Below, in pieces: positions 1 to 64,000 of a DNA stretch of 64,000 bases. A program made the position numbers and the translations under genes. Position 1 is the first letter of the stretch; the number at the start of each line of letters is the position of its first letter. The DNA comes from Sphingomonadales bacterium (GTDB taxonomy: Bacteria > Pseudomonadota > Alphaproteobacteria > Sphingomonadales > Sphingomonadaceae), in the NCBI GenBank assembly GCA_014763545.1, contig JACXVD010000014.1, forward strand, positions 1-64,000, written 5' to 3'. Below the pieces are notes generated by a model. That model saw only the letters and a list, made by a program, of their open reading frames with translations, searched no databases and had not been told where the DNA came from.

Positions 1-871
1 GGGTCACGTCGCTCATCGCGTAGCTGACGCCGTAATTGCCGATCAGCAGCCCCGCGACCGCCATGGCCAGCGGCCCGGAGACGTGGAGCGCGCTGGACAA
101 GGCATAGCCCCCCATCACGATCGCGAGGGTGACCAGCACTTCGAGCGAATATTCGTCCATGCTGGCCAGCGCCTTGAACCCGATCCAGCCGAGCAACAGC
201 CCCACGACGACCCCGCCGCCTGCTTCGATCGCGAAAAGATGCAGGCCTTCGCCAATTGAGAAATCCTGCCCGGTCAGCGCGGCGCCCAGCAGCATGGTGA
301 ACACCACGATGCCGACCCCGTCGTTGAACAGGCTTTCGCCCGCGACCGCAGCCTGAAGGTCCGCAGGAACCGCCTCTTCCTTGAGCACGCCGAGCACCGA
401 AACGGGATCGGTCGGCGCGATCAGCGCGCCGAACACGAAATACCAGATCGGCGGCACTGCAAGGCCGAGCATTCCACCCAGGGCCCACATGCCCGCGCCG
501 GTGATCGCGGTCGATACGACCACCCCCAGCGTCGAGAGCAGCGCCACCGGCAGCCAGCTGGCCTTGAGCCGGTCGAGATCGACATGCAGCGCCCCGGCAA
601 ACAGCAGGAAGCACAGCATCCCTTCGAGCAGCGTCTGCGTGAAATTGAGCCGGGTGAGGAAATTCTTCACATGATCGTCGAGCAGCAGGCCGGGGAAGAT
701 CGCGTTGGCGACCATCAGCCCGCCGGCGGCCAGTGCCCCCATCACGGTCAGCCCGATGACATGGGGCAGGCGGATGAAATGGTAGTTCGCCCAGCCGAGC
801 AGGGCGGCGGCAACCACCAGCATGGCGGCAAGATCGAAGTCGCTGAGCGTGGCGGAAGCTGTTTCGTGCAT
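1..871 (-). CDS. CPA1-family Na+/H+ antiporter, C-terminus cut by window edge
   Basis: Integral inner-membrane antiporter that would exchange Na+ (or K+) for H+ in pH and ion homeostasis. Only the first 290 residues lie in the window; the gene runs off the left edge. Successive hydrophobic segments start near residue 12. Two signatures of CPA1/NhaP exchangers are visible: APTDPVSVLG at residues 152-161 and ESLFNDGVGIVVF at 179-191, which carries the Asn-Asp pair of the ion-binding core. I chose the ATG at 871 because the next upstream in-frame sequence lacks protein-like character. The divergent HprK-like gene starts 83 bases away. The family is clear; ion preference cannot be read from sequence. 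Confidence 0.9.
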   Translation of the reverse strand, partial: MHETASATLSDFDLAAMLVVAAALLGWANYHFIRLPHVIGLTVMGALAAGGLMVANAIFPGLLLDDHVKNFLTRLNFTQTLLEGMLCFLLFAGALHVDLDRLKASWLPVALLSTLGVVVSTAITGAGMWALGGMLGLAVPPIWYFVFGALIAPTDPVSVLGVLKEEAVPADLQAAVAGESLFNDGVGIVVFTMLLGAALTGQDFSIGEGLHLFAIEAGGGVVVGLLLGWIGFKALASMDEYSLEVLVTLAIVMGGYALSSALHVSGPLAMAVAGLLIGNYGVSYAMSDVT

Positions 872-954
872 GGCGGCCCCGATAACGTGACATTTGCCGT
901 CAGGCCAGCGGCGAGCGGCTTGCGTCGTGCAATTGCACCATCCAAAGCGACGTC

Positions 955-1878
955 ATGACTTTTCCGCGCGCCCCGACCCATCGCTACCGCCATTCCGGGC
1001 TGTGCTTTGCGTCGTCGCTGGCGCTGCCCGAATGGGAGGCCTTTGCCGATAGCGGAACGGGCGAGCCGGACGTGACGATCCTGCTCGATCGCGCAGGCGA
1101 TGCGTCAGGCCCGCCGGATTACGATCCCTCGTTTGCTGCCGAAACGCTGTCTTTTTCGATCGACGGGATCGGACGCTGGGAGGTGGCCGGGGGGGCGACG
1201 ATCCGCATCGTCCCGGCTGCTGGCGTCCAAGAGCGGGAATTGCGGCTGTTCACGCTGGGGTCCGCATGGGGTGCGATCGGCTATCAGCGCGGGTTTCCCA
1301 TGCTTCATGGCAGCGCGGTGGCGATTACCGGTGGCGCGGCGCTGTTCTGCGGTGCGCAGGAACATGGCAAATCGACCACGGGCGCCGCCTTGCTCGCGCG
1401 CGGCCATGCCTTGCTGGCGGACGATCTGAGCCGGGTGGACCCGCCTGGTGCCGACGGCCAGCCTGCGATGTTGCATCCCTCCGCCGCGCGGATCAAATTG
1501 TGGGACAGCGCGGTTGCCCATTTCGGCTGGCAGGATCGCGAGAAGGTGCGCGACTATTATCGCGACAACAAATTCCACTTCCACCCACCTGCCGGGGCGC
1601 CCGCCACCGAGCCGGTGCCGCTGCGTGCCGTGCACCTGCTGGAATGGGGCGATGAGATCGCCATCGAACGTGTGCAGGGCGGCCAGGCGCTGCCCGCGCT
1701 GGCGCAGGCCGCGATGTATCGCAAACCCTTCCTGCAGGCGATGGGGTTGCTGGCCGACCAGATGTTCAAAGTCACGCAGATTGCTGGTGCGGCGCGCATC
1801 TACCGCGTCACCCGACCTCGCGACTTTTCGCGGCTGGACGAGTTGTGCGAGCGGCTGGAGGCGCTCTGGGCCAGTTAG
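955..1878 (+). CDS. HprK-related (HPr kinase-like) P-loop protein
   Basis: A 307-residue protein whose centre resembles the HPr kinase/phosphorylase fold. LHGSAVAITGGAALF leads into a Walker A motif GAQEHGKST at residues 133-141, followed by LLADDLSRVD with Asp-Asp at 156-157, matching the phosphate-binding and acidic motifs of that superfamily. It is about twice the length of the short alphaproteobacterial HprK and lacks the classical HprK signature, so it belongs to the HprK-like group often found beside RiPP (lasso peptide) or PqqD genes. No PqqD, asparagine-synthetase-like gene or precursor is nearby. Its end overlaps the convergent oxidase gene by four bases. Substrate is unknown. Confidence 0.7.
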   Translation: MTFPRAPTHRYRHSGLCFASSLALPEWEAFADSGTGEPDVTILLDRAGDASGPPDYDPSFAAETLSFSIDGIGRWEVAGGATIRIVPAAGVQERELRLFTLGSAWGAIGYQRGFPMLHGSAVAITGGAALFCGAQEHGKSTTGAALLARGHALLADDLSRVDPPGADGQPAMLHPSAARIKLWDSAVAHFGWQDREKVRDYYRDNKFHFHPPAGAPATEPVPLRAVHLLEWGDEIAIERVQGGQALPALAQAAMYRKPFLQAMGLLADQMFKVTQIAGAARIYRVTRPRDFSRLDELCERLEALWAS

Positions 1879-3668
1879 ACCAGCCCCAGTGCGATAATAT
1901 GGGCGTTGCGGAACAGTCCGCGCGAGGATTCCGGCAGCAAATCTTCGCGCGTCGCCTGCCAGCGGCCGAGCGGTGACAAGCCGTCACATCCGACCTGCCC
2001 GAAATCGGCAGCGACTTTCACCCGGTCGAGGTCGCCCAGCTTTCCCCAATGCATCGAATGGGGGATTCCCGCGCGGTCCAGCGCGCCACGAACCGCCGCC
2101 ACGCCATCGGGCAGGACAGGTTTGAGTGCGCGGAAAGCGGCTGCATCGGGCATATCCGGCGGCGCTTCCGGGCTTTCCGCCGCCTGCGCGAACAATTCGC
2201 ATACCAGTGGCGACAGGCCATCGATTTCGATCACGGTATTTTCCGCGAAGCGGGTGAAGGCCAGCGTCCCCGCAGGCTGCGAGACAAAGCGGAGCGTGAA
2301 TACGAAGCTTGCAGGCAAGCCTTCGACCGCCTTGGCCAGCGCCGGAATCGCCTTCGACGTCAACTCGCGCGGGATCGCGAAAGACGCGTTGTACAATGCC
2401 CCGGCAAATCCGCCGGTGATCTCGTCGGGATGCAGTTCGTCCCAATGAAACTTGGGCACATCGGGTCCGTCGGGATCGAAACCGCCGTGAAACTCCTGGA
2501 AATGTCCGTCCGCAGCGTAGCGGGCGAAGGCTGACGTCGCGCCGTCGAGGATGGCCCGCAATGCAGCGTCCGCCGGATCGGCGCACTCGGCGCCAGCCGC
2601 AGGTCGCTGGCCCAGCCCGTTCGTCGGGTCGTATCCGGCGGCACAGCGCGCGATGAACTCGCCCGCGCAGTGGCCCTTGTGGCATCCATCGCCGGTTCGC
2701 GCGGCGCCCGTCGCGAAATAGAGATTGTGCAGCGCCGCCTCCGCAAACGGCGCATGCGGATCGATCGTCAGTTCATAAAAGGCGGGCCAGCTTTCGCAGC
2801 CGATCCGGCGCGCAATGCCGCCAAAATCGCCCGCATCGATGCGCGCGAGGAATCCGGGATCGATGGCATGCTTGGCGCGCAGCGGCGCATAGAGACGGTC
2901 CTCCACCAACCGCAGCGCAACCCCGTTGACCAGACCCATTGCACCCAGATGGACCAGCGCATCGGCAAAGCGCCGGTCGCAACGCACGAGGCGCGGCGGG
3001 ATACCGCCGATGGCAAGCTTCTCCAGGGCTGTATCGGACAGCAGCGGCGAAGCCGAAGGCTCGATCCACACATGTTCGCCATGCCCGACGATCAGATGCA
3101 TTCCCAGCACTGCATTCTGTAATCCGCCGAAGCCGATCTTCGATCCGTGGCTGGCGGTGGCGAAGCCGCCCGCGATGCTCGGGCCCAGATGGGTGCCGCT
3201 GGTTTCGACCGTCAGCCCGCGCGGCTTGGCCCAGTTGACCAGCTCGCGCAGGCGCGTGCCGCCGCTGGTCAGCGCGATGCATCGGGCGGGCGTGCGGCAG
3301 TTGGGGTTGCGGTCACCATCCGCGAGCGTTCCGGTGCCCGCCAGCCCGTCGCACAGCAGCTGCGAATAGCGGCTGCCGATCAGCGCCGAGAAGCTCCACC
3401 CGCGACCGACCATGCCGAGCTCAGGGCTGACCGGCGGGCCGGGGAAGGGGGCGTTGGCGAGCGCCAGCACCCTTGCGACATGCTCGGACAATTTGGCCCC
3501 GGTCGCAGCGAACCGGGCCAGTCCATCGTCACCGGCAAGGTCGGCGGCGTAGAACCGGCCCAGGTCGCGAACCCGCAATTGGGGCAGGGTTGTCCCATCG
3601 GCGCTGTCGCCGACAGAGAGGTGATAGTTCGACCAGGCGGCAAGTGTGTCGTAGGCGATGCTGGGCAT
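1875..3668 (-). CDS. FAD-linked oxidase (PCMH/VAO-type, sugar-lactone oxidase-like)
   Basis: A 597-residue flavoprotein. Residues of roughly 90-280 form the FAD-binding PCMH domain: TSGGTRLRELVNWA, then SGTHLGPSIAGGFATASHG and the following KIGFGGLQNAVLGMHLI stretch match the pyrophosphate-binding loops of the VAO/GlcD/gulonolactone-oxidase family. No signal peptide or membrane segment is seen, so it is probably cytoplasmic. The substrate domain has a Cys/His-rich patch near residues 326-365 (four Cys, including GDGCHKGHCAGEF) that I do not associate with the family. It lies 33 bases downstream of the patatin-like gene on the same strand and could be co-transcribed. Substrate is unknown; a sugar lactone or alcohol is plausible. 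Confidence 0.75.
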   Translation of the reverse strand: MPSIAYDTLAAWSNYHLSVGDSADGTTLPQLRVRDLGRFYAADLAGDDGLARFAATGAKLSEHVARVLALANAPFPGPPVSPELGMVGRGWSFSALIGSRYSQLLCDGLAGTGTLADGDRNPNCRTPARCIALTSGGTRLRELVNWAKPRGLTVETSGTHLGPSIAGGFATASHGSKIGFGGLQNAVLGMHLIVGHGEHVWIEPSASPLLSDTALEKLAIGGIPPRLVRCDRRFADALVHLGAMGLVNGVALRLVEDRLYAPLRAKHAIDPGFLARIDAGDFGGIARRIGCESWPAFYELTIDPHAPFAEAALHNLYFATGAARTGDGCHKGHCAGEFIARCAAGYDPTNGLGQRPAAGAECADPADAALRAILDGATSAFARYAADGHFQEFHGGFDPDGPDVPKFHWDELHPDEITGGFAGALYNASFAIPRELTSKAIPALAKAVEGLPASFVFTLRFVSQPAGTLAFTRFAENTVIEIDGLSPLVCELFAQAAESPEAPPDMPDAAAFRALKPVLPDGVAAVRGALDRAGIPHSMHWGKLGDLDRVKVAADFGQVGCDGLSPLGRWQATREDLLPESSRGLFRNAHIIALGLV

Positions 3669-3701
3669 GGTGCGACCTTTGCCTTCAAAGGTTCGAGGGG
3701 A

Positions 3702-5045
3702 TCATTTTCCCGGTTGCGGTGGGGACAGGGTGATCCAGCCGGGCGAAACATATTTGGTGCGCCCCCATTCCACCAGGCAGGCCATGAACCCGGGATCGAA
3801 CACGCGATCTTCCTGCCCTGCATCGCGCTGGCAGCGCGGCGCCTGGGGGTTGAGCGAAAGATAGCCGTCGGCGGTGGCCAGCGACATGTCTTCGCGCGGG
3901 TAGATTTGCCGCAGCAGCGCGATCGAGTTGACCTCGTTCTGGTTGACGATGGTCGAATAGCTGCGCTTGCCGACATTGATCACGCTGGGGTCGGCATCGA
4001 CCCGGGCCAATGCCGGATCGCCCTTGGCTCCTTCATCCGGCGCAACAATGGTCGGACCGTTGCGGATGACCCAGATCTTCGGCTTATGCGCAACCCTCGC
4101 AGCCATGGCGCTGCCGCCGACGAGCTTGGCAAAAACAGACGATCGCACCCCGCCATCGACATAGGTCGTCCCGTCGATCTGGACCGGGCTCAACTGGCCC
4201 GGAACGGCGGACGACGCCATCGCGACACCGGTAACGCACTGGGCGAGATCGCGGTCGCTGCCGTCGCGTTGGGTGTAGTGATCCCGCACCATGGCGGTGA
4301 CATCGGTGACCAGCAAATTGCCGCTTTTTGCCTCGACCATGCCGATCAGCAGGTGGGGGCTGCCCTCTGCCGCAATCGCTTCCAGCATCGGGCAGCGGCC
4401 GCCGCCCTCGCCGGGCGGGCACAGGGTGCTTTCGATCCGCTCGCGAAGCGAGGCCGTGTCGAACAGCGACCCGCGGCGAAACAGCCCGACAAGCCCCCGA
4501 CCCCTGGCGATCTGAGACTGGTCGGTGATCGTATAGGCATCGACCAGTCCGTCGTACTCGCCTGCGGCCACGAATAGCGACTGCATGGCGCCGGTGCTGA
4601 TCGCGGTAATCGCGGTGATCCGGGGGAAGGCTTGCTTGTCGGCGTGCCAGGCATTCAGGAAACCGGCGCCGAAGGCACCCCATTGGCCGCCGCCCGAGAG
4701 GAACAGCAATCCATAGGGTCGCTCGATCCGGCTTTCGCCATCATCGCCCGGTGTGGCCTTGTCGGCACTTTCCACCGCATCGCGCAGGGCGAGCGACGCC
4801 TCGGTCGGCACGAACATTGCGGGCTGGCCGTCGTCGAACGCACCGCCTTCCATTTCGAAGAATACAGGCTGGGTGTCAGGAGCGTCGAAATCGCGTGCAT
4901 CGCGGTGGATTTCAGCGACCAGCGGCAAGTCGGGATATGCGCTGGTATGGCGCGCGAAACGGTCTCCACAGGTGAATTTCAGCGGGGCGGTCGAAACACA
5001 GGCGCTGGCACCGAGGCAAGCCACCATCACCAGCAAGATGCGCAT
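3702..5045 (-). CDS. Patatin-like phospholipase, predicted lipoprotein
   Basis: Predicted serine acyl hydrolase acting on lipids. The patatin catalytic elements are present: a Gly-rich oxyanion loop SGGGQWGAFGAG starting near residue 117, the nucleophile elbow AISTGAMQS with Ser150, and the catalytic Asp in VDGGVRSS at 297. The usual first Gly of GxSxG is Ala here. I chose the ATG at 5045 over an in-frame upstream ATG at 5168 because it begins a lipoprotein-type signal (hydrophobic run, then ASAC with Cys16). The upstream extension is not signal-like and would run into the divergent regulator's promoter. Length 447 residues. Palindromic GTGAA half-sites lie just upstream. Confidence 0.85.
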   Translation of the reverse strand: MRILLVMVACLGASACVSTAPLKFTCGDRFARHTSAYPDLPLVAEIHRDARDFDAPDTQPVFFEMEGGAFDDGQPAMFVPTEASLALRDAVESADKATPGDDGESRIERPYGLLFLSGGGQWGAFGAGFLNAWHADKQAFPRITAITAISTGAMQSLFVAAGEYDGLVDAYTITDQSQIARGRGLVGLFRRGSLFDTASLRERIESTLCPPGEGGGRCPMLEAIAAEGSPHLLIGMVEAKSGNLLVTDVTAMVRDHYTQRDGSDRDLAQCVTGVAMASSAVPGQLSPVQIDGTTYVDGGVRSSVFAKLVGGSAMAARVAHKPKIWVIRNGPTIVAPDEGAKGDPALARVDADPSVINVGKRSYSTIVNQNEVNSIALLRQIYPREDMSLATADGYLSLNPQAPRCQRDAGQEDRVFDPGFMACLVEWGRTKYVSPGWITLSPPQPGK

Positions 5046-5064
5046 TGCCCCAGCCCCCCAGCTT

Positions 5065-5169
5065 GGTGAAGTTTCACCTTGAGCTCTGGACAATTCATAC
5101 CGGATCGTCCCAAAAGCGTGAAAATTTTGGAAATCACGTGTAAATGCGTAATGGTAAGCGTGAATCACG
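5065..5169. promoter_or_regulatory. Cluster of inverted GTGA half-sites between patatin and regulator genes
   Basis: The 136-base divergent intergenic region holds three inverted pairs of a GTGA(A/T) half-site: 5066-5070 with 5073-5077 (arms GGTGAA/TTCACC), 5118-5122 with 5133-5137 (CGTGA/TCACG), and 5159-5169 (CGTGAATCACG). The forward copies are 52 and 42 bases apart, close to whole helical turns. Position suggests autoregulation by the adjacent winged-helix regulator, or coupling of the two divergent genes. This is read directly from sequence; binding is inference. Confidence 0.45.
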
Positions 5170-5181
5170 GGGGGCAGTTAC

Positions 5182-6939
5182 TTGAGCAACGGCAGGTTCC
5201 GGCTCGAATTGCTTGGCCCGTTCGGCCTCTTCCGGCCTGACGGGAAAAGGATCGAGATCACCAGTCGCAAGGCCATGGCGATGGTCGCCTTGCTGGCGAT
5301 GGCGCCGGGTGGCCGCCGGACGCGTGAATATCTGCGCAACATGCTGTGGGAAACGCGCGGCGCGAAACAGGCGCAGGACAGTTTGCGCCGCGAATTGTCC
5401 AATTTGCGCATCGTGCTCGAACTGAATGAAGCCAGCGGTCTGCTCGACACCGAAATCCAGCGGGTAGGGCTGGTGATGGACATGGTGGACGTCGATGTCT
5501 CGCATCTCGGCGTCGGGACATTGTGGACCGGCCATGGCCCGGCGGGTGAGTTCCTCGAAGGAATCGACCTGCCTGCAGCGGAGCGGTTCGAGGAATGGCT
5601 GCGGCACGAACGCTCGCGAACCGAGGAATTGCTGCGCGCCGAAAACGACAACACGCTCGCACCGCCTCCGACCCCGAGTGAGATCTACGGCGGGGCCGTG
5701 CCCGATGCGCGCGAAACGCTTGGCAAGTCGTCGCTTTCTCTGCCGCCAAAGCCCTCGATCGCGGTGCTGCCATTCGTGGCGTCGGGCAATCTGTCCGACG
5801 CATGGCTGGGTGAGGCGATCGCCGAAAATGTCGAGCGGCTCATCAGCCGGTTTCCGCAATTGTTCCTCGCATCGGGAAACAGCTCGCGTTTGCTCGCCGG
5901 GCGTGGACTCACCGCGCAGCAGATCGCCGGGCGACTGGGCGTCGGCTTCGTGATCGAAGGCCGCGTGCGCGAAATGGCGGGGCGGCTGCGAGTTACCGTC
6001 AGCCTGGTCGACGGGCGCAATGGCGAACAATTGTGGGCCGATTCGATCGACGGGGCGAGCGACGACCTCTGGCTGTTGCAGGACGAGATCGCGGCCAGGA
6101 TCGCGCCGCGGATATGGTCGATGATCGACCTGGCAGAGCGCGACCGCAGCCTGCGGGAGCTAAGCCGGCCGAGCGGCAGCTACGAACGCTATTGGCGGGC
6201 CAGTGCGCTGCTGCGGCGCTGGGAAGGTCCGGCCCTGCTCGAAGCGTGCGAGCTGGCCGATACGCTGGTGCAGGACAATCCCACATGCCCCTGGGCGACC
6301 TCGCTGGCGGCCTATTGCTATTCGCTCGACTATTTCATGGGTTATTCCGCCGATCGGGCGCACGCCTATCGCCGCGGCAGCATGCTGTGCCAGGAAGCGA
6401 TGTGGCTGGCCGGCGACAATGTCGAGGCGCTGGGTTACTGCGCCGGTACGATCATGAACCTGGGCGGAAACCTCGATTCCGCCGACCGTCTGATCACCCG
6501 AGCCCTGCATGTTTTCCCGCTCTTCCAGCCGACGCTGTTCTGGGGGGGCTGGGTCGATATCTTCCGCGGACAAACCGAGCGTGCGCGCGGCAGGTTCGAA
6601 CTGGCACTGCGCATCAATCCGGCAAGCGGGGCGCGGGCGCAGACCTTGTGCGGCATCGGCTTCGCCGCGCTGCTCGAAGGCGATCTGCCGGCCGCGCGCG
6701 ACTTGTTTGCCGATGCGGAGCTGGAAGACCCGGCGTTCCCGATGACCACGCTCGGCAAGCTGGCTGCCGACCCGGGGCAGGCCGATGGCGGGAAGATGGC
6801 CGCCTTCGGGGAATCCGGTCGACAAATGGCGATGTCGGTGCTGGCCCTGTTCCAGCGTGCGGAGCATCGCGCGCAGCTGGCCGCTGCGCTGGGCGCGGCG
6901 ATCGCAGCGGCAAGCGGATCGCGCGCGGCCAACGGCTGA
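5182..6939 (+). CDS. Winged-helix/TolB-like/TPR one-component regulator (SARP-like)
   Basis: A 585-residue predicted transcription regulator. Residues 1-100 look like the winged helix of SARP/OmpR-type activators (FRLELLGPFGLFRPDG, then KAMAMVALLAM and LRRELSNLRIVL). After a Pro-rich linker, residues 191-310 match the FlgO/TolB-like domain common in CadC-like regulators (IAVLPFVASG at 193). From about 320 to the end the sequence is helical and TPR-like. No transmembrane segment is seen, unlike CadC. The start is a TTG at 5182 behind a GGGGGG tract at 5169-5174, since no ATG or GTG in frame precedes the conserved first strand. It is divergent from the patatin gene and may control it and itself. 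Confidence 0.75.
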   Translation: MSNGRFRLELLGPFGLFRPDGKRIEITSRKAMAMVALLAMAPGGRRTREYLRNMLWETRGAKQAQDSLRRELSNLRIVLELNEASGLLDTEIQRVGLVMDMVDVDVSHLGVGTLWTGHGPAGEFLEGIDLPAAERFEEWLRHERSRTEELLRAENDNTLAPPPTPSEIYGGAVPDARETLGKSSLSLPPKPSIAVLPFVASGNLSDAWLGEAIAENVERLISRFPQLFLASGNSSRLLAGRGLTAQQIAGRLGVGFVIEGRVREMAGRLRVTVSLVDGRNGEQLWADSIDGASDDLWLLQDEIAARIAPRIWSMIDLAERDRSLRELSRPSGSYERYWRASALLRRWEGPALLEACELADTLVQDNPTCPWATSLAAYCYSLDYFMGYSADRAHAYRRGSMLCQEAMWLAGDNVEALGYCAGTIMNLGGNLDSADRLITRALHVFPLFQPTLFWGGWVDIFRGQTERARGRFELALRINPASGARAQTLCGIGFAALLEGDLPAARDLFADAELEDPAFPMTTLGKLAADPGQADGGKMAAFGESGRQMAMSVLALFQRAEHRAQLAAALGAAIAAASGSRAANG

Positions 6940-6978
6940 TCACCAGCGCGCGCGGCTGCAAAGATCAATTCAGGGGAG

Positions 6979-7054
6979 TGGTGCCCGGGGGCGGATTCGA
7001 ACCACCGACACTGCGATTTTCAGTCGCATGCTCTACCAACTGAGCTACCCGGGC
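6979..7054 (-). tRNA. tRNA-Phe (GAA)
   Basis: A 76-nt cloverleaf on the minus strand. The acceptor stem GCCCGGG pairs perfectly with CCCGGGC, followed by A73 and an encoded CCA (6979-6981). The D-arm (GCTCAGTTGGTAGAGC) and T-loop (GGTTCGAATCC) are intact, and the anticodon loop CTGAAAA gives GAA, so phenylalanine. It is the last element of the infA-maf-RNase-yacG run, about 90 bases downstream of yacG. Confidence 0.97.
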
Positions 7055-7142
7055 ATTCGCTGCGGCAAGGGCCCCGAAAGGCCCGCGAGCGGTTGGAGTG
7101 GGGGCCTATGGCGAAGCGGATCGCGCTTGGCAAGGGGCTTTG

Positions 7143-7316
7143 TCACTCCTCGCGCGCGATATCGTCCGGGCTCGCCGGGTCGCCCGGCACGGCATAGGCT
7201 TCGTTGAACCAGCGGGCCAGGTCCTTGTCGCGGCAGCGCGCCGAACAGAAGGGCGAGAACTCTTCGCTGCGCGGTTTCTTGCAGATCGGGCAGGGGCGGG
7301 CGCGGGGCGTGCTCAT
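7143..7316 (-). CDS. yacG: YacG, zinc-finger DNA gyrase inhibitor
   Basis: A 57-residue zinc protein of the YacG family, which in E. coli binds GyrB and inhibits gyrase. The four Zn ligands are plain: CPIC and FCSARC form a C-x2-C-x15-C-x3-C pattern, followed by the family's DLARWFNE segment. The tail DPASPDDIAREE is acidic. The start at 7316 overlaps the stop of the upstream RNase-like gene by four bases (ATGA), so the two are translationally coupled. A longer in-frame ORF upstream is only readthrough of the preceding gene. Confidence 0.93.
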   Translation of the reverse strand: MSTPRARPCPICKKPRSEEFSPFCSARCRDKDLARWFNEAYAVPGDPASPDDIAREE

Positions 7317-8287
7317 GGCGTGATCGCCTGCGCGAAACCGCCTTCCAGCGCAAGCGCCGGGTCGGTCTCTATCCGCAATTCGCGCCCCGTCCGGCGGGCC
7401 AGTTCGGCGCGCCATTCCGGCTTGAGCCGTGCCTCGATCGCCGGATGGCAGGTGACCAGCAGCAGCCCCGGTTGCTGCACCGCTTCGGCCCGGCGGAGCA
7501 GCGCGCGCGCGCAGGCGGAAACACGGTGCAGGTGGATGCGGTGGAGCAGGGACGGGCGCTCAAGCCGCGCAACCAGCTGGACGAAACCGAACCCGTTCAT
7601 GGCGGTGCGTTCGTGGGGCCAGCTGTCAAGTGCGGTGCCGAGCGCCAGGTCGATCGCGCGCCTGTCCGCCTTCGCTTCGATGGTCGGGAAGTCGATCCCG
7701 ATATTGCCCGCAAGGTCGAACCGGGCGAGCGCGCAAGCGAGCGGAGCGACCGCAGCCAGGCCCAGCTCCCGCGCGGGCAGGCTACCGTCGATATCGACCA
7801 GCGTCATCGCCGGTGTGAGCGCGAAATCGAGCGCGCCGCCCGCGAAATCATGCCGTCCGGCCCAGGCTTCAGCCCATAGATCGTCCCAGTCACAGTCGGG
7901 GAAGCGATGGACGATGCGGGCGTCGTGCCCCGCTTCGCGCAGGCTGTCGGCCAGGCTGGGTGCGGCGCGCGGATCGCCGAGGCTGGGTCGTGCCCGTGCC
8001 AGCTTGTCCCGTCCGCGTTCGGCCATCGCCGGGCGGATCACCTCGAGCCGGATCGTAGCTCCTTCGGATGCTTCGCGCGGCAGGCGATCGACCAGCGCCT
8101 CCTCCCCGCTCGCAAAGCGCGCAGTGCCGCGCGCGGAACCGGCGTTGCGCGCGACGAGCACGGCATCCTCCACCTGGCCCGTGGCCAGCCTGCCCGGCCA
8201 GTCGATCCGCGCAGCGAGGATGGTTGCGCCGTCGAGCCGGATCGCGCGATGTTCGCCGATCCCTTCCTCGACCAGCCACTCAGCCAA
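7313..8287 (-). CDS. Compact RNase E/G-family protein
   Basis: A 324-residue protein related to the catalytic part of RNase E/G. The two Mg2+-binding acidic motifs are present: TLVDIDGSLP (Asp165/Asp167, equivalent to DVN in RNase E) and GNIGIDFPTI (Asp199). It is much shorter than RNase G (about 490 residues). I see no S1 RNA-binding domain and no CPxC Zn-link motif, so oligomeric state and activity may differ. It overlaps maf by eight bases and yacG by four within a tight operon. Sphingomonad genomes typically keep this gene beside maf and yacG; whether it cleaves RNA is unproven. Confidence 0.78.
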   Translation of the reverse strand: MAEWLVEEGIGEHRAIRLDGATILAARIDWPGRLATGQVEDAVLVARNAGSARGTARFASGEEALVDRLPREASEGATIRLEVIRPAMAERGRDKLARARPSLGDPRAAPSLADSLREAGHDARIVHRFPDCDWDDLWAEAWAGRHDFAGGALDFALTPAMTLVDIDGSLPARELGLAAVAPLACALARFDLAGNIGIDFPTIEAKADRRAIDLALGTALDSWPHERTAMNGFGFVQLVARLERPSLLHRIHLHRVSACARALLRRAEAVQQPGLLLVTCHPAIEARLKPEWRAELARRTGRELRIETDPALALEGGFAQAITP

Positions 8288-8858
8288 GGGGGAAGCCCGC
8301 AGCCTTGAGCAGCGCCCGCGTTTCGAACAGCGGCAGGCCGACCACGCCCGAATGGCTGCCTTGGATCGCGGCGATCAACCCTTCCGCGCTGCCCTGAATC
8401 GCATAACCGCCGGCCTTTCCGTGCCATTCGCCGCCCGCGATATAGGCTTCGACCTCCTCAGCCGACAGGCGCTTGAACCGGACGATCGTCTCGCTCAGGC
8501 GTTCGCGCAGGCTGCCGTCGGGCGCCGCGAGCGCGATCGCGGAAAGCACGCGATGGCGCCGCCCCGACAACAGCGCGAGGCATTCGCGCGCGGTCTGTTC
8601 GTCTTCCGCCTTGGGCAGGATGCGCCGCCCGCAGGCGACCACCGTGTCGCCTGCCAGCACATGGGCGCTGTCGTGGGTAACGGCCTGTGCTTTCTCGCGC
8701 GCCATTCGCTTGGCGTAATCGCGCGGCAGTTCGCCCTTATGCGGCGTCTCGTCGATATCGGCGGCAATGATGTCTGCCGGGGTCACGCCGATGCGCACCA
8801 GCAACTCGCGGCGACGCGGGCTGGCGGATGCGAGGATCAGCTTGGGAGCGGGCGGCAC
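8280..8858 (-). CDS. maf: Maf-family nucleoside triphosphate pyrophosphatase
   Basis: A 192-residue house-cleaning pyrophosphatase that hydrolyses dTTP, UTP or modified nucleotides to monophosphates. The N-terminal LILASASPRRRELL motif, the DIDETPHKGE segment and KAQAVTHDSAHVLAGDTVVA with its catalytic acidic residue are all recognisable. GGEWHGKAGGYAIQG near residue 148 is the conserved Maf motif, and SHSGVVGLPLFET closes the domain. Length is normal. It follows infA by 14 bases and overlaps the RNase-like gene. Confidence 0.93.
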   Translation of the reverse strand: MPPAPKLILASASPRRRELLVRIGVTPADIIAADIDETPHKGELPRDYAKRMAREKAQAVTHDSAHVLAGDTVVACGRRILPKAEDEQTARECLALLSGRRHRVLSAIALAAPDGSLRERLSETIVRFKRLSAEEVEAYIAGGEWHGKAGGYAIQGSAEGLIAAIQGSHSGVVGLPLFETRALLKAAGFPLG

Positions 8859-8872
8859 GACGCCCGGCTGGA

Positions 8873-9118
8873 TCAGGGGATACCCGGACCGCCGCGCCCG
8901 GGCATGTAGCGGTAGGTGATCCGGCCCTTGGTGAGATCGTAAGGCGTCAGTTCGACCATCACCTCGTCGCCCACCAGCACGCGGATGCGGTTCTTGCGCA
9001 TCTTGCCGGCAGTGTGGCCGAGGATCTCATGGCCGTTTTCGAGCTCCACCCGGAACATCGCGTTGGGCAGCAGTTCCACCACCTTGCCGCGCATTTCGAG
9101 GAGTTCTTCTTTAGCCAT
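8873..9118 (-). CDS. infA: Translation initiation factor IF-1
   Basis: An 81-residue OB-fold protein that binds the ribosomal A site during initiation. The sequence [20 protein letters not shown] and the core [18 protein letters not shown] are near-invariant IF-1. It carries a short Gly/Pro extension (GRGGPGIP) beyond the usual 72-residue end. First gene of the infA-maf-RNase-yacG-tRNA-Phe run; transcription would start in the 196-base divergent region shared with the TonB-dependent receptor. Confidence 0.97.
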
Positions 9119-9314
9119 TTACGCCTGATTTCCGTTAATTGAATGCAACATGGGCGCGCGCCATAAACTGCGCCGGGCAAAAAGGGAAGCGTTTGCGCAT
9201 TTCCCGCCGCGTGCATCTGCGACAATCCGATACGTTCAGCCACTTGCCAGTATTGCCTGACTAAGCCACAGCTCCGCGCTGGGACGGGAAAACACTTGGC
9301 CAGAAGGATTTAGT

Positions 9315-12248
9315 TTGCGCCTCCACCCGCCCGCCGCGACGGTTTCGCTGTTCGCGCTCAGCCTTGCCATTGCCTCTGCCGCCCACGCGCAGGATGCGCC
9401 CGCGACGCAGCAGGCCGATCCTGCGCCGACCGCTACGGACAGCTCCTATTCGGACGATCAGATCGTGGTGACGGCGGAGCGCATCCGCGGGCAGGTCGAT
9501 TCCGACCAGCCGCCGATCGTCGAATTGGACGAGAACGATATCGCTTCCTATGGCGCGACTTCGCTGGAGGATCTGGTGGGCCAGCTGGCCAGCGAAACTT
9601 CCAGCGGCCGCGGGCGCGGCGGCCAGCCGGTGTTCCTGATCAACGGCCAGCGCGTTTCCGGCTTCCGCGAATTTCGCCAGTACCCCCCCGAAGCGGTGCG
9701 CAAGGTCGAGGTGCTGCCCGAGGAAGTGGCGCTCAAATTCGGTTACCCGGCCGATGCGCGGGTGATCAACATCATCCTCAAGGACGATTTCGCCAGCCGC
9801 GAGATCGAGGCCGAACTGGGCGGGCCGACCGATGGTGGCACGACCACGACACAGCTCCAGGCCAAGATGCTCAAGATCAAGGGCAAGAACCGCTTCAACC
9901 TGTCGGGCGACGTGCAGAACACCAGCCTGCTCACCGAGGCCGAGCGCGGAGTGATCCAGGATCCGGCAACCGTACCGACGGTGGCGAGCGATCCCGATCC
10001 TGCCGATTATCGCAGCCTGATTGCGAAGTCCCGGCAATACCAACTGGAAGGGACGATCAATCGCGGGCTGGGCGAAAACGGGCTGGGCGGCAGCATCTCG
10101 CTCAACGGCAGCGCCACGCGGCTGGTATCGACCGGCTATTCGGGGCTCGATAGCGTCCTGCTGACCGATCCCGGCGGCGCGACGGCCCTGCGCACGCTCG
10201 ATGACGACCCGCTGGCACGGCGCACGACATCGACCACGCTGGCGCTCGGCAGCACGTTGAACAAGGGGATCGGCGACTGGCAGATGACCGCGACGGTCGA
10301 TGCCACGCATGTCGAAACCACCACGCTCATCGACCGGCGCCGCGACAGTTCGGCGCTGGTGGCGGCTGCGGCGGCGGGGACGCTGGCAATCGACGGGCCG
10401 CTGCCCACCGTGGCATCTGCCGGTACCGACCGGTCCAACAACCTCATCAACACGGTGGTCAGCCAGGCGACGTTCAACGGCAATCCCATTGCCTTGTCCG
10501 CTGGCGATGTCTCCGTCACCTTCACCACCGGTTTCGACTGGAAGCGGATCGAAAGCGACGACACGCGCAGCAGCACTTCCGCCAAGCTGACCCGTCGCCG
10601 GCTCGACGCCGGTGTCACGACCAATATCCCGATTGCGGAGCGTGACGGGGCATGGGGCGCGATCGGCGACCTGAGCCTCAATGCGGCGCTGGGGATCGAG
10701 AATCTTTCCGACTTCGGCACGCTGGGCAATTACACCATCGGGCTGACTTGGCGCCCGATCGAGCCGCTGACCCTGTCGGCGACCTATATCATGGACGAGC
10801 AGGCCCCCAGCCTGTCCAATCTCGGCAATCCGCAGGTCGTGACCTTCAACGTGCCGACCTATGATTTCACCCGCGGCGAAACGGTGCTCGCCACGATCAC
10901 CAGCGGCGGCAATCCCAATCTCAAGGCCGAAACGCAGCGCGATATCAAACTGTCCGCCAGCCTCGATCTCGGCCTGTTCGACCGTTCGAATTTCCGCGTC
11001 GAATATTTCCGCAACCGGTCGAGCGACGTCACGCAGTCCTTCCCGCTGCTGACCCCGGCGATCGAAGCCGCGTTTCCCGATCGGGTGACGCGCGACGCCA
11101 ACGGGCAATTGATCGCAATCGACCGGACGCCGGTGACCTTCAGCGACACCCGCAGTTCGCGAATTCGCGTGGGGTTCAATTTCTTCGGCAAATTCGGCGG
11201 CTCGAAGACCGAGGCCGGTGGCGCGGCGGGCGGCCAGCCCGCAGGCGGGGCACCGGCGGCGGGTGGTCCGGCACCCGGCGGCCCGGCACCCGGCGGCGCA
11301 GCCTTCGATCCAGCCCGTTTCGCCCAATTGCGCGAGCAATTCTGCAAGACCGAAGAGGGCACCGTCCCCGATATTTCGACCCTGCCGCCGCAGATGCAGG
11401 AACGGCTCAAGGGCGAGGACGGCAAGGTCGATCCCGCAAAAGTCGCGGCCATGCGCGCGCGTTTCTGCAGCGCCGACGGTGCGCCGCCGCAGGGCAGCTT
11501 CGATCCCGCGCGCTTCGCCGCGCTGCGGCAGGCGCTGTGTGTGGCCGACAAGCCGGGCGAAATGCCCGACCTCAGCGCGCTGCCCGAGCAGTTGCGCGAG
11601 CGGCTGAAGGGCGAGAACGGCGAGATCGATCCCGCCAAGCTCGCCCAGCTCAAGCAGCGTGTCTGCGCGATGCCGGATCCGGGCCAAGGCGGCCAGCCGC
11701 CAGCCGGACAAGCTGGCGGGCAGGGCGGTGGCCCGCGCGGAAGCGGTCGCGGTGGCGGCATGGGCTTCGGGCCCCCCAACGACGGCGCAACCCGCTGGAA
11801 CCTCGGCTTCGACTATTCGCGCGAGCTGACCAATACCGCGCTGATCGCGCCCGGTATTCCCCGGCTCAACCTGCTCGATGGCGATGCGCTGTCTGGCGGC
11901 GGCGTATCGCGTGATACGCTGCAGGTCCAGGGCGGGCTGTTCAGCAATGGCATCGGTTTCCGCCTGAGCGGCAAATATGCGAGCGCGACGCAGGTCGACG
12001 AGTTGCACTTCGGCTCTCTGGCGACGCTCGACCTGCGGATGTTCGTCAATCTCGAACAGGTGAAGTTCCTGGCCGGCGACAACCCCGGTTTCCTCAAGGG
12101 TGCGCGTTTCTCGCTGCGAGTGGACAATATCTTCAACACCCGCCAGCGCGTGACCGACAGCACGGGCACGGTGCCGCTGTCCTACCAGCCCGCGCTGATC
12201 GATCCGGTGGGGCGCTACCTCGAGGTCGAATTCCGCAAAGTCTTCTGA
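9315..12248 (+). CDS. TonB-dependent receptor with Gly/Pro-rich Cys-repeat insert
   Basis: A 977-residue outer-membrane receptor. It has a signal peptide ending at AHAQ, a plug domain (QIVVTAERIRG, then TSLEDLVGQLASE and GQPVFLINGQRVSGF), a beta-barrel and a terminal Phe (FRKVF). The start is TTG at 9315, behind AGAAGGA at 9302-9308. Between roughly residues 630 and 810 a Gly/Ala/Pro-rich segment interrupts the barrel. It contains two 65-residue repeats with four copies of a DPA(R/K)xAxxRxxxC motif. I see no FecR or sigma factor nearby and no substrate clue. Confidence 0.85.
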   Translation: MRLHPPAATVSLFALSLAIASAAHAQDAPATQQADPAPTATDSSYSDDQIVVTAERIRGQVDSDQPPIVELDENDIASYGATSLEDLVGQLASETSSGRGRGGQPVFLINGQRVSGFREFRQYPPEAVRKVEVLPEEVALKFGYPADARVINIILKDDFASREIEAELGGPTDGGTTTTQLQAKMLKIKGKNRFNLSGDVQNTSLLTEAERGVIQDPATVPTVASDPDPADYRSLIAKSRQYQLEGTINRGLGENGLGGSISLNGSATRLVSTGYSGLDSVLLTDPGGATALRTLDDDPLARRTTSTTLALGSTLNKGIGDWQMTATVDATHVETTTLIDRRRDSSALVAAAAAGTLAIDGPLPTVASAGTDRSNNLINTVVSQATFNGNPIALSAGDVSVTFTTGFDWKRIESDDTRSSTSAKLTRRRLDAGVTTNIPIAERDGAWGAIGDLSLNAALGIENLSDFGTLGNYTIGLTWRPIEPLTLSATYIMDEQAPSLSNLGNPQVVTFNVPTYDFTRGETVLATITSGGNPNLKAETQRDIKLSASLDLGLFDRSNFRVEYFRNRSSDVTQSFPLLTPAIEAAFPDRVTRDANGQLIAIDRTPVTFSDTRSSRIRVGFNFFGKFGGSKTEAGGAAGGQPAGGAPAAGGPAPGGPAPGGAAFDPARFAQLREQFCKTEEGTVPDISTLPPQMQERLKGEDGKVDPAKVAAMRARFCSADGAPPQGSFDPARFAALRQALCVADKPGEMPDLSALPEQLRERLKGENGEIDPAKLAQLKQRVCAMPDPGQGGQPPAGQAGGQGGGPRGSGRGGGMGFGPPNDGATRWNLGFDYSRELTNTALIAPGIPRLNLLDGDALSGGGVSRDTLQVQGGLFSNGIGFRLSGKYASATQVDELHFGSLATLDLRMFVNLEQVKFLAGDNPGFLKGARFSLRVDNIFNTRQRVTDSTGTVPLSYQPALIDPVGRYLEVEFRKVF
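11304..11668 (+). repeat. Two 195-bp in-frame repeats inside the receptor gene
   Basis: Two copies with a period of 195 bases begin at 11304 and 11499 (receptor residues 664 and 729). Each encodes two 14-residue motifs ending in Cys (FDPARFAQLREQFC and VDPAKVAAMRARFC in copy 1; FDPARFAALRQALC and IDPAKLAQLKQRVC in copy 2), separated by a linker with (D/E)RLKGE(D/N)G. Gly/Pro-rich tracts flank the block. Confidence 0.85.
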
Positions 12249-12320
12249 TGGCGCAGCTGATGCGGGGGTAATCGCGCGGGCGGGTTTGAGAACTGCCGCG
12301 CGATTGCCTATCTCCGCTCC

Positions 12321-14264
12321 ATGGCGCGCACTCCTGCAGGCACTCCGCACGACCCGAGGGGGTCGGAGCGTTTCAACGAGGACCATGCGACCTATACGGT
12401 GCGCGGTGCCTCTCAGCCCGATATCGAGGCTGGTGTGGCCGCGATCCGTGCCACTGTGCGCACGCTCAAGCCCAAGCCGGGCGTCTATCGCATGCTCGAT
12501 GCGCGGGGCGACGTGCTTTATGTGGGCAAGGCGCGGGTGCTCAAGAACCGGGTGGCGAACTACACCCAGGTCGAACGTCTCACCAACCGGCTCCAGCGCA
12601 TGGTCAGCCAGACGCGCGCGATGGAGATCGTCACCACCAATTCGGAAGCCGAGGCGCTGCTGCTCGAAGCGCAGCTGATCAAGAAATTCCGCCCGCCCTA
12701 CAACGTCCTGTTGCGCGACGACAAAAGCTTCCCCTTCATCCTGCTGCGGGCCGATCACGCCTATCCCCGGATCATGAAGCATCGCGGCGCGCGCAAGGCG
12801 AAGGGCAATTATTACGGCCCCTTCGCCAGCGCGGGGTCGGTCAACAAGACGATCAACGCGCTGCAAAAACTGTTCCTGCTGCGCAGCTGCACCGACAGTT
12901 TCTTCAGCCGCCGCGACCGGCCATGCCTGCTCTACCAGATCAAGCGCTGCTCCGCGCCTTGCGTCGGGCGGATCGACGAGCCGGGTTATGACGAGCTGGT
13001 GCGCGAAGCGAAGGATTTCCTCGGCGGCAGGTCGACCGCGGTGCAGGCCAAGATCGAGGCGCAGATGCAGGATGCTGCCGAGGCGCTCGATTTCGAGCGG
13101 GCCGCGATGTTGCGCGACCGGCTGCGCGCGGCGACCTTCATCCAGGGTAGCCAGGCGATCAATGCGCAGGGCGTGGGCGATGCGGATGTCTTCGCGCTCG
13201 CCGCCAAGGGCGGGCAGGTGGGCATCCAGGCCTTCTTCATCCGCGGCGGGCAGAACTGGGGCCATCGCGCGTTCTTCCCCACGCATACGCAGGATGTCGC
13301 GGAGGACGAGGTGCTCGCCCGCGTCCTGGCGCAATTTTACGAGGAAGTCCCGCCGCCGCGCATGGTGCTGGTCGATCGCATATTGGCCGAACAGGAACTG
13401 CTGGCCGAGGCGCTGGCAGCGACTGCCGGGCACAAGGTGGAAATCTCCATCCCCCAGCGCGGCGATCGCCGGCGGTTGATGGAACAGGCCAGTCGCAACG
13501 CGGTGGAAGCACTCGACCGGAGGCTGGCGGAAAGCGGGACACGCGCCAGGGTGCTGCGCGAAATCGCCGAGTTCCTCGAGCTGGCGGACGTGCCCCAGCG
13601 CGTCGAAATCTACGACAATAGCCATATCCAGGGCGACAAGGCGCTGGGTGCGATGGTTGTCGCCGGGCCGGAAGGGTTCGTGAAGAACCAGTATCGCAAG
13701 TTCAACATCAAGCGGGCGCAGACCAACGACGATTTCGGCATGATGCGCGAAGTCATGGAACGTCGTTTCGCCCGCGCGCTGGAAGAAGACCCCGATCGCG
13801 AAGGCGGCATGTGGCCCGACCTGGTGCTGATCGACGGCGGCAAGGGGCAAATGTCGACCGTGCGCGACACGCTGGAGGAGATGGGGATCGAGGATGTGCC
13901 GCTGATCGCCATCGCCAAGGGCCCGCACCACGGGCGCGAGGGGCGCGAAGTGTTCCACTTCCCCGACGGGCGCGAGAAGACGCTGCCGGTCAATTCGCCC
14001 GTGCTGTTCCAGCTGCAGCAATGGCGCGACGAGGTTCACCGCTATGCCATCGGGGCCCATCGGGCCAAACGCAGCCGCGCGATCCAGGCCAGCCCGCTGG
14101 ACGAGATCCCCGGCATCGGCCCCGCCCGCAAGCGCGCGCTGCTGCTGCATTTCGGGACCGCCAGCAAGGTGCGCGCGGCGGCGCTGGAAGATCTACAGCG
14201 CGCGCCCGGCGTCAGCGCGGCGGTGGCGCAGGCGGTGTACGATTATTATCACGCCGGGGGCTAG
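12321..14264 (+). CDS. uvrC: Excinuclease ABC subunit C
   Basis: The nuclease subunit of UvrABC nucleotide-excision repair, 647 residues. An N-terminal GIY-YIG domain (KPGVYRMLDARGDVLYVGKA, near residue 52) makes the 3' incision. A UVR motif near residue 240 binds UvrB. The RNase H-like 5' nuclease domain is seen in VEIYDNSHIQGDKALGAMVV and LVLIDGGKGQ. Tandem helix-hairpin-helix motifs (DEIPGIGPARKRALLLHFG) end the protein. An N-terminal extension of about 40 residues precedes the GIY-YIG domain. It is convergent with the helicase gene, 20 bases away. Confidence 0.97.
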   Translation: MARTPAGTPHDPRGSERFNEDHATYTVRGASQPDIEAGVAAIRATVRTLKPKPGVYRMLDARGDVLYVGKARVLKNRVANYTQVERLTNRLQRMVSQTRAMEIVTTNSEAEALLLEAQLIKKFRPPYNVLLRDDKSFPFILLRADHAYPRIMKHRGARKAKGNYYGPFASAGSVNKTINALQKLFLLRSCTDSFFSRRDRPCLLYQIKRCSAPCVGRIDEPGYDELVREAKDFLGGRSTAVQAKIEAQMQDAAEALDFERAAMLRDRLRAATFIQGSQAINAQGVGDADVFALAAKGGQVGIQAFFIRGGQNWGHRAFFPTHTQDVAEDEVLARVLAQFYEEVPPPRMVLVDRILAEQELLAEALAATAGHKVEISIPQRGDRRRLMEQASRNAVEALDRRLAESGTRARVLREIAEFLELADVPQRVEIYDNSHIQGDKALGAMVVAGPEGFVKNQYRKFNIKRAQTNDDFGMMREVMERRFARALEEDPDREGGMWPDLVLIDGGKGQMSTVRDTLEEMGIEDVPLIAIAKGPHHGREGREVFHFPDGREKTLPVNSPVLFQLQQWRDEVHRYAIGAHRAKRSRAIQASPLDEIPGIGPARKRALLLHFGTASKVRAAALEDLQRAPGVSAAVAQAVYDYYHAGG

Positions 14265-14284
14265 GCACCGCCGGGCGCAACGGC

Positions 14285-16057
14285 TCAATCTGTCCGTTGC
14301 TTGCGCGCGAATTTCTTGCCCTGCTTCGGTCCCTTGCGCGGCGGCCCGCCGGGGCGCGGACCCTTGCTGTAGGGCTTGCCATCGCGCGGCTTGGCGCGCA
14401 CCTGCGGTCCGTCGGCATTGCGCCGGTTCGCCCGCGCTTCGATCCGCGGGCCTTCGGGAGCCTCGATGATCGGGATGGCATCCTGATCGTCGTCGCTCGA
14501 GGCGGTGCGTTCCAAAGCCTGGGAGAATTTCCCCGCGATGGTGCGCGGCACCTGGAACCAGCTTTCGTGCTGCCCGACGCGGATCGCGCCGATTTCGTTG
14601 CGGGTGATGTGGCCCCGGCGGCACAGCAGCGGCAGGATCCAGCGCGGCTCCGCATTCTGGCGGCCGCCGACGCCGATCTTGAACCACACCACATCCTCGA
14701 AGCCCGGGCGATGGCGGTCGGCCTTGGCCTTTTCACGCGCTTCGGGCGTGTTGGCGAGTAGCTCTTCGGGTTGGGGCAGGCGTGCGCGATGGGCGTGGAC
14801 CAGCGCAGCGGCAATGTCCTCGGGCTGCAGTCGGGTCGCGAGTTCGGCGGCCAGCGCGCGATCGTCCGCGTCGAATTCCGGCAGCGTGACCAGGCGCTCC
14901 ATCAGGCGTTCGCGATCCTTCGCGCGAATGTCGTCGGCGCTGGGGGCGTCGGTCCATTCGGCGGCGATCTTCGCACCGCGCAGCAGGCTTTCGACCCGCT
15001 TGCGGCGGTTGTAGGGCACGATGATCGCGGCGGTGCCCTTCTTGCCCGCACGGCCCGTGCGGCCGGAGCGGTGCTGCAGCGTTTCCGCGTCGCGCGGGAT
15101 TTCGACGTGAACGACGAGCGACAGGCTGGGCAAGTCGATACCGCGTGCCGCGACATCGGTCGCAACGCAGACGCGCGCCCGGCGATCGCGCAGGGCCTGC
15201 AGCGCCTGGTTGCGTTCGGATTGCGAGTGTTCGCCCGACAAGGCGACGACGGCAAATCCGCGTTCCTGCAAGGTCGCGTGGAGGTGGCGCACATTGTCGC
15301 GCGTGGCGCAGAACAGGATCGCGGTTTCCGCTTCGTGGAACCGCAGCAGATTGACGACGGCGTGCTCGACTTCGGACGGCGAGACGGTGATCGCCTGGTA
15401 ACTGATATCACCGTGCCCGCGATCGTCCCCGACCAGCGACAGGCGCAGCGCGTCGCGCTGGTAACGCTGGGCCAGTCGCACGATCTGGGGCGGCATGGTG
15501 GCCGAAAACAACAGGGTACGGCGCCCTTCGGGCGTCGCGTCGAGGATTTCCTCGAGATCTTCGCGGAACCCCATGTCGAGCATTTCGTCCGCTTCATCGA
15601 GCACCACGCCGACCAGACCGCCAAGGTCGAGCGCGCCGCGCTCCAGATGGTCGCGCAACCGGCCCGGAGTGCCGACGACGATCGCCGGGCCGGCCCGCAG
15701 CGCGCGCCGCTCCTTGCTCGGGTCCATCCCGCCGACGCAGGTCGCGATGCGCAGCCCGGCGGAGGCATAGAGCCACCCGAGCTCGCGGCTGACCTGCAAG
15801 GCGAGTTCGCGCGTCGGGGCGATCACCAGCGCCAGAGGGGCTTCGGGCAGCGACCCTGCGCTCGTGTTGCCGAGGATTTCGGGCGCCAGCGCCAGGCCGA
15901 ATGCCACGGTCTTGCCCGAGCCGGTCTGCGCGGAAACGATCAGGTCACGGCCTGCCGCATCCGGCGCGGCGACCGCCGACTGGACGGGGGTGAGCGTGGT
16001 ATAGCCACGTTCGTTGAGGGCACTGCCCAGCTCGGCGGGAAGATCTTCGAAAGCCAT
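14285..16057 (-). CDS. DEAD-box RNA helicase, DbpA-like
   Basis: A 590-residue RNA helicase of the DbpA/CsdA group, probably for ribosome assembly or structured-RNA remodelling. Motifs in order: Q motif (TTLTPVQ), Walker A AQTGSGKT (43-50), PTRELALQ, DEAD (154-157), SATMP, and HRSGRTGRAG. Residues from about 470 contain the DbpA-type RNA-binding fold (WFKIGVGGRQN ... WILPLLCRRG). The C-terminus is an Arg/Lys/Gly-rich basic tail. I chose the ATG at 16057 because it starts directly at the conserved MAFEDLP; upstream in-frame ATGs (16258, 16099) add non-conserved sequence. Confidence 0.9.
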   Translation of the reverse strand: MAFEDLPAELGSALNERGYTTLTPVQSAVAAPDAAGRDLIVSAQTGSGKTVAFGLALAPEILGNTSAGSLPEAPLALVIAPTRELALQVSRELGWLYASAGLRIATCVGGMDPSKERRALRAGPAIVVGTPGRLRDHLERGALDLGGLVGVVLDEADEMLDMGFREDLEEILDATPEGRRTLLFSATMPPQIVRLAQRYQRDALRLSLVGDDRGHGDISYQAITVSPSEVEHAVVNLLRFHEAETAILFCATRDNVRHLHATLQERGFAVVALSGEHSQSERNQALQALRDRRARVCVATDVAARGIDLPSLSLVVHVEIPRDAETLQHRSGRTGRAGKKGTAAIIVPYNRRKRVESLLRGAKIAAEWTDAPSADDIRAKDRERLMERLVTLPEFDADDRALAAELATRLQPEDIAAALVHAHRARLPQPEELLANTPEAREKAKADRHRPGFEDVVWFKIGVGGRQNAEPRWILPLLCRRGHITRNEIGAIRVGQHESWFQVPRTIAGKFSQALERTASSDDDQDAIPIIEAPEGPRIEARANRRNADGPQVRAKPRDGKPYSKGPRPGGPPRKGPKQGKKFARKQRTD

Positions 16058-16229
16058 GGTAACTCGCAACGCAAAATCCCGCCGGATCGCGGCGGTCATA
16101 TTCTCGATTTGATGGACGGCACCCGGTTGGTGCGAACATATCGGCTCAGTCGACGCGGTTCGGCGGCTGGCCCTTGGCGGCCCCATAGCGGCAAAATACG
16201 CGCTTGGCTCGCGCAAAATCGAGGCAGGC

Positions 16230-16243
16230 TTGACAAACATCAA
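16230..16243 (+). promoter_or_regulatory. FNR/FixK-type box upstream of universal stress gene
   Basis: TTGACAAACATCAA matches the FNR/FixK/FnrL consensus TTGA(T/C)-N4-ATCAA. Its centre at 16236.5 would put a class II start (-41.5) at 16278. A weak -10 element TAGAAG lies at 16266-16271, seven bases before that point. The ATG of the stress protein is at 16353. The 295-base gap from the helicase start otherwise shows nothing recognisable. Confidence 0.6.
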
Positions 16244-16352
16244 TGCAGGGGCGGCCATTTTTGCCTAGAAGGTGTAAAGACAGGTAATCCGGTGTTCCCT
16301 GTTTTCCGCCTGAGGGACCATGGCCGGCTTGCCCGATACAGGAGGTTTCCCC

Positions 16353-17168
16353 ATGCGTTCGATCCTGCTCCACGTTCACGACGACACCGGCCTCGAAAGT
16401 CGGCTGCAGGCCGCGCTGGACCTTGCGCGCGGCTTCGACGGGCATGTTACGTTGCTGCAGTCGATCAGCTACGCCATGCCGATGCCCGGCGATTTCTACG
16501 GCGGGATCGGGGTGGAATTCACGCCGATCATCCAGGAACAGGCCACCGCGCTGCGCAAGCAGCTGGAAACGCGGCTGGCAGGCGAGGATGCGCGCTGGAG
16601 CTGGATCGACGAAGGGGGCTGGGCCGAAAGCCGGATGCTCGAACATGCCGCGCTGAGCGATGTGCTGGTGGTCAGCGCCGCCGATCCCGACGGGCCCAAG
16701 CGCGGCCCGTCGCGCCTGGCCGGTGAAGTTGCGATCAATGCGCGCACTCCGGTCCTGGTCGTGCCGGGTTCGGCGCGCGGGTTCGATGTCGGCGGTGCGG
16801 CAATCGTCGGGTGGGACGGATCGCCCGAAGCGTCGCGTGCGCTGCGTTCGGCCTTGCCCCTGCTGGCCAAGGCTTCGTCGGTCACGCTGGCAACCGTCAG
16901 CGGCAAGGGCGCGGCGGATGGTTACGACCTGCCGCCGACCAGCGGTGCGGAATATCTCTCGCGCCACGGGGTGCGCTGCGACATGGTCGAGTTGCCGCGC
17001 GACGGCAAGCACCCGTCCGAAGTCCTCGCCGCCGCGGCGCAGTCGGGCGGGTCGGGACTGATGGTGATGGGCGCCTACGGGCAGGCCCGGCTGATCGAAT
17101 CCATGCTCGGCGGGGTGACCCACCGGATGCTCGCCAATCCGCCGGTGCCGCTGCTGATGGCGCATTGA
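16353..17168 (+). CDS. Tandem-domain universal stress protein
   Basis: A 271-residue cytoplasmic protein with two UspA-like domains (residues about 1-145 and 150-271). The second domain ends with the nucleotide-binding loop GAYGQARLIESMLGGVTHRML and the typical VPLLMAH strand. The start at 16353 is set by a strong AGGAGG at 16341-16346; an in-frame ATG at 16320 lacks one. The FNR-type box upstream predicts induction at low oxygen, as is common for such proteins in alphaproteobacteria. Convergent with tesB. Confidence 0.88.
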   Translation: MRSILLHVHDDTGLESRLQAALDLARGFDGHVTLLQSISYAMPMPGDFYGGIGVEFTPIIQEQATALRKQLETRLAGEDARWSWIDEGGWAESRMLEHAALSDVLVVSAADPDGPKRGPSRLAGEVAINARTPVLVVPGSARGFDVGGAAIVGWDGSPEASRALRSALPLLAKASSVTLATVSGKGAADGYDLPPTSGAEYLSRHGVRCDMVELPRDGKHPSEVLAAAAQSGGSGLMVMGAYGQARLIESMLGGVTHRMLANPPVPLLMAH

Positions 17169-17190
17169 CGCGCCGTGCAGGCGGGCGTCA
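17166..17190. other. Hairpin joining two convergent stop codons
   Basis: TGACGC at 17166-17171 pairs with GCGTCA at 17185-17190, with GCC/GGC extending the stem and small bulges. The left arm contains the stop of the stress gene and the right arm the stop of tesB. There is no T tract, so termination is uncertain. The same layout occurs at 46116-46130. Confidence 0.4.
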
Positions 17191-18099
17191 GTCGGTGCCC
17201 TTGGGCGGCACCGTGCGGATCATCCCTTCCTGCGCGGTGCTGGCCACCAATCGGCCATCGCGAGTGAAGAATTGCCCCCGTGAAAAGCCGCGCGAATGGC
17301 CGCTCCAGGGCGAATCCATCGAATAGAGCAGCCAGTCGTCGCAGCGAAACGGTTCGTGGAACCATATCGCATGGTCGAGGCTGGCCATCTTCACTTCGCC
17401 GCGCAGCATGCTGAGCCCATGCGGCATCAGAGCGGTACCGAGCAGGTACATATCGCTGACATAAGCGAGCACAGCGCGGTGGATGCGCGGTTCGTCGGGC
17501 AGGGGCGCCTTGGTCCGCAACCACACATGCTGGACCGGCTCGCTCGGTGCATTGCGCATGAAGGCGGTGGCCGATGCGGGCCGCATCTCGAACGGGCGCG
17601 GGCGCGAGGCCATGAAGCGCTCAAGTTCGTTGAGCTCGTCCCACCGCGCGCGGCGCAGCTCTGCTTCGCTTGGCAGGTCTTCGGGCTGGGGCACGGCGGG
17701 CATGCCCATCGCCTGGTGGTGAATACCCGCTTCCTCCCGCTGGAAACTGGCGGCGAGGTTGAGGATCGGCGCGCCCTGCTGGCTGGCGACGACACGGCGA
17801 TTGGAAAAGCTGCGCCCGTCGAACTGGCGATCGGCGGTCAGGCAGATCGAATGATCTTCGCTGCCGCCGCGCAGGAAATAGGCGTGGATCGAATGGGGCA
17901 CCCGATCTTCCTCGACCGTCCGCTCCGCCGCGGCCAGCGCCTGCGCCACGACCTGCCCACCGAACACGCGGCCGACGCCATCCTTCTTGCGGCGCCCCTC
18001 GAAGCGATCGGGGCCGCGCGGGATCAGGTCGAGCAGCAGGATCAGGTCCGCGACGAGCTGTTCGGGTGTCGGGTGGTCATTTGAAACTGAATTGGCCAT
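17188..18099 (-). CDS. tesB: Acyl-CoA thioesterase II (TesB)
   Basis: A 303-residue double-hotdog thioesterase hydrolysing medium- and long-chain acyl-CoA. FGGQVVAQALAAA and HSIHAYFLRGG are conserved N-terminal features. The catalytic elements of the second hotdog are visible: SLDHAIWFHEPF (Asp), SRGFSRGQF, and STAQEGMIR (Gln). The start at 18099 begins the conserved protein; an upstream in-frame extension is Arg/Pro-rich readthrough. Confidence 0.93.
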   Translation of the reverse strand: MANSVSNDHPTPEQLVADLILLLDLIPRGPDRFEGRRKKDGVGRVFGGQVVAQALAAAERTVEEDRVPHSIHAYFLRGGSEDHSICLTADRQFDGRSFSNRRVVASQQGAPILNLAASFQREEAGIHHQAMGMPAVPQPEDLPSEAELRRARWDELNELERFMASRPRPFEMRPASATAFMRNAPSEPVQHVWLRTKAPLPDEPRIHRAVLAYVSDMYLLGTALMPHGLSMLRGEVKMASLDHAIWFHEPFRCDDWLLYSMDSPWSGHSRGFSRGQFFTRDGRLVASTAQEGMIRTVPPKGTD

Positions 18100-18130
18100 G
18101 CCCGTTCTTTGTCGGGCAATGTTCGCTTCG

Positions 18131-19039
18131 TCAATGCGCCCCGGCGATCTTGCGCCATGCGCGGTAGGCCAGCGCCTTGCCGCCATTGCCAGCGGGCCAG
18201 CGACCGGGCGCATGCGGGCGCAACCCGGCGGCACGCAGCAGGCGGTTGAAGCCCCGCGCATCGGCTTCGGCGAAGCTCCATTCGCTGCGCCAGGTGATCG
18301 ATAGCGAGATCGAGCTCTGCGGGCCGACGCGGACGAAATGCGGCGCCATGACCGGCACGAACACAGCTTCCCCCGGGCCCAGCGGATATTCCCGTCCGCC
18401 CGCCGCCAGCTCGTCGCGCCAGGTCAGTTCACGCGCACCGCCGGCGTGATAGCTCTCGTGGATTTCGTCGGGCGCGTAGGTCGCATCGCCCGCGGGGAAT
18501 TGGGTCATGACCTTCGATCCGACCAGTTGCAGCAGGATATTGTGCTCCGGGTCGAAGTGATACGGCGTCACCGCATTGGGCGAAGAGATGAAGATGAAGC
18601 CCTGCGGCCGCAGCATCTTGCCGGTTTTCTGCTCGATTACCGGGCGCAGCTCCGCCAGCAGGGCGAGCAGCAATGCCTCATATTCGGGCACCCGTTCGAT
18701 ATGTTTGAGCACCGCCCAGCTGTTGCTGGTGGCGATATGACGGATCGTATCCCCGATCGACATCCCGGTGCTGCCGGGCTTTCCGTCCACCCCGATCGGC
18801 AGATCGCCGCGGTTGTATTCGATCTCCTCGGGCGGGAGCTTCCCGGCCAGCGCCGCCAGCGCGTCGAGCGTCAGCAGGTCGCTTTGCGCGAGATTGTGGC
18901 GCAGGATATGCGGCAGCTCGGGATAGGCGGCGGCGAATTGCGCGCGGCTGGATTCGGGAAATACCGCCCCGGTGCCTTGTGGCTCGTAATCATCCACCCC
19001 GGCATCGTCGGCAATGGTGAGTTTTTCGATCGCATCCAT
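18131..19039 (-). CDS. Cupin-8/JmjC-like Fe(II) 2-oxoglutarate oxygenase family protein
   Basis: A 302-residue cupin-like protein. The metal-binding HxD motif is in TPYHFDPEHNILLQL, and the distal His in VMAPHFVRVG, the layout of FIH-like/JmjC hydroxylases of the Cupin_8 family. Other family traits are the DLPIG stretch and the terminal RSEWSFAEADARGFNRLLR. Such enzymes hydroxylate protein or small-molecule substrates; none can be named here. It follows the acyltransferase-like gene by two bases, so the pair is one transcription unit. The start at 19039 was chosen over an upstream in-frame ATG inside the neighbour. Confidence 0.8.
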   Translation of the reverse strand: MDAIEKLTIADDAGVDDYEPQGTGAVFPESSRAQFAAAYPELPHILRHNLAQSDLLTLDALAALAGKLPPEEIEYNRGDLPIGVDGKPGSTGMSIGDTIRHIATSNSWAVLKHIERVPEYEALLLALLAELRPVIEQKTGKMLRPQGFIFISSPNAVTPYHFDPEHNILLQLVGSKVMTQFPAGDATYAPDEIHESYHAGGARELTWRDELAAGGREYPLGPGEAVFVPVMAPHFVRVGPQSSISLSITWRSEWSFAEADARGFNRLLRAAGLRPHAPGRWPAGNGGKALAYRAWRKIAGAH

Positions 19040-19041
19040 GG

Positions 19042-20190
19042 TCAGAATTCCCTGATCTGGCCGCGCGCCTCGATCCGGGCGAGCTGGCGGAACAATGTGC
19101 GGCGCAAACCGCCGCCGATGGCAATATTGGTGCAGGTAACACGCCGTTTGTCGCGCCAGATGCGCTCGATCATCGGATGGTCTGCCGCTGCGCAGCTGTC
19201 GCACCACGCAATGTCACTGCGCGCCAGCAGCGTGAGATTCTCGCGCTGGAGCAGCACGCCGGGCGAGTAACGGGCGAAGTTCTCGTCGAAGGCGGTCTTG
19301 AACGAATAGGCACCCGGCGGGGTGATGAAATTGGCCAGCATGGCGATCGGCCTGCCGTCGAGCGTCAGCGCGAGCCGTTCCAGCCGCCCGCGCTCGGCGG
19401 CCCCGGCAAGCGCCTGGCGGAACAATTGCGCGGTCGCGTCCGCGCTGCCCAGCGCGCTGCCTTGCGCACCCTTCCATCCCGCACGTTCGAGCGCCAGGAA
19501 TTGCTCGATCCACTCGGCAATCTCGGCGGTGTCGGAATGGCGGGTGAACGCCAGCTCGCCCTCTTCGGCCAGGCGATTGGCCTGACGGCGCAGTTCCTTG
19601 CGCTTCTTGCCGCTCATCGAGGCGACGAAATAGTCTTCGGGCGACAGCTGCGAGGCGAGCATCGCCCGTTCCGCTTCGACCACGATTGCGCTCGGGCGAA
19701 GCTGTTCGGCCAGCACTTCGCGCAGGGCATCGGCCATTGGTCCTTCACCCGGCAATTCGGCGAGATGGAGGAACGCGGTCAGCCCCGGCAACCGGTCAAG
19801 CGCATCGAACAGCGCGCGCCAGAATGGGCGCTCGTGCCCCTTGGCAACCAAGGGCAGCCCGCAGAACGCGTTGGGATGGCTCCATGCCGCCAGATGCGGC
19901 ACGGGCTTGCCATAATAGCTGCCCGACCGGGCGAGCGGCATCAGCCCGGCGAGCGCGCCGTCGGCGAACAGGCAGGCCAGCTCGACCTGCCCGGCACCGG
20001 CCAGGGCATCGATGGCGGGCAGGAGATACCAGCTCTCGAAGAACGGGTTGGGATCGTTGCATTGCCGCGCCAGATCGTCCCATTGGGCGATCATGGCCGG
20101 TGTGCGCATGGCATCGGCGGGAAGCCGGACGATGCCATCATAGGCGTCGCCGGTCTGCGGCGTGTGCCGTTCGATCGGAATGCTCGCCAC
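19042..20190 (-). CDS. CelD/BioF2-like GNAT acyltransferase
   Basis: A 382-residue protein with a GNAT fold of the CelD/FemAB-like type: FFESWYLLPAIDALAG near the N-terminus, SGKKRKELRRQANRLAEEG around residue 193, and GRPIAMLANFITPPGAYSFKTAFDENFARYSPG spread over residues 285-320. Homologues sit in exopolysaccharide or cell-surface clusters and move acyl or aminoacyl groups. Here its only partner is the cupin gene immediately downstream, which suggests a joint modification activity. Function is not established. Confidence 0.72.
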   Translation of the reverse strand: MASIPIERHTPQTGDAYDGIVRLPADAMRTPAMIAQWDDLARQCNDPNPFFESWYLLPAIDALAGAGQVELACLFADGALAGLMPLARSGSYYGKPVPHLAAWSHPNAFCGLPLVAKGHERPFWRALFDALDRLPGLTAFLHLAELPGEGPMADALREVLAEQLRPSAIVVEAERAMLASQLSPEDYFVASMSGKKRKELRRQANRLAEEGELAFTRHSDTAEIAEWIEQFLALERAGWKGAQGSALGSADATAQLFRQALAGAAERGRLERLALTLDGRPIAMLANFITPPGAYSFKTAFDENFARYSPGVLLQRENLTLLARSDIAWCDSCAAADHPMIERIWRDKRRVTCTNIAIGGGLRRTLFRQLARIEARGQIREF

Positions 20191-20300
20191 CCGCGTTAAC
20201 CTTCGCCTGCCGCGGCGATACGTGCCGCACAGTTGCGCTAGCAGGCGAAGGTTGGGGAAGGTTTAACGCGGAAGGGCGCAGCCTGCGGCGCTCGCCCGGA

Positions 20301-22424
20301 TCAAAGCCCCTTGATCTTCAGCTGATCTGCCATTGCCTTTGCTGCCGGATCTAGCGGTGCGCGCTTGGCGTAGTCGGAATCACTGGAGATGTAGGCCGGA
20401 TTGAACCTCGCCAGCCAAGCGGTGGCCCCGCCCAGCCACTGCAAACGCTCTTCCTTGGTGAAATATACGCCATAGTGACCGTTGAGCGGCTGTTCGAGAT
20501 AGGCGAAGTCCACACCTTCCTTCTTGCCTGCGCCTTCAAGCGCGCTCTTGAGCGTACGGGCCTGTTCGATCGGAACACGTGGGTCGCGTACACCGTGGAC
20601 GATCAGGATTGGTGCCCAGGTGCCGCCAGCATTGCGGGCTGGGGAGACATCGATCAGAGAATTGGCGCCCTTGGCAAGGTAATTCGCCCCGAAACTTCCA
20701 AGATAGCCGGTGTCGTAAGCCTTCATCTTTGGCAGGTCGTACACGCCCGCTCCGGCGATGGTGCACCGCCAGCGCTGCGGGTCGCGCTGGGCCGCGCGAG
20801 CCGAGGCATACCCACCGTATGACCAGCCCATCATGCAGGCCCGCTTGGGGTCGACCAGTCCGGTTGAGGCGAGATAATCGACCACGTCATTGAGGTCGTC
20901 CTGCATCCTGGTGCCGAAGCCGTCCTTGCGCCCTTCCTTCACGAATTCCGAGCCATATCCGCCGGAACCACGGTAATTCGGTTGCACCACGACATAGCCC
21001 TGTTCTGCAATCGACTGGGCCCACTGATCGTAGGCAGCATAGTCGCGCACGCCGTATGGGCCGCCGTGGGTCAGGACGACAACCGGCAGGTTCTTCTCGC
21101 CCTGTCGCAGGCGGGGCTTGGTGACGATTGCCTCGATTTCGACACCATCGCTCGCCTTGTAGCGGATCGCCTCGACCGGGTTGAGCAGGCCATCCTTCAC
21201 CTTGTCGCTTTCATAGCCGATCAGGCTGAAGGTGCCGCTCTTGGTGTCGTAGAGATAATAGGCATCCATCTGGCGCGGCTGCGAGAGCGAGACGATCAGG
21301 CGCGAACTGTCCTTGTTGCGGCTGATGATGCGCGCATTACCTTCGCCGAATTCTTCCTCGAGGAACTGGGAAATGGTGGCGAAATCGGGGTCGATCCACT
21401 TACGCTTGGGGCGATCGGTGGCATAGGTATAACCTAAGATGCCATTCTCGTCTTCGTTCGGAATTGCGGAACCGACGTCATAGCCGTCGACCGAGAAAAC
21501 CTTCTCGACGATCTCCATCGTGGCGAGGTTCGCCTTGTAGATCGCACGGTAACCTTCGTGATTGCTCGAAACAATCGCCATGTCGGGTTCGTCGAGGAAC
21601 ACGATCGGGCGGATACCCTTGCCGGTGAAATCCTCGTCTTTCACCTTTTGCACCGTGTGCAGCGTATCGCTGGCGCCGGAGCGATAGAGATAGCGTTCCT
21701 GACCTGAGTCGCGGTCGGAGCCGAACCCCATCCGGATCACGCCCTTGCCATCTGCCGCCCAGCCATCGACCACCGGATTTGCGCGCTGTACGACCTCCAG
21801 CACCTTGCCGGTTGCGACGTCGACCCATTCGACCTGGTAGAGAAAGCGGCGTTCGGAATTGCCGTCATCGACCATGCGGGCGAGCAGGATGCGGTTATTG
21901 TCACGGTCGACCTGCAGGATGTCGGAGGCGTCAGCCGTTGCATCACGCCAGGCAAGCGGGGTCGTTGTGCCCGTCTGGGTATCGTATGAGGCGAGCCGCC
22001 GCAGGTCGACCCGCTGCCCGTATACGTTCTCACGCGATTGCAGGGTGAAGATGACGAAGCGGTCGTTGATCCAGCGATAGTCCGTCAACAGTCGCTCGCC
22101 CTCTTCCTTGAGGGTGGCAGCCTGGGCAAAGACCTTCGGATCGCCGCCCTTCTCAAGGTCGAGAATTGCATAGAAGAAATTATTTCCGCCGCCGATGGTG
22201 GCGAGCGCCCGCTTGCCGTCGGGCGAAATGCGCAGGTCGGAAAGAGCCGGCAATGCGGCAAGCGTATCTAGCGGAACCTTGGCGGCAACTTCCTGCCCCG
22301 GTGTGGTTGCTGCCTGTTGCGCGAATGCCGGATTTGCGGTGACCGAACCGGTCGCTGCAACCGCAATTGCAAGGGCGCAGGCTCGACCGAGCAGGCGCGC
22401 GGAAATATTGACACTTGAAATCAT
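20301..22424 (-). CDS. S9-family (prolyl oligopeptidase-like) secreted peptidase
   Basis: A 707-residue exported peptidase. A signal peptide is followed by AFAQQ near residue 36, then an irregular beta-propeller and a C-terminal alpha/beta-hydrolase domain. The catalytic triad is visible: Ser in MGWSYGGYASA, Asp in VHGVRDPRVPIEQ, and His in LNGHYGVYF. Sphingomonads carry many paralogues for periplasmic peptide breakdown, and lasso-peptide isopeptidases belong to the same clan, but no lasso genes are near. It is monocistronic, with a terminator separating it from hppA downstream of that gene. Confidence 0.9.
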   Translation of the reverse strand: MISSVNISARLLGRACALAIAVAATGSVTANPAFAQQAATTPGQEVAAKVPLDTLAALPALSDLRISPDGKRALATIGGGNNFFYAILDLEKGGDPKVFAQAATLKEEGERLLTDYRWINDRFVIFTLQSRENVYGQRVDLRRLASYDTQTGTTTPLAWRDATADASDILQVDRDNNRILLARMVDDGNSERRFLYQVEWVDVATGKVLEVVQRANPVVDGWAADGKGVIRMGFGSDRDSGQERYLYRSGASDTLHTVQKVKDEDFTGKGIRPIVFLDEPDMAIVSSNHEGYRAIYKANLATMEIVEKVFSVDGYDVGSAIPNEDENGILGYTYATDRPKRKWIDPDFATISQFLEEEFGEGNARIISRNKDSSRLIVSLSQPRQMDAYYLYDTKSGTFSLIGYESDKVKDGLLNPVEAIRYKASDGVEIEAIVTKPRLRQGEKNLPVVVLTHGGPYGVRDYAAYDQWAQSIAEQGYVVVQPNYRGSGGYGSEFVKEGRKDGFGTRMQDDLNDVVDYLASTGLVDPKRACMMGWSYGGYASARAAQRDPQRWRCTIAGAGVYDLPKMKAYDTGYLGSFGANYLAKGANSLIDVSPARNAGGTWAPILIVHGVRDPRVPIEQARTLKSALEGAGKKEGVDFAYLEQPLNGHYGVYFTKEERLQWLGGATAWLARFNPAYISSDSDYAKRAPLDPAAKAMADQLKIKGL

Positions 22425-22564
22425 TGCAGTCCCCAGGTTTCCCCAACTCGCAAGTTTCGGCGCGACCCCATGTAGCGCGAAGCAAGACTTTGATCCGGCA
22501 AGCGCCGGATGGTTACGTGTGAGACGAAAAATCTAGCGAATGTCACTGAACCGTCAATGAAAAA

Positions 22565-22590
22565 CCCCGCCCGGATCGCTCCGGACGGGG
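22565..22590 (-). terminator. Rho-independent terminator of hppA
   Basis: CCCCGCCCGGA (22565-22575) and TCCGGACGGGG (22580-22590) form an 11-bp stem with one mismatch and a TCGC loop. On the minus strand it is followed by a T run (22564 down to 22559), so it terminates hppA transcription before the peptidase promoter. Confidence 0.9.
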
Positions 22591-22614
22591 CTTTTGCCTG
22601 GTCGGTGTGGCGCT

Positions 22615-24729
22615 TCAGCCTGCGGCGTGGCTGGCCAGCGCGGCGAGCAGCAGCAGCGCCACGATGTTGGTGATCTTGATCATCGGGTTCACCGCCGGAC
22701 CGGCGGTGTCCTTGTAGGGATCGCCCACCGTATCGCCGGTCACGGCCGCCTTGTGGGCTTCGGAGCCCTTGCCGCCGTGGTTGCCGTCTTCGATGTATTT
22801 CTTCGCATTGTCCCATGCGCCGCCACCGGCGGTCATGGACAGCGCGACGAACAAGCCGCCGACGATCACGCCGAGCAGCAGTGCGCCCAGCGCGGCGAAG
22901 CCATCCGCCGCGCCGTTGGGCGATACCCAGCTGATCACGAAATACACCACGATCGGCGCGAGGACCGGCAGCAGCGAGGGGATGATCATCTCCTTGATCG
23001 CCGCCTTGGTCACAAGGTCCACCGTCCGGGCGTAGTTCGGCTTGCTGGTGCCGGCCATGATGCCCGGATCGGCCGCGAACTGGTCGCGCACATCCTTCAC
23101 CACGTCGCCCGCTGCGCGGCCCACGGCGGTCATGCCCATCGCACCGAACAGGTACGGGAGCAGCGCGCCGAGCAGCAAGCCGACGACGACATAGGGGTTT
23201 TCGAGGCTGAAACTGACGTTCAGATCCGGGAAGAACTCCCTCAGGTCGGTGGTGTATGCGGCGAACAGCACCAGCGCGGCGAGGCCCGCCGAACCGATGG
23301 CATAGCCCTTGGTCACCGCCTTGGTGGTGTTGCCCACAGCGTCGAGCAAATCGGTCTTCTCGCGCACGCTGTCGTCCAGCCCTGCCATTTCGGCAATGCC
23401 GCCCGCATTGTCGGTTACCGGGCCATAGGCGTCGAGCGCCACGACCATCCCGGCCAGCGCCAGCATCGCGGTCGCGCCATAGGCGATCCCGATCAGCCCG
23501 GCGAGCTGGTAGGCGATGATGATGCCCGCCACGATCACCAGCGTGGGCAGCGCGGTCGCTTCGAGCGACACGGCAAGCCCCTGGATCACATTGGTGCCGT
23601 GGCCCGTCTCCGATGCCTTGGCGATCGAGCGCACCGGGCGATAATTGGTGCCGGTGTAATATTCGGTGATCCAGATGATCAGCCCGGTGATGACCAGGCC
23701 CAGCAGCGCGCACCAGAACAGCGACATGCCGTTGAAGGTGTGATCGCGGATGGTCATTTCGGTGGCCATGCCGCCCAGCGCGATGCTGGTCGCGAACCAG
23801 ATCGCGGGAACCGCGAGGACCGCGCTGACAAGGAAGCCCTTGTACATCGCGCCCATCACGTTCTTCCCGCCGCCGAGACGGACGAAATAGGTGCCGATGA
23901 TGCTGGTGACGATGCACACGCCGCCGATCAGGAGCGGCAGGGCCATCAGCCCTTCGAGCACCGGCGATGTCTTCATCAGCAGCGCGGTCAGCACCATGGT
24001 GGCGCCGACGGTCACGACATAGGTTTCGAACAAGTCCGCGGCCATGCCCGCGCAGTCACCGACATTGTCGCCGACATTGTCCGCGATAACCGCAGGGTTG
24101 CGTGGATCGTCTTCGGGGATGCCCGCTTCCACCTTGCCGACGAGGTCGGCGCCGACGTCGGCCGCCTTGGTGAAGATGCCGCCGCCCAGACGCGCGAAGA
24201 TCGAGATCAGCGAAGCGCCGAAGGCGAGGGCGACCAGCCCGTCGACCACGGTGCGATCCTCGCCGCCCACGGTCTTGCCCATCTGCGTGGTGAGGACCCA
24301 GTAGAAGACCGAGATTGCCAGCAGTGCGAGGCCGGCCACCAGCAGGCCGGTGATCGCGCCGGCGCGGAAAGCGAGGGTCAGGCCCGACTGGAGCCCTTCC
24401 GATGCCGCCTGCGCGGTGCGCACGTTGGAACGGACCGAGATATTCATCCCGATGAAGCCCGCAACGCCCGACAGGATCGCACCGATCGCGAAGCCGACCG
24501 CGCTCACCGGGCCGAGGAATACGGCCACGAGCACCGCCACGACCACGCCGACCACCGCGATGGTGGTATATTGCCGCTTGAGATAGGCCTGCGCGCCTTC
24601 CTGGATGGCGGCGGCAATCTCCTGCATTTTCTCGCTACCGGCGGAAGCGCCGAGCACCTGGCGGCTGGTGATGAAGCCGTAAAGCACGGCAGCCAGCCCC
24701 AATACGATGGATATTTCTACTAGACCCAC
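22615..24729 (-). CDS. hppA: Membrane-bound H+-translocating pyrophosphatase
   Basis: A 704-residue polytopic inner-membrane pump that couples PPi hydrolysis to H+ transport. Family motifs include [20 protein letters not shown] and [20 protein letters not shown] at the active site, and [15 protein letters not shown] near the C-terminus. The residue after GNTT is Lys (GNTTKA), which marks the K+-independent class. Length is normal. It lies downstream of thiL with 133 bases between, and ends in a strong terminator. Confidence 0.96.
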
Positions 24730-24862
24730 GTGAGTCCCCCTCCTTCAAACGTAGCTATTCTCCCGTTTTGCACGGGTTTCGGGCGGTTGGCTATCATGGG
24801 CCGATTGGGCGAGGCAAGGGGCTTGGCGGTCGCGTGCCGACAAGGGTGAGGAAAACCCGGCG

Positions 24863-25625
24863 TCAGTGACTGTAGCCCAGCCGATCCCCCGATGCGGGCG
24901 GGGCGCCGTCGATCAGCAGGTGCGCCTCTCCCGGCTCGCGCACCGTGCCGATCCGCCACGCTTCGACCGGTGGTTCGGTGTCGCCGGGCAGGGTGAACAG
25001 CAACTGGTAATCGTCGCCCCAGCGCAGCGCGTCGGCGCGGCGGCTCTCGGGCACGGCGAGGGGCACGGCGGCGGTTTCGATGGCAATGGCGACGCCGCTG
25101 GCGGCGGCCATGCGGCTGGCATCGAGCAGCACCCCGTCGGACACATCCATCATCGCGCTGACCACTGGCGCGAGCGCCTGGCCCTGTTCCGCCCGGCTGC
25201 GCGCCGCCGCGCGCGGGGACCGGGCGATGCGTGGCCCGCCCGATCGCGGTGAGGCCAAAACTGCGCGGGGGGCCGCCCGAAACCGTGTCGCCCCCCAGCA
25301 GCGGGACATCGTAGGCCGCCAGCACTTTGCGCAGGCCGGCGAGGAAGCGCGCGTCGCCTGCGCCCAGCGTATAGCCCAGCAGCACGCCCAGGGGTCGCGC
25401 ACCCTTGGCGGCAAGGTCGGACAAATTCACTGCGACCAGCTTCCACGCGACGTCGGCCATGTCCTGTTCCGTCAGGAAATGGACGCCTTCGACCATCATG
25501 TCGTGTGTCAGGACCAGCGCCTCGCCGCCCAGTTCGATCACGGCGGCATCGTCGGCAAGGCCTCGCGCCTCAGGCGAGCGGGCGATGGCCCGCAGCGCGT
25601 CGATGAAGGCGGCCTCGCCGCTCAA
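24863..25625 (-). pseudogene. thiL: thiL, thiamine-monophosphate kinase, frameshifted with internal deletion
   Basis: ThiL makes the cofactor thiamine diphosphate from the monophosphate. The N-terminal half is intact in the frame starting at 25625 (LADDAAV, LTHDMMVEGVHFL, LLGGDTVSGG, then SFGLTAIGRATHRPVPARGGA). The C-terminal half continues in another frame from about 25195 (GQALAPVVSAMMDVSDG ... GDRLGYSH and stop at 24863). At the join about 50 residues are missing, including the V-T-G-x-I-G phosphate loop and following helix. Neither frame alone gives a full protein. Real decay or an assembly error in a GC-rich spot are both possible. The start overlaps the nusB stop by four bases. Confidence 0.85.
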
Positions 25626-26068
25626 CGCACCTCTTTCGCCACGGCGTCGAGGATGCCGTTCACGAATTTGGCCTCGCGATCGTCGAAGAATGCCTTGGCC
25701 ACATCGACATATTCGCTGATCGCGCTGGCCACCGGTACATCGACACGGGCGAGCAGTTCGTAAGCCCCGGCGCGCAGGACCTGCAACATGGTCTTGTCCA
25801 GCCGCTGCAAGGTCCAGCCCTGCGCCAGCTTGCTTTCCAGCAGGCTGTCGATCTCGTCCCCACGGGCCGCGACGCCGCGCACGATGTCGTCGAAAAACTC
25901 GACCTCGGCGTCGGCATACTGGTCGTCCTCGATCAGCTGGCCCAGCCGGTGCTGGTGGAACTCGTCGAGCAGGCGCGCGACCGAGGTGCCCTCCATCGAC
26001 TGCTGGTAGAGGGCCTGCACGGCGGCAAGGCGTGCAGCGGAACGGGCTTGGCTACGGGGTGCTGTCAT
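25622..26068 (-). CDS. nusB: Transcription antitermination factor NusB
   Basis: A 148-residue all-helical RNA-binding protein that, with NusE, binds boxA of rRNA leaders. Conserved features are SAARLAAVQALYQ near the N-terminus, DKTMLQVLRAGAYELL in the centre and FVNGILDAVAKE at the end. It overlaps hisD upstream and thiL downstream by four bases each, a translationally coupled operon order familiar in sphingomonads. Confidence 0.95.
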   Translation of the reverse strand: MTAPRSQARSAARLAAVQALYQQSMEGTSVARLLDEFHQHRLGQLIEDDQYADAEVEFFDDIVRGVAARGDEIDSLLESKLAQGWTLQRLDKTMLQVLRAGAYELLARVDVPVASAISEYVDVAKAFFDDREAKFVNGILDAVAKEVR

Positions 26069-27354
26069 TTGAGGCGCAATTCTATCGATCTGGCATGGGC
26101 AGGAAGCCCCTCGGCATGGGCGAGCGCGACGGCAGCCGGGCCGACCCGGCCCAGCGCATCGCCGTCCAGCCCGAGGAAGCTGGTGCGTTTCATGAAGTCG
26201 AGCACCGACAGCCCGCTGGCAAAGCGGGCGCGGCGCCCGGTGGGCAGGACGTGGTTGGGCCCGGCGACGTAATCGCCCACGGCTTCGGGCGTCATCCGGC
26301 CCAGGAACACGCTGCCCGCGTGGCGGATCCGGCGCAGCAGCGGTTCGGGATCGTCCACCGCCAGCTCGATATGTTCGGCGGCGAGCGCATCGGCAAGGGG
26401 TGGCGCCTCGTCCAGGCTGGCGACGAGGATCATCGTGCCGTGGACGTCCCAGCTTGCCCGCGCGGTTTCACCGGTCGCAAGTTCCGACAGCTGGCGATCG
26501 ACCTCGGCTGCCACCCGGTCGGCAAACTCCGCATCGTCGGTAATCAGGATCGACTGCGCGGCGGGATCGTGCTCCGCCTGGCTCAGCAGGTCTGCGGCGA
26601 TCCATCCGGCATCGTTGGCGCCGTCGGCAATCACCAGGATCTCGCTCGGCCCTGCAACCATGTCGATCCCGACCACGCCGTAAAGCTGGCGCTTGGCCTC
26701 TGCCACCCAGGCATTGCCGGGGCCGGTGACGACATCGACCCGCGCGATCCGCTGCGTGCCATAGGCGAGCGCGGCCACCGCCTGCGCGCCGCCGACGCGC
26801 CAGACCTCGTCCACCCCGGCGATATGCGCTGCGGCGAGCACCAGCGGATTGGTCACCCCTTTCGGCGTGGGGGTAACGACCACCAGCCGTTCGACCCCGG
26901 CGACCTTGGCCGGGATCGCGTTCATCAGCAGCGAGGAGGGATAGGCCGCCCGGCCGCCCGGGACATACAGCCCGGCCGCATCGACCGGACGCCAGATCGC
27001 GCCGAGGCGGACGCCGGTATCGTCCACATAGTCGCGATCTTCCGGCAGCTGGGCCGCGTGATAGGCGCGAATGCGCTGCGCCGCGAAATCGAGTGCGTCG
27101 CGCAGGTCCGGCGCCAGCGCCTCGTAAGCGGCGCGGCATTCGTCCGCCGTGATGCGCCAGTCACGCTCGCTGGCGAGGACATGGCCGTCGAACTTTGCGC
27201 TATAGTCCGCCAGCGCCGTGTCGCCACGCTGCCTGACCGCGTCGAGGATCGCCCGCACATCGGCGGCGACATCGCCCGCGCTTTCGCGGCGGTCCTCCAC
27301 CAGCAGCGCGAAATCCTGCGCGAAACCGGGATCGGATGAACGCAGCCAGCGCAT
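26065..27354 (-). CDS. hisD: Histidinol dehydrogenase
   Basis: A 429-residue Zn enzyme making the last two oxidations of histidine biosynthesis (histidinol to histidine, NAD+). Conserved segments include GLYVPGGRAAYPSSLLMNAIPA, VDVVTGPGNAWVAEAK, DMVAGPSEILVIAD, SQAEHDP and the Zn/His region YVAGPNHVLPTGRRARF. The start at 27354 overlaps the hisG stop by one base (TGATG). A longer upstream ORF is readthrough from hisG. Confidence 0.96.
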   Translation of the reverse strand: MRWLRSSDPGFAQDFALLVEDRRESAGDVAADVRAILDAVRQRGDTALADYSAKFDGHVLASERDWRITADECRAAYEALAPDLRDALDFAAQRIRAYHAAQLPEDRDYVDDTGVRLGAIWRPVDAAGLYVPGGRAAYPSSLLMNAIPAKVAGVERLVVVTPTPKGVTNPLVLAAAHIAGVDEVWRVGGAQAVAALAYGTQRIARVDVVTGPGNAWVAEAKRQLYGVVGIDMVAGPSEILVIADGANDAGWIAADLLSQAEHDPAAQSILITDDAEFADRVAAEVDRQLSELATGETARASWDVHGTMILVASLDEAPPLADALAAEHIELAVDDPEPLLRRIRHAGSVFLGRMTPEAVGDYVAGPNHVLPTGRRARFASGLSVLDFMKRTSFLGLDGDALGRVGPAAVALAHAEGLPAHARSIELRLK

Positions 27355-28022
27355 CAGGCTGCCTCGCGCGCCTGCGCGTCTGCCCGGAACGCTTCGACCA
27401 GGGCGGCAACGCGCGGATCGGTTTTCAGCGCAGCGCGATTGACGATCAGCCGCGCGGAAATCTGCACGATCACCGATGTTTCGACGAGGCCGTTGTCCTT
27501 CAGCGTGCGACCGGTCGAAACAAGGTCGACGATCCGCCCGCACAGGCCCAGGCTGGGGGCGATCTCCATCGCGCCGTTGAGCTTGACGCATTCGGCCTGC
27601 ACGCCCTGCCGCTCGAAATGGCGGCGGGTAAGGTTGGGATATTTGGTCGCCACGCGCACATGGCTGTAGGAATCGACCGGCGCCGCGCCGCCGACCGGTT
27701 CCGCCACCGACAGGCGGCAATGCCCGATGTCGAGATCGACCGGCGCATAGAGATCCGAATAATCGAATTCCTCGATCACGTCCGATCCCACGATGCCGAC
27801 CTGCGCCGCGCCATGCGCAACGAAAGTTGCAACGTCGAAGGCGCGCACCCGGATCAGCCGCATGTCATCGCGCGTGGTCGCGAAAGTGAGCGAGCGGTTA
27901 TCCTTGTCGTGGAACGCCGCTTCGGGCACGACGCCCGCGCGCGCCATCACCGGCAGCGCCTCTTCGAGGATGCGCCCCTTGGGGATGGCAAAGGTCAACG
28001 GCGGTTGCGCGGCGGTGTTCAT
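27354..28022 (-). CDS. hisG: ATP phosphoribosyltransferase, short form
   Basis: First enzyme of histidine biosynthesis, joining ATP and PRPP. The protein has 222 residues: [20 protein letters not shown] at the N-terminus, [12 protein letters not shown] in the centre and [20 protein letters not shown], the PRPP-binding loop, near residue 150. It lacks the ACT-like regulatory domain, so it is the short form that needs HisZ; no hisZ is in the window. I chose the ATG at 28022 over one at 28061, which lies opposite the divergent gene's start. Confidence 0.95.
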
Positions 28023-28060
28023 GGCGCCGCGGCACTTAGGATCTGGCGGAGAAAAGGGCA

Positions 28061-29131
28061 ATGGCCGAACAATCCCACGCGGTGATGCATATCAGGTCGG
28101 TGCCCGAGGCAATCGAATGGCAAGCGACCCATGCGGAGGAGGCCGGAGCGCATTGCACGGCGCGCGTGATCCGGGCCGTGTCGGCCGCCCTGAACACCGA
28201 TACGGCGACGGCACGGCGCATTGCCGGCTGGCAGGGGCTGGCGCTGGAAGATGCCATGCCGCTGCGGATCACGGGCGGGCTGCACAATCTGCTGGTGACC
28301 GGCGACGACCGGCGGCTGGAACCGGTCTACGCCGGGCTGGTGACCGACCAGGCGACTGTGGATGCGCTGGTCTGCGAATTGTTCGAGAAGTGGGACCACC
28401 GCCTGCTGCCCTGGCTCGACTGCCCGCCGCAGACCAACGAAGCGGGCCGTTCTGCCAGCATCATGGCGGGGTTGCTGTGGCTGTCCGGGCGGCTGGGGCC
28501 GAACTTCGAACTCAATGAGATCGGCGCGAGCGCGGGCGTCAATACGATGATGGATCGCTATCGCTTCGATCTGGGCGGGGTGGAGGCGGGGCCGACGGAT
28601 ACACCGATGCGCATTGCCCCCGAATGGCGCGGCGATGCGCCGCCTGCGGGCGAGGTCGCCATTCGTTCCATCCGGGGCTGCGACCAGGCACCCATCGACC
28701 TGACCGACCCCGCGCAGGCGGAGCGGCTGAAGAGCTATGTCTGGCCCGAAGCGCATGTGCGCATGGGCCGGATCGATGCGGCGATCCAGCTTGCGGGCGA
28801 GCGTGCGCCGGACATCGCGAAGATGGACGCAGCGCAATTCGTGCCCGCGATGCTGGCGCAGCCGCAGGCGCATGGCGTGGCGCGCGTGTTGTTCCACTCG
28901 ATCGTGTGGCAATATATTCCCGAGGCCGGGCGCGCGGCGATTACCCACGCGATGGAAGCGGCAGGCGCGCTGGCGACGCGCGAACAGCCGCTCGCCTGGG
29001 TCATGCTCGAAACCAACCGCGAAACCTTCAAGCACGAATTGCGCGTGCGCTACTGGCCGGGTGGCGAAGACGCGGTACTATTGGCCGAGGCGCATCCCCA
29101 CGGGGCGTGGGTGGAGTGGTACGGCCGCTAG
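28061..29131 (+). CDS. DUF2332 family protein
   Basis: A 356-residue cytoplasmic protein of the DUF2332 family. Characteristic features are [19 protein letters not shown], the [19 protein letters not shown] segment (a glycine-rich loop like that of Rossmann methyltransferases) and [13 protein letters not shown] infer a nucleotide- or SAM-binding fold; no activity is known to me. It is divergent from hisG by 38 bases and overlaps the convergent hydrolase gene by four bases. Confidence 0.75.
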
Positions 29132-30021
29132 AGGCCCGTCTTCGCGAAGAAATCGTCCATCGCCGCATTCACCGTGTCCGGGGCTTCCCATGGCACGAAA
29201 TGGCCGCAGTCGCGCACTTCGACCAGGGTGAGGTCGGCGACATATTCGTCCAGCCCGGCGATATTGCCTGCCGGGAGCGCGAGATCGTCCATCGCCCAGA
29301 TCACCAGCGTCGGGATGGTCAGCTTGGGAACCTGTGGCAGGTAGGCGCCCTCGGGCACTTCGAACGGCGCGTCCATTTCGGGCACCACCAGCGCGCTGGC
29401 GCGATACCAGTTGAGCATCCCGAAGGCTGCCTCGCGATCCTGCCAGTCCTGCATCAGCGCGGCGCGTTCGGCATCCTCCATCGCGGGGGAGCGGCCCCAT
29501 TTGACCTCTTTCAGCAGGATCGCGGCCAGGCCGTGTTCGCGCACCATCGCGTCGTTGGCCGGGTCGCGGAACCCGCGGACGTACTGGCTCGCCTCGCGCT
29601 GCACAGGGTCGGTGTAGAGCAGGCGCTGGAAGATCGCCGGATGCGGCGCGTTCATGATCACCAGCCGCTCGACCCGGCCCATGGCCTGGCCCATCATCCC
29701 GCCACCCCAGGCGATCGCGCCGCCCCAGTCGTGGCCGACGAGGGTGAATTTCTCGACCCCCAGTGCATCGGCCAGCTGGAAGATGTCTCCGATCAATTTG
29801 TCGGGCGAATAGCTGGCCACATCCTGCGGCTTAGACGATCCGCGATAGCCGCGCTGGTCGGGCACGATACAGCGGAAGCGATCCGAAAAATGCGGCACCT
29901 GGTGCCGCCAGGTGCGGTGCGATTCGGGAAATCCGTGCAGGAAGATAATCGCCGGGGCGCCTTCGGGCCCGGTTACCTGCACATCGAGTTCGATGCCGCT
30001 GGCGAGGGTGATACGTTGCAT
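29128..30021 (-). CDS. Alpha/beta-fold hydrolase, epoxide hydrolase-like
   Basis: A 297-residue hydrolase. The oxyanion motif HGFPES near residue 29 and the nucleophile elbow VGHDWGGAIAW, with Asp in the nucleophile position, are typical of epoxide hydrolases and haloalkane dehalogenases. The distal His is in DCGHFVPWEAPD and the acid probably in WAMDDLALP. No signal peptide. HGFPES with HDWGG favours an epoxide hydrolase; the substrate is unknown. Confidence 0.85.
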   Translation of the reverse strand: MQRITLASGIELDVQVTGPEGAPAIIFLHGFPESHRTWRHQVPHFSDRFRCIVPDQRGYRGSSKPQDVASYSPDKLIGDIFQLADALGVEKFTLVGHDWGGAIAWGGGMMGQAMGRVERLVIMNAPHPAIFQRLLYTDPVQREASQYVRGFRDPANDAMVREHGLAAILLKEVKWGRSPAMEDAERAALMQDWQDREAAFGMLNWYRASALVVPEMDAPFEVPEGAYLPQVPKLTIPTLVIWAMDDLALPAGNIAGLDEYVADLTLVEVRDCGHFVPWEAPDTVNAAMDDFFAKTGL

Positions 30022-30063
30022 TGTGCAACGCTAGCAGGGCCATCGCCGCTTGGGGAGGGCGAA

Positions 30064-30336
30064 TTATTCGCCGGGTGCGAAGGCCTTGATCGCGAGGGCA
30101 TGGACCCGGTCGCCCGGGATATCGCCCAGCGCGCGGTTGACCATGCGCTGCCGTTCCAGCCGCGATTTACCTTCGAACTGCGCGCTTTCGACCACCAGGG
30201 TGAAATGCGATTCCCCGCTGCCGTCGTCGCCCGAATGGCCGTGGTGCCGGGCGCTGTCGTTGATCACCTCCAGTCGGGTCGGCGCGAAGGCTTCGCGCAG
30301 GATATTTTCCATTTCCGATTGCAGGGGGCCGGTCAT
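30064..30336 (-). CDS. BolA-family protein
   Basis: A 90-residue BolA-like protein, a partner of monothiol glutaredoxins in Fe-S/redox regulation. It contains LEVINDSARHHGHSG with the ligand His residues, ESHFTLVVES and the helix-turn RLERQRMVNRALG, then HALAIKAFAPG. I chose the second ATG (30336) because AAAGGA sits six bases before it and abuts the first ATG (30342). Divergent from the J-domain gene by 52 bases, an order common in alphaproteobacteria, where cobS often follows; here it does not. Confidence 0.92.
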   Translation of the reverse strand: MTGPLQSEMENILREAFAPTRLEVINDSARHHGHSGDDGSGESHFTLVVESAQFEGKSRLERQRMVNRALGDIPGDRVHALAIKAFAPGE

Positions 30337-30388
30337 TTTCATTCCTTTCGATTTGCAATTCGCATGGCAATTCCCATCCTATGACGCA

Positions 30389-30982
30389 ATGCGCGGCGAC
30401 AGGTTTCATGGCAGGTTCGAGGATACGGGGCGCAATTGCGATGCCCTGGGATGTTGCGAACCCGGACAATTCCGCGCCCCCGGCGAACGTCCGGCGGGGT
30501 TCGACGGGCCGGGCGACTGGCGCTGGTTCTGCCTCGAACATGTGCGCGAATTCAACGCGGGCTACGACTGGTTCGAAGGCATGAGCGCCGACGAGATCTA
30601 TCGTGCGCAGGCCCCGGCTGCCGGCTGGGCGAGCGAAACGCGCGCCTTCCGACCGACCGCGGGCATCGACGGCATGCCGCGCTGGGCCGATTACGACGAT
30701 CCGCTCGACGCCATTTCGGCGCGTGCCCGCGGCATCAAGAACCGCGCACAGCGAGAGGCGGCAATGGCCGCCGACGGTCGCTTCAGCCGCGAGGAAGCGC
30801 AGGCGATGGAAGTGATGGGGCTGGGGCTCGACGCCGATCGCACCCGGCTGCGCCGCCGCTATTCCGAACTGGTGCGCCGTTACCACCCCGACCGCAACGG
30901 CGGCGACCGCAAGCACGAAGCGCGGCTGGGCAGGGTGGTCGAAGCATACCAGCTGCTGCGCAAGAGCGCGGCCTTCGCCTGA
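30389..30982 (+). CDS. J-domain (DnaJ-like) protein
   Basis: A 197-residue protein with a C-terminal J domain (residues about 140-197): RLRRRYSELVRRYHPDRNGGD carries the essential HPD tripeptide for stimulating an Hsp70 such as DnaK. The N-terminal part (CDALGCCEPGQFRAPG, then DWRWFCLEHVREFNAGYDWF) has Cys pairs that could bind Zn, and is typical of the alphaproteobacterial DnaJ-like family near bolA. The start at 30389 was chosen because upstream in-frame sequence lies antisense to bolA. Confidence 0.85.
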   Translation: MRGDRFHGRFEDTGRNCDALGCCEPGQFRAPGERPAGFDGPGDWRWFCLEHVREFNAGYDWFEGMSADEIYRAQAPAAGWASETRAFRPTAGIDGMPRWADYDDPLDAISARARGIKNRAQREAAMAADGRFSREEAQAMEVMGLGLDADRTRLRRRYSELVRRYHPDRNGGDRKHEARLGRVVEAYQLLRKSAAFA

Positions 30983-30991
30983 AGGGCGCGG

Positions 30992-31618
30992 TCAGCCCTT
31001 CGCCTGGGCAGCGGCGATCAGATCATTGTCGATCGCCTTGGCCGCCTTGTATGCCTCGCGCTCCCGCAGCCGTTCGGCATAGGCCTCGAATTCGGGCCGC
31101 GCGGGGATCGACTTGAACGCCAGCCCCCAGTCCACCTGGCTGCCGACATAGACGTCGGCCATGGTGAAGCGGCTGCCGCAGACGAATTCGCGCCCGTCGA
31201 ACAGGCTCGCCAAACCGCCGATCGCACGATCGTAGCTGCCGAAGCCGGCCATGCCTTCGCGCTCCGGCGGGACCTCCCAGCCCATGCCGCGGGTGACGAT
31301 GGCCTGTTCGACCGGGCCTGCGGCAAAGAACAGCCAGCGGAAATAATCGGCTTTCTCATGCGCGGTGGGCAGCAGCGCGGGGGCGGCCATTTCCGCCAGA
31401 TAATGGCAGATCGCAGCCGCCTCGGTCACGACATGGTCGTGCCCGCCGTGATGGTGGACGATCGTCGGCACCTTGCCCATCGGATTGACTTGCAGCAGTG
31501 CGCCCTTGTCGGCCCAGTCGACCAGCACCTGGTCGTAATCCGCGCCAGCTTCGTGCAGGGCCCAGCGCACGATCTGCCCGCGCGACATGGGGTTGGTGTA
31601 GAATGTGAATTCCGCCAT
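30992..31618 (-). CDS. Glutathione S-transferase family protein
   Basis: A 208-residue soluble GST. The thioredoxin-like domain runs from FTFYTNPMSRGQIVRWAL (with Ser as possible catalytic residue) to KVPTIVHH, where the cis-Pro sits, and VTEAAAICHYLAE, which binds the gamma-glutamyl group. The helical domain contains SRFTMADVYVGSQVDW, the usual N-capping box. An ORF extending far upstream on the same frame is antisense to the next gene and is not real. Confidence 0.9.
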   Translation of the reverse strand: MAEFTFYTNPMSRGQIVRWALHEAGADYDQVLVDWADKGALLQVNPMGKVPTIVHHHGGHDHVVTEAAAICHYLAEMAAPALLPTAHEKADYFRWLFFAAGPVEQAIVTRGMGWEVPPEREGMAGFGSYDRAIGGLASLFDGREFVCGSRFTMADVYVGSQVDWGLAFKSIPARPEFEAYAERLREREAYKAAKAIDNDLIAAAQAKG

Positions 31619-31674
31619 CGACTCGTTCCTCTCACCGCTTCGGAACAAAATTAGAACATGTAGCCGTTCGGTCA

Positions 31675-31690
31675 AGCGACTTTGGTCGCT
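31675..31690. promoter_or_regulatory. GAC-N4-GTC palindrome before the DUF294 gene
   Basis: AGCGACTTTGGTCGCT is a perfect palindrome with 6-base arms and a TTTG centre. It lies 37 bases before the chosen start of the cNMP/CBS/DUF294 gene. Related sites lie before the symporter genes (34339-34350) and between acs and the porin gene (42659-42670). Confidence 0.5.
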
Positions 31691-31726
31691 ATGGACTGCG
31701 CGCGCGGTTCGCGTAATCATGCCTGC

Positions 31727-33622
31727 ATGACGCTTGGCGAGAGCGAATTGCGGGAGGTTTGCGGGTTCCTCGAAAGGACCGAACCCTTTCCCTCGCTCGA
31801 CCGGGGGCAGCTCAATCTTGCCTGCCGCGCGGTGGAGGTCGCCTATTTCCGTCGCGGCAGCACGATTACCGCTGCCGGTGATGCCAATCGCCACCTGTCG
31901 ATCATCCGTGCCGGCGCGGTCGAGCTGCGGCTTGGCGGCACCGATTTGCATGCAAGGCTGGGGGAGGGCGACTGCTTCGGCTATCCCTCGCTGATCCGCA
32001 ATGGCACCGCGCAGAACGAAGCCATCGCGGTGGAAGATTGCCTGCTCTACCGCATCGACGCCGCCGCATTTGCCCGGTTGCGGCAGGAGAGCGACGGTTT
32101 TCGACGCTTCTTCGAAATCGACGAAGCCTCGCGCCTGCGCCGGGCGGTGTCCGCCATGCGCGAAGCCGGGGCCGCTGCGGCAGAGGCGCAGGGCGCCTTC
32201 ACGATCCACGCCCCGGTCGAAACCCTGCTCGCCATGCGCGAAATCGTGACCGCGCCGCCCGAAATGCCGATCGGCACAGCCGCCGAGCTGATGGCACGCG
32301 AAGATGTCTCGACGCTTCCGGTGTGCGAGGGGGAGCGCATCGTGGGCATCATCACCGACAAGGATTTGCGCAGGCGGGTGCTGGCCGTGGGGCTGGACCT
32401 GGCGACCCCGGTGTCGTCGGTGATGACGCCCGACCCGCTCACCGTGCCGCTCAGCGAACCGCTCGCCAGCGCGCTGCTGACGATGACCGGGATGCATATC
32501 CATCACCTGCCGGTGCTCGACGCCGCAGGCCGCTTGCGCGGGATCGTGTCGGCAGGCGATATCCTCGCCCAGCTCGGCTCGAACTGGCTGCATGTGGTGC
32601 GCGAGATCGAGGGGGCGGGCGATCCCCAGGCGATTGCCCGCGCCACCAGCCAGTTGCCCCGGGCGGTCGGCGGGCTGGTGGGGGCCGGTGTCGATGCGGA
32701 CCATGTCGCGCGCTATGTCAGCACGGTTGCCGAAGTGGCCCACCGCCGCCTGCTCGCGCTGGCCCAGGCCGAACTCGGCCCGCCACCCGCACGCTTCGCG
32801 CTGGTCGCGTTCGGATCGCTCGCCCGGTCCGAGGTTGCGCTGGGATCGGACCAGGACAACGGCTTTGTCTTCGCAGAGGATTTCGACCGCGAGCGGCACG
32901 ACGGCTATTTCGCCGAACTCGGCCGGCGGCTGAGCGACGGGTTGAACACCGCCGGTTTCCGCTATTGCCCGGGCGACATCATGGCCAGCAACCCGGCCTA
33001 TCGCCGCACGGTCGAGGAATGGCAGGCCCATTTCTCCGGCTGGATCGACAAGCCCGATCCGCAGGCCGTGCTCGAAAGCGGGATATTCTTCGACATGCGC
33101 GGCGTAGCGGGCGAAATCGCGCTGGTCGAGGCCATGCGCGAGCGCATTTTCGAGGCTGCGCGGCGCAACCGCATCTTCCTCTCCTTCATCGCGCGCTCCG
33201 CCGCCGCCACCGCGGTGCCGCTGGGCTTCTTCCGCAATTTCCTGCTCAAGGAAGACGCGGTGGAGGGCAAGGTGCTCGACCTCAAGGCGCAGGCCATCGC
33301 GCCGATCGTCGACCTCGCCCGCAGCCATGCGATTGCCGGGGGGATTGCGGCCACCGGCACGATCGACCGCCTCGCCGCCGCAGCGAAAGCGGGCAGCCTC
33401 GACAAGGAGGCTGCGCGCGACCTGGCAGCCTGTTTCGAATTCGTGCGCGATGTGCGCTTTCGCCACCAGGCCGAACAGGTCGCCCGCGGCGATCCGCCGT
33501 CGAACCTGCTCGACCCGGGCGATCTGTCGCGCTTCGACCGCGAACATCTGCGCGATGCGTTCAAGCTGATCCGCGCGCAGCTCGATAAATTGCGCTCGGA
33601 TTTCGCAGGCGGCATGGGCTGA
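31727..33622 (+). CDS. cNMP-binding/CBS-pair/DUF294 nucleotidyltransferase-like signalling protein
   Basis: A 631-residue multidomain cytoplasmic regulator. Order: cyclic-nucleotide-binding-like domain (about 10-135), two CBS domains (about 165-290, with DVSTLPVCEGERIVGIIT and HIHHLPVLDAAGRLRGIVS), a GlnD-like nucleotidyltransferase core with GS at 363-364 and Asp375/Asp377, and a DUF294 C-terminal domain. Homologues are found beside acetate symporters and CrbS-type kinases. Starts at 31682 and 31691 are possible, but a palindromic operator lies across them, so 31727 is preferred. It overlaps the exonuclease gene by one base (TGATG). Confidence 0.85.
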   Translation: MTLGESELREVCGFLERTEPFPSLDRGQLNLACRAVEVAYFRRGSTITAAGDANRHLSIIRAGAVELRLGGTDLHARLGEGDCFGYPSLIRNGTAQNEAIAVEDCLLYRIDAAAFARLRQESDGFRRFFEIDEASRLRRAVSAMREAGAAAAEAQGAFTIHAPVETLLAMREIVTAPPEMPIGTAAELMAREDVSTLPVCEGERIVGIITDKDLRRRVLAVGLDLATPVSSVMTPDPLTVPLSEPLASALLTMTGMHIHHLPVLDAAGRLRGIVSAGDILAQLGSNWLHVVREIEGAGDPQAIARATSQLPRAVGGLVGAGVDADHVARYVSTVAEVAHRRLLALAQAELGPPPARFALVAFGSLARSEVALGSDQDNGFVFAEDFDRERHDGYFAELGRRLSDGLNTAGFRYCPGDIMASNPAYRRTVEEWQAHFSGWIDKPDPQAVLESGIFFDMRGVAGEIALVEAMRERIFEAARRNRIFLSFIARSAAATAVPLGFFRNFLLKEDAVEGKVLDLKAQAIAPIVDLARSHAIAGGIAATGTIDRLAAAAKAGSLDKEAARDLAACFEFVRDVRFRHQAEQVARGDPPSNLLDPGDLSRFDREHLRDAFKLIRAQLDKLRSDFAGGMG

Positions 33623-34314
33623 TGGCGCTGAGCCTGTTCGGCGGACCGGAAGCCAGGCTGCGCAAAGCCTTTGCCAAGGCAGCGCGTGACGCACCTTCCG
33701 GCCCGCTGGCCGAATACTATGCCGCCGGGCTGCCGGACTTCGCATTGCCCCTGTCCGCCGTCCCGATGACGGCCATCGACCTGGAAACCGATGGGCTGGA
33801 AGCGCGCGACAGCGCGATCCTGGAGGCGGGGCTGGTCGATCTGGCGGATGGCCGCATCGCGGTGGGATCGGCGGGGCGCATCCGGTTCCGCCCGCCCGCC
33901 GCGCTCTCGCCCGATGCGGTGACGATCCACGGGATCACCGACGATGCGCTGGAGCAGGCGCTGCCCGAGGCGGAGGCGCTGGCGCAGCTGTTGCAGCGGC
34001 TGGTGGGCAGGGTGCTAGTCGCCCATTTCGCGCAGATCGAGGCCGGTTTCCTCGACGCGGCCTGCCGCCGGGTGTGGGGGCAGGGCTTCGTCGCGCCGTT
34101 CGTCTGCACCATGCAGCTCGAACAGCGCTGGTTCCCGCGCCCGCGCGCGGCGGATGGGCTGCGCCTGGGCAAGCTGCGCTCGGGCTATGGCCTGCCGCAT
34201 TACGGGGCGCATGACGGGGTGACCGACGCGCTGGCGTGTGCCGAATTGCTGCTGGCCCAGATCGCGCACCGGCCCGGCGGCGCGCCGCGTGTCGGCGACC
34301 TGCTGCGCCGCTGA
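33622..34314 (+). CDS. DnaQ-like 3'-5' exonuclease
   Basis: A 230-residue DEDDh exonuclease resembling the epsilon subunit of DNA polymerase III. Exo I is AIDLETDGL (Asp/Glu), Exo II is VLVAHFAQIEAGFLD and Exo III is YGAHDGVTDALACAELL with the His-x4-Asp. It is translationally coupled to the DUF294 protein and is found in that position in many acetate clusters, so its role may be regulatory RNA or nucleotide turnover rather than proofreading. That role is inference. Confidence 0.87.
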   Translation: MALSLFGGPEARLRKAFAKAARDAPSGPLAEYYAAGLPDFALPLSAVPMTAIDLETDGLEARDSAILEAGLVDLADGRIAVGSAGRIRFRPPAALSPDAVTIHGITDDALEQALPEAEALAQLLQRLVGRVLVAHFAQIEAGFLDAACRRVWGQGFVAPFVCTMQLEQRWFPRPRAADGLRLGKLRSGYGLPHYGAHDGVTDALACAELLLAQIAHRPGGAPRVGDLLRR

Positions 34315-34338
34315 ACGACCGGGGATGGCGCCCCCCTA

Positions 34339-34350
34339 AGACGAAAGTCG
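34339..34350. promoter_or_regulatory. GAC-N4-GTC site before the symporter genes
   Basis: AGACGAAAGTCG contains GAC-GAAA-GTC and matches nine of twelve bases of the reverse complement of the site at 31677-31688 (CGACCAAAGTCG). It lies 25 bases after the exonuclease stop and about 95 bases before the DUF4212 start. Confidence 0.45.
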
Positions 34351-34443
34351 CGCTATCAAATCGCCCCTTCGAACCTAGGCTTGACGATGGACCGTGGCGC
34401 AACCGCGGCTGACCATCTTCTATCGAGAGGGGGAGATATCCAG

Positions 34444-34713
34444 ATGTCTGAACAAGATCCCAAAGGCGCCGGGGCGGGCGCCTACTGGAAAGAAAACATC
34501 CGCCTGCTGATCACCTTGATGGCGATCTGGTTCCTGGTGTCCTTCGGCGCCGGGATCCTGTTCCGCCCGTTCCTCGACCAGTTCATGATCGGCGGTTTCC
34601 CGCTCGGTTTCTGGTTCGCGCAACAGGGTTCGGTCTACGTCTTCATCGTGCTGATTTTCTATTACGCGGCGCGGATGAAGTCGATCGAACGCAAATACGA
34701 TCTCGACGACTGA
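34444..34713 (+). CDS. DUF4212 small subunit of sodium/solute symporter
   Basis: An 89-residue membrane protein with two transmembrane helices (about residues 18-40 and 50-75), including LFRPFLDQFMIGGFPLGFW, which marks the DUF4212 symporter small subunit. It always pairs with an ActP-like large subunit, here 10 bases downstream. The start at 34444 follows a GGGGGAGAT ribosome site; upstream in-frame Met codons lie in the leader. Likely needed for acetate uptake. Confidence 0.92.
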   Translation: MSEQDPKGAGAGAYWKENIRLLITLMAIWFLVSFGAGILFRPFLDQFMIGGFPLGFWFAQQGSVYVFIVLIFYYAARMKSIERKYDLDD

Positions 34714-34723
34714 GGAGGGGACC

Positions 34724-36502
34724 ATGTCGACACAAGCCTTGATCTACCTCTTCGTCGGGGTGAGCTTTGCGATCTACATCGGCATCGCGATCTGGTCGCG
34801 CGCCGGTTCGACGAAAGAGTTTTATGTCGCCGGCGGCGGGGTCCACCCGATCGTCAACGGTATGGCCACGGCCGCGGACTGGATGAGCGCGGCCAGCTTC
34901 ATCTCGATGGCCGGCCTCATTGCCTTCATGGGCTATGACGGGTCGGTCTACCTGATGGGCTGGACGGGCGGTTACGTGATGCTGGCGCTGCTGCTGGCCC
35001 CGTATCTGCGCAAGTTCGGCCAGTTCACCGTGCCCGACTTCATCGGCACCCGCTACTATTCCAAGGTGGCGCGCACGGTGGCGGTGATCTGCCTGATCTT
35101 CATCAGCTTCACCTACATCGCCGGGCAGATGCGCGGCGTGGGCATCGTGTTCAGCCGCTTCCTCGACGTGTCGGTGGAAGTGGGCGTGATCATCGGCATG
35201 GCGATCGTCTTCGTCTATGCGGTGCTCGGCGGGATGAAGGGCATCACCTACACCCAGGTGGCGCAGTACTGCGTGCTGATCTTCGCCTATATGGTGCCTG
35301 CGATCTTCATCTCGATGCTGATCACCGGCAATCCGGTGCCGCAGCTGGGCCTGGGTTCGATGGTGAACGACGGGTCGGGGATGTATGTCCTGCAAAAGCT
35401 GGATTCATCGCTGCAGGCGATGGGTTTCGGCCCCTATACCGATGGCAGCAAGTCGATGATCGACGTGTTCTGCATCACTGCCGCGCTGATGATCGGCACG
35501 GCGGGCCTGCCGCACGTTATCGTTCGCTTCTTCACCGTTCCCAAGGCTTCGGACGCTCGCAAGTCGGCGGGCTGGGCGCTGATCTTCATCGCCCTGCTGT
35601 ACACGACCGCACCGGCCGTGGCCGCCTTCGCCCGCCTGAACTTCAACGACTCGGTCAACCAGACCGCGTATGAGGAAGCTCCGGGCTGGTTCAAGAACTG
35701 GGAAAAGAACAACCTGATTGCCTGGGTCGACAAGAACGGCGACGGCAAGATGGAAGTCGCCAAGGGCGATGCGTTCAAGGGTTCGCCGGAATATACCGCC
35801 GGCACCGGTGCCAGCGGCCAGCGTCTCGTGAAGAACGAAGTGCTGAGCGACAATGCCAACGAGGTCTATGTCGACAAGGACATCATGGTCCTCGCCAACC
35901 CGGAAATCGCCAACCTGCCCGGCTGGGTCATCGCGCTGGTCGCAGCAGGCGGTCTTGCCGCCGCGCTGTCCACCGCGGCCGGCCTGCTGCTGGTGATCTC
36001 CACCGCGGTCAGCCACGACCTTCTCAAGTCCACGTTCAAGCCGGACATTTCCGAGAAGGCCGAACTCCTGTCTGCCCGTGTCGCCGCAACCGCAGCGATC
36101 GTGGTTGCGGGCATCCTCGGCATCTATCCTCCGGGGTGGGTGGCGCAGGTTGTGGCCTTCGCCTTCGGTCTTGCCGCGGCCTCGCTCTTCCCGGCCATCT
36201 TCATGGGGATCTTCTCCAAGAAGATGAACAAGGAAGGCGCGATCGCCGGGATGGTCACCGGGCTGGTCTTCACCTTCAGCTACATCTTCTACTTCAAGTT
36301 GCTGGCGGACCCTGCGGTCAATGTCGCTGACAACTGGCTGTTCGGCATCTCGCCGGAAGGCATCGGGGTGGTCGGCATGGTGCTGAACTTCATCGTGGCG
36401 ATCGTGGTCGCGAAGCTGACGGCGCCGCCGCCTGCGGAAATCGACGCACTGGTCGAATCCATCCGCGTTCCGCGCGGAGCGTCGGAGGCCCACGCCCACT
36501 AA
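34724..36502 (+). CDS. ActP-like sodium:solute (acetate-type) symporter
   Basis: A 592-residue SLC5-family symporter of the VC_2705 subfamily, expected to import acetate or another short carboxylate with Na+. About 13 membrane helices; AADWMSAASFISMAG and FYVAGGGVHPIVNGMATAAD form the conserved N-terminal region. Unlike E. coli ActP, a soluble insert of about 80 residues (around 310-390) contains DKNGDGKMEV, like an EF-hand calcium loop. Preceded by its small subunit and followed by a terminator. The large insert is, to my recollection, normal for this subfamily. Confidence 0.88.
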   Translation: MSTQALIYLFVGVSFAIYIGIAIWSRAGSTKEFYVAGGGVHPIVNGMATAADWMSAASFISMAGLIAFMGYDGSVYLMGWTGGYVMLALLLAPYLRKFGQFTVPDFIGTRYYSKVARTVAVICLIFISFTYIAGQMRGVGIVFSRFLDVSVEVGVIIGMAIVFVYAVLGGMKGITYTQVAQYCVLIFAYMVPAIFISMLITGNPVPQLGLGSMVNDGSGMYVLQKLDSSLQAMGFGPYTDGSKSMIDVFCITAALMIGTAGLPHVIVRFFTVPKASDARKSAGWALIFIALLYTTAPAVAAFARLNFNDSVNQTAYEEAPGWFKNWEKNNLIAWVDKNGDGKMEVAKGDAFKGSPEYTAGTGASGQRLVKNEVLSDNANEVYVDKDIMVLANPEIANLPGWVIALVAAGGLAAALSTAAGLLLVISTAVSHDLLKSTFKPDISEKAELLSARVAATAAIVVAGILGIYPPGWVAQVVAFAFGLAAASLFPAIFMGIFSKKMNKEGAIAGMVTGLVFTFSYIFYFKLLADPAVNVADNWLFGISPEGIGVVGMVLNFIVAIVVAKLTAPPPAEIDALVESIRVPRGASEAHAH

Positions 36503-36525
36503 TCCTCCTTCAGCGAGGGTCTCCG

Positions 36526-36555
36526 GCGGGGGCGGCAGGAAACTGTCGCCCCCGC
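36526..36555 (+). terminator. Terminator after the symporter operon
   Basis: GCGGGGGCGGCAG (36526-36538) pairs with CTGTCGCCCCCGC (36543-36555) with one G-T pair, a 13-bp stem closed by a GAAA tetraloop. A short pyrimidine tract (TTCC, then TTT) follows. It separates the symporter from the kinase gene at 36606. Confidence 0.8.
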
Positions 36556-36605
36556 TTCCATTTGGCGCTAGGCTTGCGATCCGGAGAGGGGGGCGCAGCA
36601 CAAAA

Positions 36606-39600
36606 ATGTCATCGTGGTATGTGCCGGTCCTGGTCGCGATCGCCTATGCGGCGATGCTGTTCTGGATCGCACATGCGGGCGAACGCGCGCCGCTCGCGAG
36701 CTTTACCGATCGGCACAAGCGGGCCGTGTTCGGGCTTTCGCTGGCAGTCTATTGCACCAGCTGGACCTTCTATGGCGCGGTCGCCACGGCGGTCTCCTCC
36801 GGCCTCGGCTTCCTGCCGATCTATCTCGGCCCGATCCTGATGTTCCTGTTCTTCCCGCGCTTTATCGAGCGGGTGCTGCAGGTCGGCAAGGCACAGCATT
36901 CGACCTCGATCGCGGATTTCCTCTCGGCGCGTTACGGCAAGAGCGCATGGGTCGCCGCGCTGGTGACGATCATCGCGCTGTTCGGGGCGCTGCCCTATAT
37001 GGCGCTGCAGCTGAAATCGGTCAGCCAGACGCTGGCGGCGCTGTCGCCGGGCCTGACCGCCTATCTGCACAACGAGGATATCGTGCTGGCCGTTGCTGCG
37101 GCGATGGCGGTGTTTGCCGTGCTGTTCGGCACCGGGCGGCTCGACCTGACGCAGCACAATCGCGGGATGGTGCTGGCAATCGCGGTGGAAGCGGTGGTGA
37201 AGTTCGTGGCCATCGGGGCCGTGGCGGCCTTCGCGCTGGTGCTGCTGATTTCCTCGTCCACCCCGTCCAGCGTCGCGGCCATGGCGAAGAGCGAATTTGC
37301 GCTCGGCCAGGTGGATGCGCGGTTCATCACCATGACCGGCCTCGCGGCGATGGCGATCCTGTGCCTGCCGCGCCAGTTCCACATGCTGGTGGTCGAAGCC
37401 CGCGAAGACAGCCTGCGCGGTTCGATGCGCTGGCTGTTCCCGGTCTATCTGGCGCTGATCTGCGCGGCGGTGGTGCCCGTCTCGCTCGCGGGCCACGCGT
37501 TCCTCGGCGCAGATGCATCGGCGGACATGCTGATGATCAGCCTGCCGCTTGCGCATGACTCGCACGCCCTGGCCCTGCTGACCTTCATCGGTGGCTTTTC
37601 CGCCTCCACCGGGATGATCATCGTTTCCAGCATCGCGCTTTCGAACATGGTCACCAACGATCTGATCGTGCCGGTGTTCTTCCGCGAACGCCTGCGCCAG
37701 CGGGGCGATCGGCATATCGTCGGCCCGGCGCTGATCCTGATCCGGCGCTCGACCATCGTTGCGCTGCTGGCGCTGGCCTATGTCTACATCCGCTCGGTCC
37801 CGGCCGATGCCACGCTGGCCGGGCTGGGGGAAATCGCCTTTGCCGGCGCGGCCCAGTTCGCGCCCGGCCTGCTGCTGGGCTTTGCCTGGCGGCGGGCCAA
37901 TCGCAACGGGATGATCGCCGGGTTGATCGGCGGCTTCCTGGCGTGGCTGCTGTTGCTCGCCGCGCCGGTGGCCGGGCCGGGAACGATCCCGAGCCTGCTG
38001 GGCAGCGACCCGCTCGTCACCGGCACGATCCTCAGCATCGCGATCAATCTGGCGCTGTTCGTGCTGTTCTCGCTGGTCGGCGAGACGACGCTGGCGGACC
38101 GTGTGCAGGCCGTGGCCTTCATCGAACGCAGCCCCTCGCTCGCGTCGCCCGACATGCTGTTCACCCGCGCGCGCGTTGCGGATTTCCGGCTGCTGCTCGA
38201 ACAATTCGTCGGCGAGGAGCGGGCACGGGAATCGCTCAACCAGCTGCGCCTCGAAACCGGGCGGAATTACCGCGACGCCGAAACCGCCGATGCGACGCTG
38301 GTCGACACCAGCGAGCGCATGATCACCGCGATCATCGGCAGTTCCTCGGCCAAGGCGCTGGTGCAGTCGACGCTCGACGGCGACCCGGTCGCGCTTGAAC
38401 AGGTCGTCGCGATGTTCGACGAAACCTCCCAGCGGTTGCAATTCGGCGCCGGGCTGCTGCAGATCGCGATCGAGAACATCGACCAGGGCATTTCGGTGGT
38501 CGACAACGACCTGCGACTGGTGGCTTGGAACCACCGCTATGTCGAAATGTTCGACCTGCCCGACGAGCTGGTCGAAGTCGGGCGGCCGATCGAGGATCTG
38601 CTGCGCTTCAACATGCGGGCGCTGGCATTCCCGGAAGATACGATCGATGCTGCGGTCGAAAAGCGGTTGCAGCATCTCCGGTCGGGCAGCCGCCACAGCA
38701 CCGAGCGGGTACTGTCCGACGGGCGTGTGCTGCGCGTGCTGGGCAATGCCGCGCCCAATGGCGGCTATGTCACCAGCTACACCGACATCACCGCCGACCG
38801 CGTGGCCGAACAGGCGCTGGAGGCCAAGGTTTACGAACGCACGCAGCAGCTGGTCGAAGCGAATGCCGCGCTGGAGGCTGCGACCCGTTCCAAGACGCGC
38901 TTCCTCGCGGCGGCCAGCCACGACCTTGTGCAGCCGATGAATGCCGCGCGGCTGTTCGCCAGCGCATTGGGAGAGGAGGTCGATCCCGGCCGCCCGCGCG
39001 AAAAGAAGCTGCTCGACCAGATCGACCGCTCGATCCGCACCGCCGACCGCCTGCTGCGCGCCCTGCTCGACATTTCGCGGCTCGACGGCGGCAAGGTCGA
39101 GATCAACGCCACGCGCTTCTCGCTCGACCAGGCGTTCGCCGAAATCGCCAATGAATTCGAGGTGCAAGCCCGTGCGAAGGGGCTGCGCCTGGTGGTCCAG
39201 CCGTCGGGGCTGTGGCTGGAAACCGATCGCGGCCTGTTCGTATCGGTGCTGCAGAACCTGGTGACCAATGCCCTGCGCTATTCCGACAGCGGCAAGGTGC
39301 TCGTTGGGGCCAAGCGCCGCCGGGGCATGGCGCAGATCTTCGTCGCGGATCAGGGGCGCGGCATCTGCAAGGCGGATTTGCACCGCATCTTCGAGGAATT
39401 CACCCGGCTGGACCGGTCGAGCGAGGAGGACGGGCTGGGGCTCGGCCTCGCGATCGTGCGCCGCATTGCGACCATGCTGGGCAGCGATGTGCGGGTCCAG
39501 TCGGAGCCGGGCAAGGGCAGTTGCTTTTCCTTCCGCATGCCCACGGTTGCCCCTGGCCGACCGGCAGTCGAACTCGGGGAGAAGCATCGCCCAGCGGCAC

Positions 39601-39959
39601 CGTCCGCGGGCGCCACGATCCTTTGCGTGGACAACGACCCGCACGGGCGCGAGGCTCTGGTGGCGCTGCTCTCGCGCTGGCAATTCGATGTGATCGGTGT
39701 GGGGCACCCGGATGCCGTGCCCGACGGCGTACTGCCCGAACTGCTGGTGATGGATTACCGGCTGGATGATGGGCTGACCGGCGATGTTGCGAGCGCCCAG
39801 CTGGCAACGAGATTCGGCAGCCTGCCGCCGGTCATCCTGCTGACGGCAGAGGATACCGAGGAAACCCAGCAGGCCGCGTTGAAGATCGGTGCCCATCGCC
39901 AGATCAAGCCGGCCAACCCGGCGACCTTGCGCGCGTTGATCAATTCGTTGCTGAGCTGA
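36606..39959 (+). CDS. CrbS-like hybrid histidine kinase with SLC5 transporter domain
   Basis: A 1117-residue membrane sensor. Residues 1 to about 500 form a sodium-symporter-like domain of some 13 helices. After a linker come a PAS domain (IENIDQGISVVDNDLRLVAW, about 625), HisKA with the phospho-acceptor His772 in AASHDLVQPMNA, HATPase (QNLVTNALRYS, GLGLAIVRRIA), and a C-terminal receiver with Asp1050 in VMDYRLDDG. This is the CrbS/MxtR architecture that controls acetate metabolism through CrbR/ErdR. It is convergent with the matching response regulator and acs, supporting that role. Confidence 0.93.
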   Translation: MSSWYVPVLVAIAYAAMLFWIAHAGERAPLASFTDRHKRAVFGLSLAVYCTSWTFYGAVATAVSSGLGFLPIYLGPILMFLFFPRFIERVLQVGKAQHSTSIADFLSARYGKSAWVAALVTIIALFGALPYMALQLKSVSQTLAALSPGLTAYLHNEDIVLAVAAAMAVFAVLFGTGRLDLTQHNRGMVLAIAVEAVVKFVAIGAVAAFALVLLISSSTPSSVAAMAKSEFALGQVDARFITMTGLAAMAILCLPRQFHMLVVEAREDSLRGSMRWLFPVYLALICAAVVPVSLAGHAFLGADASADMLMISLPLAHDSHALALLTFIGGFSASTGMIIVSSIALSNMVTNDLIVPVFFRERLRQRGDRHIVGPALILIRRSTIVALLALAYVYIRSVPADATLAGLGEIAFAGAAQFAPGLLLGFAWRRANRNGMIAGLIGGFLAWLLLLAAPVAGPGTIPSLLGSDPLVTGTILSIAINLALFVLFSLVGETTLADRVQAVAFIERSPSLASPDMLFTRARVADFRLLLEQFVGEERARESLNQLRLETGRNYRDAETADATLVDTSERMITAIIGSSSAKALVQSTLDGDPVALEQVVAMFDETSQRLQFGAGLLQIAIENIDQGISVVDNDLRLVAWNHRYVEMFDLPDELVEVGRPIEDLLRFNMRALAFPEDTIDAAVEKRLQHLRSGSRHSTERVLSDGRVLRVLGNAAPNGGYVTSYTDITADRVAEQALEAKVYERTQQLVEANAALEAATRSKTRFLAAASHDLVQPMNAARLFASALGEEVDPGRPREKKLLDQIDRSIRTADRLLRALLDISRLDGGKVEINATRFSLDQAFAEIANEFEVQARAKGLRLVVQPSGLWLETDRGLFVSVLQNLVTNALRYSDSGKVLVGAKRRRGMAQIFVADQGRGICKADLHRIFEEFTRLDRSSEEDGLGLGLAIVRRIATMLGSDVRVQSEPGKGSCFSFRMPTVAPGRPAVELGEKHRPAAPSAGATILCVDNDPHGREALVALLSRWQFDVIGVGHPDAVPDGVLPELLVMDYRLDDGLTGDVASAQLATRFGSLPPVILLTAEDTEETQQAALKIGAHRQIKPANPATLRALINSLLS

Positions 39960-39969
39960 CGCCCGGCTT

Positions 39970-40605
39970 TCAGAGCGATTGTTGCGGCGCGTCGAGCTGC
40001 TTCGCGACCAGCACGGCCTGGGTCCGGTTGATCACTCCCAGGCGGCGGAAGATCGCGGTGATATGCGCCTTCACCGTCGCTTCGCTGATGGTCATTTCAT
40101 AGGCGATCTGCTTGTTCAGCATGCCTTCCGCCAGATATTGCAGGATCCGCGTCTGGGTGGGCGTCAGCGTCGCCAGCCGCGCGATCTGGTCGTCGGTTTC
40201 GCTATCTTCGTCCTCGTCGATCCGCGGGAACCACAATTCGCCTTCGCTGACCTGCGCCAGCGCTTCGCTCATCTGTTCGAGCGAGGCAGTCTTGGAGATG
40301 AACGCCGAGGCGCCGAGTTCACGTGCGCCCCGCAGGATCCGCTGGTCTTCGCTGGCGGAGATGATCACCACCGGCACGGCGGGGAATTTCTTGCGCAGAT
40401 CCATCAGCGGGCCAAGCCCGGCGCTGTCCGACATATGCAGATCGAGCGTGACCAGTTCCACGCCGCCCTGTTCCACCTCGCGATGGGCGGCACCGGCATC
40501 CGATACTTCGACGATGTCGTGATGCGGCCACACGCTTTCCACCGATGCGCGCACGGCGGCGCGCATCAGCGGGTGGTCGTCGGCGATGACGATCCGGCGT
40601 GCCAT
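39970..40605 (-). CDS. CrbR/ErdR-like LuxR-family response regulator
   Basis: A 211-residue response regulator. The receiver has the acidic pair (IADDHP), phospho-acceptor Asp55 in TLDLHMSD, and Lys in FISKTAS. The C-terminal LuxR/NarL helix-turn-helix is LTPTQTRILQYLAEGMLNKQIAYEM and ISEATVKAHITAIFRRLGV, spanning about 143-195. It follows acs by three bases in one operon, and its probable kinase is the convergent hybrid protein. By analogy with CrbSR it should activate acs and the symporter, possibly at the GAC-N4-GTC sites. Confidence 0.92.
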   Translation of the reverse strand: MARRIVIADDHPLMRAAVRASVESVWPHHDIVEVSDAGAAHREVEQGGVELVTLDLHMSDSAGLGPLMDLRKKFPAVPVVIISASEDQRILRGARELGASAFISKTASLEQMSEALAQVSEGELWFPRIDEDEDSETDDQIARLATLTPTQTRILQYLAEGMLNKQIAYEMTISEATVKAHITAIFRRLGVINRTQAVLVAKQLDAPQQSL

Positions 40606-40608
40606 CGG

Positions 40609-42561
<1,953 letters not shown>

Positions 42562-42658
42562 GGCATGCACTCTCCGTTGGCTACTCGCGCACGGGTACAG
42601 CAACACGCCCCCTGCGCCTTTGGGCGGATCATAGGCCAAGGCGAAGTAAAGCACCTTT

Positions 42659-42670
42659 CGACCTTAGTCG
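42659..42670. promoter_or_regulatory. GAC-N4-GTC palindrome between acs and porin genes
   Basis: CGACCTTAGTCG is a palindrome with 4-base arms and a CTTA centre. It lies 98 bases before the acs start and 85 before the porin start, so one site could serve both divergent genes. Confidence 0.5.
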
Positions 42671-42754
42671 TATAGACCTTTCTCCAAGTGGCGAGGCCGC
42701 CTTTCGCTTGCGAACCTTGCGGCGGTAACAACACCCGAACGGGGAGGGGATCAG

Positions 42755-44167
42755 ATGAAACAGGCCAACAAGAAGGCGTGGCAACGCCGTGCCATGGCTG
42801 CGCTTCTGGCTGCCAGTGCGATGGTGCCGGCAAGCGTCCAGGCGAAAGACACCGGCGAGCAGGATCGCTGGGCGGCGATCGAGGCGCGGCTCGACAAGAT
42901 CGAGGCGCGTATCGACGGCATCGAACAACGCGTGGAAACCGGCCAGGCAACCCAGCAGGACATCGCCACCGCCCGCGAAATTCGCGGCGTGGTTGCCGAC
43001 ACCCGCGCCGAAACGCAGGCAGTTTCCGCCAAGACGGATTCGCTCGAACAGCGGGTTGCCGCCGTCGAGAAGAAGACGCCCGGCAGCGGCTTCAACGTGG
43101 GTTCGACCAATATATCGATCGGCGGCTATGTGAAGCTCGACGCGATCAGCGAGCGCACCAGCGGCGGCCAGCTGGCCGGCAATGCGATCACCCGCGACTT
43201 CCTGCTGCCCAGCACCATTCCGGTCGGCGGTACCGCCTCGGGCTGGGATACCGATTTCAACGCGCGCCAGAGCCGCATTATCATCAAGACGTCCACCCCG
43301 GTGGGCGACAAGGCCGTCGGCACGCTGCTCGAGATGGACTTCATGGTGACCGACGGCGGCGACGAGCGGGTGTCGAATTCCTACACTCCGCGTATGCGCC
43401 AGGCATACATCACCTATGACGGCTGGCTGTTCGGCCAGGCATGGTCGACGTTCCAGAATGTCGGCGCCTTGCCCGACAGCCTCGACTTCGTCGGCACCAT
43501 GCCGGGCACGGTGTTCGTGCGCCAGCCGATGATCCGCTATGCCAAGAACGGCTTCTCGGTGGCGGTCGAACAGCCTGAAACGACCATCACCACCGCGACC
43601 GGCGGGCGCATCCTGCCGGGCGACGATTCGATGCCCGATGTCGTGGTCCGCTACGACAAATCCGGCCTCGCGATCGCCGGTATCGTGCGCCAGCTGCATG
43701 CCTCCAGCCTGGTCCTTCCCACCGGGTCGGACAGCGCCTTCGGCTATGGCGTCAGCATCTCGGGCAAGGTGCCGCTGGGCGAAAGCAGCGACTTCCGCTT
43801 CATGGGCACGGTCGGCCAGGGTCTCGGCCGCTATCTCGGCGCGAACATCGTCAACGATGCCGCGATCGACGCCAATGGCAAGCTGGACCCGATCACCACC
43901 TATTCCGGCTTTGCCGCCTTCCAGCACAAGTGGAGCCCGAAACTGCGCTCGACCCTTGCGGGCAGCTATTTCAAGGCGGATAACCCGATTCTGTTCACGG
44001 GCACCAGCCCGACCGATACGGTGTGGAATGCGCTGGCAAATATCATCTATTCGCCGGTTCCCAAGCTCGATGTCGGCATCGAATACATGTATGCCGAACG
44101 CGAGAACGAAGCTGGACTCAGCGGCAATCTGCAGAAGGTGCAGGTATCCGCGAAGTACAGCTTCTGA
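42755..44167 (+). CDS. DcaP-like trimeric outer-membrane porin
   Basis: A 470-residue porin. After a signal peptide (cleavage near VQAKD) comes a coiled coil with ARLDKIEARIDGIEQRVE and TDSLEQRVAAVEKK heptads (about 40-110), then a 16-strand-like barrel starting at ISIGGYVKLD and ending in Phe (SAKYSF). Such porins of the DcaP family admit dicarboxylates and other anions. Its position divergent from acs and before prpE suggests entry of short-chain acids or esters. Confidence 0.88.
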   Translation: MKQANKKAWQRRAMAALLAASAMVPASVQAKDTGEQDRWAAIEARLDKIEARIDGIEQRVETGQATQQDIATAREIRGVVADTRAETQAVSAKTDSLEQRVAAVEKKTPGSGFNVGSTNISIGGYVKLDAISERTSGGQLAGNAITRDFLLPSTIPVGGTASGWDTDFNARQSRIIIKTSTPVGDKAVGTLLEMDFMVTDGGDERVSNSYTPRMRQAYITYDGWLFGQAWSTFQNVGALPDSLDFVGTMPGTVFVRQPMIRYAKNGFSVAVEQPETTITTATGGRILPGDDSMPDVVVRYDKSGLAIAGIVRQLHASSLVLPTGSDSAFGYGVSISGKVPLGESSDFRFMGTVGQGLGRYLGANIVNDAAIDANGKLDPITTYSGFAAFQHKWSPKLRSTLAGSYFKADNPILFTGTSPTDTVWNALANIIYSPVPKLDVGIEYMYAERENEAGLSGNLQKVQVSAKYSF

Positions 44168-44198
44168 TCCCGCGAGGGATCGTACAACCCGAAGACTT

Positions 44199-44227
44199 GG
44201 GCGGCCTGCTTCGCGGGCCGCCCCTTT
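44199..44227 (+). terminator. Terminator between porin gene and prpE
   Basis: GGGCGGCC (44199-44206) pairs with GGCCGCCC (44216-44223) around a 9-base loop, then CTTT. It lies 32 bases after the porin stop. The short T run makes it moderate; prpE may still be reached by readthrough. Confidence 0.65.
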
Positions 44228-44246
44228 GCACGATGGAGACCGGTAA

Positions 44247-46118
44247 ATGGGCTATGCGGAAGTGATGGCGGCGGCGGGTGCCGATCCCGAAGGCTTCTGG
44301 CTCGAAGCGGCCCGTGGGCTGGACTGGGATCGCTTCCCGGCAGCCGCGCATGACGCGGCGAGCGACCGGTGGTTTCCCGATGGCATGCTCAATACTTGTT
44401 ACAACGCGGTCGACCGCCATGTCGCCGCGGGGCGGGGCGATGCTCCCGCGCTGATCTACGAAAGCCCGATCACCGGGCGCGCCGCGCAATACAGCTTCGC
44501 CGAATTGCAGGATCATGTTGCCCGCACCGCCGGGATGATCGCTGCGACCGGGGTGGGCAAGGGCGACCGGGTGGTGATCTACATGCCGATGGTGCCCGAA
44601 GCGGTCTTCGCCATGCTCGCCTGTGCGCGGATCGGCGCGGTGCATTCGGTGGTGTTCGGCGGTTTCGCCGCGCCGGAACTCGCCAAGCGGATCGACGATT
44701 GCCAGCCGGCGCTGGTCATGTCGGCCAGCTGCGGCTTCGAGCCGGGGCGGACGATCGCCTACAAGCCCCTGCTGGACGAAGCGCTGCACATCGCCCACCA
44801 CAAACCCGCTGCCGCCATCATCCTCCAGCGCGAGGAGCTGCGCGCCGATATGGTCGCGGGGCGCGATATCGACTGGGCCGAAGCCGTTGCCGCTGCTGCG
44901 CCTGCCGCATGCGTCAGCGTTGCCGCGAGCGATCCGCTCTACATCCTCTACACCTCGGGCACGACCGGCGTGCCCAAGGGCGTGGTGCGCGACAATGGCG
45001 GCCATGCCACGGTGCTGCACTGGTCGATGGACACGATTTACGGCGTCGAGCCAGGCGACACCTATTGGGCAGCGTCGGACATCGGCTGGGTCGTGGGGCA
45101 CAGCTATATCGTCTATGGGCCGCTGCTGAAGGGCTGCGCCACGATCGTGTTCGAAGGCAAGCCGGTCGGCACGCCCGATGCCGGGATCTTCTGGCGGCTG
45201 GTGGACCGGCATGCGGTGAAGGTGCTGTTCACCGCGCCCACCGCGATCCGCGCGATCCGCCGGGCGGACCCCGACGGAGCCTTTATCGACGAGGCCTCGC
45301 TGGCCTCGCTGCAGGCGCTGTTCCTCGCCGGCGAGCGGGCCGATCCCGACACGCTGCTGTGGATCGCGGGCAAGCTCGATCGCCCGGTGATCGATCACTG
45401 GTGGCAGACCGAGCTGGGCTGGCCGGCCATCGCGACCTGCTTCGGGCTGGGCGAAACCGGCATCCGCGCAGGCAGCGCGGGCCATGCCGTGCCCGGCTAT
45501 CGCTTCAAGGTGAAGGGTGACGACGGCGGCGATCTCGCCCCCGGCACCGTGGGCAATCTGCTGATCGAACAGCCGCTGCCGCCCGGTGCGTTCCGCCAGC
45601 TGTGGAACAATCCCGAACGTTTCGCCGCCGGTTTCGTGGACTTCCCCGGGCATTACACCACCGGCGATGCGGGGATGATCGACGCCGACGGGTTCATCCA
45701 TATCATGGGCCGCACCGACGATATCATCAACGTCGCCGGGCACCGCCTGTCGACCGGGCAGATGGAAGAGGTGGTGGCCAACCATCCGCAAGTCGTCGAA
45801 TGCGCGGTGATCGGCGCGGCGGACGAGCTGAAGGGCGAAATGCCCGTGGCCTTCGTGGTGACCCGCCCCGGCTGCGAGGCGCTGGACGATCTGCGCCGCG
45901 AGCTGGTCGCCTCGATCCGTGGCGACATCGGTCCGATCGCCTCGCCGCGCACGATCCACGTGGTGGACGGCCTGCCCAAGACGCGTTCGGGCAAGATCCT
46001 GCGCAACCTGCTGCGCGATATCGTCAACGGCGCCAATATCGTGGTGCCGCAGACGATCGAGGATCCCGGCGTGATCGCCGCGATCAGCGAGCTCGCCGCG
46101 CCGCAGCCCGCCGCCTGA
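44247..46118 (+). CDS. prpE: Propionyl-CoA synthetase (PrpE-like)
   Basis: A 623-residue acyl-CoA synthetase close to PrpE/ACSS3. The AMP-binding motif is YILYTSGTTGVPKGVVRD; the Asp-Asn-Gly-Gly-His segment after it is characteristic of propionyl-CoA synthetases rather than Acs. WWQTELGWPAIATCF, HYTTGDAGMIDADGFIHIM and the C-terminal [16 protein letters not shown] with catalytic Lys follow. It would activate propionate or acetate imported by the neighbouring genes. Confidence 0.88.
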   Translation: MGYAEVMAAAGADPEGFWLEAARGLDWDRFPAAAHDAASDRWFPDGMLNTCYNAVDRHVAAGRGDAPALIYESPITGRAAQYSFAELQDHVARTAGMIAATGVGKGDRVVIYMPMVPEAVFAMLACARIGAVHSVVFGGFAAPELAKRIDDCQPALVMSASCGFEPGRTIAYKPLLDEALHIAHHKPAAAIILQREELRADMVAGRDIDWAEAVAAAAPAACVSVAASDPLYILYTSGTTGVPKGVVRDNGGHATVLHWSMDTIYGVEPGDTYWAASDIGWVVGHSYIVYGPLLKGCATIVFEGKPVGTPDAGIFWRLVDRHAVKVLFTAPTAIRAIRRADPDGAFIDEASLASLQALFLAGERADPDTLLWIAGKLDRPVIDHWWQTELGWPAIATCFGLGETGIRAGSAGHAVPGYRFKVKGDDGGDLAPGTVGNLLIEQPLPPGAFRQLWNNPERFAAGFVDFPGHYTTGDAGMIDADGFIHIMGRTDDIINVAGHRLSTGQMEEVVANHPQVVECAVIGAADELKGEMPVAFVVTRPGCEALDDLRRELVASIRGDIGPIASPRTIHVVDGLPKTRSGKILRNLLRDIVNGANIVVPQTIEDPGVIAAISELAAPQPAA

Positions 46119-46130
46119 CGGCAGGCGTCA
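46116..46130. other. Hairpin joining the prpE and GST stop codons
   Basis: TGACG (46116-46120) and CGTCA (46126-46130) form a short stem around GCAGG. The arms include the two convergent stops. It shares GGCGTCAGTCG with the hairpin at 17166-17190. Confidence 0.35.
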
Positions 46131-46790
46131 GTCGCGGTCGGGCGCGCCCAGCGGGAAGTAGCGGCGATAGGCGCGCGCGTCGTCGACGCAGCGCGCCACC
46201 GCCGGCAGCGCGAGCAGCTCCGCCCGCAGCGCCGCGACGCGCGGGCATGCGGCCGGAATGCGCTCGATCCAGTCGGCGTAGAACAGCGATGGTGCCGCAG
46301 CGCAGCTCACCAGGCTGACATGCGGCGGCAGCGCATTCGACGACAGCCAGTGTTCGAGCCAGGCGTAGCTGCGTAGCAGCCCGTCCTTGCCCGCCTGCAC
46401 CTGCGCGGGATCGGGCGCCTCGGCGTCGGCGATATAGGCGTTCACCACCAGCTGGCCGACATTCATCACGTAATTGTCGAACACCCGGTCCATCATCCGC
46501 GTTACCGCCGCCTGCTGCGCATCGGCCGGGATCAGCGGAGCATCGCCGGGGTGCCGGGCTGCCAGATATTCGATGATCGCCGTGGCTTCGAAGATCGTTG
46601 TTTCGCCGTCGACCAGGATCGGGAACTTCCCCGCCGGATGGGCTGCCTTGACGAATGCGTTGTTCGCCGCGCTCCCATCCGCCGATGGATCGACGTCGCG
46701 AAACGCGAACTCGGTGCCATTCGCATAGAGCGCGATCAGCGCCTTCCACGTATAGGAGGAGAAGCGGTGGCCATAGAGTTGCAGCATCAC
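46128..46790 (-). CDS. Glutathione S-transferase family protein
   Basis: A 220-residue GST. The N-terminal domain has LYGHRFSSYTWKALIAL with Ser/Tyr near the active site, KFPILVDGETTIFEATAIIEYLA with the cis-Pro and Glu/Ala glutathione-binding pair. The C-terminal domain is helical. It overlaps the upstream reductase-like gene by four bases and is the last of seven same-strand accessory genes. Confidence 0.88.
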   Translation of the reverse strand: MMLQLYGHRFSSYTWKALIALYANGTEFAFRDVDPSADGSAANNAFVKAAHPAGKFPILVDGETTIFEATAIIEYLAARHPGDAPLIPADAQQAAVTRMMDRVFDNYVMNVGQLVVNAYIADAEAPDPAQVQAGKDGLLRSYAWLEHWLSSNALPPHVSLVSCAAAPSLFYADWIERIPAACPRVAALRAELLALPAVARCVDDARAYRRYFPLGAPDRD

Positions 46791-47461
46791 CAGGTCCCCT
46801 GCTCGATGCGCTTGCGGCGGGCGATTTCGCGCTCGCTTTCGATCGGGATCGGTCCTTCGGGCGGGTAGGGCGGCAGGCTGCCACCGGGTTCGTAGGTCGC
46901 GATGACAGTGCCCTTGTCGGTGACCGAATGGTCCACCATGCGCAGCCGGTCGACCGGGGTGCCGTCACCGAACAGCCGCTTTCCGTGGCCCAGCGTGACC
47001 GGATAGGTCATCAGGATCAGCCGGTCGATCAGGCCCGCGGCCAGCAGCGCGGGGGAGATCGTGCTCGAACCCTGGATCACCAGATCGGGGCCGTCGCTCG
47101 CCTTGAGTTTCGCGACATCCTCGATCTGTGACAGGCGGTGGCTGTTCTGCCATTCGAGCGGCTTGTCGCCGCGGGTCAGGACATATTTCGCCGCCCGGTC
47201 GAACGCTTCGCCCATCGGCTTGTTGTCGCCTTCGGCATAGGGCCAGTAGGCGGCGAAAATGTCGTAGGTCCGGCGGCCGAGCAGCAGGTCGTATTCGCCG
47301 GAAAACAATTTGCCGAGCGTGGCGCCGACCCCTTCGTCCCACAGCTTGAACACCCAGCCGCCCTGGTCGAAACCGCCGGTCGGGTCTTCGGTCGGGCCGC
47401 CGGGCGCCTGGATGATCCCGTCGAGCGAGATGAACACCCCGCCGGTGATCTTGCGCGCCAT
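46787..47461 (-). CDS. Dihydrofolate reductase/RibD C-terminal family protein
   Basis: A 224-residue NADPH-dependent reductase of the RibD C-terminal superfamily. ITGGVFISLDGIIQAPGG and LLLGRRTYDIFAAYWP form the nucleotide and substrate region; LVIQGSSTISPALLAAGLID is the second nucleotide-binding loop. Similar stand-alone proteins (YyaP/YwjB-like) have no known substrate and are often beside glyoxalase-like genes, as here. It follows the PhnB-like gene by three bases. Confidence 0.85.
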   Translation of the reverse strand: MARKITGGVFISLDGIIQAPGGPTEDPTGGFDQGGWVFKLWDEGVGATLGKLFSGEYDLLLGRRTYDIFAAYWPYAEGDNKPMGEAFDRAAKYVLTRGDKPLEWQNSHRLSQIEDVAKLKASDGPDLVIQGSSTISPALLAAGLIDRLILMTYPVTLGHGKRLFGDGTPVDRLRMVDHSVTDKGTVIATYEPGGSLPPYPPEGPIPIESEREIARRKRIEQGTW

Positions 47462-47464
47462 CGC

Positions 47465-47944
47465 TCAGCCTCCCGTACGCGCGGCGTCGATTGCGGCGAC
47501 GTCGATCTTGCGCATGGTCATCATCGCTTCGAAGGCGCGCCCCGCTTCTTCGCCTCCGGCCTTCTGCGAATCGAGCAGCGTGCGCGGGGTGATCTGCCAG
47601 TTGAAACCCCACTTGTCCTTGCACCAGCCGCAGGCGCTTTCCTGCCCGCCATTGCCGACGATCGCGTCCCAATAGCGGTCGGTCTCCGCCTGGTCCTCGG
47701 TCACGATCATGAAACTGACGCTCTCGTTGGGCTTGAACAGGTCGCCGCCGTTGAGGCCGCTAAAGCTGCGCCCGAGCACGGTGAATTCGACCGTCAGCGC
47801 GTCGCCCTGCTTGCCGCCGGGAAAATCGGTCGGGGCGCGGAACACGTCGCCGACGGCGCTGTCGGGGAATGTGGCGGCATAGAAGCGTGCGGCATCTTCC
47901 GCGCAGCCGTCGAACCACAGGACGGTCGTCATCTTGTCGCTCAT
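47465..47944 (-). CDS. PhnB/3-dmu-9-type VOC protein
   Basis: A 159-residue VOC-fold protein of the PhnB/3-demethylubiquinone group. VLWFDGCAEDAARFYAATFP at the N-terminus and CGWCKDKWGFNWQITPRTL near residue 115 are typical. These are small dimeric proteins, not true methyltransferases despite older names. Next gene starts one base upstream, so it is coupled to the double-VOC protein. Substrate unknown. Confidence 0.87.
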   Translation of the reverse strand: MSDKMTTVLWFDGCAEDAARFYAATFPDSAVGDVFRAPTDFPGGKQGDALTVEFTVLGRSFSGLNGGDLFKPNESVSFMIVTEDQAETDRYWDAIVGNGGQESACGWCKDKWGFNWQITPRTLLDSQKAGGEEAGRAFEAMMTMRKIDVAAIDAARTGG

Positions 47945-47945
47945 C

Positions 47946-48758
47946 TCAGCTCTCCTTTCGCGGCCCGACGAGGCCGAAGCGCGCGCCTTGCGGGTCCTGC
48001 GCGTGGACGGCGAAATCGCCGCCGGGGACGGGATTGGGCGATCCCAGCAGCGTCCCGCCGCCCGCTTCCACGGCGCCCATCGCGCGGTCGATGTCGTCGA
48101 CCCCGATATAGAGCGCCCAGCGCGGCCCCGGTCCATCCGCCAGCGCCGTGCCGAGCCCGCCGAACATCCCGGCGCCATTGTGCAGGAACTGGTATTCGCG
48201 CCCGTCGCCCATCGGCACTGCGCCCTCGACTTTCCAGCCGAACAGTTCGCCATAGAGCGCTGCCGCCGCCGGCTGGTCTTCCGTCCACAAATCGTGCCAG
48301 CGCACATGCTGCGCATCGGTGGGTGAGAAGACATCGCTCTTCGCATCGGGATTGCCCGGGGGCGGGGTCGGGTTCATCAGATAGAAGACCGCGCCCCACG
48401 GGTCGGAGACCATGGCGATGCGGCCGACGCCGGCCATGTCGGTGGGGGCCAGATGCGTGGCGCCGCCCGCAGCGACCAACTCGCCTGCCGCGCCATCGAC
48501 ATCGGCAATGCAGATATAGGGCAGCCACGCAGGGCTGGCTCCTTGCTCAATCATCTCGCCGGTGAGTTCCAGCACACCGCCCGCAAAACCGCCATCGCTG
48601 CGACCGATCATGTAATATTGCGCGCCGGTGGCAGATGCGCCGCCATGCTGCTGCAGGTTCCACCCGACGACCGCGTCATAGAATTGCTTGGCGGCGGCTG
48701 CATCCGGCGTCATCAGTTCATACCAGATGAACGCGCCGCGATCCTGTTCGGCTGCCAT
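47946..48758 (-). CDS. Two-domain VOC (glyoxalase/bleomycin resistance) protein
   Basis: A 270-residue protein made of two VOC modules (about 1-130 and 140-270), each beginning with a FIWYELMTPD or VRWHDLWTEDQ strand and ending with a DPWGAVF or DPQGARFGLV metal-site strand. Similar proteins are annotated as hydroxylase- or lyase-like CFP-30 family members. It lies between the PhnB-like and DUF1428 genes with gaps of one to two bases. Function unknown. Confidence 0.87.
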   Translation of the reverse strand: MAAEQDRGAFIWYELMTPDAAAAKQFYDAVVGWNLQQHGGASATGAQYYMIGRSDGGFAGGVLELTGEMIEQGASPAWLPYICIADVDGAAGELVAAGGATHLAPTDMAGVGRIAMVSDPWGAVFYLMNPTPPPGNPDAKSDVFSPTDAQHVRWHDLWTEDQPAAAALYGELFGWKVEGAVPMGDGREYQFLHNGAGMFGGLGTALADGPGPRWALYIGVDDIDRAMGAVEAGGGTLLGSPNPVPGGDFAVHAQDPQGARFGLVGPRKES

Positions 48759-48760
48759 GG

Positions 48761-49132
48761 TCAGGCTTGCTTGTTCACGATGGCTTCGAAGCCGCCCATA
48801 ATCATCCGCTTGCCGTCGAACGGCATGTCGCTGCCATCGGGGGTGCCGAATTCGGTCTCCATCCGCTTGTCGGCCATCATCTTGGCATGGGCGGCATCGG
48901 CGGTTTCGCGGTCGGGCCAGCTCATCCACGAAAAGACGACCTTCTCGCCCTCTGCGAGGTTCACCGCCTTGCGAAAATCGGTCCACTTGCCGTCCTTGAC
49001 GTCTGCCTCCCACGCCTCGACATGCGCGAGGCAGCCGTAATCCTTGGCGATCAGCCAGAATTTCTCCGCCACTTCGCGGTATTTGTCCTTGTTTCCGGCG
49101 GGAACGGGAACGACGAATCCGTTGATATACAT
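48761..49132 (-). CDS. DUF1428 family protein
   Basis: A 123-residue protein of the DUF1428 (dimeric alpha-beta barrel) family. It begins MYINGFVVPVPAGNKDKYRE and contains EAWEADVKDGKWTDF and VVFSWMSWPDRETADAAHAK, all diagnostic. The family is common beside glyoxalase-like genes, but no activity is known to me. The true start is 49132; the longer frame upstream is antisense-free readthrough into the GST gene. Confidence 0.9.
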   Translation of the reverse strand: MYINGFVVPVPAGNKDKYREVAEKFWLIAKDYGCLAHVEAWEADVKDGKWTDFRKAVNLAEGEKVVFSWMSWPDRETADAAHAKMMADKRMETEFGTPDGSDMPFDGKRMIMGGFEAIVNKQA

Positions 49133-49143
49133 CGGCTCTCTCC

Positions 49144-49815
49144 TCAGCCCTGGGGCGCGTTGGCGTCGAATGCGGCGAGCTGGTCTGCCAGCGCCTGTCG
49201 ATAGGCGGGTCGCGCCTTGGCCCGCTCGCAATAGTCCGCGATTGCCGGGAACTGCGCCACCAGCTTGGAATCGCCGAGCTGGAGCAGGACGTGGACCATC
49301 GCGATGTCCGCGATGGAGAATGCACCGGCGATCCATTCGCGCCCGGCAAGATGCGTCTCCACCGGCGCCAGTCGGTTGGTGATCGCTTCGTCGAGGCTCG
49401 GCATCCGTGCTTTGGCCCATGGTTCTTCGCGGTTGAACACCCGCACGCGGACGTATTCCAGCAGCAGCGGCTCGACACTGTTGAAGGCGGCGAACAGCCA
49501 GGACAAGGCGCGCGCGCGGTCCTGCCCGGCGGCGGGCAGCAGCTTGCCCTCGCGCTCGGCGATCCACAGCAGCATCGCGCCGCTTTCGAACATGCAGCTG
49601 TCCCCGTCACGCAGTACGGGAACCTGGCCCCACGGCTGTTCGGACAGGTAGTCGTCAGGGCGGTTGCCGCGCCCGATCAGCCGCACGCTATAGGGCAGGG
49701 CGATTTCCTCGCACGCCCAGCGCACCCGCAGGTCGCGCACCAGCCCGCGCGCAAAGGGCGGCACCCATTCGAACGTGGTGACTTCGAGCGGCGAATTGGG
49801 ATCGATCATCGACAT
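49144..49815 (-). CDS. Glutathione S-transferase family protein
   Basis: A 223-residue GST distinct from the one at 46128-46790. The thioredoxin-like half has RWACEEIALPYSVRLIG, then EQPWGQVPVLRDGDSCMFESGAMLLWIAE with cis-Pro and Glu-Ser glutathione contacts. The helical half has GAFSIADIAMVHVLLQL. It is 11 bases upstream of the DUF1428 gene in the same operon. It may act on electrophiles handled by the neighbouring VOC proteins; that is inference. Confidence 0.88.
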   Translation of the reverse strand: MSMIDPNSPLEVTTFEWVPPFARGLVRDLRVRWACEEIALPYSVRLIGRGNRPDDYLSEQPWGQVPVLRDGDSCMFESGAMLLWIAEREGKLLPAAGQDRARALSWLFAAFNSVEPLLLEYVRVRVFNREEPWAKARMPSLDEAITNRLAPVETHLAGREWIAGAFSIADIAMVHVLLQLGDSKLVAQFPAIADYCERAKARPAYRQALADQLAAFDANAPQG

Positions 49816-49832
49816 GGTGTGTCTCCTCGTGC

Positions 49833-50264
49833 TCAGGCCGTCGCTTCGGCGTGGGGTCCGTGTTCAGTGGCGCATGGGTCGATCCACGCGAGTTCCCAGA
49901 TGTGGCCGTCGGGATCTTCGAAGCTGCGCCCATACATGAAACCCATGTCCTGCACCGGGCAGGGATCGCCCGTCGCCCCGGCAGCCAGCGCACCGGCCAG
50001 CATGGCGTCGACTTCGGCTCGACTGTCGCAGCTGAGGCACAGCAACACCTGCGCGCTGGCCCTGGCATCGGGGATCGCCTTGGGCGTGAAGCCCTTCCAG
50101 AAATCATGGGTGAGCAGCATCACCCGGATCGCGTCGGACCAGAACATGCCTGCGGCCATGTCGTTCGTGAACTGCGGTTCGTTGGTGAAGCCGATGGCTT
50201 CGTAGAAGGCCATCGAGGCGGCCAGGTCGCCCACGGGCAAATTCACGAAAATCGTCTTGGTCAT
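49833..50264 (-). CDS. VOC-family (glyoxalase-like) protein
   Basis: A 143-residue VOC protein. KTIFVNLPVGDLAASMAFYE and FEDPDGHIWELAWIDP are the two halves of the fold, with the usual C-terminal Glu metal ligand. It is the first gene of the seven-gene run divergent from the HxlR regulator, 69 bases away. Relatives are called lactoylglutathione lyases, but the substrate cannot be told. Confidence 0.87.
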   Translation of the reverse strand: MTKTIFVNLPVGDLAASMAFYEAIGFTNEPQFTNDMAAGMFWSDAIRVMLLTHDFWKGFTPKAIPDARASAQVLLCLSCDSRAEVDAMLAGALAAGATGDPCPVQDMGFMYGRSFEDPDGHIWELAWIDPCATEHGPHAEATA

Positions 50265-50317
50265 GCTGGCATCCTCTGGTTTGTCCGACTCGACGCTTGC
50301 GATTCGTGGTCTATTGA

Positions 50318-50343
50318 GTTACTAAAAGCAACAATGAAGTTAC
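50318..50343. promoter_or_regulatory. Candidate HxlR operator over the regulator's own start
   Basis: GTTAC at 50318 and GCAAC at 50328 form an imperfect inverted repeat, and GTTAC recurs at 50339 inside the first codons of the regulator. The set overlaps the 69-base divergent promoter region. Binding is inference from position and symmetry. Confidence 0.35.
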
Positions 50344-51023
50344 AAAAGGGAACTGAACCGTCCGCAGCCCTGCATGGCAAGTGGTATGACGACGCCTGCG
50401 GCACGGCATTCGGCCTCGAAGTGCTGGGTGAGCGCTGGTCGATGCTGGTCGTGCGCGAATTGATGCTTGGATCGCGGCGATTTTCGGACCTTCGCGCCAG
50501 CCTGCCCGGAATCAGCGCCAAGGTGCTGACCGAACGGCTGGAGGGGTTGGAGCGGGCAGGGGTGCTCGTCCGCCGCCAATTGCCGCCCCCGGGCAAGGTG
50601 CAGGTCTATGAACTGACCGAATGGGGGCTGCTGGCCGAACCGGCGATCCAGGAACTGGGCCGGTGGGCAGCGCGTTCGCCGCGCCACGACCCCACGCTGC
50701 CGCTCTCGCCGGTGTCGCTGATGCTGTCGCTCCGCACGATGGTCGATCGCGAGAAGGCGGCAGCGGTGCAGATGAATGTCGGTTTCGAAATCGGGGACGA
50801 TCATTTCCTGGCGGAAATCGGCGGCGGAAACATCGAGGTACGCCGCGCGCCGACCACCGGGGCCGAACTGCGGTTCCGCGCTCCGGCTGCCCCGCTGCTC
50901 GCCGGGCTGATCTACGGCAAGGTTCCGGCAGACGCCTTGCCCTGGCTGGAGATCGAGGGAGGCGAGGAGTTGCGCGGCCGGTTCCTCGATATCTTCCAGC
51001 TCCCGCCCAAGGTCGGCAGCTAG
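50334..51023 (+). CDS. HxlR-family winged-helix transcriptional regulator
   Basis: A 229-residue regulator. The HxlR domain spans about 15-115: [47 protein letters not shown] and YELTEWG. HxlR proteins often sense electrophiles or redox through a Cys; Cys22 in DDACGTAF is in the usual place. A C-terminal extension of some 100 residues (SCP2-like in character) is also present. It is divergent from the VOC/GST operon and is its likely repressor or activator. The start at 50334 is the first Met before the conserved domain. Confidence 0.9.
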
Positions 51024-51054
51024 CTTTCGACCGCACCGTCGGGCGCGTGTCCGG

Positions 51055-51090
51055 CGGCATTTCTCACGGCATTTCTCGCGGCATTTCTTG
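51055..51090 (+). repeat. Three tandem 12-bp repeats
   Basis: Three direct copies of CGGCATTTCT(C/T)(A/G) lie end to end, about 100 bases before the cobS start. The 167-base gap between the HxlR gene and cobS otherwise shows nothing recognisable. Confidence 0.85.
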
Positions 51091-51190
51091 CACCGGGGCC
51101 ATCCGCGCCACCCTTGCAGATGCCGCGGCCGAAAAATGGCCCGCATCCCGCTTGCGGCCAGCCGCGCAGGTGTTTAGGCGTCTGGGCGAG

Positions 51191-52183
51191 ATGAACGACA
51201 TGACCGAAAAGAGCTTCGACGCCTCTGGCAAGACCACGCTTTCCGCGCCCGACCGCGAGGTTTCGGTGCGCGAAGTGTTCGGGATCGATATCGACATGAT
51301 GGTCCCGGCCTTCAGCGAATCCGACGAACGCGTGCCCGATCTGGACGAGAACTATGTGTTCGATCCGGACACCACGCTCGCGATTCTGGCCGGGTTTGCG
51401 CATAATCGCCGCGTGATGGTGCAGGGCTATCACGGCACGGGCAAGTCGACCCACATCGAACAGGTCGCCGCGCGGCTCAACTGGCCGTGTATCCGCATCA
51501 ACCTCGACGCGCATATCAGCCGTATCGACCTGATCGGGCGCGATGCGATCGTGCTGCGCGACGGTTTGCAGGTCACCGAATTTCGCGAAGGGCTGCTGCC
51601 CTGGGCGCTGCAGCACCCGGTCGCGCTGGTGTTCGACGAATATGACGCGGGCCGACCGGACGTGATGTTCGTGATCCAGCGCGTGTTGGAAACCGAAGGC
51701 AAGCTGACCCTGCTCGACCAGAACCGGGTGATCCGCCCGAACCCATGGTTCCGCCTGTTCGCCACCGCCAACACGGTGGGGCTGGGCGATACCAGCGGGC
51801 TGTATCACGGCACGCAGGCGATCAACCAGGGCCAGATGGACCGCTGGAATATTGTCGTCGGGCTGAACTACCTGCCGTTCGAAACCGAAATGGAAATCGT
51901 CAGCGCGAAGAACAAGCAAGCCGATCCGGCGGTGCTGGGCAAGATGATCCGCGTTGCCGACCTCACCCGGCAAGGCTTCATCAACGGGGATATCTCGACC
52001 GTGATGAGCCCGCGCACCGTCATCACCTGGGCGCAGAACACCGCGATCTTCAAGGATGTGGGTTTCGCCTTCCGCCTCAGCTTCCTCAACAAATGCGACG
52101 AGGCCGAGCGGATGCTGGTGGCGGAATATTACCAGCGCGTGTTCGGTGAAGACCTGCCCGAAAGCGTCGTCGGCAAGGGCTGA
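51191..52183 (+). CDS. cobS: CobS-like AAA+ ATPase, cobaltochelatase subunit
   Basis: A 330-residue MoxR-class AAA+ protein. In aerobic B12 synthesis CobS and CobT drive cobalt insertion by CobN. Residues 1-60 match the CobS N-terminal segment ([18 protein letters not shown]). Walker A is GYHGTGKST (79-87), Walker B is [10 protein letters not shown], and sensor 1 LFATANTVG. No cobT or cobN follows: the next gene is a penicillin-binding protein. The start is the ATG at 51191; Met at 51200 is an alternative. Confidence 0.92.
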
Positions 52184-52262
52184 CCCGCGCAGCATCGGTT
52201 CAGCTTCATCGCGCTAGCTTGGCTCTCGCATTTGCTGTGTTGATGGGCTAATACACTTCGCG

Positions 52263-54494
52263 ATGGCGTCCAGATTCCAATTCCTGCCATGGCTCAAGCC
52301 GCGCAAGGGCGCGCGCCCGGCGCAGCATTCCGGCTTCTATGCGCTGTATGAAAGCCCGGGCTCGGCCTGGGACGAGCGCGACGACGCGGCGGAGGACGAT
52401 CCCGGCGAACTGCTGTATCGGTCGGGCCGCGCCAATGTCGATTACGACGCCTGGGACCGCAGGCTCGATCAGGTCGACGATGCGACGTCCGAGGAATTGC
52501 GCAAGCGGCAGCGCTGGTGGCAGCCGGCCTATTGGCGCGGGCGGCGCAAGCTGTGGTGGGCGGGGCGCATTACCGCCTCGATCCTGCTGCTGTTCATCCT
52601 GCTGGTCGGCTGGCTGGCGATCACGGCGCCGCTGTCCAAATCGCTCCAACCCATTGCTCCTGCGGAATTGACCCTGCTCGCCGCTGACGGGACACCGATC
52701 GCGCGCAATGGTTCGATCATCGACAAGCCGGTCAAGGTCGCGGACCTGCCCGCGCATGTGGTCGAACCCTTCATCGCGATCGAAGACCGGCGGTTCTATT
52801 CGCATTGGGGGGTCGATCCGCGCGGCGTTGCCCGCGCATTGTGGAGCAACGTCACCACCGGGCGCACGCAAGGCGGCAGCACGATCACGCAGCAGCTCGC
52901 CAAATTCACCTTTCTCACGCCCGAGCAGAACCTGGGCCGCAAGGGTCGCGAAGCGCTGATCGCCTTCTGGCTGGAGGCTTGGCTGTCGAAGGACGAGATC
53001 CTCGAACGCTATCTCTCGAACGCCTATTTCGGCGATAATTGCTACGGCTTGCGCGCCGCCTCGCTGCACTATTTCTATCGCCAGCCCGAAAATCTGAGGC
53101 CTGAACAGGCGGCGATGCTGGCCGGGCTGGTGCAGTCGCCCTCGCGCTTTGCCCCCACGCGGCATTATGACCGGGCGAAGAAGCGCATGGATCTGGTCAA
53201 GGCCGCGATGGTCGATGTCGGCTATCTCAGCCCCGCGCAGGCTGCCGCGATGCCCTATCCCAAGGTCGATTCGCGCACCCGCAACGATTTGCCGACGGGC
53301 ACCTATTTCGCGGACTGGGCGCTGCCCGATGCGCGTGCCCTGACGGAGAATTCCTACGCGCGGCAGACGCTGACGACCACGCTCGATTCCCGCCTGCAGG
53401 GCATTGCGCGGCGGGCGGTGGGCAGCGTGCCGTTGGGCAAGGCGCAGGTCGCACTGGTGGCGATGCGGCCCAATGGCGAGGTGGTCGCCATGATCGGCGG
53501 CAAGGACTATGGCAAATCACCCTTCAACCGGGCGACGCAGGCCCGCCGCCAGCCGGGTTCGACCTTCAAGCTGTTCGTCTATCTCGCCGCGATCGAGGAG
53601 GGCTGGCGGCCCGATGACCGGATTTCGAACGAACCGTTTACCACCGGCAGCTATCGGCCGAAGAACGCCAGCGGCAACTACTCGCCGAGCCTGACGCTGG
53701 AAGAAGCCTTTGCCCGCTCCAGCAATGTGGCTGCAGTGCGGTTGTTCGAGAAAGTGGGCGACAAGGCGGTGATCCGCACGGCGCGCTCGCTGGGCATTAC
53801 TTCGCCCTTGCCCGAAGGTGATCCCAGCCTGGCGCTGGGCACCTCGAGCATGAGCCTGCTCGAACTGACCGCGGCCTATGCCGGGGTGGCCGCCAATGAC
53901 TTCCCGGTCGCCCCACGTGCCTTCCCGGCGGACCGGGGCGGCTGGTTCTCGGGGCTGTTCAGCGGGCATGACAGCCTGTCGGGCTCGGAACACGAAGCCA
54001 TCGAACGGCTGCTGCGCGCGGCGATCAACAAGGGCACCGGGCGCGCTGCGGTGCTGCGCACGGCCAATTTCGGCAAGACCGGCACCAGCCAGGACAATCG
54101 CGACGCGCTGTTCGTGGGTTATGCCGGCGATCTGGTGGTCGGCGTGTGGGTGGGCAATGACGACAATTCCCCGCTCGCCGGGGTGCATGGCGGCGGATTG
54201 CCGGCCCGCATCTGGCGCAATTTCATGAGCGAGGCACTGGGCGAGGCGAAACTCTCGCGGCCATCCCCGCCCAAAGTTCCGACCAATCCCGAAGGGCCGG
54301 TGCAGCCGCTCGACCTGCCGGGGTCGACGATCCCGCTCGACGACGAGGGTTCGAAACTGAAGGTGGACCAGGATGGTCTGACCGTGTCGACCGACATCCA
54401 GGGGGCGCCGCTGGATATTCGGATCGACAATAATGGGGTGGCGGTCAGGCCCGGGCCGACACCCAGCCCGACCGCGCAGCCGCCGCCCGGCTAA
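52263..54494 (+). CDS. Class A penicillin-binding protein (PBP1-type)
   Basis: A 743-residue bifunctional peptidoglycan synthase. A 100-residue cytoplasmic N-terminus precedes one transmembrane helix (103-120). The GT51 glycosyltransferase domain has the catalytic Glu174 in EDRRFYSHWGVD, and GGSTITQQLAK. The transpeptidase domain has Ser433 in GSTFK, SSN in ARSSNVAAVR, and KTG at 605-607. The tail is Pro-rich (PSPTAQPPPG). It overlaps the convergent thioesterase gene by four bases. Confidence 0.94.
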   Translation: MASRFQFLPWLKPRKGARPAQHSGFYALYESPGSAWDERDDAAEDDPGELLYRSGRANVDYDAWDRRLDQVDDATSEELRKRQRWWQPAYWRGRRKLWWAGRITASILLLFILLVGWLAITAPLSKSLQPIAPAELTLLAADGTPIARNGSIIDKPVKVADLPAHVVEPFIAIEDRRFYSHWGVDPRGVARALWSNVTTGRTQGGSTITQQLAKFTFLTPEQNLGRKGREALIAFWLEAWLSKDEILERYLSNAYFGDNCYGLRAASLHYFYRQPENLRPEQAAMLAGLVQSPSRFAPTRHYDRAKKRMDLVKAAMVDVGYLSPAQAAAMPYPKVDSRTRNDLPTGTYFADWALPDARALTENSYARQTLTTTLDSRLQGIARRAVGSVPLGKAQVALVAMRPNGEVVAMIGGKDYGKSPFNRATQARRQPGSTFKLFVYLAAIEEGWRPDDRISNEPFTTGSYRPKNASGNYSPSLTLEEAFARSSNVAAVRLFEKVGDKAVIRTARSLGITSPLPEGDPSLALGTSSMSLLELTAAYAGVAANDFPVAPRAFPADRGGWFSGLFSGHDSLSGSEHEAIERLLRAAINKGTGRAAVLRTANFGKTGTSQDNRDALFVGYAGDLVVGVWVGNDDNSPLAGVHGGGLPARIWRNFMSEALGEAKLSRPSPPKVPTNPEGPVQPLDLPGSTIPLDDEGSKLKVDQDGLTVSTDIQGAPLDIRIDNNGVAVRPGPTPSPTAQPPPG

Positions 54495-54928
54495 TCCGCG
54501 CTTTCGACGATCAGCACGTTCAGGACCGCTTCCGCCACGGGCGCGGACCGGTCAGCCTGCCATGCTTCGACCGCGATATTGGCGGCGCGGCTGCCGGCCC
54601 GCGTCACCCGGCCGAGCGCGTAGGTGCGCGCAACTTTGGCGCCGCGCAGGTAATTGGTCGACAGGTTGATCGGCTTGAGGCTGGCGACACGCCCGGCCTG
54701 CGCCAGTTCCTGCCGCAGTGCGGCGAAGCCCGCCATCTCCAGCAGCCCGGCCAGCGCGCCGCCATGGACATAACCGGGGCGGCCCTGGGTGCGCTCGGCG
54801 AAATCCATCGCCAGCATCGGCATGCCGTCCTCGACCCGTTCGACCTCCATCCCCATCGCCCGCGCGTAGGGGGGCAGGGCCTCGATCGCGGCGGCAAGCA
54901 CGGTTTCGTCGTCAGTGGCGCGGCTCAT
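54491..54928 (-). CDS. PaaI-type hotdog thioesterase
   Basis: A 145-residue single-hotdog protein. GYVHGGALAGLLEMAGFAAL is the catalytic helix region of the PaaI/4HBT family, and LSTNYLRGAKVARTYALGRV follows. It overlaps its upstream neighbour, another hotdog protein, by four bases, so the pair may form a heteromer or act on related acyl-CoAs. Substrate not known. Confidence 0.87.
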   Translation of the reverse strand: MSRATDDETVLAAAIEALPPYARAMGMEVERVEDGMPMLAMDFAERTQGRPGYVHGGALAGLLEMAGFAALRQELAQAGRVASLKPINLSTNYLRGAKVARTYALGRVTRAGSRAANIAVEAWQADRSAPVAEAVLNVLIVESAD

Positions 54929-55365
54929 ATCCGGGGCTTCCCCAAGCGCATGAAACTGCCCGCCACATGGGCGACTGGATCGGCTGGATCGCCATCATGC
55001 GCAATGCCGCGGACGAAAGCGACCGAACGGGTCAGGCGATAACACTCGCCCCGTCCGACAAGTGTCGCGCCGCGGTGCGATGGCCGCATGTAATCGACGC
55101 GCAGGTCCAGTGTAACCTGCGGGTGGAAATGGCCGATCTTGCGCCAGGCGCCCAGCGAACAGGCGGTGTCCATCATGCTGACGATCGGGCCCGAGGCAAA
55201 CGTGCCGCTTGCCGGATCGCCCACCAGATCCTCGCGCCAGGGCAGGTCGATCTCGACCCAGTCGGGCCCCGCATCGCGAAAGCGGCATCCCAGCCAGCCG
55301 GTGTGCCCGATGGATATCAGCCGCGGGCGCTGCGGATCGAACATGGGTTCCGAATATTCGCTCAT
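54925..55365 (-). CDS. PaaI-type hotdog thioesterase
   Basis: A 146-residue hotdog protein. GPIVSMMDTACSLGAW supplies the catalytic helix (with Asp), and LDLRVDYMRPSHRGATLVG is the conserved beta-strand pair of the 4HBT/PaaI family. I chose Met at 55365 (MSEYSEPMF) over 55377; both lie in the leader and the choice is uncertain by four residues. First gene of the two-gene unit. Confidence 0.87.
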   Translation of the reverse strand: MSEYSEPMFDPQRPRLISIGHTGWLGCRFRDAGPDWVEIDLPWREDLVGDPASGTFASGPIVSMMDTACSLGAWRKIGHFHPQVTLDLRVDYMRPSHRGATLVGRGECYRLTRSVAFVRGIAHDGDPADPVAHVAGSFMRLGKPRI

Positions 55366-55439
55366 CGCCCTGTCCAAGCAAGCGATCCGCGCAATTACAA
55401 TCTTTTAATTTCCATTCGCACCCCGGGTTGCGGAAGTCT

Positions 55440-55468
55440 TTGCCAGCGAAGGGAAATCTTCGCGGCAA
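55440..55468 (+). promoter_or_regulatory. Leader hairpin directly before the small-peptide gene
   Basis: TTGCC-A-GCGAAG (55440-55451) pairs with CTTCGC-GGCAA (55458-55468) around GGAAAT, an 11-bp stem with one bulged A. It ends one base before the ribosome-binding site AGGAGG (55470-55475). A weak -10-like TACAAT lies at 55396-55401. Confidence 0.55.
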
Positions 55469-55482
55469 CAGGAGGAATTGCG

Positions 55483-55647
55483 ATGAACCTGCCCTCGATC
55501 GACCTGTCGAGCCTGCCCGACCTCGGCAGCCTGACCGGCACGTTCGGCAGCCTGTCGGATATTGCGACGGCGATCACCGACGACCGGATCATTGCGATCA
55601 TGGTCTATCTCTACGAAACGCTCCCGCCGACCGTGCCGGGCAGCTGA
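55483..55647 (+). CDS. 54-residue acidic peptide of unknown function, possible RiPP precursor or partner
   Basis: A short gene with a consensus ribosome site (AGGAGG, seven bases before ATG). The peptide begins MNLPSIDLSSLPDLGSL, continues through DIATAITDDRII and ends MVYLYETLPPTVPGS. It has many acidic residues, one Arg, no Lys and no Cys, with a hydrophobic run IIAIMVYLY and a Pro-rich end. I do not recognise a family. It is 25 bases before a pair of cupin-like genes with no terminator between, so all three are probably co-transcribed. It could be a modification substrate of those proteins or a small structural partner; both are speculation. Confidence 0.7.
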   Translation: MNLPSIDLSSLPDLGSLTGTFGSLSDIATAITDDRIIAIMVYLYETLPPTVPGS

Positions 55648-55672
55648 GCACCCCGTCGCGTGGAACGCTGAA

Positions 55673-56641
55673 ATGCGGATCGGCCCGATACTCGCTGCGC
55701 TGCGCCGCGATCCGGTCGCGCAGCGCAGCGACCAACAGGCCATCGTCGATGCCCGCGACGAATGGCTCGCTTCCTCGCAAAGCCGTGCGGTCGCAGCGGG
55801 ACTGGCTGCCTATGGGGCGGGTTCGGCCTTGCCCGATAGCGGCGAACTGGCATCGCTCTTGTCGCAGCAACGGCGCGCCGGACATTTTGCCGATCGGCTG
55901 ATGCAGGTAATGGTCCCGGCGCTGCGCGAGGCCCGGCTCGGGCACGTGCCGTTCCGGCACCAATATTCGGGTGGCTATCTGATCCTCCAGCTCCTGATGT
56001 CGGGACGCGCGGCCTTGTCGCTGGCGATGATCGAGGGGGACCGCCTGCACGACCGGCAGGCAGCACGCAGCGTGTGCTTCAGCGACGGTGAGCGGCACGA
56101 GATAATCCTCGCCGGACAGGCGCAAGCGCGGATCGTGCGGCGCAGCGACTGCAACGGCAGCAAGGCCGTGCTGTCCTGCGAACGCCTGCACTTGCGCGCG
56201 GGAACGACCATCGCGTTGCACGGAAATTGCGAAACCAAGCTCGTCGACCATGTCCCGCACCGTCTGGTTTCGCTCCGCCTCTCGCGCACGCCGGAACTGC
56301 CCGGGCCATCGCGCGAATATCGCCTGTCCGATGGCGCGCTGATCCATCAGGCGAGCGGCGATCTGCGCGAGAGCCAGCTGGAACTGGCGATGGCGGTGCT
56401 GGGCAAGATGGGGCGGCGCGATGCCGCCCCCGCGCTCGCGCAGCGGGCCATGCAGGGCAACGACCACCATCGCTGGCAGGCGCTGCGCGAATGCCTGGCG
56501 CTCGATGCCGGAGAGGGATTTGCCGCGCTCGACCGGATTGCCCGCGATGCACGCGATCCGCTGTCGCCGCCCGCGCTGGCGTTGCGCGCCCAACTGTTGG
56601 CGAAGCATCCCGAACTGGAGCGCATCCCATGCCCCGCGTGA
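55673..56641 (+). CDS. Cupin-like/helical-repeat protein with degenerate metal site
   Basis: A 322-residue protein I do not recognise by name. Its layout matches the next gene: a helical N-terminus (about 1-80), a cupin-like beta domain (about 85-215) and a helical-repeat tail (about 235-320, with LELAMAVLGKMGRRDAAPALA). Where the partner has His-Asp-His, this one has His126-Asp127-Arg128, and I see no clear match to the partner's third His, so metal binding is doubtful. It overlaps the downstream gene by 13 bases. Possibly a non-catalytic paired subunit. Confidence 0.6.
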   Translation: MRIGPILAALRRDPVAQRSDQQAIVDARDEWLASSQSRAVAAGLAAYGAGSALPDSGELASLLSQQRRAGHFADRLMQVMVPALREARLGHVPFRHQYSGGYLILQLLMSGRAALSLAMIEGDRLHDRQAARSVCFSDGERHEIILAGQAQARIVRRSDCNGSKAVLSCERLHLRAGTTIALHGNCETKLVDHVPHRLVSLRLSRTPELPGPSREYRLSDGALIHQASGDLRESQLELAMAVLGKMGRRDAAPALAQRAMQGNDHHRWQALRECLALDAGEGFAALDRIARDARDPLSPPALALRAQLLAKHPELERIPCPA

Positions 56642-57540
56642 TCGAGGTCGCGGACGCGCGCAGCTGCACGCCGGAGGAATGTATCGAGGGGCTGCGCAGC
56701 ACGGGCTACGATCCGCGCTGCGAGGAGAGCACCGCCCATGCCGCCGGGTGGCTGCGCAGGCTCGGCAACAATCGCAGCTTCCTGGGCGATATGCTGGTGG
56801 ACGAGCTGGCCGGGCGATCGGCGCGCGAAGGGCTCGAGAGCGGCTACACCCCGCAGGCGATTGTCCTGTCGCGGCAGGAGGCGGGCTTTTTCATGCGGGC
56901 CAATATCTGGCCGGCGCCCGGCGACTACGCCTATCGCGCAAGCGGGGCGCATAATTTCGTCTATGGCACGCCGCACGACCACAATTTCGATTTTCTTACC
57001 GTGGGTTACTTCGGCCCTGGCTATCGCAGCGACTATTACGAATACGATTATGAGGCGGTCGATGGCTGGCGGGGCGAGGCGGCGGGCTTGCGCTTTGTCG
57101 AGCGCAGCGCGCTGCATGAAGGCAAGCTGATGCACTATCGCGCGCTGCGCGACGTCCACAGCCAGATCCCGCCCGAAAGCCTGTCGATTTCGCTCAATAT
57201 CATTGCCACCGACCCGATGCAGGGATGGCTGGACCAATACGGCTTCGATCTCGAAACAGGGACGGTGAGCGCCATCCTCAACCCCGGGTCGAGCGAGTGC
57301 CTGCTGCGCCTTGCGGTCGGGCTGGGCGGGGATGAGGCGATCGACCTCGCCCACGAATTCGGGCGAAGCCACCCGTCGGACCGGATGCGGCTGGCCGCCT
57401 ACGAGGCGCGCAGCCTGCTGGCCGTAGCGCCGGACGAAAGCGACGCACTGTGGCGCGATGCCGAATTGGCGGGTAGCCGTCTCCTCGCGGTGGAGGCGCG
57501 GCGGCGGCGCGCAGAACTCAGCGGAATGGCGGCTCGTTGA
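56629..57540 (+). CDS. Cupin-fold, cysteine-dioxygenase-like protein with helical tail
   Basis: A 303-residue protein. The central domain resembles thiol-dioxygenase cupins: GTPHDHNFDFLTVGYFGPGY supplies His116 and His118, and RDVHSQIPPESLSISLNI supplies His177, the three-His pattern that binds non-haem iron in cysteine dioxygenase. A helical-repeat tail (about 220-300) follows. It overlaps the preceding paralogue by 13 bases and the convergent AMP nucleosidase gene by 23 bases. Substrate is unknown; the small peptide encoded upstream is one candidate. The CDO resemblance is by eye. Confidence 0.6.
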   Translation: MPRVIEVADARSCTPEECIEGLRSTGYDPRCEESTAHAAGWLRRLGNNRSFLGDMLVDELAGRSAREGLESGYTPQAIVLSRQEAGFFMRANIWPAPGDYAYRASGAHNFVYGTPHDHNFDFLTVGYFGPGYRSDYYEYDYEAVDGWRGEAAGLRFVERSALHEGKLMHYRALRDVHSQIPPESLSISLNIIATDPMQGWLDQYGFDLETGTVSAILNPGSSECLLRLAVGLGGDEAIDLAHEFGRSHPSDRMRLAAYEARSLLAVAPDESDALWRDAELAGSRLLAVEARRRRAELSGMAAR

Positions 57541-58966
57541 ACGCGCGCAGCTTGCGGCTGTGCAGCCGTTCGCCCTCCGCCCGCAGCCGGTCGCAGGCCT
57601 TGATCCCGATCTGCAAATGGGCGGCAATCGCCTCTTCGTAGAATTGGTTGGCCTGGCCGGGCAGCTTGATTTCGCCATGCAGCGGCTTGTCCGATACGCA
57701 TAGCAAGGTGCCGTAGGGCACGCGGAAACGATAACCCTGCGCCGCGATGGTCGCACTTTCCATCTCGATCGCGATCGCGCGACTTTGCGAAAAGCGGCGG
57801 GCGGAGCGGGTGTAGAGCAGTTCCCAATTGCGATCGTCGGTGGTCACCACCGTGCCGGTGCGCATCCGCTGCTTCAGATTGGCCCCTTGCGTGCCCGACA
57901 CTTCCTCCGCCGCCCCGGCCAGCGCCTGCTGGACCTCGGCAATGGGCGGGATCGGGATTTCCGGCGGCAGCACGTCGTCCATCACATGGTCGTCCCGCAG
58001 ATAGGCGTGGGCGAGCACGAAATCGCCGATCCGCTGGCTGGCGCGCAGCCCGCCGCAGTGGCCGATCATCAGCCAGGCTTCGGGGCGCAGCACCGCCAGG
58101 TGGTCGCAGATCGTCTTGGCATTGGACGGGCCGACCCCGATGTTGACCAGCGAGATGCCCATCTTGTCTTCGCGCATCAGGTGGTAGGCGGGCATCTGGT
58201 GCCGCCGCCAGGCGGTGTCGGACAATTGGCTGCGCGCGCCGCTGGCCGCACGTTCCATGTGCAGCCCGCCGGCGCCCGAAAGGTCGGTATATCCGTCGCT
58301 GCCCAGCTGTTCGGCGGCCCAGTCGACGAATTCGTCGACATAGCGGTGGTAGTTGGTGAACAGGATAAAGCGCTGGAAATGTTCGGCCGGGGTGCCGGTG
58401 TAATGCGCCAGCCGGGCGAGCGAGTAATCGGTACGCAGCCCGTCGAACAGCGACAGCGGCAAGGTGCCGCCCGTATCGCCGATGTCCACGCCGTCGGCCA
58501 GCTCGTCGCCGATCAGCGCCAGCTCGGTGGTCGGGAAATGGCGCGCCAGTTCCGCCGGGCTGATTCCCGCCATCGCCGCGCCCTGCTGCCCATCGAGGAC
58601 ATAGGGGAAGGCGATCTCCTGGCGGGAGGGGCGGACTTCGATCTCGACCCGGTATTCGCGGCAGATCAGTTCCAGCTGCTCGCGCAGGTAATCGCTGTAA
58701 AGCGCCGGGCGGGTAACGGTGGTGCGATAGGTTCCCACCGAATCCAGCCGCCCGAACGCGCGCGAGCGGTCGCCCGGCTCGCCATCGCCGGAATAGTGCA
58801 CCAGCAGTTCGGGATAGCAATAGGTGCCCGAATCGCGTGTGTCGGGCGGCGGCAGGCGCCCCTCGTCGGCATAGGTCTTGATATCGTTGCGAAGGGCGGC
58901 GACGGCGGCGTCGTAAACGCGGTGCAATTCCGCTATGGCATTGTCTACTGGGTTCATCTGCTGCAT
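57518..58966 (-). CDS. amn: AMP nucleosidase
   Basis: A 482-residue enzyme cleaving AMP to adenine and ribose 5-phosphate, for purine balance. The N-terminal half is the AMP-nucleosidase-specific domain (YCYPELLVHYSGDGEPGDRS). The C-terminal half is a PNP/UDP phosphorylase fold (LVNIGVGPSNAKTICDHLA, GHCGGLRASQRIGDF, AIEMESATIAAQG, LLCVSDKPLHGEIKLPG). An alternative start is the ATG at 58957. TGCA-N5-TGCA sits at the start codon's upstream edge. Confidence 0.95.
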   Translation of the reverse strand: MQQMNPVDNAIAELHRVYDAAVAALRNDIKTYADEGRLPPPDTRDSGTYCYPELLVHYSGDGEPGDRSRAFGRLDSVGTYRTTVTRPALYSDYLREQLELICREYRVEIEVRPSRQEIAFPYVLDGQQGAAMAGISPAELARHFPTTELALIGDELADGVDIGDTGGTLPLSLFDGLRTDYSLARLAHYTGTPAEHFQRFILFTNYHRYVDEFVDWAAEQLGSDGYTDLSGAGGLHMERAASGARSQLSDTAWRRHQMPAYHLMREDKMGISLVNIGVGPSNAKTICDHLAVLRPEAWLMIGHCGGLRASQRIGDFVLAHAYLRDDHVMDDVLPPEIPIPPIAEVQQALAGAAEEVSGTQGANLKQRMRTGTVVTTDDRNWELLYTRSARRFSQSRAIAIEMESATIAAQGYRFRVPYGTLLCVSDKPLHGEIKLPGQANQFYEEAIAAHLQIGIKACDRLRAEGERLHSRKLRAFNEPPFR

Positions 58967-59102
58967 TTAGTGCAACCCATGTGAAAGTCAAAGCAACCGG
59001 ATCCGGGGGTGATTATCCGTGCGTTTTGCGTCGTATCAATGAATAATGGTGCAGTGCAGCATAGCAGGGGGGCATCAACCCCACGACTTAAAGGAGTTTC
59101 CC

Positions 59103-59621
59103 ATGAATACCCAAGCCGCAGAGCGCGACATCACGACGCGAGCGAATGTGGAACTGGCCGTGCGCCCGGTCGAACAGGCCGACGAGGCGCTGCTCGAAGC
59201 CTTCTTCGACAAGGTCAGCGACGAGGATCGCCGGTTTCGCTTCCTGACCGCGCAGCAGCATGTCGGCCACGACCAGCTGATGCCGATGGTCAGCGTCGAT
59301 CACTGGCAGACCGAAAGCTTCCTGGCGTTCGACAAGGCGACCGACGAGCTGGTGGCGACCGGCATGCTGGCCTGCGACAAGGCGATGGAAGTCGGCGAAA
59401 TCGCGATTTCCGTCCGCTCCGACTATCGCGGCAAGGGCCTTGGCTGGGCCATGCTCGATGTGCTGGGCAACGCCGCCGAAAAACGCGGCGTGAAGGAAGT
59501 GATCGCGATCGAAGACCGCGAAAACCACGCGGCGATCGAACTGGAGCGCGAAAAGGGCTTCACCCCGCGCGCCTTCGAAGGCGACGCGCATCTGGTGATC
59601 CTCGCCAAGTCCTTCGCCTGA
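59103..59621 (+). CDS. GNAT-family N-acetyltransferase
   Basis: A 172-residue single-domain acetyltransferase. The acetyl-CoA loop is VRSDYRGKGLGWAMLDVLG (R-x-x-G-x-G type), preceded by the strand VGEIAIS. The N-terminus (LAVRPVEQADEALLEAFF, SDEDRRFRFL) resembles the acetyltransferase domain of protein-acetylating enzymes such as Pat. The start at 59103 is behind AAAGGAG. Ends at a strong bidirectional terminator. Given the acs locus in the window, a protein acetylase role is conceivable but unsupported. Confidence 0.88.
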   Translation: MNTQAAERDITTRANVELAVRPVEQADEALLEAFFDKVSDEDRRFRFLTAQQHVGHDQLMPMVSVDHWQTESFLAFDKATDELVATGMLACDKAMEVGEIAISVRSDYRGKGLGWAMLDVLGNAAEKRGVKEVIAIEDRENHAAIELEREKGFTPRAFEGDAHLVILAKSFA

Positions 59622-59664
59622 TCGGGCAACGGCGCGGCCTCACAGAGGGCGCCGCGCCAAAGAG

Positions 59665-59698
59665 AAAGCCCGCCGGGATCGAAATCCCGGCGGGCTTT
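59665..59698. terminator. Bidirectional terminator between GNAT gene and rplI
   Basis: A perfect 15-bp palindromic stem (AAAGCCCGCCGGGAT and ATCCCGGCGGGCTTT) with a CGAA loop. T-rich flanks on both strands allow it to stop both the GNAT transcript and the convergent ribosomal operon. Confidence 0.95.
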
Positions 59699-59745
59699 TC
59701 TGTGTGCTGCGCTCCCCGCAAGGGAAGCGGGAGCCGGTGGTGCGA

Positions 59746-60354
59746 TTACTCGCCCGCCTGCTCCGCGCGTTCTTCGAGCAGGTCGGCCGGGATTTCGCCC
59801 GGTTCCAGCGTCGGATCGACTGCTTCGGTGAAGCCTTCGCTCTCGGCGCGGTCTTCTTCGAACATCTGCGCCATCACGTCGACGCCCTGGCGCTGCAGTT
59901 CGGCTTCATCGTCCGAACGCGCGACATTGGCCTTGATCGTGACCGAGACTTCGGGGTGCAGGTCGATGCGCACGTCGTGCACGCCCAGGGTCTTGATGGG
60001 GTGACCCATGATGACCTGCTTCTTGTCGATGTCGTGGCCCTGTTCGGCCAGCGCCATTGCGATGTCGCGTACGTTGACCGAGCCGTAAAGCTGGCCGGCG
60101 TTGGACGACGAACGGATCAGCACGATCTCGGCGCCATCGACCTTCTCGCCAGCCTTTGCGGCTTCGCTGCGGCGTTCCGCGTTTTCCTGTTCCAGGCGTT
60201 CGCGGTTGGCTTCGAAGACCTTCTTGTTGGCTTCGTTGGCGCGCAGGGCCTTCTTCTGCGGGAGCAGGAAGTTGCGGGCGTAGCCGTCCTTGACCGACAC
60301 GACGTCGCCGATCGTGCCCAGCTTCTCGATACGTTCGAGGAGGATGATATCCAT
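59746..60354 (-). CDS. rplI: 50S ribosomal protein L9
   Basis: A 202-residue L9, longer than the 150-residue E. coli protein because of an acidic C-terminal extension rich in Glu ([19 protein letters not shown]), typical of alphaproteobacteria. The N-terminal RNA-binding lobe [19 protein letters not shown] and [13 protein letters not shown] are invariant. The C-terminal lobe contains [21 protein letters not shown]. Last gene of rpsF-rpsR-rplI. Confidence 0.97.
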
Positions 60355-60367
60355 GTCTCTTCTCCCC

Positions 60368-60592
60368 TTACTTCACGATGTAGGGCAGCAGGCCGATGTG
60401 GCGAGCGCGCTTGATGGCCTTGGCCAGTTCACGCTGCTTCTTGGCGCTGACGGCGGTGATGCGGCTGGGAACGATCTTGCCGCGTTCGGACATGAAGCCC
60501 TGCAGCAGGCGCACGTCCTTGTAATCGATCTTCGGCGCGTTCTTGCCCGAGAACGGGCAGGACTTGCGGCGGCGGAAAAACGGGCGGGCCAT
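60368..60592 (-). CDS. rpsR: 30S ribosomal protein S18
   Basis: A 74-residue S18. Diagnostic segments are [39 protein letters not shown] and [20 protein letters not shown]. The start overlaps the rpsF stop by one base, matching the joint S6-S18 binding unit on 16S rRNA. Confidence 0.98.
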
Positions 60593-60957
60593 CAGTCGCG
60601 CTCCTCACGGTCGGTGCGACGCTTGCGGTCGCGTTCGTTCTTGCGCATCATCACGCTCGGGCCTTCTTCGTGGGTTTCCACGGCGATGGTCATGTAGCGG
60701 ATGATGTCTTCGTTGATGCGCGACTGGCGCTCCAGCTCGGCGACCACGCTGCCCGGACCCTCGATGTTGAGCATCACGAAATGGGCCTTGCGGTTGCGGT
60801 CGATCTTGTAGGCCAGGTTCTTCAGGCCCCAGGTCTCGGTCTTGGTGACCTTGCCGTTGTTCGCTTCGATGATTTCGGTGGCGTTTGCCGCCAGCGCGTC
60901 AACCTGAGCCTGGCTCAGGTCCTGGCGCGCGAGAAAGACATGCTCGTACAGAGCCAT
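60592..60957 (-). CDS. rpsF: 30S ribosomal protein S6
   Basis: A 121-residue S6, partner of S18 on the 30S platform. It begins [20 protein letters not shown] and has [17 protein letters not shown] and [18 protein letters not shown], with a basic tail of alternating Arg/Lys/Asp/Glu. The start at 60957 is set by the family N-terminus; a longer frame upstream is leader sequence. A roughly 100-base leader may contain the S6:S18 autoregulatory element. Confidence 0.97.
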
Positions 60958-61059
60958 GTTCTGCGTCCTTTCACTTCCGGCCGATCGCTGGCTGATCCGC
61001 GGGATTGCGGGGCCCCTCCGGCTTTCTTCGAATCCCCGCCCGGAAGCAGGGAAGGCGCG

Positions 61060-61087
61060 CACATAGCGGGATCTGGCGGGAATGCAA
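61060..61087 (-). promoter_or_regulatory. Possible sigma-70-type promoter of rpsF operon
   Basis: On the minus strand TTGCAT (61087-61082) and TATGTG (61065-61060) are separated by 16 bases. Transcription would begin about 95 bases before rpsF, leaving a GC-rich structured leader. The 275-base gap between rpsF and the DUF808 gene shows nothing else clear. Confidence 0.4.
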
Positions 61088-61232
61088 GCGCGCAGCCGGT
61101 TGCGGGGCGGGCGACGGCGCGCCAATTTGCCGCATGGCAGGCGATGGTGCTTGTCATCGCCCGACATTCTGTTGCAAGCGGCAAGCCAATCGAAGGCTGC
61201 GAACGGCCTCCCTCATATCAATGGAGTAGAAC

Positions 61233-62171
61233 GTGCCCGGCGGTCTTGTCGCACTGCTTGACGATATTTCGGTGATTGCCCGCTCGGCTGCCGCCTCGAT
61301 CGACGATGTCGGGGTCGCGGCAGGCAAGGCCGGGTCGAAGGCGGCCGGCGTGGTGATCGACGATGCGGCGGTTACGCCGTCCTATGTCACCAGCCTGCCG
61401 CCCGCGCGCGAATTGCCGATCATCGGCAAGATTACGCTGGGCAGCCTGCGCAACAAGCTGCTGATCCTGCTGCCGATCGCGCTGCTGCTCAGCCAGTTCC
61501 TGCCCGGCGCCATCATCCCGCTGCTGATGCTCGGCGGCGCCTATCTCAGCTTCGAGGGGGCGGAAAAGGTGATGGAATGGCTGGGCGGCGAGAAGCACGG
61601 CCAGACGCTGGAAGAAGACATCGCCGACCCCGCTGCGTTCGAAAAGCAGCGCGTGGCCGGGGCGGTGCGCACCGACCTGATCCTGTCCGCCGAAATCATG
61701 GCCATCGCGCTCAGCCAGGTGGCCGATGAATCGCTGTTCGTTCGTGCGGGCGTGCTGGCCGTGGTCGGCGTGCTGCTGACTTTCGTGGTCTATGGCGCGG
61801 TGGGACTGATCGTGAAGCTCGACGATATCGGGCTGCACCTGGCGAACCGCAAACTGGCGGCCACGCGCAAGCTGGGCTGCGCCATGGTCAAGGCGATGCC
61901 GATCGTCCTCGTCGTCCTGTCCTTCGTCGGGACGCTGGCGATGCTGTGGGTCGGTGGCGGAATCATCCTCCACGGGCTGGAAGAACTCGGGCTCCACGCG
62001 CCGGCCGAGCTGGCTCACGGGCTGCAGGAAAGCGTCGCTGCGGCGACCGGCCCGCTGGGCGGGGTTCTCGGGTGGCTGACCTATGCGGTGGCGTCGGCGA
62101 TCGTCGGCCTGGTGCTGGGGGCCGTCCTCGCCATGCTCATCCACCAGGCGCAGAAACTGGCGAAGCGCTGA
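61233..62171 (+). CDS. DUF808 (YedI-type) membrane protein
   Basis: A 312-residue inner-membrane protein of the DUF808 family. LVALLDDISVIARSAAASID, then VVIDDAAVTPSYV and ELPIIGKITLGSLRNKLLIL define it. About five to six hydrophobic helices follow, including SQFLPGAIIPLLMLGGAYL. The start is GTG at 61233; no closer ATG precedes the conserved N-terminus. No function is known to me. Convergent with the Mur ligase gene, four bases apart. Confidence 0.88.
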   Translation: MPGGLVALLDDISVIARSAAASIDDVGVAAGKAGSKAAGVVIDDAAVTPSYVTSLPPARELPIIGKITLGSLRNKLLILLPIALLLSQFLPGAIIPLLMLGGAYLSFEGAEKVMEWLGGEKHGQTLEEDIADPAAFEKQRVAGAVRTDLILSAEIMAIALSQVADESLFVRAGVLAVVGVLLTFVVYGAVGLIVKLDDIGLHLANRKLAATRKLGCAMVKAMPIVLVVLSFVGTLAMLWVGGGIILHGLEELGLHAPAELAHGLQESVAAATGPLGGVLGWLTYAVASAIVGLVLGAVLAMLIHQAQKLAKR

Positions 62172-62175
62172 CCGG

Positions 62176-63612
62176 TTAGGCCAGCGCGGCGAGAATGCCC
62201 TGCGCGAAGCCGGTCAGCGTGTCGTCCCGCGCACCCATCACGACGATGCGGTCGCCCGGCTGCGCGAGGCGCGCGATGTGCTGCCCGCATTCCTCGCGCG
62301 AGGCGATATATTCGGCCTCGAGCGCCTTGGCCCCGGCCATCTCGCGCACCATCGCCACGATCCGTTCGCTGCCCTCGCTGCGGTCGACCGTGCCGCCGAA
62401 ATAGACCGGATCGCACAGAACCAGCCGGTCCCCATCGGCCAGTTCGCGGGCGAATGTGGCGGCGAGTTCGTGCCCCATCTGGCGCAGCGGGCCGTAGCCA
62501 TGCGGCTGGAAGAAGGCGATCACCCGGCCCGGATGCGCCCGCAGCGCCCGCAGGGTCGCGGCGCATTTCTCGGGATTGTGGCCGAAATCGTCGATCACCG
62601 TAACGCCCGAGGCACTGGTGCCGACGATATCGAACCGTCGCGCCATGCCTGCGAAGAGGCGCAGCGCGTGGACCGCCTCTTCCACCGGCACGCCGGCGGC
62701 ATTGGCGCCTGCGATTGCAGCCAGCGCATTGGACAGATTGTGGCGCCCCGGCATCGGCAGGGTCAGCGGCCATGCAGTCTTTTCGCGCTTGTCGATGATG
62801 ACTGCGGCGATGCTGGTCGGGGTTTCCTCGATCGTGCCGTGTTCGATCGTGATCACCGCTTGCGGCGCGTGAATCCCGAACGGCAGGACATTGTCGAGCC
62901 CTTCGGCGAGGTAGAAGCTCTCCTCGTCGTCGAAATTCACCGCGACCCGCGCCGACGCCTTGAGGAAGTTGCGGAACAATGCGCGCAGTTCCTCGATGCT
63001 CTTGTGGTCGAGGCTGACGTTGAGCAGCACCCCCACCTTGGGGCGGTAGAGGGCGATCGACCCGTCGCTTTCGTCCACTTCGCTGACGAAGGGTGCGCCG
63101 GTGCCGACCACCGCGCTGGCAAACGGCACGTCGGCGGAGCGGAAGTTCTTCATCACCGCGCCGTTCATGATGGTCGGATCGTATTCATTGTCGGCCAGGA
63201 TCCAGCCGAGCATCCCGGTGACGGTGGATTTGCCGCTGGTCCCGCCCACGGCGATGCCGAACCGCGCGGAATTGAACAGGTCGGCGAGCAATTCCGCCCG
63301 GCTCATGCGGCGGCACCCCAGCTGCGCGGCGCGCGCCACTTCGGGCACACTGTCTTCGACCGCCGCGCTGGCGACCAGGATCTGGTCTGCCGAGGTGATG
63401 CCGCTGCCGTCCTGCGGGAACAGGGTAAATCCCTGCGCTTCGAGCCAGGCGAATTTTTCCGGGCTGCGGCCCTGGTCGCGGCTGCGATCCGATCCCGCGA
63501 CCCGCGCGCCGCGCCCCTTGAGGATCTGCGCGAGCGGGAACATGCCCGATCCGCCGATGCCGCAGAAGAACCAGGGGTGGGCAGTGAGATCCGGCGGGGA
63601 AGAATCGACCAT
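62176..63612 (-). CDS. MurC/Mpl-like Mur ligase
   Basis: A 478-residue ATP-dependent Mur ligase. The N-terminal FCGIGGSGMFPLAQILKGRG is the UDP-MurNAc-binding Rossmann region of MurC and Mpl. The P-loop is GGTSGKSTVTGM, with Ser in place of the usual His of GTHGKT. FVSEVDESDGSIALYRP, the SLDHKSIEELRALF segment, PGRHNLSNALAAIAGA and VIDDFGHNPEKCAATL follow. Being divergent from an LD-carboxypeptidase gene, it more likely serves peptidoglycan recycling (Mpl: UDP-MurNAc plus tripeptide) than de novo MurC. The choice is inference. Confidence 0.8.
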   Translation of the reverse strand: MVDSSPPDLTAHPWFFCGIGGSGMFPLAQILKGRGARVAGSDRSRDQGRSPEKFAWLEAQGFTLFPQDGSGITSADQILVASAAVEDSVPEVARAAQLGCRRMSRAELLADLFNSARFGIAVGGTSGKSTVTGMLGWILADNEYDPTIMNGAVMKNFRSADVPFASAVVGTGAPFVSEVDESDGSIALYRPKVGVLLNVSLDHKSIEELRALFRNFLKASARVAVNFDDEESFYLAEGLDNVLPFGIHAPQAVITIEHGTIEETPTSIAAVIIDKREKTAWPLTLPMPGRHNLSNALAAIAGANAAGVPVEEAVHALRLFAGMARRFDIVGTSASGVTVIDDFGHNPEKCAATLRALRAHPGRVIAFFQPHGYGPLRQMGHELAATFARELADGDRLVLCDPVYFGGTVDRSEGSERIVAMVREMAGAKALEAEYIASREECGQHIARLAQPGDRIVVMGARDDTLTGFAQGILAALA

Positions 63613-63664
63613 GGCCCATGGCTATGCAGTTGTGCCCCCCGATACAAGACCGCTAGATGGGCTT

Positions 63665-64000
63665 ATGACCCGGATCGCGATCTGTGCGCCCGCCACCCCG
63701 ATTACCCGCGAGCATGCCGATGCGCTGCGCACGCTGGTGGCCGAAGAGTTCCCGCAGCATCGGGTGTGTTTCCACGAACAATGCTTCGAACAGCTCGGCC
63801 ATTTCGCCGGGGCCGATGTGGTGCGGATGCAGGCGCTGGTCGACAGCGCGAATGACGACAGCTTCGATGCCGTCTGGTTCGCCAAGGGCGGTTACGGATC
63901 GAACCGCATCGCCGAACAGGCCATCGCACAGTTCAACGATGCCGCGCGGCGCAAGAGCTATGTCGGCTTTTCCGACTGCGGCTACGTGCTCGGCGCACTC
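63665..64000 (+). CDS. LD-carboxypeptidase (S66 family), C-terminus cut by window edge
   Basis: The first 112 residues of an S66 peptidase, which trims the terminal D-Ala from murein tetrapeptides in the cytoplasm. MTRIAICAPATPITREHADA is the opening strand. FDAVWFAKGGYGSNRIAEQ corresponds to the RGGYG segment, and SYVGFSDCGYVLGAL contains the nucleophile Ser of the GxSD motif; the usual Ile-Thr after it is Cys-Gly here. It is divergent from the Mur ligase, 52 bases apart. Confidence 0.85.
   Translation, partial: MTRIAICAPATPITREHADALRTLVAEEFPQHRVCFHEQCFEQLGHFAGADVVRMQALVDSANDDSFDAVWFAKGGYGSNRIAEQAIAQFNDAARRKSYVGFSDCGYVLGAL

Follow-up and report, generated by a model that had tools for sequence, protein, structure and literature searches.

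The locus studied here raises the question whether a small peptide gene and the two overlapping genes behind it form a system for peptide modification. It lies in a stretch of 64,000 nucleotides from a Sphingomonadales bacterium, which was analysed as a whole and is called the window below. An earlier note on this DNA had described a gene for a 54-residue peptide with a perfect ribosome-binding site, followed by two overlapping genes for cupin-like proteins, and had put them forward as a candidate undescribed system recalling RiPP pathways. According to the present analysis, the three genes, named P, A and B, probably are an undescribed peptide-modifying system.

Genes and proteins of the window locus

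The coordinates, the peptide of 54 residues, the AGGAGG site and the overlap of A and B, which amounts to 13 nt in the window, were borne out by the sequence. The features are as follows.

55470 to 55475, + strand: Shine-Dalgarno sequence AGGAGG of P, reads CAACAGGAGGAATTGCGATG, 6-7 nt ahead of the ATG
55483 to 55647, + strand: P, candidate precursor peptide, 54 aa, acidic
55673 to 56641, + strand: A, pseudoenzyme-like partner, 322 aa, thiol-dioxygenase-like cupin with HEAT-like tail
56629 to 57540, + strand: B, candidate non-haem iron oxygenase, 303 aa, thiol-dioxygenase-like cupin with HEAT-like tail
56974 to 56982, + strand: His116-Asp117-His118 of B, candidate metal ligands, invariant in the 46-member alignment
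57157 to 57159, + strand: His177 of B, candidate third metal ligand, invariant also in the most distant relatives
57184 to 57198, + strand: S186-x-S188-x-N190 of B, apparently replacing the Ser-His-Tyr motif, as judged from alignments and a weak profile match

B occurs once in the window genome. Neither Pfam nor NCBIfam contains a family for P, A or B; the sole Pfam match of B, to DUF693, was at chance level. None of the PADLOC models for anti-phage defence was matched at E 0.1.

P is acidic (pI 4.05) and free of cysteine, as had been described before. Its N-terminal part contains the conserved pattern LPxLxxxTGxFGS, and the C-terminal part is hydrophobic with the conserved pattern DDxxVxIMVYxY. 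The peptide is conserved across Erythrobacteraceae and relatives (103 loci), with a median dN/dS of 0.23 over 161 pairs and values of about 0.07-0.28 for the closest pairs. Thus, P is protein-coding and under purifying selection, and the lack of synonymous bias that the earlier note had named as a refutation was not seen. An attenuator leader peptide and a random ORF were ruled out by the same values. Cysteine is absent from P in 99 of the 103 loci, including the window, and present in four; where it is absent, the usual thiol chemistry of the fold described below cannot be the reaction on P. A leader-binding (RRE) domain was not detected, and within the C-terminal part no position is the same in all types of peptide. 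The peptides of a Sphingosinicella-type branch (L106, L107, L109, L110, L138, L139) share EVGGxxC or EVAGxxC with a single cysteine. This motif resembles the end of a double-glycine leader; a C39 peptidase was not recognised nearby.

For B, the AlphaFold2 model (pLDDT 92.8) was matched by Foldseek to the mercaptosuccinate dioxygenase 8vni with E 1.3e-7. With VIA-align, Z was 13.3 to the Pseudomonas thiol dioxygenase 4tlf (161 residues aligned, rmsd 3.3). By its model, B is a cupin fold of the CDO/ADO type. Residues 221-302 are predicted to be helical, and individual B members match HEAT_2. The Pfam cut-offs for CDO_I and other cupins were reached neither by the window proteins nor by the aligned family members, and searches with the sequences against the PDB gave chance matches only.

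The triad His116/His118/His177 proposed earlier is present in B. In all 46 aligned members H116, D117, H118, H177, S186, S188 and N190 are invariant; in a further alignment S186 and N190 were invariant and S188 was found in at least 90%. The most distant relatives retain HxHN, the distal His and the SxSxN pattern. Judged by sequence positions, B thus has a candidate three-His ligand set of HxH and a distal His. The Ser-His-Tyr motif of CDO and MDO is absent; in that register, which was taken from a weak CDO_I profile alignment and from the shared HDH and distal His, B has S188, N190 and I192. Ser-His-Tyr is also missing in ADO and PCO, which act on protein N-termini (PMC8503633).

A was modelled with a pLDDT of 95.1 and reached Z 10.7 to 8vni, which belongs to the same enzyme group as the matches of B. 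Its residues 231-317 are helical in the model, and 19 of 44 A members match HEAT_2. The common layout of both proteins that had been suggested earlier could thus be seen in the models: each consists of a thiol-dioxygenase-like cupin and a helical, HEAT-like tail. Between the sequence profiles of A and B, hhalign matched the tail alone (E 0.03) and full-length similarity was undetectable; common descent therefore rests on the fold. In the barrel of the aligned A members there is no invariant His, Asp or Glu, hence no conserved metal ligand. Its residues thus do not mark A as a second enzyme, and it looks like a pseudoenzyme partner. Of the two putative iron enzymes of the earlier note, B remains a candidate by its three histidines, and A does not.

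Distribution of the cassette and its surroundings

B was found in 55 of 196 Sphingomonadales genomes, and the three-gene cassette is present in about a quarter of the genomes sampled. From genome contigs 80 B loci were retrieved, mostly from Erythrobacteraceae. P lies directly 5' of A and B in 107 of 108 loci with upstream sequence (the 103 loci mentioned above and four divergent ones, some of which stem from one and the same genome or from nearly identical ones). The exception, L099, has a damaged A, and P was not found there. P is uncertain in L126; in L162, with insertion-sequence-like genes upstream, it was not detected. Gene order and spacing are maintained across loci, with mostly 8-50 nt between P and A and an overlap of A and B of mostly 13 or 1 nt. 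The frequent absence of the small gene beside its cupin homologues, which had been named as a possible refutation, was not observed.

When P was searched alone in the 196 genomes, it was detected only beside A and B or a relic, except for one weak match in G146 that looks like chance. The sole P without B is a decayed cassette in G119, and the P in G097 is explained by a contig break. Nearly all loci have one P per cassette; two genomes, G074 and G145, carry two different cassettes each. Paralogues of P elsewhere in the genome were excluded by the same search. A relic cassette was found in L147 (5680-6345), with an intact N-terminal part of P fused into a remnant of the B tail, while A and most of B are gone. 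A phage origin of the cassette was rejected, as there was no match in phages and no confirmed relative in viral contigs.

The cassette adjoins two thioesterase genes, as in the window, in 62 of 90 long loci. Other Sphingomonadales cassettes have different surroundings, e.g. genes resembling argH, lysA and siroheme synthase, as judged by eye from their sequences. Since the surroundings vary, the thioesterase neighbours are regarded as inherited synteny. A functional tie to the flanking thioesterases, the penicillin-binding protein or the AMP nucleosidase was rejected for the same reason. Neither an exporter nor a peptidase is linked to the cassette near the window or in the Sphingomonadales loci examined.

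In the Sphingomonas branch a gene for a winged-helix regulator (Trans_reg_C) lies directly 3' of B in about nine loci, among them L106 (6985-7308), L132 (4191-4751), L134 (6277-6999), L136 (4468-5076) and L139 (5040-5477). A regulator in this position is confined to that branch, and some of these proteins have an N-terminal region lacking a Pfam match.

Distant clusters with A and B

P-like ORFs of distant loci (e.g. L129) remain acidic in their N-terminal part and hydrophobic in their C-terminal part. Where the gap between P and A is long, a hairpin was predicted in it (z down to -7.5), consistent with excess production of P; in the window the gap contains no hairpin.

One distant cluster with a bacteriocin-like layout, L152, was found on a plasmid of Alteromonas stellipolaris (CP013927.1 63122-73904). 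Its genes are ordered as HlyD-type adaptor, ABC ATPase, MacB/FtsX permease, two peptides, A, B, ABC ATPase and ABC2 permease. A hairpin follows each of the small ORFs for these peptides, MKSLYLKNEPVVTSNVDSVIEPVSTIVMIVVAIGPKIK and MKIPKLKNEAKHAVGTSVDETVGAACFGIGMAVGVYLNQLR. Linkage to an exporter comes from this one plasmid; a second relative, L162, has just an ABC ATPase gene nearby. In the annotation of L152 only hypothetical proteins and an ABC transporter are given, and both small ORFs are unannotated.

Four genomes of one family (L161, L172, L173, L174), whose gammaproteobacterial class was inferred from searches centred on G683, encode a conserved peptide of 50 aa that is not related to P. 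It lies between the A-B pair and a Cupin_8 gene, ends with GFGCIDSE or similar and shows a dN/dS of 0.11-0.29. The peptide gene is on the opposite strand from the A-B pair (e.g. L161 5073-8208), and a protein of roughly 160 aa with a signal-like N-terminus is also encoded in these loci. On a Vibrio plasmid (L153, NZ_CP080241.1 23605-31898) divergent, short genes for both A and B were found next to a Tn3 transposase. The order is different there, with a 59-aa peptide containing one cysteine after B.

Possible function and comparison with known systems

The reading that we prefer, with a probability of roughly 0.6, is that A and B act as a heterocomplex which oxidises P, a RiPP-like precursor. 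P would be made ribosomally as the precursor peptide, and A and B would form a paralogous complex. B may bind Fe(II) via H116, H118 and H177 and oxidise a residue of P with O2. A, with its metal site lost, might keep the peptide and B joined, perhaps by means of the HEAT-like tails. Within P, the N-terminal half could serve for recognition, and the Val/Ile-rich C-terminal part could be the target. As the window clade has neither a linked exporter nor a linked protease, its product may remain intracellular or use unlinked functions.

In favour of this reading are the order and spacing of P, A and B, the purifying selection on P and its near-exclusive co-occurrence with the pair. The fold of B, its invariant histidines and the missing Ser-His-Tyr motif, as in ADO and PCO, count for it as well, as do the ligand-free version of this fold in A and the Alteromonas and gammaproteobacterial clusters. 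Against it are the lack of a linked peptidase or exporter in the window clade, the cysteine-free P, the lack of a universal C-terminal residue and of an RRE, and the absence of a hairpin in the window. For the RiPP-like system proposed in the earlier note, co-occurrence, conservation of P, the fold of B and the distant clusters thus argue in favour, and the missing exporter or protease near the window argues against. As in RiPP loci, a short conserved precursor-like gene is linked to candidate modifying-enzyme genes. More tentatively, and at somewhat less than even odds, we propose a new RiPP class, in which a three-His thiol-dioxygenase-like oxygenase and its pseudoenzyme paralogue, joined in a heterocomplex, would oxidise a non-thiol, probably aliphatic or aromatic, peptide residue, which would be a new reaction for this fold.

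P could instead be a third subunit that stabilises or anchors A and B, its hydrophobic C-terminal part packing into the complex or the membrane, while the enzyme oxidises a free small molecule, thiol or other. The thiol-dioxygenase fold of B would suit such a substrate. A single P per cassette nearly everywhere, the confinement of P to A-B loci in the 196 genomes save the relic and the weak match, and the tight spacing in the window, with neither hairpin nor linked exporter or protease, agree with a subunit as well. However, an unrelated peptide replaces P in the gammaproteobacterial family, Alteromonas has two peptide genes next to an exporter, and the hairpins that follow P in distant loci speak against a 1:1:1 stoichiometry. 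We therefore consider a subunit unlikely, though worth keeping in view; the conservation of the peptide, its tie to the oxygenase-like pair, its exchange between lineages, its duplication next to an exporter and the hairpins that set it apart fit a precursor better.

Less probable still is an oxygen- or redox-sensing module, in which B would modify P or a small thiol to an extent set by O2 and the resulting state of P or of the A-B pair would feed a regulator. ADO and PCO share this fold and serve as O2 sensors (PMC8503633), and the Trans_reg_C gene directly 3' of B in about nine Sphingomonas-branch loci would be in place for such a role. But this regulator is absent from the window clade, none was seen in the distant clusters, and clusters flanked by an exporter suit a secreted product better. 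An ordinary metabolic pair of thiol dioxygenases with a chance small ORF upstream would account for the fold match to CDO and MDO. It is hardly credible, since the protein-level conservation of P already refutes it; the strict co-occurrence of P, the missing Ser-His-Tyr motif and the lost ligands of A speak against it as well.

If P is indeed a precursor oxidised by A and B, a maturase family without a current Pfam or NCBIfam model would be added to ribosomal peptide biosynthesis, and the thiol-dioxygenase fold would be extended to cysteine-free peptide substrates. Furthermore, a function would be assigned to a cassette of about a quarter of the sampled Sphingomonadales genomes. HDHN, DVHxQ and SxSxN together with the HEAT-like tail provide a signature that can be mined.

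Regarding known systems, A and B resemble the thiol dioxygenases CDO, 3-mercaptopropionate dioxygenase, ADO and PCO in their fold, with an N-terminal helical region and the barrel (Z 10-13), and B shares HxH and the distal His with them. In contrast to these enzymes, the cassette proteins have no detectable Pfam match and carry a HEAT-like tail, and B has SxSxN instead of SxHxY. The cassette also adds a constant pseudoenzyme-like partner and an adjacent, mostly cysteine-free peptide gene. In the open-access literature searched, no paper combining cupin, HEAT repeat and RiPP precursor was found.

The exporter of the Alteromonas cluster presumably resembles MacAB-type peptide export, e.g. DarBCD of darobactin. 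As there, an adaptor, an ATPase and a MacB-like permease lie beside peptides, in this one relative. The DarC model gave 16.5 of 450 bits, far under the cut-off.

RiPP clusters with a non-haem iron oxygenase and a partner (MNIO/DUF692) likewise have a small precursor-like gene before both. The DUF692 TIM barrel is absent from the cassette, where no Pfam match was obtained and a cupin fold is found instead. Compared with MNIO and pbs-type clusters, the cassette lacks a radical SAM enzyme and the window locus an exporter, and both modifying genes encode thiol-dioxygenase-like cupins with HEAT-like tails. A cupin-like hydroxylase, PbsQ, acts in the known RiPP cluster pbs/bpm (PMC12257519), and the extra Cupin_8 protein of the gammaproteobacterial A-B family is comparable to it.
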